The notes: generated by a model not told the origin, from the sequence alone. Positions 1 through 64,000 are shown, counted from the first letter of the stretch. The stretch is DNA of 64,000 bases from Oscillatoria sp. FACHB-1407 (GCF_014697545.1 NZ_JACJSA010000001.1:62001-126000), one strand, 5' to 3'. Translations and numbers: made by a program.

Positions 1-480
1 TTATTTTGAACTACCAGCCTCTTCTACTTCCGGTTGCCCTTTACGAGACTTGCGGAACCGTCGCCCCATCTCGTTGAGGGAGCTATCAATCTCGCCTTTC
101 CCTGTTGCTTTAGCAGAGCTATAAACCTCTCGCGCCGCAGCATAGGCTTCACTACCCGCCAGCATATAGGTGTTGTAGACGAGTTCTTGCAGATCGTTGA
201 GGGACACCCAGATCGGATAGAGTGCCATAAACAAATCAACATCCTTTTGCATGGCATCCAGATCAAAGCGGCGTGGCAAGTAATCTGGATAACGAGCTGC
301 AAACTCGGCAGATTTTTGCACAAAGGCACGGGTTTTATCGCCTAACTTTGCCAGTTTTCGCCGTTCCCCAGCCGTCATACTGACTAAAAAAGGAAGTTTT
401 TCACGAATGGTAGTAAGCGCAGCCTCAATTGAAGCTTGATCAGCATCCGAAAGCGAAGCACTTAAAGATTGGGGTGGCAT
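1..480 (-). CDS. Conserved hypothetical protein, 159 aa
   Basis: I do not recognise this protein. It is complete: the stop codon is the first three bases of the window and the start ATG follows a GAGGA ribosome site about 7 bases upstream. It is soluble and predicted mainly helical, with no signal peptide or membrane segment. The middle is hydrophobic and aromatic (VDLFMALYPIWVSLNDL) and the C-terminus is basic then acidic (RRFRKSRKGQ...EVEEAGSSK). Codon use looks like that of the neighbouring genes. It stands alone: the next gene to the right is more than 800 bases away on the other strand. No function is proposed. Confidence 0.75.
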   Translation of the reverse strand: MPPQSLSASLSDADQASIEAALTTIREKLPFLVSMTAGERRKLAKLGDKTRAFVQKSAEFAARYPDYLPRRFDLDAMQKDVDLFMALYPIWVSLNDLQELVYNTYMLAGSEAYAAAREVYSSAKATGKGEIDSSLNEMGRRFRKSRKGQPEVEEAGSSK

Positions 481-631
481 AGGAATTCCTCATAAAATTA
501 GTTGGATGAGCAATCGTAGGTTTTGCTCTGTTAACTAGAAATTCCCAAAATTAATATGCTTCTAACGGAGTAAAAGTTGTGTAAAACACGGAAATTTCAG
601 CTAAGTCGTTCTGAAAGCCTCAGTAGATTTT

Positions 632-753
632 AGTACTGCTATTCACAGATAGGGTTTGGAAATAAACCCAGGGGAATGTGGGGGCTGCGTCCCCAGCCAG
701 GGGTTTCACCCCTGCACCCCAAATTCCCACCCTTATGTACGACGAGTTGTACT
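632..753. repeat. MITE-like palindromic repeat, family A1, copy 1
   Basis: This 122-bp segment recurs almost unchanged at 20792-20913. It begins with AGTACTGCTATTC and ends with GAGTTGTACT, so its ends are short inverted repeats. The centre holds GC-rich hairpins of the GGGGCTGCG/CCCCAG and CAGGGG/CCCCTG kind that are shared with the family A2 copies. Short frames across it are not coding. Nothing was recognised at 481-631 between the hypothetical gene and this repeat. Confidence 0.75.
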
Positions 754-769
754 CAGGATCAAGGCTACC

Positions 770-919
770 GTGTACACACATCTCCTGTATCAACCTCAAA
801 CCCCTGCATTTGCCCCCCAACCCCCAAAATTTGGGGGGCTTTCGATCCCACACTTCCTACCGCTCAAAGTCGCCCAGAATTGGAGGATTTAAGGGGCTGA
901 GGGAATTTCTCTGTGTACC
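770..919. repeat. MITE-like repeat, family B, copy 1
   Basis: A roughly 150-bp element bounded by GTGTACACA on the left and TGTGTACC on the right. It matches, in reverse orientation, the segment at 4034-4180, including the shared stretches TTTGCCCCCCA, GGGGGCTTTCGATCC-like and GGATTTAAGGGGCT. It has no coding capacity. It sits 17 bp from a family A1 copy, so two elements are packed side by side. Confidence 0.7.
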
Positions 920-968
920 ATATCTTAGTAAGGCGGACGGCGACAGCCGGGGGTAAATTAAGGGCATC

Positions 969-1136
969 TTCATATTGAATTGGTATGAGATTCAAAATTG
1001 AATATTTGACATACAAAATTGAATGTCTGAGATATAAATTTGAATAACCAGTATATAAATGTGAATGTTTAAGATACAAATTTGAATATCCGGCATACAA
1101 ATTTGAATAGTCAGCATACAAATTTGTATACCTGAG
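969..1136. repeat. 21-bp tandem array, about 8 copies
   Basis: Copies start at 969 (degenerate), 990, 1011, 1032, 1053, 1074, 1095 and 1116, each exactly 21 bp, with the consensus ATACAAATTTGAATA followed by a variable tail. The core is AT-rich and partly palindromic (CAAATTTG). A period of 21 bp is two helical turns, so every core faces the same side of the DNA. The array lies 170 bp upstream of the fic start. Read on the minus strand it gives a seven-residue NLYxxYS-like repeat in a frame of about 99 codons, but I see no ribosome site or other support for that frame as a gene. Confidence 0.8.
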
Positions 1137-1305
1137 TAATAAAGTCATTAATCGTGGGTTCAATAATCCTTGATCCTTTGTAAGATTTGTCAGTGTAGTG
1201 TGACCTGTTCCACAAAACTGCTGTCTATTTCAATTGGCTTAAGCTTGGGTAAGTCATAGATAGATACCCTTACAATGGGGACTAGAGCAGCAAACAGGTG
1301 AACCG

Positions 1306-2238
1306 ATGACAGTAGACCTCCGCGATACGGCTGCAACCCAAGCGGAACTAATTGCCTATCTTAAACAACACCGCATTTGGAATGTGGAAACACTGCTCTG
1401 GCAATGGCTAACGGCTCATCCCATGCCCTCAAAAAAATCCCTCCAAATTATTCAACAACTTAAAACCTGGCTCGATGCGTTTCGTCCCCTACCATCCGTC
1501 GTGGTAAGTGAATTGAGACAGCGGCATCAAGTCCGTTTTACCTATCACTCCAACGCATTAGAGGGCAACACGCTGACCCAGAGTGAAACAGAACTGGTGT
1601 TAACCACTGGCATCACAATCGGCGGGAAGACGCTTCAGGAACACTTAGAGGTGATCGGACATGCAGAGGCGATCGCTTACATTGAAGCGTTGGCCCAACA
1701 ATCGACACCCCTTGGAGAGTGGGAAATTCGACAAATTCACAGCCTGATTCTCCGCAAAATCAACCCAGAAGAAGCTGGGCGTTATCGAACTCTGGATGTG
1801 CAAGCAGCAGGAACGGGGTATGTTTATCCTCCCCATTATTTGCTGTCGGAGTTGATGACAGAGTTTGTCAGTTGGCTGAATTCTGAGGAAGCTCAGGCAT
1901 TACATCCTGTGCTTTGTGCAGCAGAAGCACACCACCGATTTGTGACGATTCATCCGTTTCGGGATGGTAATGGCAGAGCAGGGCGACTGCTGATGAATTT
2001 GCTGTTGTTACGGTCAGGCTATCCGATCGCCATCATTTCAAATGAGAATCGACAACGATACATCGAAGCCTTAATCCAGGGACAACAATCTGACAACTGG
2101 GAACCCTTTTATGCGCTGATCATTGATGCAACTCAAACTGCATTAGTAGAAGTATTGGGCATATTGGCGACGGCTGGAGAGATTCAAAACAAGGATTTAC
2201 CGTTTTATCAGGAGATGCTGAATTTTTTGCGGCGGTAG
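1306..2238 (+). CDS. Fic family protein (probable AMP-transferase)
   Basis: Fic enzymes usually transfer AMP from ATP to a hydroxyl side chain of a target protein. The catalytic motif HPFRDGNGR is complete at residues 216-224, with His216 as the general base and Arg224 at the end of the loop. An N-terminal inhibitory motif of the (S/T)xxxE(G/N) type is present as SNALEG at residues 82-87, so this is a class II, self-inhibited Fic. The first 75 residues form a helical N-domain (Fic_N-like) and the last 40 a short helical tail. No separate antitoxin gene is next to it, as expected for class II. The start has AGGTGA 5 bases upstream. A 21-bp tandem array lies upstream and may be a control region. 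The target is unknown. Confidence 0.93.
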   Translation: MTVDLRDTAATQAELIAYLKQHRIWNVETLLWQWLTAHPMPSKKSLQIIQQLKTWLDAFRPLPSVVVSELRQRHQVRFTYHSNALEGNTLTQSETELVLTTGITIGGKTLQEHLEVIGHAEAIAYIEALAQQSTPLGEWEIRQIHSLILRKINPEEAGRYRTLDVQAAGTGYVYPPHYLLSELMTEFVSWLNSEEAQALHPVLCAAEAHHRFVTIHPFRDGNGRAGRLLMNLLLLRSGYPIAIISNENRQRYIEALIQGQQSDNWEPFYALIIDATQTALVEVLGILATAGEIQNKDLPFYQEMLNFLRR

Positions 2239-2243
2239 CCTCC

Positions 2244-2273
2244 AGTAGGTTGGGTTGACGGAGGAAACCCAAC
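2244..2273 (+). repeat. REP-like palindrome, left of the transposase
   Basis: The sequence AGTAGGTTGGGTTGACGG and then AGGAAACCCAAC forms an imperfect hairpin with the arms GTTGGGTT and AACCCAAC. A near-identical unit in inverted orientation lies on the other side of the transposase gene at 2902-2933. REP hairpins of this kind are the substrates of RAYT transposases. Confidence 0.8.
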
Positions 2274-2293
2274 ATTCACCTATCTTTTATTTG

Positions 2294-2848
2294 TTACTCA
2301 CATCCAACATTTACTTCAAACAAGATGGCATCTCCTGCTCCCCAATCAACCTCATATACTCCTCTGGCTACAAACCGCTGAAAACTTGAATATTGCCAAT
2401 CCTTGGGATGCTGCACAAGTTGGTGATGCACTGGGTTGTAATGAATGTAATCGATGTGTTGATTCAAATCATGCTCATCTCGAATTTGGTGCTCCCAAAA
2501 ACGGCGTTGCCATACAGCTTGTTCCTTTTTATGCAGTCGAGCTTGATTTTGTTGACGTTTGTGTTGACCAGGGCAGGTGCGGGTAAAGATTGTTTTGATT
2601 AACCGCCATCGTGTAGAAAAATCTGCATCACCTGGTGGAAGCGTCCAGATGCAGTGAAGATGTTCTGGCAATACAACGATCGCCTCAATGGTAAATGGAT
2701 GACTGGTTTTAACCGTGCGAAAAGCGTAACGGAGATGCTCAATGTTCTGGGGCAGGTGAAACAGTTGTTGCCGTTGATAAGTCACAACGGTAAAGAAATA
2801 AGTGGCTCCAGGTGTGATGGCACGACGATAACGCATCTGATGACCCAA
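2294..2848 (-). CDS. REP-associated tyrosine transposase (RAYT, IS200-like fold)
   Basis: This 184-aa protein belongs to the Y1 HUH superfamily of single-strand DNA nucleases, RAYT branch. The metal-binding HxH is His63-Leu-His65 in LPEHLHCIW. The nucleophile helix is HIDYIHYNPV at residues 131-140, with Tyr134 and Tyr137 as candidate catalytic tyrosines. The RAYT-type block WQRRFWEHQIRDEHDL precedes it. RAYTs cut and join the REP hairpins that flank them, and such hairpins are present on both sides here (2244-2273 and 2902-2933). The gene appears intact, with no frameshift. It is a single-copy domesticated-type transposase rather than a full insertion sequence with long terminal repeats. Confidence 0.93.
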   Translation of the reverse strand: MGHQMRYRRAITPGATYFFTVVTYQRQQLFHLPQNIEHLRYAFRTVKTSHPFTIEAIVVLPEHLHCIWTLPPGDADFSTRWRLIKTIFTRTCPGQHKRQQNQARLHKKEQAVWQRRFWEHQIRDEHDLNQHIDYIHYNPVHHQLVQHPKDWQYSSFQRFVARGVYEVDWGAGDAILFEVNVGCE

Positions 2849-2901
2849 TCGTAGATGAGATTAGTATGGGTAATCAGAAGCATTGATTAACAGGATGATT
2901 G

Positions 2902-2933
2902 AGTTGGGTTTCGTCACCTCAACCCAACCTACT
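2902..2933 (-). repeat. REP-like palindrome, right of the transposase
   Basis: Read on the minus strand it is AGTAGGTTGGGTTGAGGTGA and then CGAAACCCAAC, matching the left unit at 2244-2273. The two units therefore form an inverted pair around the RAYT gene. The adjoining bases CTACTCAAGG are directly duplicated at 2929-2949. Confidence 0.8.
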
Positions 2934-2992
2934 CAAGGCTACTCAAGGCGATCGCACTAAACCACCTACCCTAAGCATTTCCACATCAAGAT

Positions 2993-3961
2993 TTAGCCAG
3001 CTTTGCTGGAGTGCTGCCGCATTAACGAAGTGGTGGAATACAAAATCAACGCCGACCAGATAAATGCAAAGGTAATGACGTGGGTTGCGGTGAACGGTTC
3101 ACGATAGAGCAATACCCCTAACACCAACTGCAAACTGGGCGCGAGGTATTGAAAGAATCCCAACGTTGATAGCTGCAATCGCTTTGCCGCATTGTTAAAC
3201 CAGAGGAGTGGCAACGAGGTCGTCACCCCTGCCCCGATAAACAAGAGGGTAATTCCCCACCCCACCCCAAAATGACCTGCACCCGTCACTGCCCAATATC
3301 CTGTCATCGCTAGAGCGATCGGAGTCACGAGCAACGTTTCCATTGCCAATCCCACCATGGGAGCGACGGCTACCATCTTGCGTAACAAGCCATAGCAACC
3401 AAAGGAGAAAGCCAGTGCCAACGCAATCCACGGCACCTGACCAAATTGCAGCACAAAGTAACTGACCCCAATGCCAGCTAAGAGAACAGCGATCGCCTGC
3501 CATCGAGTCAGCTTTTCTTTGAGAAACACAAACCCCAACAGCACATTCACCAGGGGATTAATGAAGTAACCCAGACTCGTCTCAATGACGCGATCGGCGT
3601 TGACAGCGTAGATATACAAGCCCCAGTTAAAGGCAAGCAGTGAAGCCGTGGTAAACAACACCGCTAACTTTCCTGGAGTCTGCCAGAGTTGACTAAATTC
3701 GGCTCTGCGATGTTGCAGGAACAGTAACCCCGTGAGAAACACCATCGACCAGATGACTCGGTGCGTTAACACTTCTACTGCTGGAACCTGTCCAAATAAC
3801 TTCCAGTAGATGGGCAACATGCCCCAGGTGGAATAGGCGAGGATGGCGTAGATGGCTCCCGTTTGGGTCGAAGATTTTTGCAGATTGGGATTCAAAGCAG
3901 GATTCCAGGTGAAAGCGTGCGATCGCCCATCATAACAACTGGTTCGGAGAGCACACTTCAC
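2993..3961 (-). CDS. rarD: RarD-like EamA-family transporter (DMT superfamily)
   Basis: An integral membrane protein of about ten helices in the drug/metabolite transporter superfamily. The RarD signature region ETSLGYFINPLVNVLLG followed by FLKEKLTRWQ is clear, as are the first-helix STWGMLPIYWK and the late FFQYLAPSLQLVLGVLLYREPF. The transported substrate of RarD proteins is not settled (E. coli RarD was linked to chloramphenicol sensitivity). The first 30 residues before TGAIYAILAYSTWG are hydrophilic and not typical of the family, so the true start may be an internal TTG near Leu24 and the product about 300 aa. It is not linked to any pathway by its neighbours. Confidence 0.88.
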   Translation of the reverse strand: MKCALRTSCYDGRSHAFTWNPALNPNLQKSSTQTGAIYAILAYSTWGMLPIYWKLFGQVPAVEVLTHRVIWSMVFLTGLLFLQHRRAEFSQLWQTPGKLAVLFTTASLLAFNWGLYIYAVNADRVIETSLGYFINPLVNVLLGFVFLKEKLTRWQAIAVLLAGIGVSYFVLQFGQVPWIALALAFSFGCYGLLRKMVAVAPMVGLAMETLLVTPIALAMTGYWAVTGAGHFGVGWGITLLFIGAGVTTSLPLLWFNNAAKRLQLSTLGFFQYLAPSLQLVLGVLLYREPFTATHVITFAFIWSALILYSTTSLMRQHSSKAG

Positions 3962-4033
3962 CCATCTTCATGATTTTGTTGCAAAAACTACATTGCTGAA
4001 TGCAAACATAATTTCCCTCTCCCACAGGCTACG

Positions 4034-4180
4034 GTGTACACACAAGTTCTCTTAGCCCCCTAAATCCCCCAGGATGGGGGACTTTGAGCCGTATAAGACG
4101 GATCGGAAGTCCCTCAATTTTAGGGGGCTGGGGGGCAAACGCAGGATTTTGAGGTAAATCTAGGAGATCTGTGTACACAG
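4034..4180. repeat. MITE-like repeat, family B, copy 2
   Basis: This 147-bp segment lies in the 343-bp gap between the RarD-like gene and the DUF3291 gene. It is bounded by GGTGTACACAC and CTGTGTACACAG and matches 770-919 when reversed. The interior contains the shared pieces TAGGGGGCTGGGGGGCAAACGCAG and GGATTTAGGGGGCTAAG (as read on either strand). The terminal inverted repeats are nearly perfect over about 9 bp. The rest of the gap (3962-4033, 4181-4305) shows nothing recognisable. Confidence 0.7.
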
Positions 4181-4305
4181 TAGCTCCCGCAGGAGAGGGA
4201 ACTGGATTCTAGCTCCCTTCTTCTATGGGAGAAGAGATGGGGATGAGGGCTGATCTGGAAGACGCAGAAATAGTTTTGTAAGTCGGGTAGGGTAGGCAGT
4301 GCCCA

Positions 4306-4806
4306 CTAAATAACGGGACTCATTAATTCAACTGGAACGAGTTCTGTTGGCGGAAACGGATGTTTGAACGAGAAGGCATAGGGCGTAGAGCCGTGTTGCT
4401 GCAAGTGATAGAGCCGTTCTTTAGCTTCATCAACTGTGGGCGTGTGGTCTACCGGAATCCACCACATGGCTAAATTGGGAGAATCACTTTTCTCAAACCA
4501 GCGACGCCGATCGCGCATAATACCCGCGTGGGCACTGCGATACACATAATCGGATAATGCCTCCAGCGATCGCCACACGGTTAAGGTAATCAAAATACGC
4601 TCATCTTCAAATACACGCAGTTGCGTTGCATCGTCTGAACCTTCAGCCCGCAACCGCCACACAAACCCCGGATCAGCATCTGCGATCGCATTAATGTGAT
4701 TGATTTGAGCGATAAACTCTGCCATCTCCGGATGTGCTAACGGTAGACGTAACGTTGCAGTATTGACTTGGGCGAGATGAAAATGGGCAGAGGAAATAGA
4801 ATGCAT
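4306..4806 (-). CDS. DUF3291 domain protein
   Basis: A 166-aa protein whose whole length fits DUF3291, a dimeric alpha-beta barrel family related to antibiotic-biosynthesis monooxygenases. Recognisable blocks are HLAQVNTATLRLPLAHPEMA, NAIADADPGFVWRL, the VWRSLEALSDYVYRSAH segment, WFEKSDSPNLAMWWIP and DEAKERLYHLQQHG near the end. The barrel and the conserved Trp/His residues suggest a small-molecule ligand such as a heme or a quinone-like compound, but no reaction is established for the family. It is isolated between two minus-strand genes of unrelated function and has no clear Shine-Dalgarno sequence. Confidence 0.85.
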   Translation of the reverse strand: MHSISSAHFHLAQVNTATLRLPLAHPEMAEFIAQINHINAIADADPGFVWRLRAEGSDDATQLRVFEDERILITLTVWRSLEALSDYVYRSAHAGIMRDRRRWFEKSDSPNLAMWWIPVDHTPTVDEAKERLYHLQQHGSTPYAFSFKHPFPPTELVPVELMSPVI

Positions 4807-4936
4807 AGGAGTAGCTTGAGAGAAGTCACTCCCAAGACCTTACCCAAGACATCCTTCAAAAGGTAGAACTAGTTATTTAATTTAAAATGAAAACTTTTAG
4901 AGAAAAATAAGTTGCATTTAAGATCAAAAATTGTGG

Positions 4937-5782
4937 TTAAAACCGTCGTTTAAAGAACAGTAATAATGCGCTACTTACTTTCTCATGCCAGTCTTCTTGA
5001 GGATAATGACCCACTTCATCGAATTCGACAAACTCTGTTCCCTTGATGGATTGAGCAAAAGATTTTGCCACATCTGGAGGCAACCAGGGGTCACGCATTC
5101 CCCAGGCTAACAGTAAGGGATGTTGCCACTGTTGCAACCCCGACTCAATCTCTGCCGTAACCGTTTTAAGTTGCAAACCCTGCACAATTGCCAATAGCGA
5201 TCGCCCCACATCTGAGCTTTTCAGCCAGGGACGACGATAGACATCCAGATCAGCATCTTCGACGCGATAACCACCGCCTCCTTCAAGGGTGCGATCGACC
5301 AGAAGGGGATCTTGCGTCACCATATCACCTACTAACGGAATTCCCATTTGTCGAATTCGCCAGGGTAGTTTTGCCGTCTGCGTCACGGGAGCATTCAAAA
5401 TTGCCAAGCGATCCACCTGATCCGGATGACGCAGGGCATATTGAATGCCAACGGAACCCAAAAATCCTTGAGCCACCAGATGAAACCGTTCTAATTGCAG
5501 TGCATCAACAAATCCAGCCAGTGCCTCCAGAAATGCCTCCGACGTGTAAGCAAAATCGCGGCGATCGGGCTTTGAGGAATAACCACAGCCAATCCAATCG
5601 GGGGCGATCGCTCGAAATCCCTCTTCTGCCAGCGCAGGCATCACCTCGCGCCAACTATAACTCTGAGACACTAACCCATGCAGCAACAAAACAGGCAGGC
5701 GATCGCTATTGCCCTTGGGCAACGCCTCTCGATAAAACCAGGAGAGAGAGCCAACTTCAAGTAGATGTTCCTCGTTTGCCAT
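4937..5782 (-). CDS. Alpha/beta-hydrolase fold protein with Gly at the nucleophile position
   Basis: The 281-aa protein has the alpha/beta-hydrolase fold: the oxyanion motif LLLHGLVSQSYSW (res 32-44), the DWIGCGYSSKP loop (62-72), the nucleophile-elbow region HLVAQGFLGSVG (101-112), a cap region, an acid in WGMRDPWLP and the final histidine in EVGHYPQED. In the elbow, where esterases have GxSxG and dehalogenases have a Asp, this protein reads AQGFLG, which puts Gly106 in the nucleophile place. Acid and histidine remain. I recall similar VQGF elbows in plant and cyanobacterial homologues, so this may be a family trait and not damage. The activity may be non-hydrolytic or use another residue. 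AGGA lies 8 bases before the start. Confidence 0.85.
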   Translation of the reverse strand: MANEEHLLEVGSLSWFYREALPKGNSDRLPVLLLHGLVSQSYSWREVMPALAEEGFRAIAPDWIGCGYSSKPDRRDFAYTSEAFLEALAGFVDALQLERFHLVAQGFLGSVGIQYALRHPDQVDRLAILNAPVTQTAKLPWRIRQMGIPLVGDMVTQDPLLVDRTLEGGGGYRVEDADLDVYRRPWLKSSDVGRSLLAIVQGLQLKTVTAEIESGLQQWQHPLLLAWGMRDPWLPPDVAKSFAQSIKGTEFVEFDEVGHYPQEDWHEKVSSALLLFFKRRF

Positions 5783-5857
5783 TGCCTTGTCCTGCTGCGA
5801 TGTATGCCAGATTACCTTGTGTTAGAGCTTACCGCTTTGGGCGATCGCGAAACAAGT

Positions 5858-6048
5858 AACAGGGAATGGGGAATAGGGAGTGGGGAGTAGGGAATAGGAG
5901 TGGCGCGATTTATCGCGTCTGCAAAGAGGAGGGAATGGGGAATAGGGAGTGGCGCGATTTATCGCGTCTGCAAAGAGGAGGGAATGGGGAATAGGGAGTG
6001 GCGCGATTTATCGCGTCGGTAAAGGGAGGGAGTGGGGAGTAGAGGAGT
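5858..6048. repeat. GGGAATG-type STRR with a 49-bp tandem repeat
   Basis: Runs of seven-base units of the GGGAATG/GGGAGTG/GGGAATA type fill this stretch. Inside it a 49-bp unit starting GCGCGATTTATCGCG is repeated head to tail at 5903, 5952 and 6001 (the last copy is partial). Each unit carries the palindrome CGCGATTTATCGCG. Heptanucleotide STRRs are typical of filamentous cyanobacteria. Bases 6049-6236 ahead of the next gene are AT-rich leader with no clear feature. Confidence 0.85.
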
Positions 6049-6236
6049 AGGATGCCAACTGTTAAGAAATACTCTACGTTTAACCGAAATGAATTGGGGA
6101 CAGTAATAATACATTTGTACTAAACTCTTATCAAAACACCTTGCAGAGTTAGTACAAAAGCATTATCTTTATAGTACACTTGTACCTAGTGACATCTACC
6201 GAACGTCAGGTATTGGCAACCCCCCAAGGAGTGTAT

Positions 6237-7361
6237 ATGAAACAGTCCCAAGCCGAAATTCAAGCAATCCAGGAAAAACTACGGGCAATCCAGGCTAACC
6301 GAACTGCGGGGCGGAATCCTCTGCCTGCGATGGTTGAGATGACTCCCAACACGGCAAACCCCAGTAAAACTGCTACTACAACTAACAGCACAACTGCCAC
6401 TGCACCCCGTCCTCAACGACAAACGCAACAACCTCAACTCGATCAATTAGAGCAAACCCAGTTGGATTCCGCACAGTTAGCCGCTGTAGTTGAGCAGTTG
6501 CAGCAACAAACGGCTTATCTGAGACAGTTTCAGGCTCCTCTCCAGGGGAGGTCTTCACAATCAACTTCAACACAACCCACGCCTAAAGCCACACCCGAAC
6601 GACAGGTTGCTCAGGTGTTGCAACGGTTGGAGCGGCAAGCACAACATATTAATGACCTCTCTGCCGCTCAAGAAGCTGCCATTTTGGAATGGAAGGCGAT
6701 CGCGGAGCAATTAGAGCGCGATCGCAAAGCTGCCGAGTTAGAAGATGCATTTTTGGGGGGTGCTGACTCATCTCGTATTTGTGAATATCTGACAACCGCT
6801 GTGCCCTACATCGAGCGGGATGAAGATGGCTCTTATGTAATGACGGCGCGATCGGTTGATTTATTTAAGGCGGAGCGAGAAGCCTCCGCTATGGCTCAAA
6901 CGCTGCGACATCGCTCTGGATCATCCGCAGCAGCCAACAGCAAAGCGAGAGGGGGTACTTTGCAGAAACGGCGGGCGAGTCAGTCGTCTGACCTGGAATC
7001 TTGGGGACGATTCATCTGGCAACAAATCTCTGCCTTTGCCAAGACTCTCAGTACGCCGAAAAAACATCCTTCTCTCAAAACGACGCGATCGCGTCAATCT
7101 CAAGCAGCAGTGCAGCCTGCGGTTCCGGAGTTTTCGCTGCAAGATGCAGCCATGTGGGTTCTGGGATCAGTCATTGTGCGAGTGGCGTTAGACCTGTTTT
7201 TGGTCGCTAACCCCGGCATGTGGCTTCCCGTGATTGCCGTCATTGCAGCACCAGCCGCGATCGCCGTTTACCGAGTTACGGTTGCGCCTGAATCGGGGTT
7301 GGTCTGGGGATATCGCCTGTTTCTCATCATGATTGGATTGCTGCTGGGCGGCAGACTGTAA
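6237..7361 (+). CDS. Hypothetical protein with coiled coil and C-terminal membrane helices, 374 aa
   Basis: I do not recognise the family. I start at ATG 6237 because AAGGAG lies 7 bases upstream; the open frame runs 19 codons further to a TTG without such a site. The N-terminal third is Gln/Thr/Ala-rich and low in complexity (NPSKTATTTNSTT, QLDQLEQTQLD), followed by a Gln-rich coiled coil (VVEQLQQQTAYLRQF, then QVLQRLERQAQHINDL) and a charged helical middle. The last 75 residues hold two to three hydrophobic helices (AAMWVLGSVIVRVALDLFLV, LPVIAVIAAPAAIAVYRV, LFLIMIGLLLGG). The likely topology is a cytoplasmic coiled coil anchored in the membrane at the C-terminus. It heads a run of three unknown plus-strand genes. 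Confidence 0.75.
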   Translation: MKQSQAEIQAIQEKLRAIQANRTAGRNPLPAMVEMTPNTANPSKTATTTNSTTATAPRPQRQTQQPQLDQLEQTQLDSAQLAAVVEQLQQQTAYLRQFQAPLQGRSSQSTSTQPTPKATPERQVAQVLQRLERQAQHINDLSAAQEAAILEWKAIAEQLERDRKAAELEDAFLGGADSSRICEYLTTAVPYIERDEDGSYVMTARSVDLFKAEREASAMAQTLRHRSGSSAAANSKARGGTLQKRRASQSSDLESWGRFIWQQISAFAKTLSTPKKHPSLKTTRSRQSQAAVQPAVPEFSLQDAAMWVLGSVIVRVALDLFLVANPGMWLPVIAVIAAPAAIAVYRVTVAPESGLVWGYRLFLIMIGLLLGGRL

Positions 7362-7390
7362 AACGTTACTGGTTCTGGCTTGAGACGTCG

Positions 7391-7410
7391 GTAGGTTGGG
7401 TTAAACGAAG
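7391..7410 (+). repeat. REP half-site
   Basis: GTAGGTTGGGTTAAACGAAG matches the left arm of the REP palindromes that flank the RAYT gene at 2244-2273, but the returning AACCCAAC arm is missing. It lies between two genes of the unknown cluster, just before the 7421 start codon. Confidence 0.5.
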
Positions 7411-7420
7411 GAGCACGGGC

Positions 7421-7810
7421 ATGAAGCAAACAAACTCTGAATTCGCTACATTAAAACCCTTGCTGGCGGGAGGCTTAGTGTTTGCACTGGTGGGGTTGTT
7501 TATCGATGTACGGGGCACAGTCACTCAAGAACAGCATCAAAGTCATCATGAGGTTTGCCAAGGTACAATTAATAGCCAGGTTGCCATCTCTAGAGAGCAA
7601 CTGGCTCAACTGCTGACAGTACCAGAGCGAGACAATAAGGCGCGGGTGCGAGACATCCTAAAAGATCCCTATTGTCAGTTGCCCAGTCTGCAAATCCGGG
7701 CAGGGGTTGCCGCTGATCGCGAGGTCTATCCATTAGCCTTCGATCCTCAAGCCCGTCTCGTGATTCTCTATGAAGGTGATGAATACGCGGGGTATCGGTT
7801 TAGCTTTTAG
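7421..7810 (+). CDS. Hypothetical membrane-anchored protein, 129 aa
   Basis: No family is recognised. One hydrophobic helix near the N-terminus (LLAGGLVFALVGLFIDV, about res 14-30) is followed by a hydrophilic domain of about 95 residues, so this is probably a single-pass protein with the domain outside the cytoplasm. The domain has two cysteines (CQGTI and YCQLPS), which could form a disulfide. It ends in short beta-like segments (RLVILYEGDEYAGYRFSF). GGAG lies about 10 bases upstream of the ATG. The next gene follows after 17 bases and is probably co-transcribed. Confidence 0.7.
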   Translation: MKQTNSEFATLKPLLAGGLVFALVGLFIDVRGTVTQEQHQSHHEVCQGTINSQVAISREQLAQLLTVPERDNKARVRDILKDPYCQLPSLQIRAGVAADREVYPLAFDPQARLVILYEGDEYAGYRFSF

Positions 7811-7827
7811 ATAGGTTCGGTGCGGGT

Positions 7828-8295
7828 ATGCGGGGTATCGGTTTTAGTCCCAATCGGGTTGTTTGGCTGTTGGCAGTGTTGCTAATGACATCGAGTTGTA
7901 CCCGCCCGCAATCTGAAGCATCGCTGCGAAAAGTTCAGATTCAGCAAGCCTGGGAACTACAACCGGGAGATCAGGTTGCCGGACGCCGCATTGCTGGAAG
8001 CCTGGGTGATATCACAGTGGATTTAGATGGGGGCAAGATTTATGCTCCCTTCGATGGCTTGGTGCAACCCAATGACCTGGAGGGATGTGTGGTCTTTTCC
8101 AGTCCAGAGGTGCCTGCTTACCTGTTTCGTTGGTGTGGTGTCAGACAACCCAAATTGGGTGAGGTGAAGCGAGGTGAAGCGATCGCCTCTGCCGATTACC
8201 TGGAATTTGCAGCACTGCGACGACAACCGGATGGCAAATGGGCGATGGTGGAGCCAGCCAGTGATATCCTGCAACGAACCCTCAGTCCGCAATAG
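7828..8295 (+). CDS. Putative lipoprotein or exported protein, 155 aa
   Basis: The N-terminus is a signal peptide (RVVWLLAVLLMTSSC), and Cys24 lies in a weak lipobox (MTSSC lacks the usual Leu at -3), so export is likely and lipidation possible. The mature part has QPGDQVAGRRIAGSLGDITV and KIYAPFDGLVQP, then KLGEVKRGEAIASADY. This order of short beta strands around an APFDG turn resembles the barrel-sandwich hybrid of lipoyl-like and M23-type domains, but none of the catalytic residues of M23 peptidases is visible. It is the third gene of the unknown 6237-8295 cluster and meets the minus-strand neighbour with only three bases between the stop codons. Confidence 0.7.
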   Translation: MRGIGFSPNRVVWLLAVLLMTSSCTRPQSEASLRKVQIQQAWELQPGDQVAGRRIAGSLGDITVDLDGGKIYAPFDGLVQPNDLEGCVVFSSPEVPAYLFRWCGVRQPKLGEVKRGEAIASADYLEFAALRRQPDGKWAMVEPASDILQRTLSPQ

Positions 8296-8298
8296 GAT

Positions 8299-8751
8299 CT
8301 AGCCGCAACAGCCACCACCGCTAGAGTGCCGCCAATACTTCCAACTGATCAAGAATACTCCTAGCACCAGACCGATGAGGGATGCCTGGTCGGCAGTGAG
8401 CAATAAACCAAAGGGTCCATTCACGAATTCGATGAGCCCTTTAATAGCGATCGCGATAATCAAGCACAGTACCAATGCCCACAGCGTTCCAGTGTTGATG
8501 ATGACTCGTTGAAAAAACCGCTCTAGCATCAGAAACGCCAGAGCACCTACCCCGGCTGAGACTGATATCAGCGTGATAATTTCGAGGGGAGGCTCAAGCA
8601 GCAGATCAAAGATGTCTCTGAGCAGCGGGTTGGTTGCATCGAGATATTTTAGAACCGAGTCCACCAGGGTTGTCAGCAACAACGTTAAACCTGCCACTTG
8701 CATCAGGTCAGACCAGGGGAGTAGTTTTAGACGCTGTAAGGGATTTGCCAT
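8299..8751 (-). CDS. Hypothetical membrane protein with GGGCCG tail
   Basis: About 150 aa starting at the ATG at 8751 (a TTG six codons upstream is the only alternative in frame). There are three to four predicted membrane helices: MQVAGLTLLLTTLVDSVL, IITLISVSAGVGALAFLML, TLWALVLCLIIAIAIKGLI and ASLIGLVLGVFLISWKYW. The C-terminus ends in HSSGGGCCG, an unusual twin-cysteine glycine tail that could bind metal or be modified. The family is not recognised. It is 29 bases downstream of dxr on the same strand and could be co-transcribed with it. Confidence 0.72.
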   Translation of the reverse strand: MANPLQRLKLLPWSDLMQVAGLTLLLTTLVDSVLKYLDATNPLLRDIFDLLLEPPLEIITLISVSAGVGALAFLMLERFFQRVIINTGTLWALVLCLIIAIAIKGLIEFVNGPFGLLLTADQASLIGLVLGVFLISWKYWRHSSGGGCCG

Positions 8752-8780
8752 CACTGAAAAAGAGATCAATTGCCTTGATT

Positions 8781-9971
8781 CTATCCAGAGACGGAGGAAA
8801 GTGAGTAGAGTTTGTTACTCGCGTCTAACACCTCGCGGCGTGCCCACTGATCAGCCTCGATAATGTCATCCAAAGTGGGATTGGACAGATTGCGAGAATG
8901 GTAGCGATCGCACGCCGTTTCAATCAATCGGGGAATATCTAAAAAGCGAATCTTTTCATTTAGAAATAGTTCGACAGCTTGCTCATTAGCAGCATTCAAA
9001 ACCGCTGGCAAAGCTCCTCCGGCTCGACCTGCCGCATAGGCTAACCGCATACAGGGGTATTTTTGGTGGTCAGGTTCTCTGAAAGTCAACGTCCCTACTT
9101 TTACCAGATCTAGCTTTTCCCAGGTGGTGGGAATCCGATCTGGATAGGAGAGCGCATAAAGAATGGGCAATCGCATGTCGGGCAACCCCAACTGCGCCAG
9201 GATCGAGGTGTCTTGCAATTCAATCAGCGAATGGATGATGCTTTGGGGATGGATGACGATCTCAATGTGGTCATAGTCCAGCCCAAACAGAAAATGTGCC
9301 TCGATGACCTCCAATCCTTTATTCATCAGGGTAGCGGAGTCGATGGTGATTTTCCGTCCCATTGACCAGTTGGGATGTTTCAGCGCATCTGCCACTGTGA
9401 CTTCGGCTAACTTCTCAACGGGTAAATCTCGAAACGCACCACCTGATGCGGTTAACAGAATGCGACGCAATCCACCCTCTGGAACCCCTTGAAGACACTG
9501 GAAGATAGCGGAGTGCTCAGAATCTGCCGGAAGCAACTTCACGCCATGCTTTTGCACTAGAGGCAATACGACAGGACCGCCTGCAATCAGCGTTTCCTTA
9601 TTCGCGAGGGCAATATCCTTTCCGGCTTCGATCGCCGCAATGGTAGGAAGCAATCCGGCACACCCGACGATCCCTGTCACAACAGCTTCCGCATCACCAT
9701 ACCGAGCCACCTCGACCACTCCGGCTTCACCTGCCACCAAAATAGGTTGAGGGGTTAAGTCAGCGATCGCCTCTTTCAACGCGGGCAACTGGTCTGGGTC
9801 GCAGACTGCCACAATTTCAGGGCGAAACTGTCGCACCTGTTGCGCCAGCAACTCTACATTGCGTCTGGCTGCCAGACCGACAATGCGAAACTGGTCTGGA
9901 TATTCAGCCACGATATCAAGGGTTTGAGTGCCGATGGAGCCAGTAGAACCGAGGAGAGTGATCGCTTTCAC
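8781..9971 (-). CDS. dxr: 1-deoxy-D-xylulose-5-phosphate reductoisomerase
   Basis: The enzyme converts 1-deoxy-D-xylulose 5-phosphate to 2-C-methyl-D-erythritol 4-phosphate with NADPH, the committed step of the MEP pathway that makes isoprenoids, carotenoids and the phytol tail of chlorophyll. The NADPH loop GSTGSIG is at residues 8-14. The metal ligands Asp150, Ser151 and Glu152 sit in [12 protein letters not shown], with the fourth ligand in [10 protein letters not shown]. The substrate-binding ASGGAF and [18 protein letters not shown] blocks are present. At 396 aa it is full length. It is cytoplasmic. The divergent neighbour at 9974 begins only 3 bases beyond if its longest frame is used, but the preferred start there is 10079, which leaves a normal promoter gap. 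Confidence 0.98.
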
Positions 9972-10078
9972 AATTGCTTAAGTATTGCGACGACTCCACT
10001 ACTATAAAACGCGGAGGATGCATTGTCGCAGGAGTATCGTGTAAAACAGTTTTTGATGTGCTCCATCAATTTCTGTCA

Positions 10079-10594
10079 ATGTCTCATTTGCCCCTTATTC
10101 TGAGTCTCAAACTGGATCAAATCACCTTTGAGCGGTTCAACGAATTGCGTCAGCGACACTTTCCCTCTGAACGAAACTTTCTACCCGCGCATGTCACGCT
10201 GTTTCATAAACTGCCGGGCGATCGCGAGGCAGACATTCAGCAGACCTTACAAGAACTGGGTGACATGACTCCTGTTTTACCGCTCCACTTTCCCAGCGTG
10301 CGATCGCTGGGTCAAGGCGTGGCGATCGAACTCCAGTGTCCTGAGTTGGTGGAATTGCGAAATCAGCTTGCCAGGGAATGGTCTAGCTGGCTCAGTGCTC
10401 AAGATCGGCAGGGCTATCGTCCCCATATCACGATTCAAAATAAGGTTTCGGCGGGTGAGGCGCAACAGCTATATCGACATTTACTCAACCAGTGGCAACC
10501 CTTAGAGGGGCGTGGAGAGGGTTTGCTGCTATGGCGGTATGAAGGAGGACCGTGGACGTTGGTGAATGAGGTTTTGTTTGTGGTTAATGGTTAG
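10079..10594 (+). CDS. 2'-5' RNA ligase / 2H phosphoesterase family protein
   Basis: The 171-aa product carries both HxT/S-type motifs of the 2H superfamily: HVTLFHKLP near residue 40 and HITIQNK near residue 117. These two histidines act on 2',3'-cyclic or 2'-5' phosphodiester RNA ends in characterised members. I start at ATG 10079 (MSHLPLILSLKLD), where the fold begins; the frame is open for 35 more codons upstream, but those residues do not look like part of the domain and would put the start against dxr. Its RNA substrate is unknown. It is followed by an STRR block. Confidence 0.85.
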   Translation: MSHLPLILSLKLDQITFERFNELRQRHFPSERNFLPAHVTLFHKLPGDREADIQQTLQELGDMTPVLPLHFPSVRSLGQGVAIELQCPELVELRNQLAREWSSWLSAQDRQGYRPHITIQNKVSAGEAQQLYRHLLNQWQPLEGRGEGLLLWRYEGGPWTLVNEVLFVVNG

Positions 10595-10830
10595 GGGGCA
10601 AGGGTCAGGGGTTAATGGTTAATGGTCAATGGGCAATGGTTAATGGTCAATGGTTAATGGTCAATGGTTAATGGTCAATGGTTAATGGTCAGGGGTCAGT
10701 GGTCAAGGGTCAATGGTCAGTAGTCAATGGTCAGTAGTCAGGGGTCAATGTAGCGATTCTTACTCCCCCACTCCCCACTCCCTCACTCCCTCACTCCCTC
10801 ACTCCCCTACTCCCCATTCCCCACTCCCTC
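10590..10830. repeat. TGGTTAA/TGGTCAA and CACTCCC STRR tract
   Basis: Seven-base units alternate TGGTTAA and TGGTCAA from about 10600 to 10750. They are followed by a C-rich run of CACTCCC/TACTCCC units at about 10762-10828. This fills the gap between the convergent 2H-phosphoesterase and glpK genes. It is a typical cyanobacterial short tandemly repeated repetitive sequence. No clear terminator could be seen in it. Confidence 0.88.
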
Positions 10831-10839
10831 TCGTTCAAC

Positions 10840-12372
10840 TCAGTTAACCCAATGTTTTGCCCGTTCGACTGCCTTTTGCCAGGTGGTAAATTGGGCGATC
10901 GCCCGTTCCGTATTTGAACTGGGTTCAAACACTCGCTCGACCTGACGTTGGTCTGCTAACTCGGCATCGGTTTTCCAGAAGCCGATCGCTAGCCCAGCCG
11001 CAAAGGCGGCTCCCTGAACAGTGGTATCGAGCAGGGCAGGACGCTCAACTGGAATGCCCAAGATATCCGCTTGCATCTGCATCAAGAAATCATTCTGACA
11101 GGCACCGCCATCCACGCGAAACCGCTCGATCTGCACGACGCCCGATTGGTTAATCGCCTGCACTACCTCCTTCACCTGGAAGGCGATCGCCTCTAACACT
11201 GCACGAACTAAGTGCGATCGCTGTGCTCCTCCAGTCAGCCCTAAAAATGCGCCACGGGCATCCATATCCCAATGGGGCGCGCCTAACCCGCTAAAGGCTG
11301 GGACAAAATACACTCCGGCGGTGTCTGGCACCTGTTGCGCTAAGGCTTCTGTTTCAGCCGCTGTTTGAATCACCTGCAAGCCATCCCGCAACCACTGAAT
11401 GCAAGCCCCTGTGGTGAACATGCTGCCCTCCAGTGCATAACCAACTGTAGATTTCTCATTGGTATCTTGCTGAGTCCAGGCGATCGTGGCAATGAGCTGA
11501 TTTTGAGAACGAATAATGTGCTCCCCTGTGTGAGCTACTAAAAAGCTGCCCGTACCATAGGTGCATTTCACCAAACCGGGGCGATCGCACCCGTGACCAA
11601 ACAACGAGGCTTGTTGATCTCCCAAGATAGCCGTGATGGGAATTTCAGCCCCCATGACTTGAGCATCCGTTGTGCCAAAGTCGCCTAAACTGGGTTGAAT
11701 TTGAGGCAATATCTGAGCAGGCACACCAAATAACGTCAGCAAAGATTCATCCCACTGGTGGGTTGTAAGGTTATATAGCATCGTGCGACTGGCGTTGCTG
11801 TCGTCTGTCGCATGAACTCTACCGCCTGTGAGCTTCCACAAAATCCAACAATCAATCGTTCCAGCGAGCACCGCATCCAGCGAAATTGCCGCAGGTTGTA
11901 CGACGTTTTCCAGTAGCCAACTGAGTTTGGTCGCTGAGAAATAGGCGTCAATTACTAACCCCGTCCGCTCTGTAATGTCTGCTCCATAACCCTGCTCTTG
12001 CAACCGTTGGCAGTGAGCCGCTGTACGTCGATCTTGCCAGACAATCGCATTGTGAAGCGGTTGCCCCGTTGTGTTGTCCCATAACAAACAGGTTTCTCGT
12101 TGCACCGTCAGCCCGATCGCCCGAATCTCAGAAGGTTGAATTTCCGCTTGCTGCATTGCCTCCTGCATTACTGCACAGGTGGCATTCCAAATTTCCATTG
12201 GGTCATGTTCTAACCATCCGGGTTGAGGATAGTGCTGTGTTAGCTCTCGGTAGGCTTGACCTACCACCTGTCCAGCAGGATTGAACAAGAATGCTCGATT
12301 CCCGGTGGTGCCCAAATCTAACGCCAGAATGTAACCCGACGGGGCGATCGTGAATGGTTGAACTGTGACCAT
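10840..12372 (-). CDS. glpK: Glycerol kinase
   Basis: A FGGY-family kinase that phosphorylates glycerol to sn-glycerol 3-phosphate with ATP. The N-terminal phosphate-binding segment ILALDLGTTGNRAFLF (res 15-30), the substrate block TVQRETCLLWD and NAIVWQDRRT, the central FGTTDAQVMGAEIPITAILGDQQASLFGHGC-type region, the KCTYGTGSF motif and the C-terminal FRVDGGACQNDFLMQMQADI are all in place. The length of 510 aa is normal. Glycerol facilitator and glycerol-3-phosphate dehydrogenase genes are not in this window, so here the gene stands alone. Its product would feed lipid synthesis or glycerol use. Confidence 0.97.
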   Translation of the reverse strand: MVTVQPFTIAPSGYILALDLGTTGNRAFLFNPAGQVVGQAYRELTQHYPQPGWLEHDPMEIWNATCAVMQEAMQQAEIQPSEIRAIGLTVQRETCLLWDNTTGQPLHNAIVWQDRRTAAHCQRLQEQGYGADITERTGLVIDAYFSATKLSWLLENVVQPAAISLDAVLAGTIDCWILWKLTGGRVHATDDSNASRTMLYNLTTHQWDESLLTLFGVPAQILPQIQPSLGDFGTTDAQVMGAEIPITAILGDQQASLFGHGCDRPGLVKCTYGTGSFLVAHTGEHIIRSQNQLIATIAWTQQDTNEKSTVGYALEGSMFTTGACIQWLRDGLQVIQTAAETEALAQQVPDTAGVYFVPAFSGLGAPHWDMDARGAFLGLTGGAQRSHLVRAVLEAIAFQVKEVVQAINQSGVVQIERFRVDGGACQNDFLMQMQADILGIPVERPALLDTTVQGAAFAAGLAIGFWKTDAELADQRQVERVFEPSSNTERAIAQFTTWQKAVERAKHWVN

Positions 12373-12660
12373 TGATGTGTTGTCGAACTCAACTCAAGTG
12401 CTGCTAAGACCCAGCTGAGGGAGAACTTCACATCGTCACCCCCTGAGATGGCAGTAGCTGTCATTGTAGAGTGTATGTCGTTTCGGATTCCCTCGGAATC
12501 GTTTTTCAGATCCTCGAAGTCGTTGTGAACTGACCTACCCAGGATTAACCGTTCATTTAGTATGGACGGTACAAATCAGTGTTCAACAGACGAGTTCTTG
12601 GCTCTCGTTGAGGTCAGTCGCTGATAAAATTCCAGAATGGCAACGCGCGACGGAGGACAG

Positions 12661-13059
12661 ATGAGGAAAGTGCAGTATCACGGAGGATGCCTCTGTGGAG
12701 CAGTCCGTCTGGAAACTGCTGCTGAACCGTTTCGGGTGGGCATTTGTCATTGTTTAGACTGTCGCAAGCACCACGGGGCGATATTCCATACATTTGCGGT
12801 GTTTCCTGCCGATGCCGTCAGCATTATCGGCACGACAGCCGACTATCGTGGACGCTATTTTTGCCCAGTTTGCGGATCCTCCCTCTTCAGCCGCTCGGCT
12901 GACGAAATCGAAATTCCTGCTGGCACCTTCGACACGCCGAACCAAGTAATACCCACCTATGAGCTTTGGATGTGTCGTCGGGAGAATTGGTTGCCCCCGT
13001 TCGACGTTGCACGTCGATATGAGCGCGATCGCGAAGGGACAGCACGCACCGAACCATAA
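12661..13059 (+). CDS. GFA-type zinc protein (Mss4-like fold)
   Basis: A 132-aa protein of the glutathione-dependent formaldehyde-activating (GFA/CENP-V) family. Zinc-ligand motifs in order are C10xC12, C29xC31xxC34 and C68xxC71 (GGCLCGAVR, ICHCLDCRK, FCPVCGSS). I choose ATG 12661 because GGAGGAC lies just upstream; an ATG at 12637 has none. Despite the family name, most members have no proven formaldehyde role. The 288-bp gap to glpK (12373-12660) contains no recognised gene; it holds a few short direct repeats around TCGTTTTTCAGATCC. Confidence 0.88.
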   Translation: MRKVQYHGGCLCGAVRLETAAEPFRVGICHCLDCRKHHGAIFHTFAVFPADAVSIIGTTADYRGRYFCPVCGSSLFSRSADEIEIPAGTFDTPNQVIPTYELWMCRRENWLPPFDVARRYERDREGTARTEP

Positions 13060-13163
13060 CCGAAACTCAGCCTGACACTTCGTCAGCTATGGTTTCATCG
13101 CTGTGAATATCGAACGTAACAAAAGCTTTCTGCGTTCGATGGTTTGATGTATCAATTGGTTAC

Positions 13164-13538
13164 TCAGGCGATCGCCGTTGCTTGAGACGAGATGATCTGC
13201 CACTGATTGTTGGTTTTTGAGTAGACACGGGTGTAACGATAGATCCCGGTGAAGGGTTTCTCGTCTAATTTACCGACGATACTAATTTTTGAGTTCGTTA
13301 GAGTAGTTGCATCGTATGCCTGTAGAATAAATTCACTACTTTCGTAGGTGCTAATTTTTAACTCTCCCGATCGATAGAGAGCCAGGTTTTGCGCCTTGTT
13401 TAACACAATTCCCTGGGGTGTCACAAAGATCGCATCCTCTGCTATTAAGCGATCGAGCGTTTCAATATCTTGCTCTACAATGGCACGGGTAAATTCAGCC
13501 TCCAGCGTTTCAACATCGTGTTTGATAAGTTCGTACAT
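13164..13538 (-). CDS. NTF2-like / DUF4440 family protein
   Basis: The 124-aa protein fits the small alpha+beta cone of the NTF2/SnoaL-like superfamily: an N-terminal helix pair (LEAEFTRAIVEQDIETLDRLIAEDAIFV), the TPQGIVLNKAQNL loop, and a C-terminal sheet with GIYRYTRVYSKTNNQWQIISSQATAIA. DUF4440 members bind small molecules or act in ketosteroid-isomerase-like ways, but the substrate cannot be told. It lies 23 bases downstream of the HEAT-repeat gene on the same strand, so the two may share a transcript. Confidence 0.85.
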   Translation of the reverse strand: MYELIKHDVETLEAEFTRAIVEQDIETLDRLIAEDAIFVTPQGIVLNKAQNLALYRSGELKISTYESSEFILQAYDATTLTNSKISIVGKLDEKPFTGIYRYTRVYSKTNNQWQIISSQATAIA

Positions 13539-13561
13539 AACTCGTGTTTGATTAGCAGCCG

Positions 13562-14530
13562 TTACTCAACTTTCACACTATCTTGGCGTTGATCCGCGAG
13601 TTGACGCACCCTCTTCCAGAGAGAAATATCGTGTTGGTAAATGCTCAACGCTTTGATAGCATCCCTGGCATCAATAGCGGTGCCCTCTTCTACAAGAGAG
13701 AACAGAAACTCTAGAGCCATGTCGTAACGGAGAGTGGCGATCGCCAACAACCCCGTTCGTCGCACATCGCGATCGTTCACCTGTTTCCACCAGTCCTGCA
13801 AGATTTCAAACGCTTCAGGTCGGCGCGACTCTGCCAACGCCAGCGCAATGGCTTCGGCTTTTTCGAGGGATTCTGGCGAATCTTGCTCAGTATAGTAATA
13901 GAGCAAGTCTTGAACCAGAGGTAGCGAGGGAATTGGTGCCAATGAGAGTAAGGCGATCAGACATTCGGACAGAACCGGAGCCGTATCACCCACTTTGACA
14001 CGCAACCGCAGGAGGGGAATGCCCTGGTCACTGCCACTGTAGGCGATCGCTCGTGCCGCTCCAATGCGGGCTTCAGATTCGGGGTCTGCCAGTAAATCTG
14101 CCAGTTCGACCATGACCTGCGAGTAGTTCATCCTCACCAAGCCCAGAGCACAAGTACCCCGCAATCGGGGAGCCGTATCTACCTGCCCACCCCAAACGGG
14201 TTCCAGTTGTACGTGATGAATGCCCTGTAAAAACGGGGTTTCGTCGCTGTAATTTAAGCGATACAGCGTTTCAGCGATCGCCTGTTTAGCCCGACACCCC
14301 GGATCGCTGTCCTTGGCATTCAGCATAAACCGACCAAAAGCAGAAACCAGTTCGGGGACAAAGCTCTGCATCTCAAACTCACCAATCAGTTGAGCCACCT
14401 GAGCCACGATTATGGCGTGTTTGCTTTTAAGAATCTGGTGCAGTGTAGCAATGCCTGCCTCTGAAGTGGGATCGTGCCGAATCTGGTTGAAGTCGGCGGT
14501 GAGGTCTTCTAATTTGCGAGACTTTGCCAT
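13562..14530 (-). CDS. HEAT-repeat protein
   Basis: A soluble alpha-solenoid of about 322 aa made of HEAT-like helix pairs, e.g. VAQLIGEFEMQSFVPELVSAF, LADLLADPESEARIGAARAI and AIALALAESRRPEAFEILQDW. The residues before ATG 14530 (in a TTG-initiated extension of 11 codons) do not look like family sequence, so I start at MAKSRKLEDLTADF. In cyanobacteria such proteins include phycobilisome lyases (CpcE/F type) and many scaffolds; this one has no lyase-specific feature that I can name. It ends close to the start of the NTF2-like gene and follows the OmpR-type regulator on the same strand. Confidence 0.85.
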   Translation of the reverse strand: MAKSRKLEDLTADFNQIRHDPTSEAGIATLHQILKSKHAIIVAQVAQLIGEFEMQSFVPELVSAFGRFMLNAKDSDPGCRAKQAIAETLYRLNYSDETPFLQGIHHVQLEPVWGGQVDTAPRLRGTCALGLVRMNYSQVMVELADLLADPESEARIGAARAIAYSGSDQGIPLLRLRVKVGDTAPVLSECLIALLSLAPIPSLPLVQDLLYYYTEQDSPESLEKAEAIALALAESRRPEAFEILQDWWKQVNDRDVRRTGLLAIATLRYDMALEFLFSLVEEGTAIDARDAIKALSIYQHDISLWKRVRQLADQRQDSVKVE

Positions 14531-14580
14531 AATGCAGGGGACGAATCGTAGAAGCTGCTTCAATCAGCTTCATTCTAAAT

Positions 14581-15258
14581 CTAGTGCTCCCGCAGGGCAT
14601 ATCCCACCCCACGCACTGTGTGAATGAGCCGCTTCTCCCCTTGCTCCTCTAACTTTAAACGTAAGTAACGAATGTAAACTTCAATAATGTTGGAGTCACC
14701 CATGAAGTCATAGCCCCAGACCTTTTCTAAGATCTGGTCACGGGTGTAAACCTGACGAGGTTTGTTGAGCAGATACTCCAGCAAATCAAATTCTTTAGCG
14801 GTGAGTTCGATCGCCCGTTGACCCCGCAACACCTGACGAGTACGCCGATTCAGGTACAGATCCTCAAACTGCAACACGTTTTCATCCACTTCTTGAGTGC
14901 GGCGTAGATGGGCGCGAATTCTTGCCAACAGTTCCTCAATGCTAAAGGGTTTGACGACATAATCATCTGCTCCCGCATCTAACCCCATGACGCGATCGCC
15001 CACTTCATCACGCGCTGTCAACAAAATCACCGGAACCTTGCTCCCTGTTGCCCGCAAGCGACGACACAACTCAACTCCTGTTAAACCGGGCAACATCCAA
15101 TCTAAAATTGCCAGATCCAACTCTGACTCCCGTGCGAGAGATAAGCCTGACATGCCATCGTGAGCGACACTCACGCGATATCCTTCGCTATCTAGCTCCA
15201 ACTCAATAAAGCGAGCCAGTTTCACTTCGTCTTCTACTAAAAGGATGTGTGCTGTCAT
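14581..15258 (-). CDS. OmpR/PhoB-family response regulator
   Basis: A two-domain transcription factor. The receiver domain (res 1-120) has the acidic pocket (Glu9-Asp10), phospho-acceptor Asp53 (LAILDWMLPG), Thr81 and Lys103 (VKPF). The C-terminal winged helix (about 130-225) has the recognition region YTRDQILEKVWGYDF then NIIEVYIRYLRLKLE and the closing HTVRGVGYALR. Length 225 aa is usual. It resembles cyanobacterial RppA/NblR-like regulators, but I cannot assign which. No kinase gene is next to it, so it is an orphan here. AGGAGAG lies upstream of the ATG. Confidence 0.95.
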   Translation of the reverse strand: MTAHILLVEDEVKLARFIELELDSEGYRVSVAHDGMSGLSLARESELDLAILDWMLPGLTGVELCRRLRATGSKVPVILLTARDEVGDRVMGLDAGADDYVVKPFSIEELLARIRAHLRRTQEVDENVLQFEDLYLNRRTRQVLRGQRAIELTAKEFDLLEYLLNKPRQVYTRDQILEKVWGYDFMGDSNIIEVYIRYLRLKLEEQGEKRLIHTVRGVGYALREH

Positions 15259-15274
15259 GCTATCTCTCCTTATC

Positions 15275-15290
15275 AGGTCATATTAGACCT
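15275..15290. promoter_or_regulatory. Inverted repeat upstream of the OmpR-type regulator
   Basis: AGGTC-ATATTA-GACCT lies 17-32 bases before the regulator start codon. Its place in the leader suggests an operator, perhaps autoregulatory, but there is no direct evidence. The rest of the 15259-15675 gap holds one HIP1 site and AT-rich DNA with no gene. Confidence 0.35.
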
Positions 15291-15675
15291 TATGCCCCAC
15301 CTACACTGGACTCAATCTCAATCGGCTCTTGATAGAAAACAGTAGCCTATCTTTCTACCGATAGTTTTCCGTGTTGACAGTCAATTGGCGATCGCGGGCG
15401 CAGTCGTTCTAATAAAATTTCCTTTTACTCTAATAAAAATACTCTGGAGAAAAATGAGTTTTTGCTGAGCCAACCCATAGCATTTGCTGAAAAGTGAGGG
15501 TTGCCATGCAATTGCTGCCCCGAACTTATTTAATTTTTATTCCTAAGCGATCGCTCCAAGATATGCAGAATCTGGGATGAGGTCAAGATGATTGCCTCAA
15601 TGGAGTCATCTCGTCAGTTCTGCGCCTACCAACCTGCTGAAACGGTATTACTTTAAAGATTGCTACTACTTTAAT

Positions 15676-16158
15676 ATGATGCGGCTTCAGATCATGCGAC
15701 TAAAGTTTTTGAAGGACATAATTAAAGACATAATTTATGTTGGGGTTACCTGTCTAATTGCATTGGCTGTTTTAGGAGTGCCAGCGATCGCCCCCATAGG
15801 AAAGCAGTTATCCATCGCCACCGCTCAACCTCCCTCCCACACTGAACCGATTGCCATTGAGTGGCTAAAATTTCAGGTTCCATCAGACCAACACGCCCAA
15901 TTTATCGAACAGGATGCAGCCATTTGGACACCTGTTTTAGCCAGCTATCCTGGGTTTCAACATAAGGAGATCTGGACAAATCCCGATCAACCCAACGAAC
16001 TTGTGATTGTCATCCATTGGGCAAGTTTTGAGCAGTGGCAAGCCATTCCTCAAAGCGTTCTAGATAACACCACGCAACGATTTCACGAGGCGATGGGGGC
16101 AGAATATCCTCCAGAATCAACGGGATTTCGTCTGGCATGGAGTTCTGAGCAGGGCTGA
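15676..16158 (+). CDS. TIGR03792 family cyanobacterial protein
   Basis: The C-terminal 100 residues match the cyanobacterial TIGR03792 family, an ABM-like dimeric barrel: EWLKFQVPSDQHAQFIEQD, the IWTPVLASYPGFQHKEIWT block, NELVIVIHWASFEQWQAIP and TTQRFHEAMG. An N-terminal hydrophobic segment (IIYVGVTCLIALAVLGVPAIA) looks like a signal peptide or anchor, placing the domain outside the cytoplasm. Start choice is uncertain: ATGs at 15676, 15679 and 15694 are possible, and a TTG at 15592 would give a longer, unlikely leader. Function of the family is unknown. Confidence 0.82.
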   Translation: MMRLQIMRLKFLKDIIKDIIYVGVTCLIALAVLGVPAIAPIGKQLSIATAQPPSHTEPIAIEWLKFQVPSDQHAQFIEQDAAIWTPVLASYPGFQHKEIWTNPDQPNELVIVIHWASFEQWQAIPQSVLDNTTQRFHEAMGAEYPPESTGFRLAWSSEQG

Positions 16159-17029
16159 AGCGTGATTCACGTCAATTCGGTTTCCAGATCGGGCGGTTTT
16201 AATCACCACAATTCGGCGTTGCTGAGTGCAGGTCTGATTCTTGAAAACGCACTACGACTGTAGGGGGTTTCGCGAAACGCCCCTACGAAATTCATACATT
16301 AGATCAGCAACACCCAAAATTCTGATTTCGAACTCACGTTATTTAAGTCTCATTCCGCATTGGCAACACGGTTGCAAAATCGCCTCATCAGTAAAGCCTC
16401 ATTGGTAAAGTCGTGTCAAAAATTGAGGCAAAACAGATCACTTTAAAGTAAGACGCAGTTCGATTTATAGCCGTAGTCACCTCAGTTAAAACAAAGCACT
16501 CAACAGGACAGACGTGATTTATCGCGTCTGTCTCGGCAGGACTCAAATTCAATGTCCTAATGATGGTGGCGATCGCGATACATCGTCTGCTCAATACGCT
16601 TCAAAACATATTTGCAGCCTCCCCCATTAAACCGTCGGGACAAACTACGGAACGTTTAAGGCTGATTTGAAATCCTTACCGGGAAGCCTTCGTAGAACTC
16701 AGGGAAGTTAAATCTTTTTCTTAATCAAAACTCATATAACCATTCTGCAAGAACGGCACAATCTGAGTTCAAGGGCAGATCATGGTTGTGTTGACAGACG
16801 GCAGGGAGATGCTCACCCTCCTGACCGATGAGTTATCAGCCAAAATCAGCGATATCCCTAAATAATTAGTTCTGTTGAGTGAACCAGAAACACGATGTCT
16901 TCAGGAAACTTCCCATAGACTAATACTAATTCAAGAAAAATCAACTACAAATTTTTGTGTGGGCTTGGCACATCAGGCTCCAAGAAATGATGAGTTGCAA
17001 GAATTTTTACAACGAAGCCAAGGTAGTGT
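16159..17029. other. Long intergenic region with palindromic repeats, no gene
   Basis: This 870-bp gap upstream of egtB contains no convincing gene. It holds two palindromes of dispersed type: GTAGGGGGTTTCGCGAAACG with CCCCTAC at 16260-16286, and GACGTGATTTATCGCGTC at 16511-16528, the latter matching the core of the 49-bp repeats at 5903-6017. The segment at 16293-16320, read on the minus strand (GTTGCTGATC...ATGAATT), recurs at 25161-25192 and 53285-53310. A 27-codon ATG frame at 16782 is present but has no support. Confidence 0.6.
16260..16286. repeat. Dispersed palindrome, GGGGTTTCGCGAAACG type
   Basis: The arms GTAGGGG(G) and CCCCTAC surround TTTCGCGAAA, giving a nearly perfect hairpin of 27 bp. 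Palindromes of this sequence type are scattered in many cyanobacterial genomes. No T-run follows it, so it is not a typical intrinsic terminator. Confidence 0.6.
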
Positions 17030-18298
17030 ATGACTTCTCCAATTGTGACGTCTCAACTTCAAGCGAAACTTTCTCTCCTGGAAAAATATCAATCCGTTCG
17101 TCAACTGAGCGAATGGATCTGTCAGCCCCTCGCGGTTGAAGATTACGTGATTCAAAGTATGCCTGACGTTAGCCCCCCTAAGTGGCATCTGGCACATACA
17201 AGCTGGTTTTTTGAGACATTTCTATTAGTGCCCAATCTTCCTGGCTACGAGGTTTTTCATCCCAAGTTTGGCTATTTGTTCAACTCCTACTATGAGGCGG
17301 TAGGACAACGCCATCCTCGTCCTCAACGCGGGTTACTCTCTCGCCCTACGGTCGAAGAGATCTATCGCTATCGTGCTTATGTAGATGAAGGGATGCGATC
17401 GCTCCTGTCTCAATCACTCGATCCCTCAGTCGAGTCTCTGGTTGTGTTAGGGCTACATCACGAGCAACAACATCAAGAGTTACTGCTGACCGACATTAAA
17501 CACATCCTCGCGCTAAATCCTCTACGTCCTGCCTATCGAGCCGACCTTCCCCTTTCAAATACCAACGCAGTTCCCACAAAAGAACAGTGGCTCGATTACC
17601 CCGGAGGACTCTATTCCATCGGTTATGACCAGAACGAGTTTGCTTTCGACAACGAATCCCCCTTACACAAGGTCTATTTGCACGACTATTACCTCGCCTC
17701 AACCCTCGTCACCAACAGCGACTATCTAGAATTTATCGAGGCAGGAGGCTATCAAAAATCGGAATATTGGCTCTCAGAAGGCTGGGCAACCCTTCAAAAA
17801 GAGCAGTGGCAGGCTCCACTGTATTGGGAGCACATCGACGGCAACTGGTGGATTATGACGCTGGCAGGGCTACGTCCCCTGGTAGAAGATGAACCTGTTT
17901 GTCACGTTAGCTTATTTGAGGCAGACGCTTACGCACGTTGGGCAGGTAAACGATTACCCACCGAGGCGGAATGGGAAGTGGCAGCAACCCCAGTGGCGAT
18001 CGCAGGCAACTTACTGGAAAGTGGCAGACTGCATCCCGCTCCAGCAGTGGGAGCAACACGACCTGATCAACTTTTTGGGGATGTCTGGGAATGGACTCAA
18101 AGCGCGTATTTGCCCTATCCCGGTTTTCAGCCCGCCGCTGGAGCTGTTGGAGAATACAACGGCAAGTTCATGTGCAATCAAATGGTGCTGCGAGGCGGTT
18201 CCTGTGTCACTCCCCCAAACCACATTCGTCCAACCTATCGCAACTTTTTTCCCCCATCTACCCGCTGGCAGTTTTCAGGCATTCGTCTTGCCAAGTAA
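17030..18298 (+). CDS. egtB: Ergothioneine biosynthesis sulfoxide synthase EgtB
   Basis: EgtB is a non-heme iron enzyme that uses oxygen to join a thiol (gamma-glutamylcysteine or cysteine) to hercynine, making the sulfoxide precursor of ergothioneine. The N-terminal DinB_2 domain (about res 15-160) holds the likely iron ligands: a His in KWHLAHTSWFFET (His53/His56) and HHEQQHQE at 143-150. The C-terminal formylglycine-generating-enzyme (FGE-sulfatase) domain covers about 190-420, with YLEFIEAGGY, WAGKRLPTEAEWE, FGDVWEWTQS and the final RPTYRNFFPPSTRWQFSGIRLA. Length 422 aa is normal. egtD follows after 37 bases. Homologues in cyanobacteria may prefer cysteine; this cannot be read from the sequence. 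Confidence 0.95.
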   Translation: MTSPIVTSQLQAKLSLLEKYQSVRQLSEWICQPLAVEDYVIQSMPDVSPPKWHLAHTSWFFETFLLVPNLPGYEVFHPKFGYLFNSYYEAVGQRHPRPQRGLLSRPTVEEIYRYRAYVDEGMRSLLSQSLDPSVESLVVLGLHHEQQHQELLLTDIKHILALNPLRPAYRADLPLSNTNAVPTKEQWLDYPGGLYSIGYDQNEFAFDNESPLHKVYLHDYYLASTLVTNSDYLEFIEAGGYQKSEYWLSEGWATLQKEQWQAPLYWEHIDGNWWIMTLAGLRPLVEDEPVCHVSLFEADAYARWAGKRLPTEAEWEVAATPVAIAGNLLESGRLHPAPAVGATRPDQLFGDVWEWTQSAYLPYPGFQPAAGAVGEYNGKFMCNQMVLRGGSCVTPPNHIRPTYRNFFPPSTRWQFSGIRLAK

Positions 18299-18335
18299 AT
18301 TTTGAACGCTTCTTTAACCCCCATAGGAACTTTTC

Positions 18336-19355
18336 ATGAGTGCAACATTGACTTCCAATTCCCCAGTTCTCGGCTCTCCGATTCAGCTCTATGATCTTCA
18401 TCCTCCTTTAGAGGACTTACGAGCAGAAGTGTTGCGGGGATTAAGTCAACCTCAAAAGTCGATTTCTCCCAAGTTTCTTTACGACAAGCAAGGCGCAGAA
18501 TTATTTGATGCAATCTGCACGTTAGATGAGTACTATCTGACTCGCACTGAGATGGCGATTTTGACAACCCATGCTCAAGAGATTGCCGATTGGATTGGAG
18601 ATGGTGCTTTGATCGAGTTTGGGAGCGGCAGTAGCCAAAAAATTCGGGTCTTGTTTGACGCGATGGCTTCACTCCCAACGTATGTAGCACTAGACATCTC
18701 TAAACAACATCTCCAGGAATCGTGTGCCGATCTGGTCAATGTTTATCCAAACCTGTTGGCGATCGCCATCTGCACTGACTATACTCAATCGTTTGAACTG
18801 CCAGCTATTCCAGCGATCGCTGATCAACGTCGAGTTGGTTTCTTTCCCGGTTCATCCATCGGTAATCTAGAACCTGATGAGGCAGTTGAATTTCTCAAAA
18901 ATGTTGCTGGAGTGCTCGGTGCCAACGGACGGTTATTAGTTGGAGTTGATTTAAAGAAGAGCACTGCCATTTTAGAGCCTGCCTATGATGACGCTCAGAG
19001 AGTGTCTGCTGCCTTCGCAATGAACCTGTTAGCCCGCATTAACCGAGAGTTGGGAGCCGACTTTGATCTCAACCAATTTCACTATCGGGCGTTTTATAAC
19101 CCCATCGGGCGGATCGAAATGGGACTGGTGAGCCACATCGATCAGACCATCCACTTTGATGGAGTAGAGATTCCTTTTCGTCAGGGTGAAACCTTGCGAA
19201 CCGAATACTCCTATAAATACAACCTTGTTGAATTTCAACAGCTCGCAGAACAGGCAGGCTTTCAAACAAAAGCCATATGGACTGATCCACAACAGTGGTT
19301 TAGTGTGTACGGTCTAGAAGTTATGCCACCCTCCCTTCGCCAGACACCTGATTAG
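18336..19355 (+). CDS. egtD: L-histidine N-alpha-methyltransferase EgtD
   Basis: EgtD trimethylates the amino group of histidine with S-adenosylmethionine to make hercynine, the substrate of EgtB. The histidine-specific methyltransferase domain (Methyltransf_33) covers the whole 339 aa: PKFLYDKQGAELFDAICTL, the EYYLTRTEMAIL block, the SAM loop LIEFGSGSSQKIR, VALDISKQHLQESC, FFPGSSIGNLEPDEA, LLVGVDLKKS and the substrate-side NFxYRAFYNP-like FHYRAFYNP. Gene order egtB-egtD with a 37-bp gap indicates one operon. EgtA, EgtC and EgtE genes are not next to it, consistent with a short pathway that borrows other enzymes for the last step. Confidence 0.96.
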   Translation: MSATLTSNSPVLGSPIQLYDLHPPLEDLRAEVLRGLSQPQKSISPKFLYDKQGAELFDAICTLDEYYLTRTEMAILTTHAQEIADWIGDGALIEFGSGSSQKIRVLFDAMASLPTYVALDISKQHLQESCADLVNVYPNLLAIAICTDYTQSFELPAIPAIADQRRVGFFPGSSIGNLEPDEAVEFLKNVAGVLGANGRLLVGVDLKKSTAILEPAYDDAQRVSAAFAMNLLARINRELGADFDLNQFHYRAFYNPIGRIEMGLVSHIDQTIHFDGVEIPFRQGETLRTEYSYKYNLVEFQQLAEQAGFQTKAIWTDPQQWFSVYGLEVMPPSLRQTPD

Positions 19356-19925
19356 GATCAGCAATCCAATCACCTCTCACGAAAGGGTGAACTGGGTTTG
19401 AAATTGATGGCACTCACACAACCAGGAGAGCAATTGTAAAGTGATATCTCCGTTATGAGTGAAAGGACTTGAGTCAGTTTCTGTGTTTCCTACTAAGCAT
19501 TGCAGCAGTCGTCAGACTCTAAGGTGAATGATTTTGGGGTGAGGATGTGCCACAACCATACGGCACATCCTCATTTATTTAGGACAACCTCAGCAGTCAA
19601 CTGAAGCCAGAGGAATCCGACACGAGCACATAAAACCGATGAGTCGTTTCACTCTAAACCATACATAACAATCGACCGCTGCCTGGAGCAGTCTTTAAAC
19701 TGTTGAGAGTTGTAGTTCTACAGTTTCGTAATCTCACACATCAATGCATAAATTTAGGAACAAAATGATGAAATTTTGATCCAAACGAGTATGATAGCAA
19801 GTATGATGAGTGGTCATTCGTCATCAGCACGATCAGTTCAGTAAAAACTGACAAGTCGCGTCACCACTACAGAATTCCGACTAGAATTCAAATTCCCGAT
19901 CCATAGAAGGAGAACTATACCAAAC
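19356..19925. other. Intergenic region with a stable hairpin, possible small RNA
   Basis: This 570-bp gap has no coding frame of note. Its main feature is the terminator-like hairpin at 19541-19572, almost 190 bases past the egtD stop, which leaves room for a long 3' UTR or a separate small transcript. AT-rich DNA at 19740-19800 (TATGAT boxes) could hold the promoter for the basic-tailed protein gene at 19926. Confidence 0.4.
19541..19580 (+). terminator. Hairpin with T-rich tail after egtD
   Basis: The arms GAGGATGTGCC (19541-19551) and GGCACATCCTC (19562-19572) are perfectly complementary over 11 bp with a 10-base loop, followed by ATTTATTT. It fits an intrinsic terminator for the egtBD transcript or for a small RNA in the gap. 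Confidence 0.65.
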
Positions 19926-20627
19926 ATGGCTACCACACAAGAGCGATCGTCAAGCAAGTCAAAGAGACGAGTAACTGCTGCCGCCGTTCCGAAATCGATG
20001 ATTGAGAAAGCTTCTCTCACACTTGCTGACCTACCAGAGAAGCCGAAGGAGACGTTGCAGTTGCGAGAGGCGATCCAATTGTTGGTAGACCCCATCACAA
20101 CGGCACTGGCAAAAGGTTACAGCCGCGAAGAAATCGTCACGCTGTTGAACGACAAAGGGATCGATATTACGACTGCATCTTTGCAGTACTACCTGATGCG
20201 GTTCCGTCAGCAAGCACCTAAAACCAAAGGCAAGACTCGCAGACCTCGCCGCAAAAAGGGTGAAATCGCTGAATCAACTGTTGAAAATATCAACGGTTCT
20301 GCTCCTGCCAGTGAAGCGGCTGCCCCGATTGAGACTGCAACGACTACTGTATCTGAGCCTGCAACAGAACCCGCTCCTAAAAAGCGACGTGGACCTGCAA
20401 AGGGAAGCACCCCTAAAACTACCACTAAGCGAGCCGCAGCGAAGGCTAAACCTGCTGTAGCTGAAACTGTTGTTGAGTCAGACAAGCCAGCTACAAAAAC
20501 TCGGAAACCTAGATCAACCAATACGGCTAAGGCATCCGAACCAAAGGCAAAGCCAGCGGCAAAGAAGACTTCAACTCGTGGATCAACAACACGCAAGCCC
20601 AGAGCGGCTAAGCCAAAAACCACCTGA
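19926..20627 (+). CDS. Putative DNA-binding protein with histone H1-like tail, 233 aa
   Basis: Two parts can be seen. Residues about 28-95 form a compact helical domain (LREAIQLLVDPITTALAKGY, then SREEIVTLLNDKGIDITTASLQYYLMRFR) that looks like a helix-turn-helix of the kind found in MobC/TraK-like plasmid or transposon accessory proteins: a Lys-Gly-Tyr turn, a helix, and a following recognition helix. Residues 97-233 are almost entirely Lys/Arg/Ala/Pro/Thr (e.g. KTRRPRRKKGE, PKKRRGPAKGSTPK, STRGSTTRKPRAAKPK), disordered and very basic, like eukaryotic histone H1 tails and bacterial HU-tail or Hc1-like proteins. I infer sequence-unspecific DNA compaction or tethering. AAGGAG lies 12 bases before the ATG; a terminator follows at 20743. 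Confidence 0.8.
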   Translation: MATTQERSSSKSKRRVTAAAVPKSMIEKASLTLADLPEKPKETLQLREAIQLLVDPITTALAKGYSREEIVTLLNDKGIDITTASLQYYLMRFRQQAPKTKGKTRRPRRKKGEIAESTVENINGSAPASEAAAPIETATTTVSEPATEPAPKKRRGPAKGSTPKTTTKRAAAKAKPAVAETVVESDKPATKTRKPRSTNTAKASEPKAKPAAKKTSTRGSTTRKPRAAKPKTT

Positions 20628-20742
20628 GCCGTAGCAGACAACTAAGTCAAACTTTGTTGTCGTTCTGATGATTGGCTGGTTTCGTGAGATAACCAGCACA
20701 GGGGAATTGCCTGATTACTAACAGTGCACAGTGAATGAGTTG

Positions 20743-20782
20743 AGAGAGGTTTACCGATTAAGGTGTACCTCTCTTAGTTTTT
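20743..20782 (+). terminator. Intrinsic terminator of the basic-tailed protein gene
   Basis: The arms AGAGAGGT(TT)ACC and GGT(GT)ACCTCTCT pair with a small internal loop around GATTAA, followed by TAGTTTTTAGG. It lies about 115 bases after the stop at 20627, with nothing else in between. Confidence 0.65.
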
Positions 20783-20791
20783 AGGTTGCTT

Positions 20792-20913
20792 AGTACTGCT
20801 ATTCATAGATAGGGTTTGGAAATAAAACCAGAGGGGTGTGGGGGCTGCGCCTCCAGCCAGGGGTTTCACCCCTGCGCCCCAGATTCCCACCCTTATTTAC
20901 GACGAGTTGTACT
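20792..20913. repeat. MITE-like palindromic repeat, family A1, copy 2
   Basis: It is the same 122-bp element as at 632-753 in the same orientation, with the same ends (AGTACTGCTATTC and GAGTTGTACT) and only scattered base changes. It lies immediately downstream of the terminator at 20743-20782 and upstream of the parvulin-like gene. Bases 20914-21070 contain no other feature apart from a HIP1-like GCGATCGC site. Confidence 0.75.
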
Positions 20914-21070
20914 TAGACATGGAAAAATCCACAACCATTGTCTACTTTAGGGATAAGGGCATCTTTGTAAGCCAGTGCTACTATGGTCAAACTGGCGATC
21001 GCACCTACCGAGACAGCCTTTTATCAATCATTTGTTGCTATTACCGTGTGTTGTTAAGGAGTGGACGCTG

Positions 21071-21697
21071 ATGTTGCCCTCATCCTCCTACGAACAGATT
21101 CTTGACTCTGTTATTGCATCAATTGACTATACGCAGGAGGAGTGGGAGTGTTTTCTTCAACAATTTCTGCACAAAAAGAATTATCAAACCTGGCTAAAAC
21201 AACAAGGAGTCCGATCAGAAACGTTTGAAACATGGGTCAAGCGAGAACTCGCCATTCGTAAGTTTCAACAGCGGCAATGGGGTAAAAAAGTCAGTTCCTA
21301 CTTTCTCGATCGCAAACATCAACTTGATCAAGTTGTATTCTCCCTAGTTTATCTACAGGATAGAAACGTTGCTCAAGAACTCTACTTTCGGATTGCTGAG
21401 GGAGAACAATCCCTGGCGGAAGTTGCGCACATCTATTCCGAGAAAGCAGATGCACCTGTCGATGGCAAAGTCGGACCCATTGAATTAGGTAAGCTGCATC
21501 CTGAACTAGCCCGCCTCTTCTATGGAGCACGTTCGGGGCAACTCTGGGAGCCGTTTGTGCTGGATGAGTGGATTGTGATTGCTCGGTTAGAAGAAATTAT
21601 TCCGATTCAGTTTGACGATCTGGTCAGACAATTTCTGCTCAATGAATTGCTAGAGAATTGGTTACAAGAGCAGATTTGCCAGCGTTCTTCGGGATAG
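21071..21697 (+). CDS. Parvulin-like peptidylprolyl isomerase
   Basis: I start at ATG 21071 (MLPSSSYEQILDSV), where AAGGAG stands 9 bases upstream; the frame is open a further 32 codons. The N-terminal half is helical, like the SurA/PrsA chaperone arm (YTQEEWECFLQQFLHKKNYQTWL). The C-terminal part is a rotamase domain: VAQELYFRIAEGEQSLAEVA, HIYSEKADAPVDGKVGPIELG, LHPELARLFYGARSGQLWEPF and WIVIARLEEI. There is no signal peptide, so it should act in the cytoplasm. Cyanobacterial proteins of this type often sit next to peptide-export genes; none is seen here. Confidence 0.88.
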   Translation: MLPSSSYEQILDSVIASIDYTQEEWECFLQQFLHKKNYQTWLKQQGVRSETFETWVKRELAIRKFQQRQWGKKVSSYFLDRKHQLDQVVFSLVYLQDRNVAQELYFRIAEGEQSLAEVAHIYSEKADAPVDGKVGPIELGKLHPELARLFYGARSGQLWEPFVLDEWIVIARLEEIIPIQFDDLVRQFLLNELLENWLQEQICQRSSG

Positions 21698-21867
21698 AAG
21701 CGCAGGTAGCGTTAAAGAAGTACTTTTTTAGATAGAGTGCTGTGAATTAAAACACGTCGTCGTGTAGATCAGCCCATCAACTCAAGGCTGATGTTCACTC
21801 TGAGGCATGTGTCAGAATTAAAGAGTGGATCATCAATACCAACATAACATCAACACAATAATTAACA

Positions 21868-22395
21868 ATGGGCTTATTAATGGTGGACATGGACGGTACG
21901 CTCCGAATGCCACTCGAAGGGAAACCTTATTTTCAGCACCCTCAAGATCAGTGCATTATTACAGGAGTAGATACCGCCCTTCAGGCTTACAAAGACAACT
22001 GGACGATTGTTGGCATCACCAATGATGCTGGCGTTGCATTGGGATATAAGTCATTACATACGTGTGTTGAGGAACTGCAATATACACTGCAACTCGTGCC
22101 CGAACTTGAGGAAATATATGTTTGTCCTGACTTTAACGGTAGACGGTGCTGGCGGGTAACTCGTCAGAGTGTCCATAATCACAGTCAAACACGTTGGTTT
22201 CGGCAATATTCTATACCGCAACCAGGGCTGTTAAAGCTCGCGATGGTACGACACAATCAACTGCCCGAAGATTGTCTGTATGTGGGCGATCGCCCCGAAG
22301 ATGAAGAAGCGGCTCGACGGGCAGAGGTGTCGTTTCAGTGGGCGTGGGCGTGGATTGCACGACATCAAGCAGAGGCAGCTTTTAAGTTGCGTTAA
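21868..22395 (+). CDS. HAD-family phosphatase (subfamily IIIA-like)
   Basis: The 175-aa protein has HAD motif I as VDMDGTL with nucleophile Asp7 and acid/base Asp9, motif II in VGITNDAGVALG (Thr), a lysine in PGLLKLAMVRH, and motif IV as YVGDRPEDEEAA. Such small HAD-IIIA proteins include histidinol and heptose bisphosphate phosphatases and polynucleotide 3'-phosphatases. The insert between motifs I and II is short, and a CPDFNGRRCWR segment lies where GmhB-like enzymes have cysteines. The substrate is not identifiable. The gene is isolated, 170 bases after the parvulin-like gene. Confidence 0.87.
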   Translation: MGLLMVDMDGTLRMPLEGKPYFQHPQDQCIITGVDTALQAYKDNWTIVGITNDAGVALGYKSLHTCVEELQYTLQLVPELEEIYVCPDFNGRRCWRVTRQSVHNHSQTRWFRQYSIPQPGLLKLAMVRHNQLPEDCLYVGDRPEDEEAARRAEVSFQWAWAWIARHQAEAAFKLR

Positions 22396-22518
22396 ACTCG
22401 GTCGCCATTTTGAAGTTTGGTTTTGTGATTTCGGATTAAGCCAGGGTTGAGCGAGTTTTAGCGGGTGAACGCCTCCCGCTTCTCTTTGCCTCCTGGAATG
22501 CTGCCTTTATCAGGTGAT

Positions 22519-23100
22519 ATGAGTTCAAGTTCAAGCAGTCAATTTCAACGAAAAAAGCCATTACAACAGGCAATTGCAGGAGCAATCACAATTTTCTTAC
22601 TGTCGGGGTGTGATGTCATTCGCAACATGCCTCCAATTTTGCCAACGTTTCCTCTTCCGTCATCCCCTTCACCCTCCAGTGCAGATGCGGCTCAGTCAGC
22701 CGCCGCAGCCCAAATGGAGAGTGATGTATTGCAACAAATTAACGCCATTCGTCAACAGAATGGGCTGAGTCCCTTGAAGGACAATCCCAAGTTGGCGCAA
22801 GTTGCAAGACGATATAGCCAACGCATGGCAGAACAAAACTTTTTTAGCCACACGGCTCCTGAAGGAGACACGATGGTCGATCGCGTGCGATCAGCCCGGA
22901 TTTTTTACTTTGCGTTGGGTGAGAATCTGTTTAAAGGCACCAATCTTCCTGATCCTGCCACCGATGCAGTTGAGGGTTGGATGAATAGCCCCGGACATCG
23001 ACGCAATATTTTGCAACCTGAATACCGCGAGATGGGTATTGGCGTTTGGCGTCAGGGCAATACGTATTACTTCACGCAGCTGTTGATGCGATCGCTATAA
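22519..23100 (+). CDS. CAP-domain (SCP/PR1) lipoprotein
   Basis: The N-terminus MSSSSSSQFQRKKPLQQAIA then GAITIFLLSGC is a lipoprotein signal with a good lipobox (LSGC). I start at ATG 22519 because it gives a signal of normal length; a GTG at 22465 gives a longer leader. After a Pro/Ser-rich linker the CAP domain runs from about residue 65: VLQQINAIRQQNGLSPLKDN, then VARRYSQRMAEQNFFSHTAPEG, GENLFKG, VEGWMNSPGHRRNILQPEYREMGIG and a closing YYFTQLLM. The CAP residues His (FFSH), Glu (GEN) and His (SPGHR) are conserved. Bacterial CAP proteins are extracytoplasmic, with unknown substrates. Confidence 0.9.
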   Translation: MSSSSSSQFQRKKPLQQAIAGAITIFLLSGCDVIRNMPPILPTFPLPSSPSPSSADAAQSAAAAQMESDVLQQINAIRQQNGLSPLKDNPKLAQVARRYSQRMAEQNFFSHTAPEGDTMVDRVRSARIFYFALGENLFKGTNLPDPATDAVEGWMNSPGHRRNILQPEYREMGIGVWRQGNTYYFTQLLMRSL

Positions 23101-23324
23101 CTGCTCCAGCCTCGTACGGCTAAAACTGCTATATATCTCATACACTTCCTTCTACGACTGCCGTTTGCTACACTTCAAACCTTAACTTTTCAGCAAATTC
23201 CAGCATTTCTGAAACGTCTCCGTGATACTCTTTTCGGGTTAAGTCACTAAACGAACAATCTGTAGAGTCACGGATTGAGACAATCAATTGTCGTTTGGAG
23301 CAACGCTGTGATTGAGGGAGTGCT

Positions 23325-25034
23325 ATGAGTTATCGCATGGATCGCCGTGCTTATGCTGAAACCTTTGGACCCACGGTGGGCGATCGCGTCCGGTTAGCCG
23401 ATACAGAACTCATTATTGAAGTGGAACGTGACTACACCACCTATGGCGATGAGGTGAAGTTTGGCGGTGGCAAAGTCATCCGAGATGGCATGGGACAGTC
23501 GCCGATTACCAACGAGGGGGGAGCCGTTGATGCGGTGATTACCAATGCACTGATTCTCGACTGGTGGGGCATTGTCAAAGCCGATGTGGGGATCAAAGAT
23601 GGCAAGATTGCAGCGATCGGCAAAGCCGGCAATCCCTACATTCAAGACAACATTGACATCATTATTGGACCCGGAACCGAGGCGATCGCTGGCGAAGGCA
23701 TGATCCTCACCGCTGGGGGCATCGACACGCACATTCACTTTATTTGCCCCCAACAGATTGAAACGGCGATCGCCTCTGGCATCACAACCATGATTGGCGG
23801 TGGCACTGGACCTGCTGCCGGAACCAACGCCACCACTTGCACGCCCGGGCCCTGGAATATCTACCGGATGCTACAAGCGGCAGACGACTTCCCGATGAAT
23901 TTGGGCTTTTCGGGGAAAGGGAACACCTCTCAACCCGATGCCCTGGAAGAGCAGGTAGAAGCCGGAGTCATCGGGTTAAAGCTACATGAAGACTGGGGAA
24001 CGACCCCCGCGACGATCGACACTTGCCTCAGTGTTGCTGAAGACTACGACATTCAGGTGGCGATTCACACCGACACCCTGAACGAAGCAGGCTTTGTCGA
24101 AGATTCGATTGCCGCCTTCAAAAATCGCGTCATCCACACCTATCACACGGAAGGCGCAGGTGGGGGGCACGCACCCGACATTATTAAGGTGTGTGGCGAG
24201 TTAAACGTGTTGCCCTCTTCCACCAATCCGACTCGTCCCTACACCGTCAACACGCTCGAAGAACACCTCGACATGCTGATGGTGTGCCATCACCTCGATC
24301 GCAGCATTCCCGAAGATGTCGCCTTTGCAGAGTCGCGGATTCGCCGCGAGACGATCGCCGCTGAAGATATCCTGCATGATCTGGGAGCCTTCAGCATGAT
24401 CTCGTCTGACTCGCAGGCGATGGGACGAATTGGCGAGGTGATCATCCGCACCTGGCAAACGGGACACAAAATGAAGGTGCAACGTGGGAAGTTACAGGAA
24501 GATGGCGATCGCAATGACAACACCCGCGCCAAACGCTACATCGCTAAATACACCATTAATCCCGCGATCACACATGGCATTTCAGAATATGTGGGTTCTG
24601 TAGAAGTCGGTAAACTGGCAGATCTTTGTCTGTGGCGACCTGCTTTCTTTGGGGTGAAACCCGAATTGGTGCTCAAAGGTGGCATGATTGCCTGGGCGCA
24701 GATGGGCGATGCAAACGCCAGCATTCCCACCCCGCAACCCGTTCACATGCGACCCATGTTTGCCAGCTTTGGTGGAGCCAGACACGCCACTTCCCTCACT
24801 TTCTTGTCGCAAGCGGCCCTGAAGAAGGACATTCCCGACAAGTTGAAGTTGCACAAACAGGTTGTTGCAGTGTCTAACATTCGGCAACTCACGAAGAAAG
24901 ATATGAAGCTCAACGATCTGACTCCCCAGATTGAAGTTGATCCCGAAACCTATGAAGTTCGCGCCGACGGAGAACTGCTGATTTGCGAACCAGCCACATC
25001 TCTACCCATGGCACAGCGTTACTTTTTGTTCTAA
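23325..25034 (+). CDS. ureC: Urease alpha subunit
   Basis: UreC carries the dinickel centre of urease, which hydrolyses urea to ammonia and carbamate. All catalytic residues are present at positions shifted by 2 from the Klebsiella numbering: His136 and His138 (DTHIHF), carbamylated Lys219 ([11 protein letters not shown]), His248 (VAIHTD), His274 (HTYHTEG), flap Cys321-His322 (MVCHHLD) and Asp362 (ISSDSQ). The length of 569 aa is normal. It stands alone: no ureA, ureB, ureD, ureE, ureF or ureG gene is next to it, so the other subunits and nickel chaperones must lie elsewhere. No NtcA-like GTAN8TAC site could be found in the 224-bp leader. Confidence 0.98.
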
Positions 25035-25192
25035 CGAGCTTTCCTGACACAAGCAGGGAACCGAACCAAACGTCTCGATGTCTTCTCTTGAATAGGGATG
25101 TTACAGGCAAGAGGATTGGAGGAACCTTTCCTCAATGCCTGGTTCATATGAAATTCGGGTGTTGCTGATCTTGGGAATGAATTATAGCCCTA
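25035..25192. other. Post-ureC gap, repeat fragment
   Basis: No gene is seen between ureC and the repeat at 25193. The stretch GTTGCTGATCTTGGGAATGA at about 25161-25180 recurs at 53285 and, reversed, at 16293, and is part of a dispersed repeat. Confidence 0.4.
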
Positions 25193-25290
25193 CGCATCTG
25201 CATTAGGACATCAGGGGGTGTGGGGGCTACGCCCCCCAGCCAGGGGTTCCACCCCTGCACCCCGTTCTAACCTTAGTGAGTACTGCTATA
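25193..25290. repeat. MITE-like palindromic repeat, family A2, copy 1
   Basis: The element starts TATAGCCCTACGCAT and ends GTACTGCTATA. It is the reverse of 53595-53701, with nearly the same sequence over about 100 bp. The centre has two hairpins (GGGGGC/GCCCCC and CAGGGG/CCCCTG arms). The rest of the gap (25291-25567) is AT-rich leader for the pentapeptide-repeat gene and shows nothing else. Confidence 0.8.
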
Positions 25291-25567
25291 GTCGCAAGTA
25301 AGAGGCGCGTACAGGTTGAAACAATTTGCCTGAAGGGAGTGATAAAACTTGCTTCTGCAAAACTGGTGTTGTTCGACCGAATTTGAGATTAAACCTGATG
25401 GAGTCAATGTTGCTGATTCAATAAAGATTCCTGAATCCATTCCTTACGTTCTGAAGAAAATAATATGATGTGAGCGAGGCATTTTGTCTTGAATTTGAGT
25501 TGTTCATCTGCCCCTGTCGTTTATCGGCTGTCTGCTCAACATCAAGTATTTGGTGGAGTTTAGAGAG

Positions 25568-25864
25568 ATGAAACTTAAAATTTCAAGTACTTGGGTCTTG
25601 TTGGTGGTCATGGGATTGACACTACCCGTTAAAGCTGCAAACTCTGACCACATTCGGCGATTGCTAGACACGAACACCTGCCCCAGTTGTGATTTAAGCG
25701 GGGCTAACTTGTCTGGTGCCAATTTATCGAGAGCTAATCTAGCCAATGCCGATCTCCGGTTTGCCGATTTAAGGAACGCTAACCTGAGCTATGCCGACTT
25801 GCGGGGTGCAAATTTGAATGGAGCGAACTTAAACGGCGCAAACCTGCAAGGAGCAAGATATTAG
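25568..25864 (+). CDS. Secreted pentapeptide-repeat protein, 98 aa
   Basis: I start at ATG 25568 ([20 protein letters not shown]), which gives a clear signal peptide ending near VKAANS; a TTG six codons upstream is the alternative. The mature part has [15 protein letters not shown] then about ten A(D/N)LxX pentapeptides ([20 protein letters not shown], then [20 protein letters not shown]). The repeats form a short right-handed quadrilateral beta helix. Two cysteines lie before the repeats in CPSC and could bind metal or form a disulfide. Function is unknown; such small exported repeats are common in cyanobacteria. Confidence 0.87.
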
Positions 25865-25987
25865 CTCGACATCAATTTAAGATTTTGGCTTTGATAGCAA
25901 CTATTGAGACAATTCAGACAAGGGTTGTGGGATTACACCCCTGACCAGAATTCTAGCCTCAGCCAAATTTGTCCTGACACAATCCAG

Positions 25988-27025
25988 TTATGGATGAGCA
26001 GGGATAGCCCAGATAGGCAGTTGATCCACCTGTGCTACTGTTAGTTCGACGTAGGTGGTCTGACTTTCGTTAACCCAATTCAACCCAAAGTACCCTTCCT
26101 CCCCATCGTGGGTATGCGGACCAGTAACCAGCACCGAATAGCGTCCCTGTTGACGAGCACGATTAAACGGTGAGCCTGCAACCCAATGCCAGCGAGAGGC
26201 AAAGATAATGCGACCGATATCTTCAACCCAGTCTCGCTTGCCCTGGAGATGGTAGACACGCTCCACCTGATCAAAGCCTGTATTGCCATCAAACACTCCA
26301 CCTACAGAGACAACAATCAACTGCGGATCGAGCCATTGTTTGAGATAACGGGCTGCGCCGAGCGACACCTGAACACCACCACTGGTTCCCAACAAAATCA
26401 CCCTGAGTGGTTGTGGGGCATTGGGTGAAATGGGGTGGGTAGCGTGCATTCGCTCCAGGATGGCAGTAGCAATGCCCTGGTTGTAGACAACTCCATAGCG
26501 ATCGTCCGCAGAGATGGCAAACCGCCAAAGGTTGCGAATTTTGATCAACACACCGAAACTCTCTAACCAGCCTTCAGCAGACTCGATCGCATCCCAAAAT
26601 GGAGCCAACAATCGTTGGTTTGCTCCTAAACTTTGATTGGCAGCTGAGTAGGGGAACACATCCGATACCGTGACGCAGTCAGGATGCAGTTGGACGAGGC
26701 GATCGAGAAAAAATTCTTCACCGGGTGTCAATTGATTTGCAGAAAAGTCTCCTACTCCAGGCAAAAAGATAATGTAGCAACTAACGTTTGTGGCGGTTGT
26801 CGATGGGGTTATCGATTCTGGATTCAGGTGCGGGGGCGATCGCGTCGGTAGCTCAGTCGTTACTCCCAACCTTTCTGCCTCCTGACTAAACCACCAGACC
26901 AGGGTTCCCACTGGGGAAGAGATGCCCCAAATCAACAGTAATACGCCTGCCAGAATCAATAATTTTAAGGTTCCTCCTCTCAACCAGAGCAGTGTACGCC
27001 AAAGTATGTTTAGGATAAATTGCAT
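25988..27025 (-). CDS. Membrane-anchored alpha/beta-hydrolase-like protein, 345 aa
   Basis: An N-terminal membrane helix (LLILAGVLLLIWGISSPVGTL, about res 20-40) is followed by a soluble domain. That domain contains YIIFLPGVGDFSANQ (a possible oxyanion strand) and VILLGTSGGVQVSLGAARYL, whose GTSGG matches a GxSxG nucleophile elbow, and later a GPHTHDGEEGYFG segment with a possible catalytic His. I do not recognise a named family. It probably acts on the periplasmic or lumenal side. A short STRR-free AT-rich gap separates it from the Yip1-like gene. Confidence 0.75.
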   Translation of the reverse strand: MQFILNILWRTLLWLRGGTLKLLILAGVLLLIWGISSPVGTLVWWFSQEAERLGVTTELPTRSPPHLNPESITPSTTATNVSCYIIFLPGVGDFSANQLTPGEEFFLDRLVQLHPDCVTVSDVFPYSAANQSLGANQRLLAPFWDAIESAEGWLESFGVLIKIRNLWRFAISADDRYGVVYNQGIATAILERMHATHPISPNAPQPLRVILLGTSGGVQVSLGAARYLKQWLDPQLIVVSVGGVFDGNTGFDQVERVYHLQGKRDWVEDIGRIIFASRWHWVAGSPFNRARQQGRYSVLVTGPHTHDGEEGYFGLNWVNESQTTYVELTVAQVDQLPIWAIPAHP

Positions 27026-27239
27026 GAGTTAAAACATATAGCTAAAGGCAGAAGGCAAAAGGGAGAGAACAGAAGGTAGATAATGAATGTGGTTTTTTAG
27101 CGGATAAAGTAACCTCGACATTTGCAGAGTGATTAACGCGATGCGTTGAGTGAACGAAACACCGCATTCACAAAACTATATGCGCTGGATCAAATCAGAT
27201 CAGAAGAAATGATGTCATCTACCGTGAGCTGTAAACAAT

Positions 27240-27806
27240 ATGAGGGTTGAAGCATCCACTGGAGGAGTCTTAAGAACGCTCAAAAAAGCTCTGATTCTAG
27301 ACGCAGATTACTATGAAAGTGCTCGAAATACGCTCAGAATTCGTCGTCTTGCACTCACAATTGTCACATTAGCAGCAGGTTCCCACGTTTTAGGAAGCGC
27401 GGTTATTTTGTTAATCAACCGTGCTTCGCTCCCAATGATGATCCTGGCACTTGGGTTGGATGGGGTTGCTGTCGTAGCGGGATATTACTTCTGGACATTC
27501 ACCATCTGGAAAGTGGGACAGTGGATGAAGCCGATCGACCCTACCTATGGCGATTTACTCAGTCCCATTGGGTTTGCTTACGCTCCTCAGGTGCTCAACT
27601 TTCTGACGTTGATTCCTCTCTTGGGGCGACCCATTGAATTGGTGTTAGCCGTTTGGAGCTTGCTGGCGGTGATTGTTGCCGTCCGCCAAGGGTTAGACAT
27701 TACAACACGACGAGCCATGTTTATCTGTTTAATCGGTTGGCCCTTGATTCAAGTGGCGATCGGGTTTGTGCAGGTGCTAGAGCAGGAATTGGTGAAACTG
27801 GGGTAA
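27240..27806 (+). CDS. Yip1-domain membrane protein
   Basis: The 188-aa protein has about five membrane helices: LALTIVTLAAGSHVLGSAVILL, MMILALGLDGVAVVAGYYFW, FAYAPQVLNFLTLIPLLG, IELVLAVWSLLAVIVAVRQG and MFICLIGWPLIQVAIGFV. The FAYAPQVLNFL and VWSLLAVIVAVRQGLDI blocks resemble bacterial Yip1-family proteins (Pfam YIP1), whose role is unknown. It begins with ATG at 27240 and is followed after 66 bases by ruvC, in the same direction. Confidence 0.78.
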   Translation: MRVEASTGGVLRTLKKALILDADYYESARNTLRIRRLALTIVTLAAGSHVLGSAVILLINRASLPMMILALGLDGVAVVAGYYFWTFTIWKVGQWMKPIDPTYGDLLSPIGFAYAPQVLNFLTLIPLLGRPIELVLAVWSLLAVIVAVRQGLDITTRRAMFICLIGWPLIQVAIGFVQVLEQELVKLG

Positions 27807-27872
27807 AGTTTTTAGGCGGACTGAGCAAAACAATAGTACGATTGCTCTACAGAGTTGGTCTGTAGTAGCTCT

Positions 27873-28370
27873 ATGGATGCATGGCGTGATTTGAATGATT
27901 GCGTGATTCTTGGCATTGATCCGGCGATCGCCAGTATTGGGTTTGGGGTGATCCAGGGCGATCAGGCATTGGATTATGGGGTCATTACCACGCCTGCCAA
28001 TGCCCCGATGTATGAGCGGTTGAGCCAGATTCGTACGGATGTTCAGGAGCTATGTCAGATGATGAAACCTGACATCGTTGCGCTGGAGATGCCCTTTTTT
28101 GGACGCGAAAACACCAATGCCACTAAAGTGATGCGGGCGTTAGGCGTGATCGAGTTAGCCCTGGGCGACTGTGGGTTGACAGACCTGATCTTTTTACATC
28201 AATCGCAGGTCAAAGCTGCCGTTGCCCAATACGGAGCTAACAAGTATGAGGTCAAACAAGCTGTCATGCAGATCTTTAAATTGCCAAAACCACCCTCACC
28301 GGATGACAGTGCGGATGGCTTGGCGATCGCCTATGCGGCACAGTGTGGAGCACGCGCGAACGTGGCTTAG
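27873..28370 (+). CDS. ruvC: Holliday-junction resolvase RuvC
   Basis: RuvC cleaves Holliday junctions during homologous recombination. The RNase H-fold catalytic acids are visible: Asp in VILGIDPAIASIGFGVI, Glu in ALEMPFFGRENTNATKVMRA and two Asp in PSPDDSADGLAIAYA. The DNA-binding VKAAVAQYGANKYEVKQAV block is typical. I start at ATG 27873; a TTG six codons upstream is also open. The length of 165 aa is usual. ruvA and ruvB are not adjacent. Its stop codon faces that of chlI with only 5 bases between, so the two transcripts must overlap at the 3' end. Confidence 0.95.
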   Translation: MDAWRDLNDCVILGIDPAIASIGFGVIQGDQALDYGVITTPANAPMYERLSQIRTDVQELCQMMKPDIVALEMPFFGRENTNATKVMRALGVIELALGDCGLTDLIFLHQSQVKAAVAQYGANKYEVKQAVMQIFKLPKPPSPDDSADGLAIAYAAQCGARANVA

Positions 28371-28375
28371 CCAGC

Positions 28376-29494
28376 TTAACGACGCACACTTGCACCGTTT
28401 TGCATGGGTTCCTCAGCTTCGGCTAACCCAAACACCTGGCTAAAGATCTTGTCTACTTTATAGCCAGAGTCAATGGATTCCAACGGGTCTTTGCGGAGAC
28501 GGTGACGCAGACACAGCCCAATGACTCGGCGAATATCGTCAACGGTAACTTCAGTGCGTCCCTCCAGAGCCGCGATCGCCTTTGAGGCGCGATTTGTTAC
28601 AATATCGCCACGCAATCCATCTACATCTAACTCAGCACAGACTTGAGAGATGTTAACCCGCAGGTCGTAGTCAATCTTGACGAGAGAAAGCCGCTCTTGA
28701 GCACCAACGAGCTTTTCTTGCAGCGCGTCTTGTTGAGTCTGATATTTCTCCAAAAAGGTTTTGGGGTCTTGGTCAAACTCGGTGCGCTGTTCCACAATTT
28801 GAACCCGCAAAGCTGGCTCTTTGACCGTGCGGATCTCAGCGTGCATGCCAAAGCGATCGAGCAATTGAGGACGTAATTCGCCTTCTTCGGGGTTGCCAGA
28901 GCCAACCAGCACGAAGCGGGCCGGGTGACGAATCGAAATGCCCTCACGTTCAACCGTGTTCCAACCAGAAGCCGCCGAATCGAGCAACACATCAACGAGG
29001 TGGTCATCTAACAGGTTGACCTCATCGACATAGAGAATGCCGCGATTAGCTTTGGCGAGCAACCCCGGTTCAAAGGCTTTCACCCCTTCTGATAGAGCCT
29101 TTTCAATGTCGATCGTGCCGCAAACTCGGTCTTCGGTTGCCCCCAGAGGCAAATCAACCATCTGCACCTTTTTACGGGCAACAGCAATGGGTTCTCCCTG
29201 CTCTAACTTTTGCTTGATCTCATCGCTCATCAAGTCCGGATCGGTGGGATGGCTGCTAAAGGGATCATCTGCCACTACTTCGATTTCGGGAAGCAGGTCA
29301 GCCAATGCCCGAATGGTGGTGGATTTACCCGTGCCGCGATCGCCCATGATCATCACTCCACCGATTTTGGGGTCGATCACATTCAACATCAACGCCAGTT
29401 TCATCTCTTCTTGACCGACGATCGCCGTAAAAGGGAACACTGGACGACGGGCAAAGGAAGAATTGGCAACGCTGGTGGAAGTAGAAGAACTCAC
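28376..29494 (-). CDS. chlI: Magnesium chelatase subunit I (ChlI)
   Basis: ChlI is the AAA+ ATPase that drives insertion of Mg2+ into protoporphyrin IX, the first committed step of chlorophyll synthesis, together with ChlD and ChlH. Walker A is GDRGTGKST (res 51-59), Walker B is [11 protein letters not shown] (152-162), the arginine finger region is [18 protein letters not shown], and the C-terminal helical lid holds [20 protein letters not shown]. The length of 372 aa is normal. Genes for the other subunits are not nearby. The start region [20 protein letters not shown] is a short hydrophilic leader as in other cyanobacteria. Confidence 0.97.
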
Positions 29495-29569
29495 AGGACT
29501 ACCTAAATACTAAAAAAACATTAATCACTGTTTCTCATTTTGCCACACAGCGACGCTTGAGAAGGCTAA

Positions 29570-30035
29570 AGGAGGAAGGATAAAGGATAAAAGAGAAAAA
29601 GCAGGCGAGTCAATTCGCAAGCTTCGGCATGAGCTAATCAAACGCTACCAGAGTCGAGGATGCGTCAATTAGAGCGTGTCAGTCACCTTTTCCATCCGCT
29701 TCACATATCAATAGCAGGTTAACTAGCAAAGTTCGTTGAAATGGACTAAAACCCTCTCCTAGCCTGCTTTAGCAGACTTGATCCCATGAGCCCGCACTTT
29801 AGTCGCGGGTGGGTTAGGGCGAAGACAGGATGGGGTTTTACACAAAATTCTGGACACACCCCAAGTTTTTATCAGGCACTCGGCATCTATCCTCCATCTC
29901 TCGTTCTTTATCCTTCATCTCTCGTTCTTCATCCTTCATCTCTCGTTCTTCATCCTTCATCCTCTATCTTTCATCCTTTATCCTTTATCCCTTATCCTTT
30001 ATCCTTTATCCCTTATCCTTCATCCTTCTCCCCTC
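29570..30035. repeat. Intergenic STRR blocks, GGATAAA then TTTATCC/TTCATCC
   Basis: In the 618-bp gap before the fasciclin gene, a short GGATAAA run lies at 29575-29595. A longer pyrimidine block of TTCATCC/TTTATCC/CTCGTTC heptamers lies at 29885-30030. A dispersed segment at 29755-29815 contains CCCGCACTTTAGTCGCGGGT, a hairpin. Open frames through the pyrimidine block encode only HPSSLVLHPSS-like low-complexity peptide and are not coding. Confidence 0.8.
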
Positions 30036-30112
30036 TCTTTCCTACGCATGATGCTACACAGGCTGTTTTCGGCCTATCCCTGAAGTGGAACAGCAGCAAA
30101 CAGGAGATCCCT

Positions 30113-30526
30113 ATGGCTAATTTAGTAGAGACAGCAAACAGTGCAGGTTCATTCAATACTTTAATGACGGCTTTAAAGGCGGCTGACTTGGAGGCAACCC
30201 TGAGCAGTCCTGGACCTTTCACAATCCTGGCACCGACCGATGAGGCATTTGAGCAACTGCCCCAGGGAGAGTTAGACTCCTTGTTGCAAGACCCCCACAA
30301 ACTCAAACAAGTCCTGCTCTATCACGTCATTTCTGGAGATGTGCGATCGGACGATTTGATTGAAATCGATGAAGCACCCACCGTTGAGGGTACGCTTGTG
30401 GCAGTCGAGCAAGCCGAAGATGGAGTGCGAATTAACGACTCAAGAGTATTGCAGATGGATATTTTGGCAGAGAACGGAGTCATCCATGTGATTGATGGAG
30501 TGTTAATGCCAGTCATTATGGGATAA
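30113..30526 (+). CDS. Fasciclin (FAS1) domain protein, 137 aa
   Basis: I start at ATG 30113, with CAGGAG 9 bases upstream; the frame is open far upstream, but through low-complexity STRR DNA. The product is a single FAS1 domain: the H1-like FTILAPTDEAFEQLPQGELD, the YHVISGDVRSDDL strand and the C-terminal NGVIHVIDGVLMPV. FAS1 domains mediate adhesion or surface interactions. There is no signal peptide in this short form, so it may be cytoplasmic or exported by a non-classical route, as for many cyanobacterial stand-alone FAS1 proteins. Confidence 0.9.
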   Translation: MANLVETANSAGSFNTLMTALKAADLEATLSSPGPFTILAPTDEAFEQLPQGELDSLLQDPHKLKQVLLYHVISGDVRSDDLIEIDEAPTVEGTLVAVEQAEDGVRINDSRVLQMDILAENGVIHVIDGVLMPVIMG

Positions 30527-30773
30527 CTCTCCACGGGATAGCTCTCTGCCCGCCCTTTGCCATGTCCGATAGGGTGGGAAAGGATCACTCTTTTGGACAG
30601 TTCTAGGGGATGAAGCGGCATCCTCTCCATTGTCTTACCTTCAGAGTGGGATGCAGGATTGATGGGGCATCCTGTTGATGACCAGCGACCCATGACCCAT
30701 GATTAAAAACTCGTGACCAGAGACTCATGACCGCATAGGCGTGAGCACATTAGAATTAGGGTAGTCTATCTCA
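30527..30773. other. Gap after the fasciclin gene, no feature
   Basis: This stretch has no coding frame that I can support and no clear terminator. It contains several imperfect direct repeats of the GACTCATGACC / GACCCATGACC type at about 30680-30735. Confidence 0.4.
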
Positions 30774-30818
30774 TTCAGTATGTTCAGTAAGTACTGAACG
30801 TTTAAAATTTGCTAGTAT
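30774..30818 (+). promoter_or_regulatory. Promoter with perfect inverted repeat operator
   Basis: GTTCAGTA-AG-TACTGAAC (30782-30799) is a perfect 8-bp inverted repeat with a 2-bp spacer. An extra direct TTCAGTA lies at 30774-30780. A TAGTAT box at 30813-30818 fits a -10 element, and the operator then covers the -35 region. Its position, 45 bases before the regulator start, fits repression of the regulator and the export genes by the GbsR/MarR protein. Confidence 0.6.
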
Positions 30819-30862
30819 TAAGGTAAAGCTATGTTAAGTAACTTGATTCACCTGATACACCC

Positions 30863-31375
30863 TTGATAGAACCTCCCGTTGAACAACAACAGTTTGTGGA
30901 AGAAGTCGGCTTGATGTTTGAGCAAGTCGGGCTGCCCCGCATGGCAGGTCGTATCTTTGGATGGTTGCTGATCTCACAACCTCCTCATCAATCTCACAGT
31001 GAGTTGGCCGAGATCTTGCAAGCCAGTAAAGGTTCCATCAGTACGATGACCCGTTTATTGATGCAATTTAGCTTGATCGAGCGAGTCGTGATTCCGGGCG
31101 ATCGCCGCGATTATTTCCAAATCAAGCCCAACGCCTGGGCACAGATGACTCAACAACGGCTGATGCAAATTTCTGCTTTTCGCAAACTGGCCGAACAGGG
31201 TTTGCAATTACTGGCGAGTGCACCCTCTACCCAACAGCAGCGGCTCCAAGAAATGCACGAGATTCACACATTTTGGGAACGCGAGTTGCCTCTGCTTCAC
31301 CAACGCTGGGAGCGAGAACAGCACGACAAGCAAAAAGCGTTGATGGCTAAAAGTATTCACTCTAATAAAACCTAA
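30863..31375 (+). CDS. GbsR/MarR-type transcriptional regulator
   Basis: A 170-aa winged-helix protein. The DNA-binding part (about res 35-85) contains LLISQPPHQSHSELAEILQA and KGSISTMTRLLMQFSLIERV, then the wing VIPGDRRDYFQI, as in the GbsR family of the MarR superfamily. The C-terminal half is a long helical dimerisation segment (LQEMHEIHTFWERELPLLHQR). The start is a TTG at 30863; an upstream ATG at 30831 is out of frame, and the next in-frame Met is 17 residues further on. It leads the export operon and likely binds the inverted repeat at 30782-30799. Confidence 0.85.
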   Translation: MIEPPVEQQQFVEEVGLMFEQVGLPRMAGRIFGWLLISQPPHQSHSELAEILQASKGSISTMTRLLMQFSLIERVVIPGDRRDYFQIKPNAWAQMTQQRLMQISAFRKLAEQGLQLLASAPSTQQQRLQEMHEIHTFWERELPLLHQRWEREQHDKQKALMAKSIHSNKT

Positions 31376-31449
31376 CGATTGACTCCTACCTTAGATGGGT
31401 CGCAACTCGCGACATTCGTATTTCCCGCACATTCAGTTCCTAGAGGACA

Positions 31450-32790
31450 ATGGTCATGCAACTTCCGTTAATTGGTAAGGTTCGTCAGCCTGCTCCCTGG
31501 GTCATTGCCCTGTTGACGGTTGGCATTATTGGAGCGGGGGCGACCACAGCCGTAATTGTGCGTCAGCAATCTGCTGCTCCAGACATCAGCACCCTAACAG
31601 AAACCGTTCAGTCGCAACCGCTCACCGTGCGAATTACGGCTAGTGGTACGGTGCAACCGTTTCAAACCGTCAACCTTAGCCCTAAGACGACTGGCATTTT
31701 GGCAGAGCTTTATGTCGAACAGGGCGATCGCGTCCGCCAGGGGCAAATCATCGCTCGCATGGAGAGTGACAGTGTACGGGCTGAGATGGCACAGGCGCAA
31801 GCGCGGGTTGCTCAATCAGAAGCCCGTTTGGCAGAACTGCGAGCCGGAAGCCGTCCTCAAGAGATTGCTCAACGACGAGCGGCGGTTGAACAGGCGGAAG
31901 CGCGAGTCGTCGAAGCACAGGCACGGCTCGATCGCGAGAATGACCGAGTCGAGCGGAATCGCATCTTGTTGCAAGAGGGAGCCATCTCTCAAGATGAATT
32001 TGATGCCATTTTGCGGGATGCCGCCACAGCCCAAGCCACACTAGAGCAAAATCGGGCTGGAGTGCGCGAGGCAGAACAGCAGTTAGCCCTGACTCGTAGT
32101 GGTAGCCGCGCTGAAGAGATCGCAGCGGCAGAAGCAGAGCTAGCCGAAGCCCAAGGACGACTGCAAGCCGTGGAAGTGCAAATGGAAGACACGATCATCC
32201 GTGCTCCGTTTGATGGCATTGTGACCCAGAAGTACGCGACGGAAGGGGCATTTGTCACACCAACGACCTCTGCATCGGAGGCAAGTTCTGCTACGTCAAC
32301 TGCCATTGTGGCAGTTGCCAGCGGACTCGAAGTGTTGGCGGAAGTGCCAGAAGTCGATATCAATGCCATTCAACCCGGTCAAACGGTAGAAGTGGTTGCC
32401 GATGCTTACCCCGATCAAGTCTTTCAGGGTCGAGTCCGATTGGTAGCCCCTGAAGCGGTAGTTGAGCAAAACGTGACTTCCTTTCAGGTGCGGGTTGATT
32501 TGACCAGCGGACAGGACAAATTGCTGTCAGGGATGAATGTCGATCTGACCTTTTTGGGCGATCGCCTCGACAATGCCCTGACCGTTCCCACCGTGGCGAT
32601 CGTCACTAAAGATGGGGAAACAGGGGTGCTGGTTCCTAATGACGAAAATCAGGCAGAGTTTCGCCCTGTGCAATTGGGCACTGCTGTTGGTGACCAAACC
32701 CAGGTTTTAGAAGGCTTAGAACCGGGCGAGCGGGTCTTTATCGATCTACCTCCTGATCAAAAACAGGAATGGATTCAGCAGGAGCAATAG
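31450..32790 (+). CDS. Periplasmic adaptor of an ABC exporter (HlyD/MacA family)
   Basis: This membrane-fusion protein bridges the inner-membrane ABC exporter and the outer membrane channel. An N-terminal membrane anchor (WVIALLTVGIIGAGATTAVIV) is followed by a first half-lipoyl strand (ASGTVQPFQTVNLSPKTTGI), a long Ala/Glu/Arg coiled coil with two arms (about res 105-250), a second half-lipoyl piece (IIRAPFDGIVTQKYATEGAFV) and the beta-barrel VLAEVPEVDINAIQPGQTVEV. The length of 446 aa is normal for MacA/DevB-type adaptors. A second ATG two codons in has better spacing to GAGG. Permease and ATPase genes follow. Confidence 0.93.
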   Translation: MVMQLPLIGKVRQPAPWVIALLTVGIIGAGATTAVIVRQQSAAPDISTLTETVQSQPLTVRITASGTVQPFQTVNLSPKTTGILAELYVEQGDRVRQGQIIARMESDSVRAEMAQAQARVAQSEARLAELRAGSRPQEIAQRRAAVEQAEARVVEAQARLDRENDRVERNRILLQEGAISQDEFDAILRDAATAQATLEQNRAGVREAEQQLALTRSGSRAEEIAAAEAELAEAQGRLQAVEVQMEDTIIRAPFDGIVTQKYATEGAFVTPTTSASEASSATSTAIVAVASGLEVLAEVPEVDINAIQPGQTVEVVADAYPDQVFQGRVRLVAPEAVVEQNVTSFQVRVDLTSGQDKLLSGMNVDLTFLGDRLDNALTVPTVAIVTKDGETGVLVPNDENQAEFRPVQLGTAVGDQTQVLEGLEPGERVFIDLPPDQKQEWIQQEQ

Positions 32791-32993
32791 AAGGAAAAGG
32801 ATAAAAGATGAAAGATAAAGGATAAGAAATGAATTCCAACTCGCTTCAATCCTGCTAATCGAGATTATTTCAGTTCTTGCAATTCACTTTTTCGAGTTTT
32901 CATCCTTTAGTCTTCATTTCCTCAGTCTTATGCTTCAACTTTTACTTTTTAGTCCGCTCTTATCCTTCATCATTTAGACTTCATCCTTTTTCT
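32791..32993. repeat. STRR between adaptor and permease, GGATAAA then TTCATCC
   Basis: A purine run (GGAAAAGGATAAAAGATGAAA and GATAAAGGATAAG) starts directly after the adaptor stop. It is followed by a pyrimidine run of the complementary type (CATCCTTTAGTCTTCATT, TTCATCCTTTTTC) that ends at the permease ATG. The two halves are partly complementary and could pair in the mRNA. Confidence 0.8.
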
Positions 32994-34211
32994 ATGGATA
33001 TCTTTGAAAGCATTGGAATGGCTGTCAGAACGTTGACGGCTAACAAGATGAGAAGTACGCTGACCATGCTGGGCATCATCATCGGCAATGCGTCGGTGAT
33101 TACGATGGTGGGCGTGGGTGAAGGGGCAAAGCAATATGCTTCTGAGCAGTTTGAGTCGTTGGGACCCAATGTGCTGTTCATCATTCCTGGCAATGATGAG
33201 TCGCGCAACCGAACTCTAAACTTGCCGCGTAACTTGACCTTAGAAGATGCAAACGCGATCGCCTCTCAGGTTCCCTCAGTGGACGAGGTGTCTCCTCAGT
33301 TGCAAAATCAGTATCCGGTTACCTATCGCAGTGAAACAGCAAGCACGTTGGTGACGGGCACGACGCCTAACTTTACAACGGTTCGCAGTTTTGAAGTTGA
33401 GCGGGGTCGTTTCTTCACCGATCTCGATCTGGAGCGCAACAACCGAGTTGCGGCAATTGGCGCAGATATTGCCAACAGTTTGTTTGGCAACTCAGACCCG
33501 ATTGGGCAACAAATTCGCATTCGCAACCTCAGTTTTGAAGTGATTGGGGTAATGGAGGCAAAAGGCGCATTTTTAGGTAACAACCAGGATGATGTGGTCT
33601 TTATTCCCCTGACAACGATGTCCAGTCGGCTCACAGGCAACTCCTCCCCCTATGGCACAGAGGTGACGTTTATCTCAGCCACCGCCAGAGATGAGGCATC
33701 GGTGGGAGCCGCACAGTTTCAGATTACGAACCTGCTGCGGTTACGCCACAAAGTGGTGAATGAGGACGACTTCACAGTGCGCACTCAAAAAGACGCGCTA
33801 GAGATTGTCAGCAATGTGACGGGTGCTCTGACGTTGATGTTGGCAGCGATCGCCGGAATCTCCCTCTTCGTCGGTGGCATCGGCATCATGAACATCATGC
33901 TGGTGTCGGTGCGTGAGCGTACCCACGAGATCGGTCTGCGGAAGGCGATCGGGGCATCGCAACAGGATATCTTGGTGCAGTTTATGATTGAGGCGATTAT
34001 TTTGGCAGCGATCGGTGGCATTGTAGGAACAGCGATCGGTACAGGCGGCGTGATGTTGGTTAGCAGCCTGACTCCCCTTAAAACTGGCGTTTCGACCTCA
34101 GCCGTCGTGGTAGCAGTGGGTGTCTCTGGGGCGATCGGGCTGTTCTTTGGAGTAGTTCCGGCGCGGCAAGCTGCAAAACTCGATCCGATTGTGGCGTTGA
34201 GGAGTGCGTGA
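32994..34211 (+). CDS. MacB-type ABC transporter permease
   Basis: I start at ATG 32994 (MDIFESIGMAVRTLTANKMR), the normal family start; the frame is open 39 codons upstream, but through STRR DNA. The 405-aa protein has the MacB/FtsX architecture: one N-terminal helix (STLTMLGIIIGNASVITMVGV), a large periplasmic domain (about res 45-270), then three helices with LFVGGIGIMNIMLVSVRERT followed by HEIGLRKAIGAS, LVQFMIEAIILAAIGGIVGTA and AVVVAVGVSGAIGLFFGVVP, and the closing ARQAAKLDPIVALRSA. It works with the adaptor upstream and the ATPase downstream to export a lipid, peptide or drug. Confidence 0.95.
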   Translation: MDIFESIGMAVRTLTANKMRSTLTMLGIIIGNASVITMVGVGEGAKQYASEQFESLGPNVLFIIPGNDESRNRTLNLPRNLTLEDANAIASQVPSVDEVSPQLQNQYPVTYRSETASTLVTGTTPNFTTVRSFEVERGRFFTDLDLERNNRVAAIGADIANSLFGNSDPIGQQIRIRNLSFEVIGVMEAKGAFLGNNQDDVVFIPLTTMSSRLTGNSSPYGTEVTFISATARDEASVGAAQFQITNLLRLRHKVVNEDDFTVRTQKDALEIVSNVTGALTLMLAAIAGISLFVGGIGIMNIMLVSVRERTHEIGLRKAIGASQQDILVQFMIEAIILAAIGGIVGTAIGTGGVMLVSSLTPLKTGVSTSAVVVAVGVSGAIGLFFGVVPARQAAKLDPIVALRSA

Positions 34212-34456
34212 TAGAGAAAGGATAAAGGATAAAGGATAAACGATAAAAAATAAACTCATATATCGTCTTCATCCTTTACACTTTTTCTCTCTGGCTTCGT
34301 TCAATTTCATCCTTCATCGTTCTTTCATCCTTTATCCTTCATCGTTTATCCTTTTCTCTTTCATCCTTTATCCTTCATCGTTTATCCTTTTCTCTTTCAT
34401 CCTTTATCCTTTTCCTTCTTCTTTTTTCTCTCTTCTTTCTTACTTTTATCCTTCCC
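34212..34456. repeat. STRR between permease and ATPase, GGATAAA then TTTATCC
   Basis: GGATAAA units (34219-34248) come first. From about 34270 to 34450 there are TTCATCC, TTTATCC and TTTCATC units, including two copies of about 43 bp containing CATCGTTTATCCTTTTCTC. It has the same head-to-head order of complementary heptamers as the gap at 32791-32993. Confidence 0.85.
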
Positions 34457-34457
34457 C

Positions 34458-35174
34458 ATGAAGACTATCATTCGTCTCGAACACATCTCTAAAATCTACG
34501 GCTCTGGCAATACAGAAGTGCGAGCATTGTCAGATGTCAATTTGACAGTGGATGCAGGCGAATATTGCTCCATCATGGGTCCCTCTGGGTCGGGCAAATC
34601 AACGGCGATGAATGTGATTGGCTGTCTCGATCGCCCCACCTCTGGCAGTTACTACTTAGACGGTTTAGATGTGGCTCAACTGCGCGACGAAGAATTGGCT
34701 CACATCCGTAACCGCAAAATTGGCTTTGTATTTCAACAGTTTCACCTGTTGCCACAACTGAGTGCACTTGAAAACGTTGCGCTGCCAATGGTCTATGCGG
34801 GAGTGCCCCAGCGAGAACGGCAAGAAAGAGCCGCAGAAGCATTGACTCGCGTCGGTCTAGCAAATCGGCTGAACAACAAACCCAATCAACTGTCTGGGGG
34901 ACAACAACAACGGGTGGCGATCGCCCGTGCTATTGTCAATCGTCCAGTGTTGCTGTTAGCCGATGAACCGACCGGAGCACTTGACTCTCACACTACACAA
35001 GAGGTCATGGACATCTTCGCGGAACTCAATAAGAGTGGTATTACGGTTGTCATGGTGACCCACGAACCGGAAGTGGCTCGGCTCACCAATCGCGTTGTCT
35101 GGTTCCGCGATGGCGAAGTCATGAACGCTCATATGCATCCCAGTGATTTGGCGCAAGTTTCGTTTACCTCCTAA
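34458..35174 (+). CDS. MacB-type ABC transporter ATP-binding protein
   Basis: A 238-aa ATPase of the LolD/MacB family. Walker A is GPSGSGKST (res 41-49), the Q-loop is [19 protein letters not shown], the signature is LSGGQQQR, Walker B is [12 protein letters not shown], and the H-loop is [10 protein letters not shown]. It has the ENVALPM(V/I)YAG segment typical of this family. It is the last gene of the operon GbsR-adaptor-permease-ATPase. The order adaptor-permease-ATPase is as in devBCA-like cyanobacterial exporters, but I cannot say which substrate is carried. Confidence 0.96.
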
Positions 35175-35491
35175 AACTCTCAACTCACTCAGGCAAGCGC
35201 AGAAGAGGTGCACGAGTGATTGGGGACTGAACTCAGCGAATGAATTCGCGGCTACTAGAGCGAAGTCCGCCGACGCGGACTACGGAAAATCAAGGTTTGA
35301 CGAACCGACGCAGGTCGGTTTTGCTCTTATAGCTACAGTTTTAACCGCCGAAATCCTTATCCCGAATTCACGTTAAATTAGTTTGTTTGTACTGGAACTT
35401 TAACGCTTCAAAAAGCATCTTTTAACTTGGTACACCACTCATCCACCTGCTTACAATTGAGATGAATGAGAACCGTTGGTTAGAGCTGGAT
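35175..35491. other. Gap with duplicated segment D
   Basis: No gene is seen. A duplicated segment lies at 35207-35285 (described separately). The following stretch (CCGACGCAGGTCGGTTTTG, about 35308-35326) is a hairpin of moderate strength. It could end the export operon transcript. Confidence 0.4.
35207..35285. repeat. Dispersed repeat D, copy 1
   Basis: GGTGCACGAGTGATTGGGGA and the following 60 bases (with AATTCGCGGCTACTAGAGCG and AAGTCCGCCGACGCGGACTA) match the segment at 43984-44068. The tail GTCCGC-CGAC-GCGGAC is a perfect hairpin. Both copies lie downstream of a gene in the same orientation. Confidence 0.7.
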
Positions 35492-36054
35492 TCACTCCAT
35501 TAACCAGTTAAACAAATCCTCCACCTTCAGGTGAAAGTCCTTGGCGAATTCTGGCACTGGCAACTGGGTCTCTGGCTCATCATAAACAGCTGTTGGCTGA
35601 TCCGATAAATAAACAAATACCGATCGCTCATCTGGATCAATCAGCCATCCCATTTGGTTCCATGCTTCAAACAGTGCAGAATATTTTTCGTGACTTTAGT
35701 TTGGTTTTGATCAGGCGAAAGAATTTCAATTGTCCAGTCTGGAGCAATTGAGAACACATTAGCCACTCCACCGTTTTCCTTACGGGGAATTCTCTCCCAC
35801 AGAAACACCGAAATATCAGGAACAGTGGAGCGTCCACCAAATGTACAACGGAGTCCTGTAAAAGCTCGCGCGATCGGATTGGGTTTCACAATCGAGTGAA
35901 GGGCAGGAGCCAATTCAGTTTGAATGGCACTGTGCTCCCCTTGAGGCATAGGTTTCTGAATGACTACTCCATCAATGTATTCGCTGGCAGGCTCCGTTTC
36001 TGGTAACTGGAGAAATTCTTCTAGCGTCAGGAGTGTAGTAGGCATCTGTACCAT
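35492..36054 (-). pseudogene. Uma2-family endonuclease, frameshifted
   Basis: Uma2 (DUF820) proteins are PD-(D/E)xK-fold putative nucleases common in cyanobacteria. The first frame gives MVQMPTTLLTLEEFLQLPET, then VPDISVFLWERIPR and FSIAPDWTIEILSPDQNQTK followed by LHCLKHGTK, and then stops at about codon 137. If one A is added to the AAA run at 35653-35655 (minus strand), the frame continues with MGWLIDPDERSVFVYLSDQP and ends ...DLFNWLME, a normal C-terminus. So a single-base deletion in an A-run has split the gene, unless it is a sequencing error. The catalytic D...ExL elements (PDISVFL, WTIEIL) lie before the break. Confidence 0.85.
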
Positions 36055-36253
36055 TTTGAGTTCCCTTAAATGGAGGGTGTCATTGGCACCTTACTCATGA
36101 TTTAACAGGTGTATTGAGCGATCGCACCTTATCAAGCATCTACCGAAGCATCTACGTGAGGGGTAACTCCGCTCTGTTCAAGTGCATCAAAACAAGTCAA
36201 AATATTGGGCTAACCTATTACCCAATGAGGAACCTGTAATCCATAGACCTTAA
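36055..36253. other. Gap upstream of repeat A2, no gene
   Basis: It has no supported coding frame. It contains a HIP1-like GCGATCGC site near 36118 and is the leader side of the Uma2 pseudogene. Confidence 0.4.
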
Positions 36254-36359
36254 TATAGCCGGAGTCACTTGGGTTAGGACGAGGTGCAGGGGTGGAACTC
36301 CTGGCTGGGGGCGCATCCCCACATCCTCTCTGTCCTAAATAAAAGTGGCGGTAGCTATA
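36254..36359. repeat. MITE-like palindromic repeat, family A2, copy 2
   Basis: It starts TATAGCCGGAGTC and ends GGCGGTAGCTATA. The centre is AGGTGCAGGGGTGGAACTCC and then TGGCTGGGGGCGCATCCCC, as in the other A2 copies but with some arm mismatches. It lies about 110 bp upstream of the ATPase/STAND pair. Bases 36360-36470 hold no other clear feature. Confidence 0.75.
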
Positions 36360-36470
36360 CAAGTAGGATTGCAGTGCCTCCACCAGCCAAACTTTCTGCG
36401 TAAAAGCGAGGCTTCTTCAAGAAAAGTAGATGTAAACCCGGAATCGCGAATCAACACTGGGTAGCTCTTT

Positions 36471-37931
36471 ATGCGCCCGATGATGAGCACCATCAAGCCC
36501 CCTGACTGGACAAGAGCAATGGTAGACTTTCAGCGTTTTTTTGATGTTTGCAACCCCACCCGTACTCTCAATCTAGGCAACCCAGAAGACCAGCCTTACT
36601 ACATTGATTTCTCAGCCGTTCGGGGCAGCAACATTATTCGAGAACTCGAACGGACGATTCGGTTTTCCTCCGATCGCCCCACCTGTCAACTCTTCAGCGG
36701 GCACATCGGTTGTGGCAAATCCACCGAGTTATTGCGCCTCAAAGCCGAGTTAGAGCAACAAAACTTTTACGTTGTTTATTTTGAATCAACACAAGACCTG
36801 GACATGGTAGATGTTGAGGTCACTGATATTTTGTTGGCGATCGCTCGTCAGGTGAGTGAGAGCCTGGAACGTAGCCAGATCTTCCTACAACCCAAGGGGT
36901 TTAAGGAGTTTTTGAGAAAAACTGTTGACTTTCTGCAAACGCCGATTGAGTTGGCTGGAGAAGCGGAGTTAGCTGGATTGGGCAAAGTCTCCGCCAGCAG
37001 TAGTGGCAACCTGGAATTTTCACTGCCCGTTGGGATCGGCAAAATCACCGCCCGTGTGAAAGATAGCCCCAATTTACGGAGTCGATTGCGGCAATATCTG
37101 GAGCCCCGCACCAACACCATTTTGCAAGCTATCAATGATGAGTTGTTGCAACCAGCAACTCAGATTCTTAAGCAGCAGGGCAAAAAGGGGTTAGTGGTGA
37201 TTGTCGATAATCTGGATCGGGTGGAACCTCGCCCATCGGTATCGGGCAAACCCCAGACCGAGTATCTGTTTATCGATCGCGGTGAACAACTTCGCAATCT
37301 GAAATGCCATCTGGTTTACACCGTACCACTGATGCTCCTGTTCTCGAACAGCAGCGAAATGCTGAAGAATCGACTGGGCGGCGGCATGGCTCCCAAAGTG
37401 TTGCCCATGGTGCCAGTCCGATATCGCACAGGAGGCGTTGAACCAGAGGGAATGCGGCTTTTGCGTCAGATGGTATTAGTCAGAGCCTTTCCAGAATTGG
37501 TACAGGCAAACGATCCATCCGATGCTCAATTCAATGCCCAGTTTGAGGAGCGCATTACCAAAGTGTTTGATAGCTCTGAAACGCTCGATCGCCTCTGTTG
37601 GATCAGCGGTGGACATGTACGAAAGCTGCTGGCGTTGCTCTATTCCTGCTTGCGGCGTGAAGACCTGCCGTTAAACCGTCGCTGTGTAGAGCGAGTGATT
37701 CAAGAGTATCGTGATGATTTGCTGCTCACCATCGACGACAAAGAATGGGAAGTGATCTTGCGGGTGGTGCAACAGCAAAGCCTGCGAGGGGAGGAGCAAT
37801 TTCAAGCGTTACTTCCCAGTATGTTTTTCTTTGAATATTGGGATCAGCAGGGACGCTGGTTTGGGATCAATCCTGTATTAGAAGAAACGCAACAGTTTCA
37901 AAACTGGCAAAAACAAATGCAATCGCAGTAG
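36471..37931 (+). CDS. P-loop ATPase, partner of the STAND protein, 486 aa
   Basis: A large AAA/STAND-like NTPase. Walker A is GHIGCGKST (res 77-85) followed by a helix (ELLRLKAELEQ). Walker B is in GLVVIVDNLDRVEPRP (about res 240-255), with a sensor-like LKCHLVYTVPLMLLFS further on. A central insert (LAGLGKVSASSSGNLEFSLP) and a helical C-terminal domain (RREDLPLNRRCVERVIQEYR) with a winged-helix-like end complete it. I do not recognise a named family. The start is uncertain among ATGs at 36471, 36480 and 36483. The stop codon is 2 bases before the start of the giant STAND gene, so the two are translationally linked. Confidence 0.85.
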   Translation: MRPMMSTIKPPDWTRAMVDFQRFFDVCNPTRTLNLGNPEDQPYYIDFSAVRGSNIIRELERTIRFSSDRPTCQLFSGHIGCGKSTELLRLKAELEQQNFYVVYFESTQDLDMVDVEVTDILLAIARQVSESLERSQIFLQPKGFKEFLRKTVDFLQTPIELAGEAELAGLGKVSASSSGNLEFSLPVGIGKITARVKDSPNLRSRLRQYLEPRTNTILQAINDELLQPATQILKQQGKKGLVVIVDNLDRVEPRPSVSGKPQTEYLFIDRGEQLRNLKCHLVYTVPLMLLFSNSSEMLKNRLGGGMAPKVLPMVPVRYRTGGVEPEGMRLLRQMVLVRAFPELVQANDPSDAQFNAQFEERITKVFDSSETLDRLCWISGGHVRKLLALLYSCLRREDLPLNRRCVERVIQEYRDDLLLTIDDKEWEVILRVVQQQSLRGEEQFQALLPSMFFFEYWDQQGRWFGINPVLEETQQFQNWQKQMQSQ

Positions 37932-37933
37932 CC

Positions 37934-40900
37934 ATGACCGATTTATTTCACCCGGAGGATGTTGCAACTCACAACGAGGAATCGTTGAGGACTTTGTCAC
38001 GGGCGATCGCCTTTTCTCAGGGGCGATTTTCCTTGATTCTGGTGCGTTGCAACTACAATTGGGTGCAGGAACAGATTCGGCAAAGGCTGCGCGACGAATG
38101 CCCAATTCCGATTCGAGAATTGTCGTTACACAATACGGAAAAAACACTCTACACGTTCATCAAAACTCAGTTGGGACAGGCGCAACCCCAGGCATTGATG
38201 ATCTTGGGGTTAAATGCCGTCAAAGATCTAGACGATCTCCTTACGGCTACCAATCAGGTGCGTGATGAGTTTCGCAAGAGTTTCAACTTTCCGCTGATTT
38301 TGTGGGTGAATGATGCGATCGTGCAGAAATTGTCGCGGTTAGCACCCGACTTTAACAGTTGGGCAGGCGTACCCATTCGCTTTGCGATCGCCACTGATCC
38401 CCTGATCAAACTCCTTAAAGAACAGGCAGATGGGCTATTTGAACAGGCAACAAATGTTGGGGCAGGTCGTGTTCCCCGTAGCTCAGCTCTCTATTTAGAA
38501 ACGGACTCGTTCACCCAACCAGAGTTAAAAATTGCGCTGGCAGATCTGCAAAAACGTCATCAGGAACTTGATCTCGATCTGGCAGCCAGTCTGGAATTTA
38601 TTTTGGGGTTGGATGCCTACGCCAATAACCAGCTAGACAAGGCATATCAGCACTATCAAAAGAGCCTGGGCTTTTGGAAAGCAGACACCTCCGAGAATGA
38701 CACTTCCAAGCGGCGACGCGCCTGTGTGTTGTTTTATCTGGGGCTGTGGTGGCGGCGTTATGCGGCTTTAAACCGAGCCGAGTTTAACCTGGCGTGTTTG
38801 CGATCGCGCGACTACTATCAGCAATGCATTAATGGGTTGTTGCATGACAACCATCTCGACCTGGCAGCTAAATTTATCATTGCTCTGGGGGAGGTGTTGC
38901 AGCGGTTGGGCGAATGGGAAGAGTTAGCGGCGATCGCCCACACGGCTGTGCGGTTGCATCAACAGTCTCATGACTGGGTGCGGCTTGCCTACAGCTATAG
39001 CCTGCTGGCAGAGGTCGCGTTAGCTCGTGAATTGTGGCAAGAGGCAGAACACTACGCCAATCTTGCACTCCGGGCAAATGACCGCTTTCCCGATCCCGAT
39101 CAAGACAACCAATATCGCTACTCTGAATTAGATTGGGCACGTCCTCACTACCGCAGTCTCTATCAGTTATTGCTGGCGCAGGCGCAATATCATCTGGGGC
39201 TATTGCCAGAGGCGGTGGAAAATCTGGAGACAGCCATGAGAATCTGTCGCCATGCTTATGATCCGCTGTTGTATACCCGTATTCTCGAAGCGTTGCGATC
39301 GCTCTATTACCAGCAAGGGGAGTATCTCAAAGCCTTTGAGACAAAGCAGGAACAGCGATCCATTGAGCAGCAATATAGCCTCAGAGCCTTTTTAGGGGCG
39401 GGTCGGCTCAAGGCAGAGCGACAGGTCATTAATCCGGCGATCGTGCAGATTGAGGCTGCCAATAGTGGTGACTCAGGATTTAGCCAGACCCCCAGCGCAT
39501 CGGCTCAACCCATTGCGATCGCTCAGGAAATCTCTGCTTCCGGGCGACAATGGGATGTCGATCGACTGCTGGAGCGGCTCAGTAGCCGTCAATATAACCT
39601 GACGATCATTCACGGACAATCTGGAGTTGGCAAAAGCTCAATTATCAATGCGGGGTTAGTGCCTGCTCTGGAGCAAAAACCAATTGAGGCACGCAATCCA
39701 CTCCCCATTGTGTTGACTATTTATACGGATTGGATTCGTGAGTTGGGCAACTTGCTGTCAAGAGCACTGGCAAAGCGTAACATTCGCTGGAAAATGCCAA
39801 AGCACGAGGAACCCAGCATTCAACATCTGCTGGATTGTTTGCGGGCGAATGCCGATCAGCAGAGTTTATTAACGGTGTTGATCTTTGACCAATTTGAAGA
39901 ATTTTTCTTTATTTATCCCGATTTGTCTCATCGGCGATCGTTCTTTGAATTCTTTGGTGAATGTCTCAAGTTACCTTTTGTCAAAGTTGTGTTCTCGGTA
40001 CGGGAAGACTATTTGCACCACTTGTTAGAGTGTGAACGGTTACAACTGGATGATGTCACCAACAACATTTTGAGTCGCGATAATCGCTATCCACTCGGCA
40101 ACTTTTCGGCAGTGGATGCCCGATTAATTGTGCAACGCCTGACGCAGCGATCGCAGTTCTCTCTGGAGCCTGCCCTGATTGAGCAGTTGGTTCAAGATTT
40201 GGCACAAGAATCGGGTGAGGTGCGTCCCATTGAGCTCCAACTGGTGGGTGCCCAGTTGCAGGAAGATGACATCGTTACCCTCTCCCAATATCGGGCATTG
40301 GGCAACAACCCCAAGGAGAAATTAGTCGAACGGTTTTTAGAGCAGGTCGTCGAAGATTGTGGACCGCCTAACAAACAACTGGCGAACCTAGTGCTCTACT
40401 TACTCACCGATGAGAAGGGCACTCGTCCCTTGAGAACTCTGGATGAGCTAACCGAAAGTCTGGCAAAGCTGGCAGTAAACCTGACCATCGACTTTAACTC
40501 CCTCGACAAAACTCTGAATACGCTCAACGAGTTAACTAAAAATCTGTCTCATTTAACGGTTAACTCGACTGGGGGAACCGAGCAGCTTGACTTGATTCTC
40601 AAAATTCTGGTCAACTCTGGGTTAGTGCAATTTCTACCAGAGGTGCCCGCCCCTCGCTATCAGTTGGTTCACGACTATCTGGTGCCGTTGATTCGTAAAA
40701 AACAACAACCTGCTCTGCTGAAGCAGATTTCAGAACTGCGCCGACTCGAAAAGCAGCGACAGGCAGAAATTGAGCAACTGCAACGGGACAAAGAACTGTT
40801 AAAAGCCAGGGCACGCGAAGCCGAGTTGCAAGCTAAGCTGAAACGCACTCGCAAGGAGCAACGCCTCACCTTTGCGATCGCAGGGATGGGCACTTTGCTG

Positions 40901-43105
40901 GCAGTTTTGACGGCAGGAACCGTTTCCTATACGTACTGGCAGGCGATCGCTGAAATTAATGCCAGAACCTCCCAATCCTCAGCCCTGTTGTCATCCGATG
41001 ATCAGCTTGGTGCGTTGGTTGCCAGCATTCGTGCAGGACGAAACCTGCAAGACATGATTACCACTTCAACCTCGCTTGAGATCACAACCCTCAGTGTGAT
41101 GCAAAACGTCATTTACTCGGTGCAGGAATATAATCGCCTCATCGGTCACGAGTCGTGGGTTGACCAGGCCAGCTTTAGCCCCGATGGTCGTGTTATTGCC
41201 TCTGCCAGTGCCGACAACACGGTGCGTCTGTGGAGCATGGATGGGCAACTGTTACACACCCTCAGAGGACACACCAACCGAGTCAACAGTGTTAGTTTTA
41301 GCCCAGATGGTCAGACGATCGCCTCTGCCAGTGATGATGGCACCGTGAAGCTGTGGAACCTGGAGGGTCAGGAACTGCGGAGTTTGCGAGGGCATACGCG
41401 CCCAGTCACCAGCGTCAGCTTTAGTCCGGATGGCGCAACGATCGCCTCTGCCAGTGATGACAATACCATTAACCTGTGGAATAGAGACGGAACCCCGATA
41501 CGGACGCTAGTTGAGCACACCGATCGGGTGAAAGCGGTGAGTTTCAGTCAGGATGGAACGCTGGTATCTGCCAGTTGGGATGGCACGGTCATGCTCTGGA
41601 GTGCAGAGGGAATTCTCTTGGCGGTGCTCGAACACGGTAGCCGTGTCACGACCGTGAGCATCAGTGCCGATGGTGGCATCATTGCTTCGGGTGGCATGGA
41701 CAACACGGTGAAACTGTGGAATCGTCAGGGAGAATTGCTGCAAGTTCTTCTTAAGCACAACGATCGCATCACTGGACTCAGCTTCAGCGTCGATGGCAAC
41801 CGATTAGCCACAGCCAGTGCCGATAACACAGTGACAATCTGGACACAAAATAACACTTCTGAGTTTGAGCCAATTAGAACCTGGAGAGTCGATCAAGCGA
41901 TCAGCGTTAGTTTTGGGTTGGGCGATCGCTTAGCAACGACCGATGGCAACAACATGATTCGCCTATGGAAGTTGGATGGCATCCAACCGACCACCCTACA
42001 GGAGCCAGAAGTTTCACTGGCTAGTATGAGCTTTAGCCCCAATGGTCAAACTATCGCGACTGGCGGAATTGTCATAAATTCCAATCAATCAAACGCACTC
42101 GATGCATCAGAAAACAATGGAGCACTGATCTTGTGGGGGTTAGACGGTCGGCAAAAGGCTCATTTTGTCGCCAATAGCAGCGTTGACAGTATCAGCTATA
42201 GCCCTGATGGGGAGCGTATTGCAACTGCTGAAAACCCTCCTCCCGCCATTGCTATCACCGCCGAAGGAACGGTCACCGCTACCTCTGCCAAACCGGGACA
42301 GATTCGCGTGTGGAACCTGAATGGCGATGAGTTGCTCAGCATCGACACCCCCGGCAAAATTAGCAGCGTCAGTTTTAGCCCCAGCAACACTGCCGTTTCC
42401 TCAGAGGTACGCGGAGTATTACTGGCGGCAGCCATTACAACGTCAGACGTTGACCCTGATGGCGATCGCAAACCTGTTGGCGTGGTCACTCTATGGAATT
42501 TGGAAGGCGATGAAATCCATTCCTTCCAGGCACACAATGACGAGATCACCAGCCTTAGCTTTAGTCCGGATGGCACCGTTATTGCAACCAGCAGTGTAGA
42601 CAACACCGTTAAATTGTGGAATTTGCAAGGAGAAAATCTGGCAACTCTGAGAGGACACACAAACCGCGTCAACAGCGTTAGTTTTAGTCCGGATGGTCGC
42701 ACGATTGCCTCTGCCAGCACTGACACAACCGTTCGATTGTGGCATCGCGATGGTCGCTATCTCAAAACCTTAGAAGGTCATTTTAGTGCCGTGACTACCA
42801 CTGTCTTTCATCCAGATAGCAAGCTACTTGCCTCGGCTAGCTCAGATGGCAGCATCCATCTCTGGAACGTAGAAACTGGCAACTTGTTAGCGACGCTGAA
42901 ACGCGATGATAGTGCGATCGCAGCATTAAGCTTTAGCCGCGATGGTCGCACGATTGCCTCTGCCAGTGCAGATGCTGTTGTGTTGTGGGACTTTAATGTA
43001 GATGTTTTGCTAGAACGGGGATGCGACTGGTTGCAGGACTATTTGCACCACAGTAGTAGCATTAGCGAAAGCGATCGCACACTGTGTGATCCAATAACTC
43101 CGTAA
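37934..43105 (+). CDS. STAND NTPase with TPR-like helices and 14 WD40 repeats, 1723 aa
   Basis: I start at ATG 37934 ([16 protein letters not shown]), 2 bases after the upstream gene; the frame is open further up inside that gene. Order of parts: residues 1-190, a Rossmann-like domain without Walker A ([40 protein letters not shown]); about 190-520, TPR-like helical repeats; about 540-900, an nSTAND1-type NTPase with Walker [10 protein letters not shown] (561-569) and Walker [12 protein letters not shown] (Asp652), then a winged-helix region; a coiled coil; a transmembrane helix at about 978-1000 ([20 protein letters not shown]); and 14 WD40 repeats from 1069, two seven-blade propellers with the (S/A)FSPDG...IASAS..DxTVxLW consensus. 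The C-tail GCDWLQDYL...SESDRTLCD is as in other cyanobacterial WD40 proteins. Likely a membrane-tethered sensor that assembles when the propellers bind a ligand; the output is unknown. Confidence 0.93.
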
Positions 43106-43162
43106 CGCATTCAATGCATTCATGTTCACAAACCGCTTATCTTACGACTCCTTTAGAACGGC
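43106..43162. other. Short gap after the STAND gene
   Basis: It shows no hairpin terminator and no gene. It leads directly into the family A2 repeat. Confidence 0.3.
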
Positions 43163-43267
43163 TATAGCAACTGCCGAGACAGTTAATCCAAAGGGGTTTG
43201 GGGGCTACACCGCCAACCAGTAGTGGAACCCCTGCACCCCGTTCTAATCAATCTCGCGGTTGCTATA
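43163..43267. repeat. MITE-like palindromic repeat, family A2, copy 3
   Basis: It begins TATAGCAACTGCCG and ends CGGTTGCTATA, so its terminal inverted repeat TATAGCAAC/GTTGCTATA is 9 bp and perfect. The centre has GGGGTTTGGGGGCTACACCG and TAGTGGAACCCCTGCACCCC in the A2 order, reversed. The rest of the gap up to 43613 is AT-rich and contains no other recognisable element. Confidence 0.78.
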
Positions 43268-43613
43268 TATATCGTTTGAATGATGTCAGGCTTAGGATTA
43301 ATCTACGTCCGTAGATACAATATTTCTCTTTCCGTAGATAGTCCTGGTTCTGTACTTCAGCTTGCTAACTTATAAACATAGACAACTGCACTGAAAGAAC
43401 ATACACCGCTGTAGTTCTTGTCTGTGATTTGAATAGCGACATTCGATCACAGCAGTGTGTATGATACGCCGACCTGAATGGTGTAGAGACGTTGTCGCCT
43501 CTCTACTTTATTACATTCGAGATGAGGTCATTCCTCAATCAAAGCGGTTTGAGATGTAAACATTTGAGGTCTTATAACACTAAAAACTGCTTTAGCAACG
43601 AAGGAGAAAAGCA

Positions 43614-43889
43614 ATGAACATTTTGGCTTGGATTGTATTGGGTTTAATTGCAGGTGCGATCGCTAAGGCTATCTACCCTGGTCAACAAGGCGGTAGCATC
43701 CTGGGTACACTGCTCCTCGGTATCATCGGTGCCTTTATCGGTGGTAGCCTCTACGCTCTGCTCACGACCGGAACTCTCACGATCGCCTCAGCAGGGCTGA
43801 GCCTGGGTGGCATTCTGGTTTCTGTAGTTGGTGCAATTATCGCATTGTGGCTGTACTACGCCTTCACTTCTCGCCGTCGGGTGTACTAA
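43614..43889 (+). CDS. GlsB/YeaQ/YmgE-family membrane protein
   Basis: A 91-aa protein of the transglycosylase-associated (Transgly_assoc) family, with three membrane helices: LAWIVLGLIAGAIAKAIYP, ILGTLLLGIIGAFIGGSLY and LGGILVSVVGAIIALWLYYA. The signature GLIAGAIAKAIYPGQQGGSI and GIIGAFIGG is typical. Members are stress-induced in several bacteria, with an unknown biochemical role. GAAGGAG lies 9 bases before the ATG and an intrinsic terminator follows at 43942, so it is a single-gene transcript. Confidence 0.95.
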   Translation: MNILAWIVLGLIAGAIAKAIYPGQQGGSILGTLLLGIIGAFIGGSLYALLTTGTLTIASAGLSLGGILVSVVGAIIALWLYYAFTSRRRVY

Positions 43890-43941
43890 TTCAGACCCAT
43901 CGGTTTGTTAAAACGGTGACAGTTCTTTTGATGTAAACTTG

Positions 43942-43976
43942 ACCCGACCTTCGCTTTAGAAGGTTGGGTTTTTAAT
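43942..43976 (+). terminator. Intrinsic terminator of the GlsB-like gene
   Basis: The arms ACCCGACCTTC (43942-43952) and GAAGGTTGGGT (43959-43969) pair over 11 bp with one G-T pair and a six-base loop (GCTTTA), followed by TTTTTAATT. Confidence 0.82.
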
Positions 43977-43983
43977 TGAGATG

Positions 43984-44068
43984 GGGTGCATCGAGTGATT
44001 GGGGGACTGAACCCGGTGAATAAATTCGCGACTATTGGAGCGAAGTCTGCCTATACGGACGCAGGTTT
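43984..44068. repeat. Dispersed repeat D, copy 2
   Basis: GGGTGCATCGAGTGATTGGG and the following bases (GAACCCGGTGAATAAATTCG, GGAGCGAAGTCTGCCTATAC) match 35207-35285. It lies right after the terminator of the GlsB-like gene. Confidence 0.65.
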
Positions 44069-44103
44069 GGTTCTAGTAGTCGCTCAGAAAGCTCCCCAAA
44101 AAT

Positions 44104-44154
44104 CAGGGTTTGAGCCATTCGCTTTGTCCTAAGCTTTCTGATCAAAGCTATATT
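44104..44154. repeat. Dispersed repeat E, copy 1
   Basis: CAGGGTTTGAGCCATTCGCT, then TTGTCCTAAGCTTTCTGATC and AAAGCTATA match 52609-52656. It sits between the GlsB-like gene and the receiver gene; nothing else is seen at 44155-44279. Confidence 0.6.
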
Positions 44155-44279
44155 TTGTAGTGCTACGCATAAAGCCTGATGATAAAGCCTGATGCATTTT
44201 CAGGTGCAATCTTCTGCAAACCATGCTTTGCCCCCATCCTCCTTTACAAGTTGAAAGAGGGAGCGAAGCAGATTTGATA

Positions 44280-44711
44280 CTACGAAGATTTCTTAGCTTG
44301 GGGCGAAGTGCTCTTGGAGTGTGACGTATTTCTTTGAGATAGCAGGTTTTGAATTTGCACCAGAAGTTCCTCTGTGGAAATGGACTTATCCCAATGGGCA
44401 TCCGCTTCGGGGCAAAGATCAACAACTTGCGGAATAATTAGCTTTGTAAAAAAAGCAGAGATTAAAACGAGGATGGGAGGTTCTTCTAAACTCTTTTTAA
44501 CTAAATGGATCAACTCACAACCATCCATCTCTTTTTGATAACTACGAGACGGCATTGAGAAATCGATTAGAGCTAAATCAAAATGTTTAGCATCCTGGAA
44601 AAATGTGTGAGCATCCGTAAAGGTCGCAACAGCGTAACCCGCTCGGTGCAATAGATAGGCGATCGCCATGCACCAGACTTCGCTGTCGTCCACTATAGCT
44701 ATCTTGTGCAT
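44280..44711 (-). CDS. Stand-alone receiver (response regulator) protein
   Basis: The 143-aa protein is a single CheY-like receiver: acidic pocket IAIVDDSEVW (Asp8-Asp9), phospho-acceptor Asp50 in LALIDFSMPS, a Ser at the Thr position in VLISAFF, and Lys in HWDKSISTEELL. An insert of about ten residues (SRSYQKEMDG) lies between the phosphorylated strand and the next helix. The C-tail (SQRNTSHSKSTSPQAKKSS) is basic and disordered. No output domain and no kinase gene are next to it. Confidence 0.88.
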   Translation of the reverse strand: MHKIAIVDDSEVWCMAIAYLLHRAGYAVATFTDAHTFFQDAKHFDLALIDFSMPSRSYQKEMDGCELIHLVKKSLEEPPILVLISAFFTKLIIPQVVDLCPEADAHWDKSISTEELLVQIQNLLSQRNTSHSKSTSPQAKKSS

Positions 44712-44969
44712 AATACAACAACGTAATGATGAGGGTTGATTACTATAAACTCAATCTCTATCACTCGTTGTACTGCAAAACTAAATACTCAGAGAACTGT
44801 CTTAAGCGTTAACTGACGATATCAAAAGTTATACTCTGTTACAATTCCCTGGTTCATTGAAAAGACATCGTATTTACATTGCTGACGGACATCTTGCACC
44901 TCCTCCAGTAACCCGCCTCCGTTCACAACTGGATTGACATCGGTCAATCAGAAAGAGTAGCCATAAAAC

Positions 44970-45605
44970 TCACAAGTCGTTCTCAAACAAATTCATTTGC
45001 CCTCGATAGCCTGTAACGATCCGGCTTCCATCCTTGAGCACATGAATTTCGATCTGATCACTTGCCCAGGTTAAGCGATCGCGCAAATCAGGATTAAACA
45101 CATGGACTCGTTGATTGCAAGATGAGACAAGCGAGGTAGGTGAATGAATCGCTAACGACTCAACATAAGGACCATCAATGAGAACATCAAGCTCATTCAA
45201 GAGCGACTGAGCACCTGCTGGAGCATACTCTCCTTTTAATTGTTCCAACGTAAAGCCACTGAAGGACATAACATTCAGCCCAGCTACTCTAACCCGATGT
45301 GCCAACTGTGCCAGGGCAGGAGCTTGCCAGAAGGGTTCTCCTCCTGAAAAGGTAACTCCCTCATTCTGGTGATTACTCAGGATGCGATCGACCAGCACAT
45401 CAACAGCAACCAGTTCGTTCATCTCAAACGACCAGGAATCTGGGTTGAAGCAACCAGGGCATTCCCGCAGACATCCCTGCACCCATATCACTGCACGGCA
45501 GCCTGGGCCATTGACTTCCGATGCATCCACATATCCCATGATGTTGAGATACCCCGGAGGAATTTCAAATAACTTTTCATAGGATGGGTGATTGACGTGT
45601 GGCAT
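44970..45605 (-). CDS. Radical-SAM activating enzyme-like protein (4Fe-4S single cluster)
   Basis: The 211-aa protein has the CxxxCxxC cluster motif at Cys45, Cys49 and Cys52 (WVQGCLRECPGCFNP), which binds a 4Fe-4S cluster and SAM, the GVTFSGGEPFWQAPAL motif, and DVLIDGPYVESL. It resembles NrdG-type activases of anaerobic ribonucleotide reductase and related glycyl-radical activases. No nrdD-like glycyl-radical gene is next to it. Another radical-SAM gene lies 28 bases upstream on the same strand, which suggests that they form an operon. The 258-bp gap at 44712-44969 shows nothing recognised. Confidence 0.92.
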   Translation of the reverse strand: MPHVNHPSYEKLFEIPPGYLNIMGYVDASEVNGPGCRAVIWVQGCLRECPGCFNPDSWSFEMNELVAVDVLVDRILSNHQNEGVTFSGGEPFWQAPALAQLAHRVRVAGLNVMSFSGFTLEQLKGEYAPAGAQSLLNELDVLIDGPYVESLAIHSPTSLVSSCNQRVHVFNPDLRDRLTWASDQIEIHVLKDGSRIVTGYRGQMNLFENDL

Positions 45606-45633
45606 AAATTTTCTCTGCTTATTTTTAGAGGGT

Positions 45634-46455
45634 TTAATGGCTTTTTCTCAGGGGATAGCGGACAGGGATGCCAATCGTGCTCTCAATGCGATCGCCGAAC
45701 TGTTTCAACACCTCTGCATCAACCGTCTTAAGTGAGCGGGTTGGGTAAGACTGTTCTGGGGTATGGTTCCCCCGTGCATTAATTTGGTGAGTCAGGGGTT
45801 TGGGACGGGTTGGCGTATTCAGTTGAATTTCATCGGGCAACAGCGTTTGCATCCAGCGGATGTATCGCGTTTGTAGGGCTTCATCCCAGGGAGCGAGTAG
45901 CATGGTTTGCACAGAGAGATGCCCCCGATATTCCTGCCGAAACAGATATAAACCTGTCCAGATCTCAGGTAGGTTGACTTGCGCCGCAGGACGATTGACT
46001 CGCCGCAGTTGGTCAGTTGAAATCGCATCTAATTTGATGGATACCTGATCCGCGATCGCCAACTCCGCTCGTACCGCAGCCTGGTTTAACAGGCTACCGT
46101 TGGTGAGAACACCGACAGGCTTTGCCGTGAGGTATTTTGTCATTGTCAAAATTTCGCCCAGATTGAGGGCTAACGTGGGTTCACCACTGCCGCTCAAGGT
46201 AATCACATCGACATCCCAGGGAGCAAATGACAACAAGTCCTGTTGAATGCGATGAGTTGAAATAAACACCTGGCGATCGCACTGTTGATGTTGAATCTCA
46301 CCCAATTGGCAGTAAACGCAATTAAATGAGCAAGTAGACACTGTACCGATTGGATCAATCCCAAGCGATCGCCCAAATCGCCAGGACTTCACAGGACCGT
46401 AGACCGAAGAAACCGAGTGTGTCGTTGCCGTTTGCATCACGCCAATTTGCCTCAC
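45634..46455 (-). CDS. Radical-SAM protein, COG0731-like
   Basis: The 273-aa protein has Cys42-x3-Cys46-x2-Cys49 (STCSFNCVYCQLG) and SGSGEPTL, then GVLTNGSLL and SIKLDAI as in the radical-SAM barrel. The leading YGPVKSWRFGRSLGIDPIG is typical of a COG0731-like group related to wybutosine-type (TYW1-like) and elongator-type enzymes, but the TYW1 flavodoxin domain is missing. A GTG start at 46455 follows AGGAG by only 3 bases; ATG 46437 is the other option. It probably precedes the activase-like gene in one transcript. The substrate is unknown. Confidence 0.9.
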   Translation of the reverse strand: MRQIGVMQTATTHSVSSVYGPVKSWRFGRSLGIDPIGTVSTCSFNCVYCQLGEIQHQQCDRQVFISTHRIQQDLLSFAPWDVDVITLSGSGEPTLALNLGEILTMTKYLTAKPVGVLTNGSLLNQAAVRAELAIADQVSIKLDAISTDQLRRVNRPAAQVNLPEIWTGLYLFRQEYRGHLSVQTMLLAPWDEALQTRYIRWMQTLLPDEIQLNTPTRPKPLTHQINARGNHTPEQSYPTRSLKTVDAEVLKQFGDRIESTIGIPVRYPLRKSH

Positions 46456-46896
46456 AAACTCCTAAAAAAATTAGTGCTTTAAAGTTAGCGGTAAAAAATG
46501 AGGAACTTGTGACGATGAGGCATTTTCTAGAAAGTTGATTCAAGTATTTGAAAACCAGGCATTGGGGGATTCTCCCTCAAACCCCCATTGAGGGACGCCA
46601 CTGCCTCCCCCAAACCCCCTAGCAGAAGGTGTTTCGGTTCACCCAAAGACACGCTTCGCATCGGTTCCAAGTACGGGTGCTTCTGATCGGGTCAAGCCCT
46701 TTTTGAATTGTGAAGGCGACGAATGCTTGTACGGGTTTGGCAGTGCCAAATCCCTTCACAAAAATTGCATTTTATTTAATCCCCAATGGTTAGGTCGATG
46801 AATTTAATAACGTCACTTCACCCTATTGCAGGATTCCAAAGCGATCGCTCTGCCTGTCTAGTGAGACTGGGAAATTAATCATCCAGCAGATTGGCT
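46456..46896. other. Gap with a dispersed GC-rich repeat
   Basis: At 46556-46640 lies a repeat-like stretch (GGGGGATTCTCCCTCAAACC, CCCATTGAGGGACGCCACTG, CTCCCCCAAACCCCCT) of a kind seen in many cyanobacterial gaps; its arms CCCTCAA and TTGAGGG form a hairpin. The remainder has no gene and includes one HIP1-like site near 46841. Confidence 0.5.
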
Positions 46897-47796
46897 ATGA
46901 CACGGACTCATCAATATCGCAATGCCTTCGGTTTTGCGGCGATCGCATTAGCTGCAACCCTATGGGCGATCGCCGCGATTGTGGCAAGTCAACTATTTGC
47001 GGCGGGGGTGACCCCTCTACAGTTGGCAATGGCGCGTGCGGTCATTGCAGCGATCGGACTGGGAGCGATTAACCATTGGACTGGGCAGTCCCGGCATTGG
47101 CGGGATTGGCGGATTGTCATCCTGGGCTTGTCTCTGGCACTGGTGACTCTGGCGTATTACATTGCGATTGAGCGGTTATCGGTGGCGGTGGCGGTTGTGA
47201 TTCAATACACGGCTCCGGCGTTGATCGTAATTCTCAGTGCGGCAAGGCTGGGGCGGTTGCCGTCATGGGCAACGAGTATTGCTGCTGCCATTGCTCTGTT
47301 GGGAGTCGTGTTTGTATCGGGTTTGGGCACTGATGAGTTACGGGTCGATGCAGTCGGGCTGATTGCCGCCGGATTGAGTGCCATTTTCTTTGCCAGTTAC
47401 ACCTTATTCAGTGAGGCTCTGGTTGATCGCTATGGAGCAATCGGAGTCATGTTTCGTGGATTTGTTGTCTCTAGCTTGCTGTGGCTTATGATTCAACTAC
47501 CACAGGGAATGCCCTCAGAAATCTTTCAAGCTCAGACGCTTCCCGGCATCGTGTTTGTTGGCATTGGAGGCACCCTCATCCCCTTTAGTTTGTTATGTTG
47601 GGGCATTCAACAGGTGCGGGCAGAACGGGGGGCGATCGCCGCAACTTTAGAGCCTGTCATGGCAGCAGGATTAGCCTGGTTTGCGCTGGGGCAGGCACTT
47701 ACCCCTCTACAACTGATGGGAAGTTTGTTGGTCATCATCGCGGTAACTCTCCTGCAAATTCAGAAGGGCGATCGCTCACCACAACCGGGAATTTGA
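46897..47796 (+). CDS. EamA-family transporter (DMT superfamily)
   Basis: A 299-aa ten-helix membrane protein with two EamA repeats. The first repeat ends in ...VAVVIQYTAPALIVILSAARLG; the second includes LIAAGLSAIFFASYTLFSEALV, GIVFVGIGGTLIPFSLLCWG and ERGAIAATLEPVMAAGLAWFA. I start at ATG 46897 (MTRTHQYRNAFGF); a TTG two codons upstream is possible. Substrates of such carriers range from amino acids to purines. No linked pathway is visible here. Confidence 0.92.
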   Translation: MTRTHQYRNAFGFAAIALAATLWAIAAIVASQLFAAGVTPLQLAMARAVIAAIGLGAINHWTGQSRHWRDWRIVILGLSLALVTLAYYIAIERLSVAVAVVIQYTAPALIVILSAARLGRLPSWATSIAAAIALLGVVFVSGLGTDELRVDAVGLIAAGLSAIFFASYTLFSEALVDRYGAIGVMFRGFVVSSLLWLMIQLPQGMPSEIFQAQTLPGIVFVGIGGTLIPFSLLCWGIQQVRAERGAIAATLEPVMAAGLAWFALGQALTPLQLMGSLLVIIAVTLLQIQKGDRSPQPGI

Positions 47797-48250
47797 ATCT
47801 CATGATAACCGTCACACCTGGCTGACGATGCCTTCGCCAGAAGGGTTCACTACGTGGCTGTTACTCGATGACCGAAAAGCTATATATATTTTTTGCATTA
47901 TAGAAATTCCATCGTAACAGCAGCAATATTATTGGGCATAATTACATAGAGTGCATTGAGACTTAATCGTTAGTTGCCAGATTTCATCTTGCTGCGGAAT
48001 AAAATCTGACTCTTATCTTACAAAGGCAAATTATTAGTAATAGTTTTTGCAATACCCCTTTCGTAAGCTTTGAATGCTTCTCATTCGCAGATCTGAAAGG
48101 CTCAGGCAGGAGAGTATCTTATTACAAGGTCAAACGTTGAAATAGTTGATACGACTCACTGCCACAACTCCACTGTTATCAGTTTGACAAGGTGCATGTC
48201 TGCCCCACATTTACGCTTTGTCAAATCTATGTTTCTGAGAATTTTGAATC
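47797..48250. other. AT-rich leader of the hybrid kinase gene, no feature
   Basis: No gene is seen. The tract at 47881-47945 is AT-rich (ATATATATTTTTTGCATTATAG) and may hold the promoter, but no clear box pair can be assigned. Confidence 0.35.
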
Positions 48251-51200
48251 ATGCTTGCCTCACTGCCTCCTAACGAAACGTCCAGGTTAAAGAAGCTTTA
48301 TCAATACCAAATTCTTGATACTGATGCAGAGCAAGCTTTTGACGATTTGACCTCTCTCGCAGCCCAGATTTGTGACACACCAATCGCCTTGATTAGTCTA
48401 ATCGATCGCGATCGCCAGTGGTTTAAATCCAGGGTGGGGGTGGCTGTTTCAGAAACTAGCCGCGACTTAGCATTCTGTGCCCATGCCATTTTGCAATCAG
48501 AACCGTTGATCGTATCGGATGCACGAGTAGACGAGCGGTTTGCCAATAACGATTTGGTAATCGGAGAGCCTTACATCCAGTTTTACGCTGGGATGCCCCT
48601 CGTGACACCCGATGGTTACCGTTTAGGCACTCTCTGCGTAATTGACCGAGTAACCCGCCAGTTGAGCACAGCACAACTCACCGCATTAGAGACGCTTAGT
48701 CGGCAGGTGGTTCACCTGTTAGAGCTACGACATCACCTCGCCAAGCGTCAGCAATCTGAAAAACAATTGCAACAAGATATTCTCCAACGAGAGCAGGTTG
48801 AAGCAGCCCTAAAACGCTCGTTACAGGAGTTAACAAGCATTCAATTTGCACTCGATGAATCTTCGATTGTAGTTGTCACAGACGCTCAAGGAATAATTCA
48901 CTATGTTAACGATAAATTTTGTGAAATCTCCCAATATAGTCAGACAGAACTGATCGGGCAAACCCATCGCTTGATTAACTCTGGTTGTCACTCCAGAGAA
49001 TTTTTTCAACACATGTGGTCAACCATCTCACGGGGTGAGGTTTGGCAGGGAGAGATTAAAAACCAGGCAAAAGACGGCACGTTTTATTGGGTTGACACCA
49101 CGATTGTTCCATCGATGCGGGAAGGCAAGCCGTATCAATATACGGCAATTCACCACGACATAACTGTTTGCAAGCAAGCTGAAGCCTCTGCACAGGAGAG
49201 CAAAGAGCGATTGCACTTTGTCTTACAACACATGCCCGTCATGCTCGATGCCTTTGATAGCGAGTGGAACGTTGTGTTTTGGAATCAGGAATGTGAACAG
49301 GTTACAGGCTACGCCGCTCACGAAATCATCAACAATCCCAACGCGTTAGAACTGGCTTATCCCGATCCGGCTTATCGACAGCAAATGATTGACCATTGGA
49401 TGCGACAGGGAAACAGCTATCGCAATTGGGAATGGGACATTACCTGCAAGGATGGAAGCGTCCGGACGATCGCCTGGTCAAACATTTCCGAGCAGTTTCC
49501 CATTCCGGGGTGGGCAGCGTGGGGGATTGGGGTTGATGTTACAGAGCGCAAACGAGCAGAAAAGGCACTGCTGCAACAGGCTGAACGTGAACGACTGGTA
49601 GGGGCGATCGCCCAACGCATTCGCCAGTCGCTTGATCTAGATCAAACCCTCAATACCACTGTGTCAGAGGTACGGCAACTGCTTCAGGCAGACCGAGTGC
49701 TGACGTTCCGTGTAAACCCAGAGGGGGTTGGGTGGGTTACAAACGAGTCCGTTGCGCCAGAATATCTCAGACTGCTTGATCACCCCCTACCCGATGATAT
49801 TTTTCCACCAGAGTGCCATGAACTCTATCGACAGGGGCGAGTTCGCATCATTACAGATATCGAACAAGATGCCATGGCTCCCTGTCTGGTAGAGACGCTG
49901 CGCAACCTCGGTGTTAAATCCAAGCTCGTTGTCCCGATTCTCTATAAAGAAGAATTGTGGGGACTGCTGATCGCTCATCAGTGCGGGCAGTCTCGCCAGT
50001 GGCAACCATCCGAAGTGGAACTGTTACGGCAACTCTCGACTCAAGTGGCGATCGCCATCCACCAATCAGAACTGTATGAGCAAGCCCAGACCGAACTGGC
50101 AGAACGCAAACGAGCAGAACAAAAGATACGTGAACAGGCAGAACTGTTAGATGTTGCGACCGATGCCATTCTGGTACGCAATCTCGATAACCAGATCATC
50201 TTCTGGAATAAAGGAGCCGAACGGCTTTACGGTTGGCTTGCCACCGAAGCCTATGGCAAAAAAGTTGCTGAGTTGCTATATCGGGATTATCCCAGCGATG
50301 CAGAGGACATTCACCAGGCTGTTTTGCGCCAGGGCATGTGGCAGGGCGAACTGCATCAGTGGACAAAAGCAGAGCAGGAAGTCGTTGTTGAAAGCCGTTG
50401 GACGTTGGTAAGAAACCTGCATGGAGAGCCGACAGCAATTTTGATGGTGAATACAGACATCACCCAGAAAAAGCAGCTAGAGCGACAGTTTCTCCGAGCC
50501 CAACGGATGGAGAGTATTGGAACGCTGGCAGGTGGTATTGCCCACGATCTAAATAACGTGTTGGCACCAATCTTGATGGCTGTGCCATTGCTAGAAATGC
50601 AATTTCGGGATCCAAATGACGTTAAGAGTCGGCAATGGCTAGACATTGTTGAAAGTAGTGCCAGACGGGGAGCTAGTCTGGTAAAGCAGGTGTTGTCGTT
50701 TGCCCGTGGTCTTGAAGGGGAGCGATCGCTTCTAGAAGTCAAACACCTGATTTGGGAAATTAGAGAAATCCTGGAAAAAACGTTTCCAAAATCGATCACC
50801 TTTTCGACCAATCTCTCTCCTGACCTGTGGCTGATCCACGGCGACGCGACCCAACTGCATCAAATCCTGCTGAATCTCTGTGTGAACGCACGGGATGCCA
50901 TGCCCAACGGTGGTATTTTGCAGATCAGTGCTCAAAATCGAGAACTTGGAGAATCTGACATTCAACTGCATATTGACGCCAGAGTAGGTTCCTATGTGGT
51001 TGTTACCGTGTCAGATACCGGGTCTGGCATGTCTGAAGAAATCATGGATCGCATCTTTGATCCCTTTTTTACGACTAAAGAGATTGGTAAAGGCACAGGA
51101 TTAGGACTGCCAACCGTCATGAATATTGTGAAGAGTCACAATGGATTTATTTTGGTTTCCAGTCAGATTGGTGTCGGAACTAAGTTTCAAGCCTATTTGC

Positions 51201-51616
51201 CTGCCCTGCCCGGAGATAAGAGCTTCAACCTGCCCAAACTCAGTTTCCCAAGGGGTGCAAATCAATTAGTGCTGGTCGTTGACGATGAGGCAGCCATCCG
51301 AGAGATCACAAGAACCACATTAGAAGATAATGGATATCGCGTATTGACCGCCAGTAACGGGGCAGAAGCGATTTCTCTTTACACCCAACAATGTAATGAA
51401 ATTCAGGTTGTGTTGATTGATCTGATGATGCCCTCCATGGGTGGAGTGGAAGCAATTCGCCATTTGCAAACCATAGGGGCATCTCTCAAGATTGTGGCAA
51501 CCAGTGGATTAACTACCCCTGAGCAGTTGGTGGGTATTGAGGTTAGCCAAATTTTACGCAAGCCATTTACAACTCAAGAGTTGCTGACAACATTACATCA
51601 AACTTTGTCGTCATAG
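48251..51616 (+). CDS. Hybrid histidine kinase GAF-PAS-PAS-GAF-PAS-HisKA-HATPase-REC, 1121 aa
   Basis: A large cytoplasmic sensor kinase with no membrane helix. In order: a GAF domain (about res 15-165); a coiled coil; PAS1 (about 195-310, with PAC); PAS2 (about 320-440); a second GAF (about 450-620) with Cys545 in [16 protein letters not shown]3 (about 635-745); the kinase core, with the phosphorylated His765 in [10 protein letters not shown]-box [16 protein letters not shown]1 [16 protein letters not shown] and GTGLGLPTV; and a C-terminal receiver with Asp1057 ([13 protein letters not shown]). The second GAF may be a light or redox sensor. The first GAF resembles that of the kinase at the right edge of the window. 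The signals sensed are unknown. Confidence 0.94.
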
Positions 51617-51894
51617 TGTTTTGTCAGGTAAATTTCGAGGTAGTGGTAATACGGAATCAGAGATAGAGATGGAAGAATGATTGCGGCTGATACGGAAGTC
51701 TTAAAGGTCTAATTTTGATTAACTAAAGAAGTGGTTAAGTCATTAATAGGTGTTTTCTAAAGTAAGAAGTCATCTCCTATTAAGCGTCCCCGTGAACTAA
51801 CCCGTGAACTAAATTGCGAACCAATTGCGTTTGATGAAATAGTTCAAAACCACTCAAATATCTGCTAATTTCGCGGCTTATGGCAATCACTAGG
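51617..51894. other. Gap after the hybrid kinase, no gene
   Basis: It shows no terminator or open frame that I can support. It is AT-rich, with short direct repeats such as CCGTGAACTAA at 51789-51809. Confidence 0.35.
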
Positions 51895-51956
51895 TTGGTT
51901 AGAACAGGATACAGGAGTGGAACCTCCGGCTAGAGGTAAAGCCTCTACGTCCCCCA
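51895..51956. repeat. Family A fragment
   Basis: TTGGTTAGAACAGGATACAG and GAGTGGAACCTCCGGCTAGA match the centre of the A2 elements (GGTTAGGACGGGGTGCAGGG), with many changes. No terminal inverted repeat can be found, so this is a degenerate copy. GGAGAG before 52019 is the probable ribosome site of the next gene. Confidence 0.5.
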
Positions 51957-52018
51957 TATCTTAAGCCAAACAGCCATCGCCATGAATGAGACGGAATTAG
52001 TGAGGAGAGTTACGCATT

Positions 52019-52327
52019 ATGAGAATGACAACAGGCTGGTTTGACCATTATCTTCACCCCTCATCCAGCAATCAAAAACCTGAAACTGACACCGAGAGCT
52101 TACATCCATCAAAACTTGCCTCCTTCTCGCACTCCCTATGGAAGTCGTTGACAAAGCTTTTGACATGTAGTTCCGAACCCCACGTTTGGCAGGAGCGCGA
52201 TCGCCACGGTAACTTAACTTGGCGGATTTATGAACCCTCCACCAATCGATCTGCTACCTTTGCGTCTGAAGAAGAGGTAAGGATTTGGCTAGAAAAACGC
52301 TATTATCGTGATTCAAGCGTTGGTTAG
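52019..52327 (+). CDS. Small hypothetical protein, 102 aa
   Basis: I do not recognise the protein by name. The first 50 residues are hydrophilic and variable (Ser/Pro/Lys). The last 50 form a compact block (EPHVWQERDRHGNLTWRIYE, then PSTNRSATFASEEEVRIWLE followed by KRYY), which looks like a conserved small domain with a W...W pattern. AGGAG lies 11 bases upstream of the ATG. Second ATG at 52025 is possible. Confidence 0.68.
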   Translation: MRMTTGWFDHYLHPSSSNQKPETDTESLHPSKLASFSHSLWKSLTKLLTCSSEPHVWQERDRHGNLTWRIYEPSTNRSATFASEEEVRIWLEKRYYRDSSVG

Positions 52328-52500
52328 AACAGGATGTAACGGTGGAAAGACCTGGGATTTAAGAAAAACCAGGGGAGTGTAGCGTCTGCGCTCCCAACCA
52401 GGGGTTCCACCAAGGATGCGTCAAATTAAATCCCCCCGGCTGTCGCCCTTCTACGGGGGACTACAGGGGGTTCAATAAGACGCATTTTCATAAAAAACGG
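52328..52500. repeat. Composite repeat: family A fragment plus another element
   Basis: Bases 52322-52422 contain GGTTAGAACAGGATGTAACG and CAACCAGGGGTTCCACC of family A. Directly after this, TAAATCCCCCCGGCTGTCGC and GACTACAGGGGGTTC resemble the reverse of 930-965. This is an assembly of degenerate repeats without a gene. Confidence 0.5.
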
Positions 52501-52608
52501 TATAACTAACCCCTTAGTTGCTATAAACCCACCCGTGCAGTCTGCGGATTTATAGCCGTAGCCACATTCAATGGGGCGAAAGCAAATCAGGAAGCTTTCC
52601 CAGTATCC

Positions 52609-52656
52609 AGGTTTGAGCCATTGCCTTTGCCTTAAGCTTTCTGACCAAAGCTATAC
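52609..52656. repeat. Dispersed repeat E, copy 2
   Basis: CAGGTTTGAGCCATTGCCTT, TGCCTTAAGCTTTCTGACCA and AAGCTATA match 44104-44154 with few changes. It lies just before the gene at 52712. Confidence 0.6.
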
Positions 52657-52711
52657 AAGTAAGACCGTGAGGATATGGGCATGTCCTCACACAAGATTTC
52701 ACCAGACTCTT

Positions 52712-53266
52712 ATGAATATTGCTAACCCTAACGTGCCACTGCACCCCTTTGTCAGTGGTCAACTTTTGTATCTACCACCCGATTGTCAGTCTGGAGTCAT
52801 TTTGCAATATCGACACTATGCAGGATTCGCCGGAGCAGGGGCAGCCGTTGGTGGATGTTTGGATGTTAAAAGTTTATCTGTTTATACGATTGGAAATGTT
52901 CGGTTTGAGATGCCTGAAACCTACCAACAACGACAACGAGCATTCCAACGACGAATTGCGTATGCCCAGGCACTTTGCAAGATTGCGGCTGTGCACTCGT
53001 CTCTGCAACGGGCTTATCTGATTGTGCGGCAGTTATGTTTGTGGCTCGACCCCCAGGATGCTAAGGCAATCCCCCATGAGTTGCTCTGTCAACTAGTAGG
53101 GGTGTTGCCCAGAAGTATTGATGCAGGATGGCAGCAGTATTTGCAGCACTGTCACTCTAAAGAGTCCCATCACATTTCGTCATCCCATCCGATTCAGGTG
53201 GATCATTCCCACTACCAAAAAGCGAAACCCAATATACAGGTTCCGGTATCCGTCGTGAATTTATAG
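52712..53266 (+). CDS. Hypothetical protein, 184 aa
   Basis: I start at ATG 52712 (MNIANPNVPLHPFVSGQLLY); the frame is open upstream through repeat E, which is not coding. The N-terminal 65 residues form a small beta-rich region (SGVILQYRHYAGFAGAGAAV then GGCLDVKSLSVYTIGNVRF). A helical middle follows (ETYQQRQRAFQRRIAYAQAL, then CKIAAVHSSLQRAYLIVRQL), and a His/Ser-rich tail (CHSKESHHISSSHP). I do not recognise a family. The tail may be disordered or bind metal. Confidence 0.62.
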   Translation: MNIANPNVPLHPFVSGQLLYLPPDCQSGVILQYRHYAGFAGAGAAVGGCLDVKSLSVYTIGNVRFEMPETYQQRQRAFQRRIAYAQALCKIAAVHSSLQRAYLIVRQLCLWLDPQDAKAIPHELLCQLVGVLPRSIDAGWQQYLQHCHSKESHHISSSHPIQVDHSHYQKAKPNIQVPVSVVNL

Positions 53267-53594
53267 CTTTAGTCGGAAAGCTCAGGCGTTGCTGATCTTG
53301 GGGATGAATGAGTTACGAGCAGGATGCTCGCACTGGCTTAAACGATTTGCCTCAAGGGAGTGTGAGCGTCTCGCTCATGCCCATGTCAGACAATCATCTC
53401 TCTATTCAGCAATGCCTGTTCTAACGTTTCACACGTTAACCGAGTGTTATACATCAGCTATTGTTTCACACGATCGCCACGTTTTTGCTCTCTTGTAGAT
53501 TAACTTCAATAAGTTCTATTGCATCTCGAATCGTGATTATAGAGAGCTGGGAAATCTAAAGTTATACCAAGTTGAAAGAATTTTGTAAGCCAAT
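53267..53594. other. Gap before repeat A2, no gene
   Basis: GTTGCTGATCTTGGGGATGA (53285-53304) recurs at 25161 and, reversed, at 16293. A short frame at 53289-53498 passes through this repeat and is not supported. Nothing else is recognised. Confidence 0.4.
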
Positions 53595-53701
53595 TATAGC
53601 AGTACTCACTAAGGTTAGGACGGGGTGCAGGGGTGGAACCCCTGGCTGGGGGCGCAGCCCCCACACCCCCTTATGTCCTAATGCATATGCGTAGGGCTAT
53701 A
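53595..53701. repeat. MITE-like palindromic repeat, family A2, copy 4
   Basis: The best-preserved copy. It starts TATAGCAGTACTCACTAAGG and ends GCATATGCGTAGGGCTATA. Hairpin 1 is CAGGGG-TGGAA-CCCCTG (53628-53644) and hairpin 2 is GGGGGC-GCA-GCCCCC (53648-53662), both with perfect stems. It is the reverse of 25193-25290, nearly identical over about 100 bp. It lies 100 bp before the chemotaxis operon. Confidence 0.85.
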
Positions 53702-53802
53702 AAGCTTAGGAGGGGTTTAGCATTGCCAAACTCGTACCAGCATCTGTCACATTTTCAATTCAAATTCAATTCAAATTGGTATTCATGAATTGAGGCATCG
53801 TT

Positions 53803-55278
53803 ATGGATAAAAAAGCAATTGAAACACACCGCATCATGAAACTGGGACGAATCACACAACTTGGTTTCGGCACCGTGTTAACCATGATGGTGGGGATTGG
53901 TTTTGTCTCCAAAATCAGTATGAATACCTTAGTTGAGTCTGATGGTTGGGTAACTCATACCTATGCTGTTAAAGAACAATTACGAGGGTTGGAGAAGAGC
54001 CTGGTTGATGCCGAAACAGGACAACGAGGATTCATTTATACCAATCAGGATGATTTTTTAGATCCCTATGTTCAGGCAGAAGAGGCGTTAAAATCTCACT
54101 TTTCACAACTCAGAACGCTCATAAACGATAACCCAGAGCAACTTGCAAGATTGGATCGAGTTGAGGACTTAGCCCGGCAGAAATGGGACAACATGGCTCA
54201 ATCGATCGCTTTGAAGCGAGAAGGTAGAGAGCAAGAACTGAGAGAATTAGTGCTGACTCGTCAGGGTAAGCAACTGATGGATGAGATCCGTACTGAGCTT
54301 GAGGAGATGATCCGAATAGAAAATGGTTTGCTGGCTGAACGGCAGAGTGAAGCAGAACGAGCTGAAAATTTTGCAACCGCTGTCTCCATTGGGGGAACGT
54401 CACTTGCTATCTTGTTAGGGTTGGCATCTCTCGCATTTATTGCTCGTAAAGTAGTACGACCAATCAATCAGGTCGCCAATGCGATCGCCGGATCATCCAG
54501 TGAAATTGCCTCAACGGTGACACAGCAGGAGCGTACTGCGGCACAACAGGCAACAGCGGTATCGCAAACCACTACCACAATGGATGAACTCGGCATATCA
54601 TCTCGCCAATCGGCAGAGCAAGCTGAGTCCGCTGCCACAGGAGCACGGCAGGCACTGACCCTGGCTGAAGGGGGCACCCAAGCGGTCGGGCGTACCCTGG
54701 AGGGCATGGCATCTCTGAAGAAAAAGGTAGATGCGATCGCCTCTCAAATCTGTCATCTCAGCGAACAAACGAATCAGATCGGCAACATCACCAGTCTGGT
54801 CAATGATCTGGCAAATCAAACCAATATGCTGGCGTTAAATGCGGCAGTAGAAGCGGCGCGTGCCGGGGATCACGGCAAGGGATTTGCAGTCGTTGCCAGT
54901 GAAATTCGCAAACTAGCCGACCAAAGCAAAAAATCAACTGAGAAAATTAATACCCTGATTGCTGATATTCAATCTGCCATTAACACCACTGTCATCGTTA
55001 CCGATGAGGGTACTAAAACGGTTGAAGATGGGGTGAAAATTGCTCAAGAGACTGCCTCTGCCTTTACTGGAGTCACGGATGCGGTCAACCATGTATTCCT
55101 CAACAGTCAGCAGATCTCATTGAGTGCTCAACAACAGGCGATCGCCATTCAGCAGGTCGTTGATGCCATGAATGCTCTGAATCTAGCTGCCAGAGAAACC
55201 GCCAGTGGTATCAGCCAGACCAAGGTTAGTACTCAACAATTGAATGACGCGGCGCGAAACTTGCAAGCGATTGTCTAG
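53803..55278 (+). CDS. Methyl-accepting chemotaxis protein with CHASE3-like sensor
   Basis: First gene of the chemosensory operon. The 491-aa receptor has an N-terminal membrane helix ([19 protein letters not shown], about res 18-36), a CHASE3-like four-helix extracytoplasmic domain (about 38-185, with [17 protein letters not shown]), a second helix ([21 protein letters not shown]) and a short linker [18 protein letters not shown] that is only the first helix of a HAMP domain. The signalling domain has the hairpin-tip block [19 protein letters not shown] then [20 protein letters not shown]. There is no CheR-docking pentapeptide at the C-terminus. It probably drives the CheA kinase downstream. 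Confidence 0.95.
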
Positions 55279-55294
55279 CAACCGCAATTCAATC

Positions 55295-56854
55295 ATGACC
55301 AACCTATCCCAACTCGTATCCCAGTGTTCATCCATGAAACATTCAACTCAGCCCTTTGTGGACTTAATTGCTGCTACGTTAGGGTTGCGCGTGCGTGAGC
55401 AAGAGGAAAACGCCCTTGGGCATAAGTTGTTAAAGCGAGCAAAAAGCTTAGGTTTGCCCTCGCTAGAAGCGTATTATCAACTTCTCGTTTCGACGCACAC
55501 CTCTGTCGTTAAAGATGCCGAGTGGCTCAAACTGATCGATGTATTAACGGTTAACGAGAGTTACTTTCTGCGAGATCAAGGACAGTTTGCACTACTCAAA
55601 CATCACGTCCTACCGGAACTCATTCATGCTAAACAGCAGTTGAGTTGCACTCAGCAGAAAAATATGCGGGTTTGGAGTGCTGGATGTTCTACAGGAGAAG
55701 AGGCTTACTCCTTAGCTATTCTCTTAAAAGAGTTAATTCCAGCAGAACAGTCGTGGAATATCCTTGTACTGGGAACTGATATCAATGAGTTGGCATTGCT
55801 ACAGGCAAAACAGGGAATCTATAGCAATTGGTCATTCCGAGCAGTCAATCCAGAGATTCAAAATAAGTACTTTCGCCCCCATCGTCAGGGTTGGGAAGTT
55901 GATCCTGCAATCCGCGATATGGTTACGTTTCAACTGGGTAATCTGGTTCAGGATGATTATCCAAATGTGCAATCTAAAATTCACAATTTTGATCTCATCC
56001 TGTGTCGCAACGTATTTATTTACTTCAACGCAGCGGCGATCGCCTCGGTTCTCAATCGCTTCTATTGGGCCCTGTCACCCAATGGTTATTTGATGACAGG
56101 GCACACTGAGTTATATGGGCAAAATTTGGGACAATTTCAAGTCAAAACCTTTCCCGAATCCGTTATCTATCAACGACAATCCCTGCCTCAGCTTGTTGCT
56201 CCAACTCAGTCGCCTGTCAATGAAACGCCAAGTTTAGCGTTGCCCGATTCCTCCCTGACTCGCCCTGCTGACCCTTCGACTGTGGAAGCAGCAACAATCA
56301 GAAGTTCCCCAGAATCAGAAAAACTGGAAAACCGAACAGTATCACCAGAGGCGATCGCACTGGATCATGTTACTACCCTGATTCGTAGCAAAGCCTACAC
56401 CAGAGCGATTCATGCGGCTAACCAGTTAATTGTTCAATTCCCTCGTTGTTTTCAGGCATACTGTTTAATCGCTGAAGCTTACGCTAACTCCGGCGACTAT
56501 GCAAACGCAATTCGAGCCTGCCAACAAGCCCAGCAGTTGAACCCGTTTGCAACAGAACCGATTTATCTGTTGGCTCAAATTTCTCAGGAGCAGGGTGATC
56601 TGGAGGAAGCCAGAAACTTGCTCCGACGAGTCATTTATCTAGCTCCAACCTCGGTTTACGCCTACTTTGAGTTGGGCTGTCTATACGAACAACAAGGCAA
56701 TCTTGCGAGAGCTTGTAAAAATTGGCAAGCGGCATCGGATGCCTTAAAACAAGTCATGCCAGAGACAACTGTAGACTTTCAAGACCGCCTGACCGCTGCC
56801 GAATTGCAAATTGTTGTTGAGCAAAAACTCAGTCTAAATAAAAGCCGAGTGTGA
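55295..56854 (+). CDS. cheR: CheR-type protein methyltransferase with TPR repeats
   Basis: The enzyme methylates glutamates of the receptor with SAM. I start at ATG 55295 (MTNLSQLVSQCSSMKHSTQP), 16 bases after the receptor stop; the frame is open into the receptor gene. The CheR N-domain is at about res 15-80. The SAM-binding domain has VWSAGCSTGEEAYSLAILL, VLGTDINELAL and LILCRNVFIYF. A Pro/Ser linker leads to three to four TPR motifs in the C-terminal 160 residues (AYANSGDYANAIRACQQAQQ, LAQISQEQGDLEEARNLL, FELGCLYEQQGNLARACKNW). CheR with C-terminal TPRs is typical of Wsp and Frz pathways (WspC, FrzF), not of classical flagellar ones. Confidence 0.95.
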   Translation: MTNLSQLVSQCSSMKHSTQPFVDLIAATLGLRVREQEENALGHKLLKRAKSLGLPSLEAYYQLLVSTHTSVVKDAEWLKLIDVLTVNESYFLRDQGQFALLKHHVLPELIHAKQQLSCTQQKNMRVWSAGCSTGEEAYSLAILLKELIPAEQSWNILVLGTDINELALLQAKQGIYSNWSFRAVNPEIQNKYFRPHRQGWEVDPAIRDMVTFQLGNLVQDDYPNVQSKIHNFDLILCRNVFIYFNAAAIASVLNRFYWALSPNGYLMTGHTELYGQNLGQFQVKTFPESVIYQRQSLPQLVAPTQSPVNETPSLALPDSSLTRPADPSTVEAATIRSSPESEKLENRTVSPEAIALDHVTTLIRSKAYTRAIHAANQLIVQFPRCFQAYCLIAEAYANSGDYANAIRACQQAQQLNPFATEPIYLLAQISQEQGDLEEARNLLRRVIYLAPTSVYAYFELGCLYEQQGNLARACKNWQAASDALKQVMPETTVDFQDRLTAAELQIVVEQKLSLNKSRV

Positions 56855-56924
56855 GTACCTCTACGTCTGAATAAACACAAAAACCATCCATCGGATCGCG
56901 CTAATTGCGCCTCGCAGAAGTCTT

Positions 56925-57989
56925 ATGAGTCATCAATCCTATTTACTGTTTGAATTGGGTTACGCCTGTTACGGCATCTCCACCTCAGCCGTTCAGGAAC
57001 TCTTTTTCTTGCCAGAAGTGACTCCTATTCCTGAAGCACCTGCCTTTATGGTGGGTGTGATTAATTTGCGAGGTCATATTCTACCGATCGTCGATCTGCA
57101 TCGACGCTTAGGGCAACAATCTCTGCCCTACCAACTCACCGACAGCATTATTGTGGTACAGTGGCAAACTCAGCGAGTCGGATTGCTGGTCAATCAGATC
57201 TATGAAGTGCAGGCGATCGCCGATGAGCAAATTCAATCAGAGTTAGTGTACGAGCAGTGGCAGGCAGAGGGATTTCAACGATTTGCTACAGGTGTTGCCA
57301 GCATTGGCACCACTTTAGTCACCCTACTGAGTGCTGAACAATTGGTGCGATCGGGTGCATTGACTCCAGCAGAACGTGCACAGTTTGAGTCGTATAACAA
57401 CAACGGAGCAAGTTCAACCGGAGCGATCGCAGACAACGCATTGAGAACATTGCCTCAATTCTGTGCTCATCTCACAGACTCCGCACAACACATTCTGCGA
57501 TCCCGTTCTGAAAGTTTGAGACAGGCGATCGCTACACAAGACACTGTTGGCATTCCCGTGACTATCGTTCGGCTAGAGGGTGAATACTTTGGCTTCAGTT
57601 TAGAAACGGTGTATGAGTTTACCGACATTCGCAAAGTGACGCCTGTTCCCTGTTGTCCACCGCATGTCCTCGGCAATACGAACTTGCGGGGTGAGATCGT
57701 GACGCTGGTCGATATTAGTCACGTCATCAACTTACCGATGACTGCCTCAAACTCCAGACGAAGGGCGATCGTCGTTCGTTTAGATGAAATCGTAGCTGGC
57801 ATTGCTGTGGACGAAATCATGGATGTTGTGTATCTCGACTCGACGCAGATCTTGCCCGCTCCTGTTGCCATTCATTTTGCCTCAGATGAATATTTGCAGG
57901 GGGTTGCTCCCTATCAAAACAAAATGATTGGCATTATCAGTCTCTCTAAAATCCTCACTTCTGGCGTGTTAGTCGTGAACGAGGATTAA
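56925..57989 (+). CDS. cheW: Double CheW-domain adaptor
   Basis: The 354-aa protein contains two CheW domains in tandem. The first (about res 1-150) has CYGISTSAVQELFFLPEVTP and FMVGVINLRGHILPIVDLHR. The second (about 195-350) has GFSLETVYEFTDIRKVTPVP, HVLGNTNLRGEIVTLVDISH and IIGIISLSKIL-like GIISLSKIL. Each fold couples receptor to CheA kinase, so one chain here could replace two separate CheW proteins, as in Wsp (WspB, WspD). The gap to cheR is 70 bases; AT-free ribosome site is not obvious. Confidence 0.94.
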   Translation: MSHQSYLLFELGYACYGISTSAVQELFFLPEVTPIPEAPAFMVGVINLRGHILPIVDLHRRLGQQSLPYQLTDSIIVVQWQTQRVGLLVNQIYEVQAIADEQIQSELVYEQWQAEGFQRFATGVASIGTTLVTLLSAEQLVRSGALTPAERAQFESYNNNGASSTGAIADNALRTLPQFCAHLTDSAQHILRSRSESLRQAIATQDTVGIPVTIVRLEGEYFGFSLETVYEFTDIRKVTPVPCCPPHVLGNTNLRGEIVTLVDISHVINLPMTASNSRRRAIVVRLDEIVAGIAVDEIMDVVYLDSTQILPAPVAIHFASDEYLQGVAPYQNKMIGIISLSKILTSGVLVVNED

Positions 57990-58091
57990 TCAGCTTGGGT
58001 TTGCTGTAAGGCGTGTTCGAGATTTCAAGATTGGTGATTTCACAAACTATAGCAACTGCGAGATATCGATATAACAAGGGAGTAGCGGTTA

Positions 58092-60485
58092 ATGATTGAC
58101 GATGAAGAACTACGCAATATTTTTAAGACTACCAGTGAAGAACATTTGCAGAATCTAGATGCGGGAATACTACACCTGGAAAAACATCTGGATGACCAAT
58201 CCCTGTTAGAAGAATTGTTGCGTGAGGCGCACTCCCTAAAAGGGGATGCCAACATGCTCGGAGTCAAAGATATTGGGACGTTGGCACATCAGGTTGAGTA
58301 CGTATTGACCCAACTGAAACAACATCAAATCACCTTTTCACAAGAGTTGGGCGATCGCCTCGCTCAGTGTATTGCTGCTATGTATCGTCTCGTCCACGAG
58401 GCAGTGACCGGAGAGCCAGTAGGCGTAGATGCATTTCATGTCCTGGCAGTATTGATGGGCAGTGAAACAGGGCAAGCCGTACAGAAAGAAATCAAAACAG
58501 TAGAAACCGTTGAGAACGTTCAGGAAGTAGAAGAAGCCAAGGAAGAGGAAGTTACAGAAGTTAGAGAAGTTACAGAAGTTAGAGAAATTGCAGAAGTTGC
58601 AGAAGTTAGAGAAGCAGACGAGGTAACAGCAACCCCAGTAGCAACAGAACCTTTATCCCCTCCATCCCCTCTCCCCCTCCACCCCTCCACCCCTCCACCC
58701 TCCCAATCCCCTGCCTATCGCATCGAAACAATTCGCGTTCCGACTCGCAGTTTAGACAACCTGATGACTCAAGCGGGGGAACTAACCGTTACCAAAATTC
58801 GGATTGCCCATCGTCTATCTGAAATTGAGGCGATCGCCACACTTTGGGATGAATGGAGCCGTGACCTAACGGGTAATCGTCTCTCTGGCAATAGACAACA
58901 GGACAACGGAGCGACCAGCAACAGCGCATTTGAACCTCGCCATCGGTCTACCGATCGCTTGCAACGCATGGAAGCTCTGGTCAACCGTCTCAGGGATGCG
59001 CTCTACGAAGACACCAAACGGTTAGAACTGATCAGCGACAAATTAGCCGAGGGCATATGCACACTAAGGCTGTTGCCACTATCAACCATCTTTAATGTGT
59101 TTCCTCGGATGGTGCGCGATTTAGCACGGCAAGAAGGCAAACAGGTTGAGTTAGTAATTGAAGGCGGAGAAACCCATGCCGACAAGCGCATTCTAGAAGA
59201 GATGAAAGACCCATTGATGCATTTGCTTCGCAATGCGGTAGATCACGGGATTGAGTCTCCAGCCCAGCGCGAACAGTTAGGCAAACCTGCAACAGCAACA
59301 ATTTGCCTGCGGAGCTATCAAACCCCAACCCATATCGTGATTGAGATTCAGGATGATGGGCGTGGACTCAATCTGGAGCAGATTAAGCAAACGGCATTAA
59401 AACACGGACTGTGCCGAGAAGAAGATCTCGCCATGATGACCGACAGCCAGATTCAGGCCCTCATTTTCACACCGGGATTTTCTACGGCTCCACTGGTAAC
59501 GGAAGTTTCAGGTCGTGGGGTTGGGCTAGACGTTGTCCAAACCAATGTCGAAAAATTTAAAGGAAGCCTCCAGGTAGAGTCTAACCCAGGGCAGGGGTGC
59601 CTTTTCCGCATTCAGTTGGGTATTACATTAGCCACTGCCCATGTTTTGATCGTGCTGATCAATGGCACACCTTACGCCATTCCGGTCGAGTTTGTTCGCA
59701 CTGCCTGTCTGGTCGATCGCAATGAAATCTTTACCCTGGAAAATCGCGAAACTATTGTTCGTGAAGGGCAACCTGTCTCGGTAGCATGGTTAGCTGACCT
59801 GTTAGAACTGCCAGCAGCCAATAGTTCGCCCTCTACACCAACCGCAAAACAGCAGTTTGCGTGTTTGCTGTTACAAGTCGGACAGGAACAACTGGGCGTA
59901 TTGGTGGATGCCGTGATTGACGAGCAAGATGTCGTCATTAAGCCTCAAAGTCAACTCCTCAAACGGGTTCGTAATGTCTCTGGGGCAACTATTCTGGGAA
60001 CGGGTGAAGTGTGCATTGTGCTCAATCCCCAGGATCTGATTAAATCTGTTCAACGGCGTGTAGTAAAGCTGCCCCGTAGCAGCCCATCCTCCACACCTGC
60101 AACGCCTCAATTAGCTGCAACCAAACCAACCATTCTGTTAGTGGAAGACTCGATCGCCACTCGCACTCAAGAAAAACGGATGCTAGAAACCGCAGGTTAC
60201 GAGGTGATTACAGCCGTTGATGGCAACGATGGATTTAACAAGTTGCAGTCCAATCCAGTTGATGCAGTCATTTCCGATGTGCAAATGCCAAACTTAGACG
60301 GATTACAACTCACCGCCAAGATTCGTCAACAGCGCGAATATAATGAGTTACCCATTATTCTGGTTACCTCTCTTGCTAGCGATGAAGACAAACGCCGAGG
60401 TGCAGAGGCAGGAGCAAATGCCTACATTACCAAGAGTAGCCTGAATCAAAGCATCCTGGTTGAAACCTTGCAACGCTTAATTTAG
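58092..60485 (+). CDS. cheA: Hybrid CheA-type histidine kinase with receiver domain
   Basis: The 797-aa protein has an HPt domain with the phosphorylated His47 (REAHSLKGDANMLG), a variable acidic linker with a VTEVREVTEVREIAEV-like repeat (about res 135-180), a dimerisation helix, and a HATPase core (N-box HLLRNAVDHGIESPAQRE, G1 DDGRGL, G2 GRGVGLDVV). A CheW-like domain follows (about 500-650) and then a C-terminal receiver with Asp729 (DAVISDVQMPNLDG) and Lys in YITKSS. CheA fused to a receiver is as in WspE and FrzE. The P2 domain of classical CheA cannot be recognised. Confidence 0.95.
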   Translation: MIDDEELRNIFKTTSEEHLQNLDAGILHLEKHLDDQSLLEELLREAHSLKGDANMLGVKDIGTLAHQVEYVLTQLKQHQITFSQELGDRLAQCIAAMYRLVHEAVTGEPVGVDAFHVLAVLMGSETGQAVQKEIKTVETVENVQEVEEAKEEEVTEVREVTEVREIAEVAEVREADEVTATPVATEPLSPPSPLPLHPSTPPPSQSPAYRIETIRVPTRSLDNLMTQAGELTVTKIRIAHRLSEIEAIATLWDEWSRDLTGNRLSGNRQQDNGATSNSAFEPRHRSTDRLQRMEALVNRLRDALYEDTKRLELISDKLAEGICTLRLLPLSTIFNVFPRMVRDLARQEGKQVELVIEGGETHADKRILEEMKDPLMHLLRNAVDHGIESPAQREQLGKPATATICLRSYQTPTHIVIEIQDDGRGLNLEQIKQTALKHGLCREEDLAMMTDSQIQALIFTPGFSTAPLVTEVSGRGVGLDVVQTNVEKFKGSLQVESNPGQGCLFRIQLGITLATAHVLIVLINGTPYAIPVEFVRTACLVDRNEIFTLENRETIVREGQPVSVAWLADLLELPAANSSPSTPTAKQQFACLLLQVGQEQLGVLVDAVIDEQDVVIKPQSQLLKRVRNVSGATILGTGEVCIVLNPQDLIKSVQRRVVKLPRSSPSSTPATPQLAATKPTILLVEDSIATRTQEKRMLETAGYEVITAVDGNDGFNKLQSNPVDAVISDVQMPNLDGLQLTAKIRQQREYNELPIILVTSLASDEDKRRGAEAGANAYITKSSLNQSILVETLQRLI
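58500..58630 (+). repeat. Repeat-expanded acidic linker inside cheA
   Basis: Nine-base units GAAGTTAGA, GAAGTTACA and GAAATTGCA-like repeats give the peptide repeat EVREVTEVREIAEVAEVRE. It joins the HPt domain to the rest of the kinase. The number of units is likely to vary between strains. Confidence 0.7.
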
Positions 60486-60542
60486 TCGGTAGGCTACCCT
60501 TAACTCAGCGTGCCATAACCTCCCTCTACCTCATTTATTCCA

Positions 60543-61649
60543 ATGCCTGCCTCCCCCATCGCCGTACTGCTTGTAGAAGACTCCCCTGTGGCTCTCATGA
60601 TCCTCAAGCGCATCTTAGCGGGTTCATCCGAAATTGAGGTTGTCGGAGTAGCTCAGAATGGGATTGAGGCGTTGGAGATGATCCCCAAGTTGCAACCCAA
60701 GGTCATCTGCACTGACTTAAACATGCCTAAAATGAGTGGGTTAGAGTTGACTCGCAGAGTCATGGCAGAGTGCCCTCGTCCAATTTTGGTCATCAGTGCC
60801 TCGGTCGATCAACAGGACGATGCTCAAAACGTCTTTCAGCTTTTACAGGCGGGTGCTTTAGATGTTTTTCCAAAACCGACGGTGGAGCTGCTGTCAGAAT
60901 ACGAACAAATCAAACATGAATTAATTACCAAAATTAAGATCATTGCGGGTGTTTCAGTATTTACTCAACATCCAGGAATGAGAAATAAAGAGTTAGTGAT
61001 TAAGAATTCTAAAAGACCTGAAAATGAAGAATTAAACCCTCATCAGGTCAACCCCTATACATTTTCTAATGTTCGCTCAACGCTCCCCAGAGTGATTGCG
61101 ATTGGTGCGTCCACGGGTGGACCTCAAGCTCTGTTTACGATTCTAAAATCTCTACCTGCTAATTTTCCAATACCGATTTTGTGTGTTCAACACATCAGCG
61201 TTGGATTTTTAGATGGGTTGGTGGGGTGGCTCTCAACCGAGTGTCAGTTACGCATTGTGATTGCTCGTGCAGGTGATGTACCCCAGCCCGGAATCGTGTA
61301 TTTTGCTCCAGACCATTACCATCTGCAACTGGATCAGCAGGGGCGGATTGCTTTATCCAGTGATGTTCCTGTCTCTGGGCATCGTCCTTCTATCAGCATG
61401 ACGTTTCAAGCAGTAGCCAATTATTATCGACAAGCGAGCCTTGGTATTCTATTGACTGGAATGGGGCGAGATGGAGCCGAAGGATTACTGGCGATCGCCC
61501 GTGCAGGTGGAACCACAATTGCACAGGATGAGCAAAGCTGTATCGTGTTTGGTATGCCCAAAGAAGCGATCGCCCTCGGAGCCGCTCAACAGATTCTACC
61601 CATTGGTGAGATCGCTCCTAAGCTGCTCAAACAGTGCTTGAGACAGTAA
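60543..61649 (+). CDS. cheB: CheB-type protein-glutamate methylesterase
   Basis: CheB removes methyl groups from the receptor and resets the pathway. The receiver domain (res 1-125) has phospho-acceptor Asp58 (CTDLNMPKMSG). The methylesterase domain (from about 182) has the catalytic Ser190 in GASTGG, His217 in CVQHIS and Asp310 in LTGMGRDGAEG. The length of 368 aa is normal. Its last 23 bases overlap the end of the convergent receiver gene. Presence of CheB and CheR is unusual in cyanobacterial chemosensory clusters. Confidence 0.96.
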   Translation: MPASPIAVLLVEDSPVALMILKRILAGSSEIEVVGVAQNGIEALEMIPKLQPKVICTDLNMPKMSGLELTRRVMAECPRPILVISASVDQQDDAQNVFQLLQAGALDVFPKPTVELLSEYEQIKHELITKIKIIAGVSVFTQHPGMRNKELVIKNSKRPENEELNPHQVNPYTFSNVRSTLPRVIAIGASTGGPQALFTILKSLPANFPIPILCVQHISVGFLDGLVGWLSTECQLRIVIARAGDVPQPGIVYFAPDHYHLQLDQQGRIALSSDVPVSGHRPSISMTFQAVANYYRQASLGILLTGMGRDGAEGLLAIARAGGTTIAQDEQSCIVFGMPKEAIALGAAQQILPIGEIAPKLLKQCLRQ

Positions 61650-62019
61650 ATTTCCGAACCACCTGCCGGAGTTGCTCGGCGTCAAAGGGCTTCGTCAAAT
61701 ACTCGGTTGCGCCTGCTAGATGCCCCTGAACCCGATCAAAGGACGTATCTCGCGATGTCACCATCACCACCGGAAGCTGCTGAAACTGCGGCAAATTGCG
61801 GATGGTACGACAAAACTCCAACCCACTAATACCAGGCATTGTCACATCGAGCAGCACAACTGCAATCGAATTGTGAAACAACATCGACAACGCATCCACC
61901 GGACTGTCAGTTACTAAAACTGAGTATTCTGGTTCTAAAGCGCGTTTAATTAACTGGTGAATGATGGTGCTATCGTCTACAGCCAAAATGGTAGGAGTTT
62001 TCATTGACATCGTCCTCAT
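61627..62019 (-). CDS. Stand-alone receiver coupled to the sensor kinase
   Basis: A 130-aa CheY-like protein with the phospho-acceptor Asp in VVLLDVTMPGISG, the acidic pocket LAVDDSTI, Thr/Ser in MVTSRDT and Lys in YLTKPF. The ATG at 62019 overlaps the stop of the upstream kinase gene as ATGA, so the two are probably co-translated; ATG at 62004 is also possible. The 3' end overlaps that of cheB by 23 bases on the other strand. It may be the direct target of the kinase at 62016. Confidence 0.9.
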   Translation of the reverse strand: MRTMSMKTPTILAVDDSTIIHQLIKRALEPEYSVLVTDSPVDALSMLFHNSIAVVLLDVTMPGISGLEFCRTIRNLPQFQQLPVVMVTSRDTSFDRVQGHLAGATEYLTKPFDAEQLRQVVRKFTVSSTV

Positions 62020-64000
62020 AATCCTTGTTCAACCGATGCAGGTAGCGGCTCAACGGGAATTTGAATCCAAAATTCCGTTCCCTGTCCCACTTGAGAAGTG
62101 CATTTCAACAATCCCTTGTGCTTTTCCACCACAATTTGATAACTAATCGACAGCCCTAAGCCTGTCCCTTTACCAACTGGCTTTGTTGTGAAAAATGGGT
62201 TGAATAATTTTTGTTGAACTTCTTCTAGCATTCCCATTCCGTTATCTCGAATGCGAATAACCGCATGTGGTACAGGAACTCTACACATTAAATCTTGATC
62301 GAGACTCTCTGTAACCGCACAACTCATCAATTCTGTGCTGATGGTGATGGTGGGAGCATCCGTCACCTCATCTAACGCATCGATCGCATTACTCAAAATA
62401 TTCATAAATACCTGATTGAGTTGCCCTGCATAACATTCGACCAGGGGCAACTCTCCGTACTGTTTGATAACTTGAAGGCTTTGCCCCAGGCTGTTTGTCT
62501 TCAATCGATTGCGCAAGATCAGCAGCGTGCTGTCAATCCCTTCATGAATATTGACAGGCTTCATGTCTGCCTCATCCAGACGCGAGAAGTTACGGAGCGA
62601 TCGCACAATTTGATAGATCCGCTCTACGCCGACCTTCATCGATGAGAGTAACTTCGGCAGATCATCGGTGATAAACTCCAGGTCGATTGCGTCAGCTTTG
62701 TCTTGAATCTCTGGACAGGGTTCAGGGTAGTAGTGTTGGTAGAGTTTGAGAAGTTCTAAAATGTCTCGAATATAGTCGCTGGCGTAGTTTATATTGCCGC
62801 TAATAAAGTTCACTGGATTGTTAATCTCATGAGCGACTCCAGCAACCAGTTGCCCTAAGCTTGACATCTTCTCATGCTGTACCAGTTGCGCTTGAGTTTG
62901 TTGTAATCGCTGCAAGGCGTCGGTGAGGTATTGTGCTTGAGTTTGCGCTGCAAGAGCCGTGGAGCGCGTTTGGGCAAACAGTTCTGCCTGGTCAAGGGCG
63001 ATCGCCAACTGATCGGTCACAGCCCGTAGTAACTTCACTTCGCTCTCAGTCCACACCCGTGCATTGTCTCTTTGGCTGCACACGATCGCCCCAAACTGCC
63101 CAGAATAGGTTCTCAACGGCAGTACCAAAACAGAGCGAATGCCTAAATCTGACAACAGCGTTTGAGTAGTGGATGCTAAATGGGGAGCAACCCGAACATC
63201 ATCAATCTGCAAAATCTTCAGGTTTGCGATTGTATGGGTTAGCAACAGGCTATATTCATCAGGCAGTTTATCAATGAGACTGGGCAACTCAGCCAGTTTT
63301 GCTTCATGAGTGACGGTTAAGTGAGATTGCCCCCCACTCGGCAAAGACCACAAAAACAAACAGCGATCGACCTGTAACAGATTGCGAATCTCATTGACAG
63401 ACGTTTGTAGGATGGTATCCAGGTCAAGGGAATGGCGAATTTGATTTGCCAGGTTCAGCAGAATGGACTCATGCTGGCTCAACGACTCTCGTTCTACAAA
63501 TTGTTGCTGCAACTGATGCAGTTTTGTTGTGACCTGTCGAAATTCAACGGTTCCTCGTCCAAGCTCTAACTGAGTCATAACTTGATGGCTCAAGGTTTTC
63601 AAGGCTCTCAGTTGTTGTTGGCTTAACTGACGGGGAACATAGTCCAGCACACAGAGCGTTCCCAGGGCAAAGCCTGCTGGGGTAATCAACGGGACACCCG
63701 CATAGAAGCGAATTTGTGGATGTTCGGTCACCAGGGGATTGTTTGAGAACCGCTCATCTTCCAGGGTATTTGGCACGACAAAGACATCTGATTGCTGAAT
63801 CGTCTGATCACAAAACGCAATGTGCCGTGGCGTTTGGGAAAGGGTCAACCCGATGTTGGACTTAAACCACTGGCGATCGCAATCTACAAAGCTAATCAGG
63901 GCGATCGGAGCCTGACAAATCTCTGCTGCCAGCAGGGTTAACTCATCCAATTTGGAATCAGTCGGTGTATCTAACACCTGATATCGGTACAACTCCTTTA
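62016..64000 (-). CDS. GAF-GAF sensor histidine kinase, N-terminus cut by the window
   Basis: The visible 660 residues contain an N-terminal GAF (LYRYQVLDTPTDSKLDELTL, YAGVPLITPAGFALGTLCVL), a second GAF (about 190-345), a coiled coil, a HisKA core with His in LVAGVAHEINNPVNFISGN and a HATPase domain ([40 protein letters not shown]). The frame stays open to the window edge. By comparison with the kinase at 48251 ([13 protein letters not shown]), the sequence KELYRYQVLDT at the edge lies inside the protein, so the TTG at 63992 is a Leu codon and the start lies outside. The stop overlaps the receiver gene by ATGA. Confidence 0.93.
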   Translation of the reverse strand, partial: KELYRYQVLDTPTDSKLDELTLLAAEICQAPIALISFVDCDRQWFKSNIGLTLSQTPRHIAFCDQTIQQSDVFVVPNTLEDERFSNNPLVTEHPQIRFYAGVPLITPAGFALGTLCVLDYVPRQLSQQQLRALKTLSHQVMTQLELGRGTVEFRQVTTKLHQLQQQFVERESLSQHESILLNLANQIRHSLDLDTILQTSVNEIRNLLQVDRCLFLWSLPSGGQSHLTVTHEAKLAELPSLIDKLPDEYSLLLTHTIANLKILQIDDVRVAPHLASTTQTLLSDLGIRSVLVLPLRTYSGQFGAIVCSQRDNARVWTESEVKLLRAVTDQLAIALDQAELFAQTRSTALAAQTQAQYLTDALQRLQQTQAQLVQHEKMSSLGQLVAGVAHEINNPVNFISGNINYASDYIRDILELLKLYQHYYPEPCPEIQDKADAIDLEFITDDLPKLLSSMKVGVERIYQIVRSLRNFSRLDEADMKPVNIHEGIDSTLLILRNRLKTNSLGQSLQVIKQYGELPLVECYAGQLNQVFMNILSNAIDALDEVTDAPTITISTELMSCAVTESLDQDLMCRVPVPHAVIRIRDNGMGMLEEVQQKLFNPFFTTKPVGKGTGLGLSISYQIVVEKHKGLLKCTSQVGQGTEFWIQIPVEPLPASVEQGL

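Follow-up and report, generated by a model that had tools for sequence, protein, structure and literature searches.

A recurrent cyanobacterial gene pair of an ATPase and a Walker-less N-domain, joined to exchangeable STAND receptors

The N-terminal slot of bacterial STAND proteins holds effectors or effector-associated domains, and both NLR-like STAND receptors and nSTAND1 conflict proteins have mostly been described from multicellular bacteria (PMC8195603, PMC10907252). Avs/bNACHT and the nSTAND1 conflict proteins share a common plan, i.e., an N-terminal coupling domain, a STAND switch, and a C-terminal repeat sensor. The MoxR-vWA ternary systems and inactive STAND (iSTAND) are multi-NTPase conflict systems of multicellular prokaryotes, some of them with an inactive NTPase component and with TPR or propeller parts (PMC7159879). 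Two further relatives by kind are the KAP-like defence ATPases RdrA of RADAR and QatA of Qat, and the cyanobacterial STAND-WD40 proteins that are annotated as "WD-40 repeat protein" or "ribosome assembly protein 4". Here, we report a two-gene locus of Oscillatoria sp. FACHB-1407 and compare it with these systems.

The locus lies in a stretch of 64,000 nucleotides (NZ_JACJSA010000001.1:62001-126000), which is called the window below. A gene for a 486-aa ATPase is followed, after a gap of 2 bases and on the same strand, by a gene for a 1723-aa protein that opens with ATG (Table 1). The coordinates and lengths in the first-pass annotation proved exact, and the parts that it had listed for the second protein, i.e., a Walker-less Rossmann-like domain (the N-domain below), TPR-like helices, a STAND NTPase (here nSTAND1), a transmembrane helix (here one hydrophobic helix), and 14 WD40 repeats, were all recovered by Pfam, AlphaFold2, and hydropathy. 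The genome has a single copy each of the ATPase and the N-domain gene. Elsewhere in the window (53803-61649), a run of genes for a receptor, CheW-like and CheA-like proteins, and a response regulator reads, by sequence, as a signalling cluster of the chemotaxis type.

Table 1. Positions of the features of the gene pair, counted from the first letter of the window
Feature	Coordinates	Strand	Basis
Gene 1: AAA+/STAND-like (Pfam KAP) ATPase, 486 aa, predicted C-terminal winged-helix-like part	36471..37931	+	PF07693, 27.4 bits; AlphaFold2
ATPase Walker A GHIGCGKS, residues 77-84	36699..36722	+	(nearly) invariant in alignments of 20 and 31 rows
ATPase Walker B VVIVDNLDR, residues 242-250	37194..37220	+	D246, L248, D249 invariant; model beta strand 241-246
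ATPase SGGHVR motif, residues 379-384, sensor-2-like position	37605..37622	+	G380, G381, H382, R384 invariant; functional label putative
Gene 2: N-domain / TPR / nSTAND1 / TM / 14 x WD40, 1723 aa	37934..43105	+	Pfam, AlphaFold2, hydropathy
N-domain, residues 1-175, Walker-less alpha/beta, constant ATPase partner	37934..38458	+	alignment A2; AlphaFold2
TPR-like helical region, residues 195-482	38516..39379	+	AlphaFold2; LGN and Rap-type TPR fold matches, Z up to 23.6
nSTAND1 NTPase, residues 537-839	39542..40450	+	PF20703, 116.5 bits (cut-off 27.1)
STAND Walker A GQSGVGKS, residues 561-568	39614..39637	+	GxxxxGK[ST] in 58/58 full-length proteins incl. the window's
Predicted single transmembrane helix, residues 978-998; the stretch before it basic and coiled-coil-like	40865..40927	+	hydropathy 1.69
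14 WD40 blades, residues 1065-1690, enough for two propellers of seven blades each	41126..43003	+	PF00400; 14 blade ends LW/VW/IW
C-terminal tail with paired cysteines C1697 and C1718	43022..43087	+	Cys pair in tail, 54/56 full-length proteins

The ATPase resembles the KAP family: it scores above the Pfam gathering threshold for KAP_NTPase (20 bits), its Walker B is of the DxLDR type, and an Acaryochloris relative is named "KAP family NTPase" in RefSeq. Transmembrane segments inserted in the P-loop domain are typical, not universal, of KAP NTPases. Unlike these, the window ATPase shows no transmembrane segment by hydropathy (no 19-residue span at a mean of 1.3 or more), and its AlphaFold2 model (mean pLDDT 82) best matches TnsC, ORC/Cdc6, and CED-4/NLR-type AAA+ folds (Z 12-15 over 230-297 residues, 10-16% identity). 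Foldseek also lists RdrA of RADAR for this model. RdrA and QatA share the same broad ATPase fold; however, the scores of our ATPase are far below family level, and its constant partner is an N-domain gene, not a deaminase or a Qat gene. The first-pass annotation recognised neither the first protein nor the pair as a named system, and neither protein matches one; the best PADLOC score of the ATPase is 25 bits, to the candidate PDC-S20 and below family level, and QatA reaches 15 bits. In contrast to the MoxR-vWA/iSTAND systems, neither MoxR nor vWA is among the Pfam families listed for the two proteins (the flanking open reading frames were read by eye), and the available part of the account of those systems holds no description of the ATPase/N-domain pair (PMC7159879). 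In profile-profile comparison, the ATPase is similar to the STAND domain over 319-384 columns (P about 2e-4, decoys 0.008 or worse), and the module thus appears to bring together two NTPases from a single clade.

The first-pass annotation had regarded the ATPase as a dedicated partner of the gene behind it and had proposed a search for the two proteins together in cyanobacterial genomes. This search gave a co-occurrence far beyond chance: in a phylum-wide sample of 117 genomes, both genes were present in 30, the ATPase only in four, the N-domain only in one, and neither in 82 (Fisher p = 2e-22). For 97 of 112 ATPase hits, an N-domain gene follows at most 1.6 kb downstream on the same strand, with a median gap of 51 bases. 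An order-level survey of 36 genomes found an ATPase relative in 28 and an N-domain relative in 29. Distances in the ATPase tree and the partner tree are correlated (r = 0.93), the correlation being partly due to shared ancestry. Unpaired cases occur on both sides: there are ATPase hits that lack a nearby N-domain gene, and N-domain genes that lack a nearby ATPase. In two genomes (G005, G007), the closest ATPase relative is without an N-domain neighbour and an N-domain/STAND/WD40 protein of about 2000 aa is encoded elsewhere, so both are kept when unlinked. The dedicated partnership is thereby borne out. A generic ATPase of the KAP kind could still lie beside an unrelated WD40 protein by accident, and some ATPase-WD40 adjacency is indeed expected because WD40 genes are so common in the Oscillatoria sp. 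genome. Chance adjacency is refuted by the co-occurrence and adjacency counts, and it also sits badly with the retention of unlinked genes and with the one copy of each in the own genome; we give this explanation hardly any credence.

What is constant beside the ATPase differs from what had first been supposed. The STAND gene was taken as the constant partner, and this does not hold: the N-domain is constant, usually with TPRs, and the STAND switch is optional. Among the 97 adjacent partners, five are shorter than 250 aa, 43 are of 250-900 aa, 13 of 900-1500 aa, and 36 longer than 1500 aa; hence 48 of the 97 are below 900 aa, the size of an N-domain alone or of N-domain plus TPR. In a Pfam scan of eight short partners from the order, all showed TPRs and none had a STAND among the families listed. 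ATPase homologues are therefore often found without a STAND gene, and the earlier view of the partner has to be given up for its STAND half and kept for the N-domain. Given these short STAND-less partners, ATPase and N-domain make up the core, and the STAND-WD40 half behaves like something added to it. By Pfam, two partners (1022 and 1261 aa) contain nSTAND1 but lack WD40.

The sensor half is exchanged. The N-domain occurs alone (about 165 aa), as N-domain+TPR, as N-domain+TPR+nSTAND1+WD40, and as N-domain+NACHT+TPR. The last form comes from four loci (L171-L174), where the ATPase (154-170 bits) adjoins a protein of 1806-2208 aa whose N-terminal 165 residues score 37-47 bits against the N-domain (E 9e-10 to 5e-13). 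In L171, L173, and L174, Pfam places a NACHT and then long TPR arrays after the N-domain; L172, alike by motif, has a Walker A at the same place as the NACHT of the other three. Two unlike STAND receptors thus carry the N-domain in their N-terminal slot, and no fewer than two forms of the STAND switch, nSTAND1-WD40 and NACHT-TPR, have been joined to it. On a Calothrix plasmid (L138:9007-16514) and a second contig (G058 contig 20:3370-8102), a protein that carries two N-domains lies downstream of a tandem of two ATPase genes, a pattern that would fit a joint duplication of both partners. This is a weaker sign of pairing, and the ratio of ATPase to N-domain is not strict because at other loci one ATPase stands between two N-domain genes. 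Stand-alone N-domain genes (about 165-172 aa) with no adjoining ATPase were also seen, at or near an SLH and glycosyl-hydrolase-like (GHL10) gene (L160-L163, L165).

Partner residues 1-506 gave an AlphaFold2 model with a mean pLDDT of 85, in which an alternating beta/alpha N-domain is followed by TPR-like paired helices. The order of its strands and helices (b33-39, a42-55, b61-64, a72-80, b88-91, a99-116, b120-125, a127-141, b148-150) fits a P-loop NTPase fold, and the first strand of the model leads into a short RCN loop at the place where a Walker A would stand. No Walker A was found in the first 200 residues of any of 58 full-length proteins. On the predicted strand order, the N-domain may be a P-loop-like "pseudo-NTPase", the profile comparison being at noise. 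Homology to the neighbouring ATPase was not found by sequence, the similarity being at noise level against decoys. Five members scanned gave no Pfam match above chance, and the sole PDB sequence match, OHCU decarboxylase (E = 0.03), is unconvincing. A fold search with the 506-residue model, i.e., N-domain and TPR region together, returned TPR matches only. No TPR family is among the best 25 Pfam matches of the window protein; relatives have clear TPR matches.

The STAND domain belongs to nSTAND1, and its Walker A is intact, accompanied by a Walker B-like motif, VLIFDQFE. The hydrophobic helix behind it is modest (mean hydropathy in Table 1); by the same measure, only 24 of 56 full-length proteins reach 1.6 or more. 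Ten of the 14 WD40 blades, whose ends fall at residues 1099-1684, pass singly in Pfam. The PADLOC match of the partner to HEAT-ARM_XIII (116 bits) has its best stretch in these blades. In the full-length proteins, cysteines number 1.2 per 1000 residues on the propeller side and 10.6 on the N-terminal side, and the pair in the tail means exactly two cysteines in the last 60 residues. This asymmetry together with the tail pair fits a disulfide in an oxidising compartment, which on sequence grounds may put the propellers outside the cytoplasm and the NTPases inside, with the caveat that WD40 repeats may be cysteine-poor anyway. Of 56 proteins, 20 have more basic residues on the N-terminal side of the helix and 24 have more on the C-terminal side, so that the positive-inside rule favours neither orientation in the family; the helix locator behind these counts misplaced some helices. 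The C-terminal half of the partner is of the same common type as other cyanobacterial STAND-WD40 proteins; the Oscillatoria sp. genome has three strong nSTAND1 genes and many WD40 genes. However, only this one in the genome carries an N-domain and lies downstream of the ATPase. Two partners from other loci (L137:10553-16087, L139:10569-16103) are called "ribosome assembly protein 4" by NCBI, a name that probably reflects nothing more than their WD40 similarity.

The STAND switch lies in mid-protein, a large repeat sensor follows it, and the constant N-domain in front goes with an ATPase; the pair thus reads as an NLR-like relay, and the NLR-like architecture seen in the first-pass annotation stands, with intact switch motifs and a C-terminal repeat sensor. 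The difference from Avs/bNACHT is in the N-terminal slot, where no effector domain of theirs was found by Pfam, PADLOC, or NCBIfam; in place of a nuclease, a TIR, or an effector-associated domain, it contains an unclassified alpha/beta domain that goes with a separate ATPase gene. The window form further adds a membrane helix between switch and sensor. As the N-domain is in the slot held by effectors in published STAND proteins, we infer that it couples the receptor to the ATPase. Tentatively, and at somewhat less than an even chance, we consider the pair an NLR-like ATP-driven signalling module whose conserved core is the stand-alone AAA+/STAND-like ATPase with the N-domain as its docking partner. 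The propellers would bind a ligand, probably on the far side of the membrane; the ATP-bound STAND domains would then assemble; the clustered N-domains would recruit and activate the ATPase by physical contact; and the activated ATPase, as the output, would act on a client. The signal would accordingly run from the receptor to the ATPase.

Where the genes reside was followed in a neighbourhood sample of the 80 best relatives in named genomes, 74 of them with sufficient upstream sequence; the sample is biased to close relatives of the query and rich in Nostocales. The ATPase gene is divergent from ftsQ in 51 of the 74 loci, which makes one branch core chromosomal and not part of a defence island. 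By Pfam and NCBIfam identities, ftsZ is present in 50 of these 51 loci, psbO downstream in 31, and sigF in 25; Nostocales, Arthrospira, Microcoleus, Laspinema, Moorena, and Limnothrix are among the hosts. The Anabaena tags of the pair, which from the gene order we take to be all3855 and all3856, gave no match in the literature. The tag alr3857 is FtsQ (PMC7766704). The other copies, including that of the window, are scattered, some on plasmids, and copies with a partner are found on plasmids of Nostoc, Calothrix, and Acaryochloris. In the ATPase tree, the window copy groups, weakly supported (82-94) and on a long branch, with unlinked copies that come from several families. On an Acidobacteria plasmid (L140:6151-8861), a distant ATPase is followed by a protein that matches the N-domain in part (24.6 bits); the core may thus extend beyond cyanobacteria.

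The pair could be a cell-division or envelope factor: in filamentous cyanobacteria, its ftsQ-linked branch above all would regulate the divisome or septum or remodel it, the ATPase being a chaperone-like remodeller and the TPR/WD40 protein a scaffold. The divergent order is the same in all 51 ftsQ-linked loci, and stand-alone N-domain genes adjoin the SLH/glycosyl-hydrolase-like gene at several loci. Copies of the N-domain+TPR class also point this way: at four loci (L145, L146, L147, L150), they lie with the ATPase beside hflX and near gshB, with ftsZ also near in L146 and cofG on the other side in three of the four, and in G058 and G102 they are about 12 kb from a STAND-class copy. However, the own ftsQ-ftsZ locus of Oscillatoria sp. 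is without the pair, the window copy is without ftsQ linkage, and neither ftsQ nor ftsZ is near the pair in the stretches examined from order relatives. Because psbO and sigF are frequent neighbours too, the linkage may be neutral synteny. Acaryochloris, a unicellular genus, has a copy on a plasmid, against a division role. We think such a role improbable.

A STAND switch with WD40 repeats is typical of NLR-like defence, and the pair might be an anti-phage or self-destruct system in which the propellers sense phage or damage, the STAND domains oligomerise, and the ATPase triggers growth arrest or death, a role like that of Avs/bNACHT. The accessory copies, that of the window included, are patchy, and plasmid copies occur; in Acaryochloris, recombinases, HicA/HicB genes, and a NACHT gene are near. 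The ATPase has weak PADLOC candidate matches and RdrA in its Foldseek list. Against this, Pfam, PADLOC, and NCBIfam show in neither protein a nuclease, TIR, or protease domain, nor one for membrane lysis or from a known toxin, and the ftsQ-linked branch is fixed at one chromosomal place across many genera. A defence neighbourhood was rejected, since the ten neighbouring proteins scanned gave no matches or generic-looking or partial ones, only as ABC transporter parts, Uma2-like, radical-SAM-like, or sensor kinase proteins, and the genes of the wider window read as ordinary chromosomal ones. A phage origin was likewise dropped; phage records and viral contigs contain no relatives. The defence role that the first-pass annotation had in mind is thus not upheld by the surroundings, and we regard it as rather unlikely.

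Returning to the signalling module, we would, with low confidence, expect an endogenous signal (envelope- or division-related) rather than phage. In its widest form, the proposal would be an unnamed NLR-like family in which a Walker-less N-domain in the effector slot recruits an AAA+ ATPase, the sensors are interchangeable (TPR alone, NACHT-TPR, transmembrane nSTAND1-WD40), and the core chromosomal copy monitors the septum or envelope beside ftsQ-ftsZ in filamentous cyanobacteria; in that full extent, we hold it to be speculative and unlikely. No paper on the pair was found in the literature searched, which covers few subscription journals. The analysis defines a recurrent two-gene core, i.e., the ATPase and its dedicated unclassified N-domain, which has been combined with at least two STAND receptors of different kinds. 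In one branch, NLR-like proteins are tied to a core division locus and not to defence islands, and an NLR-like receptor with a separate ATPase as its likely output is directly testable in laboratory cyanobacteria.
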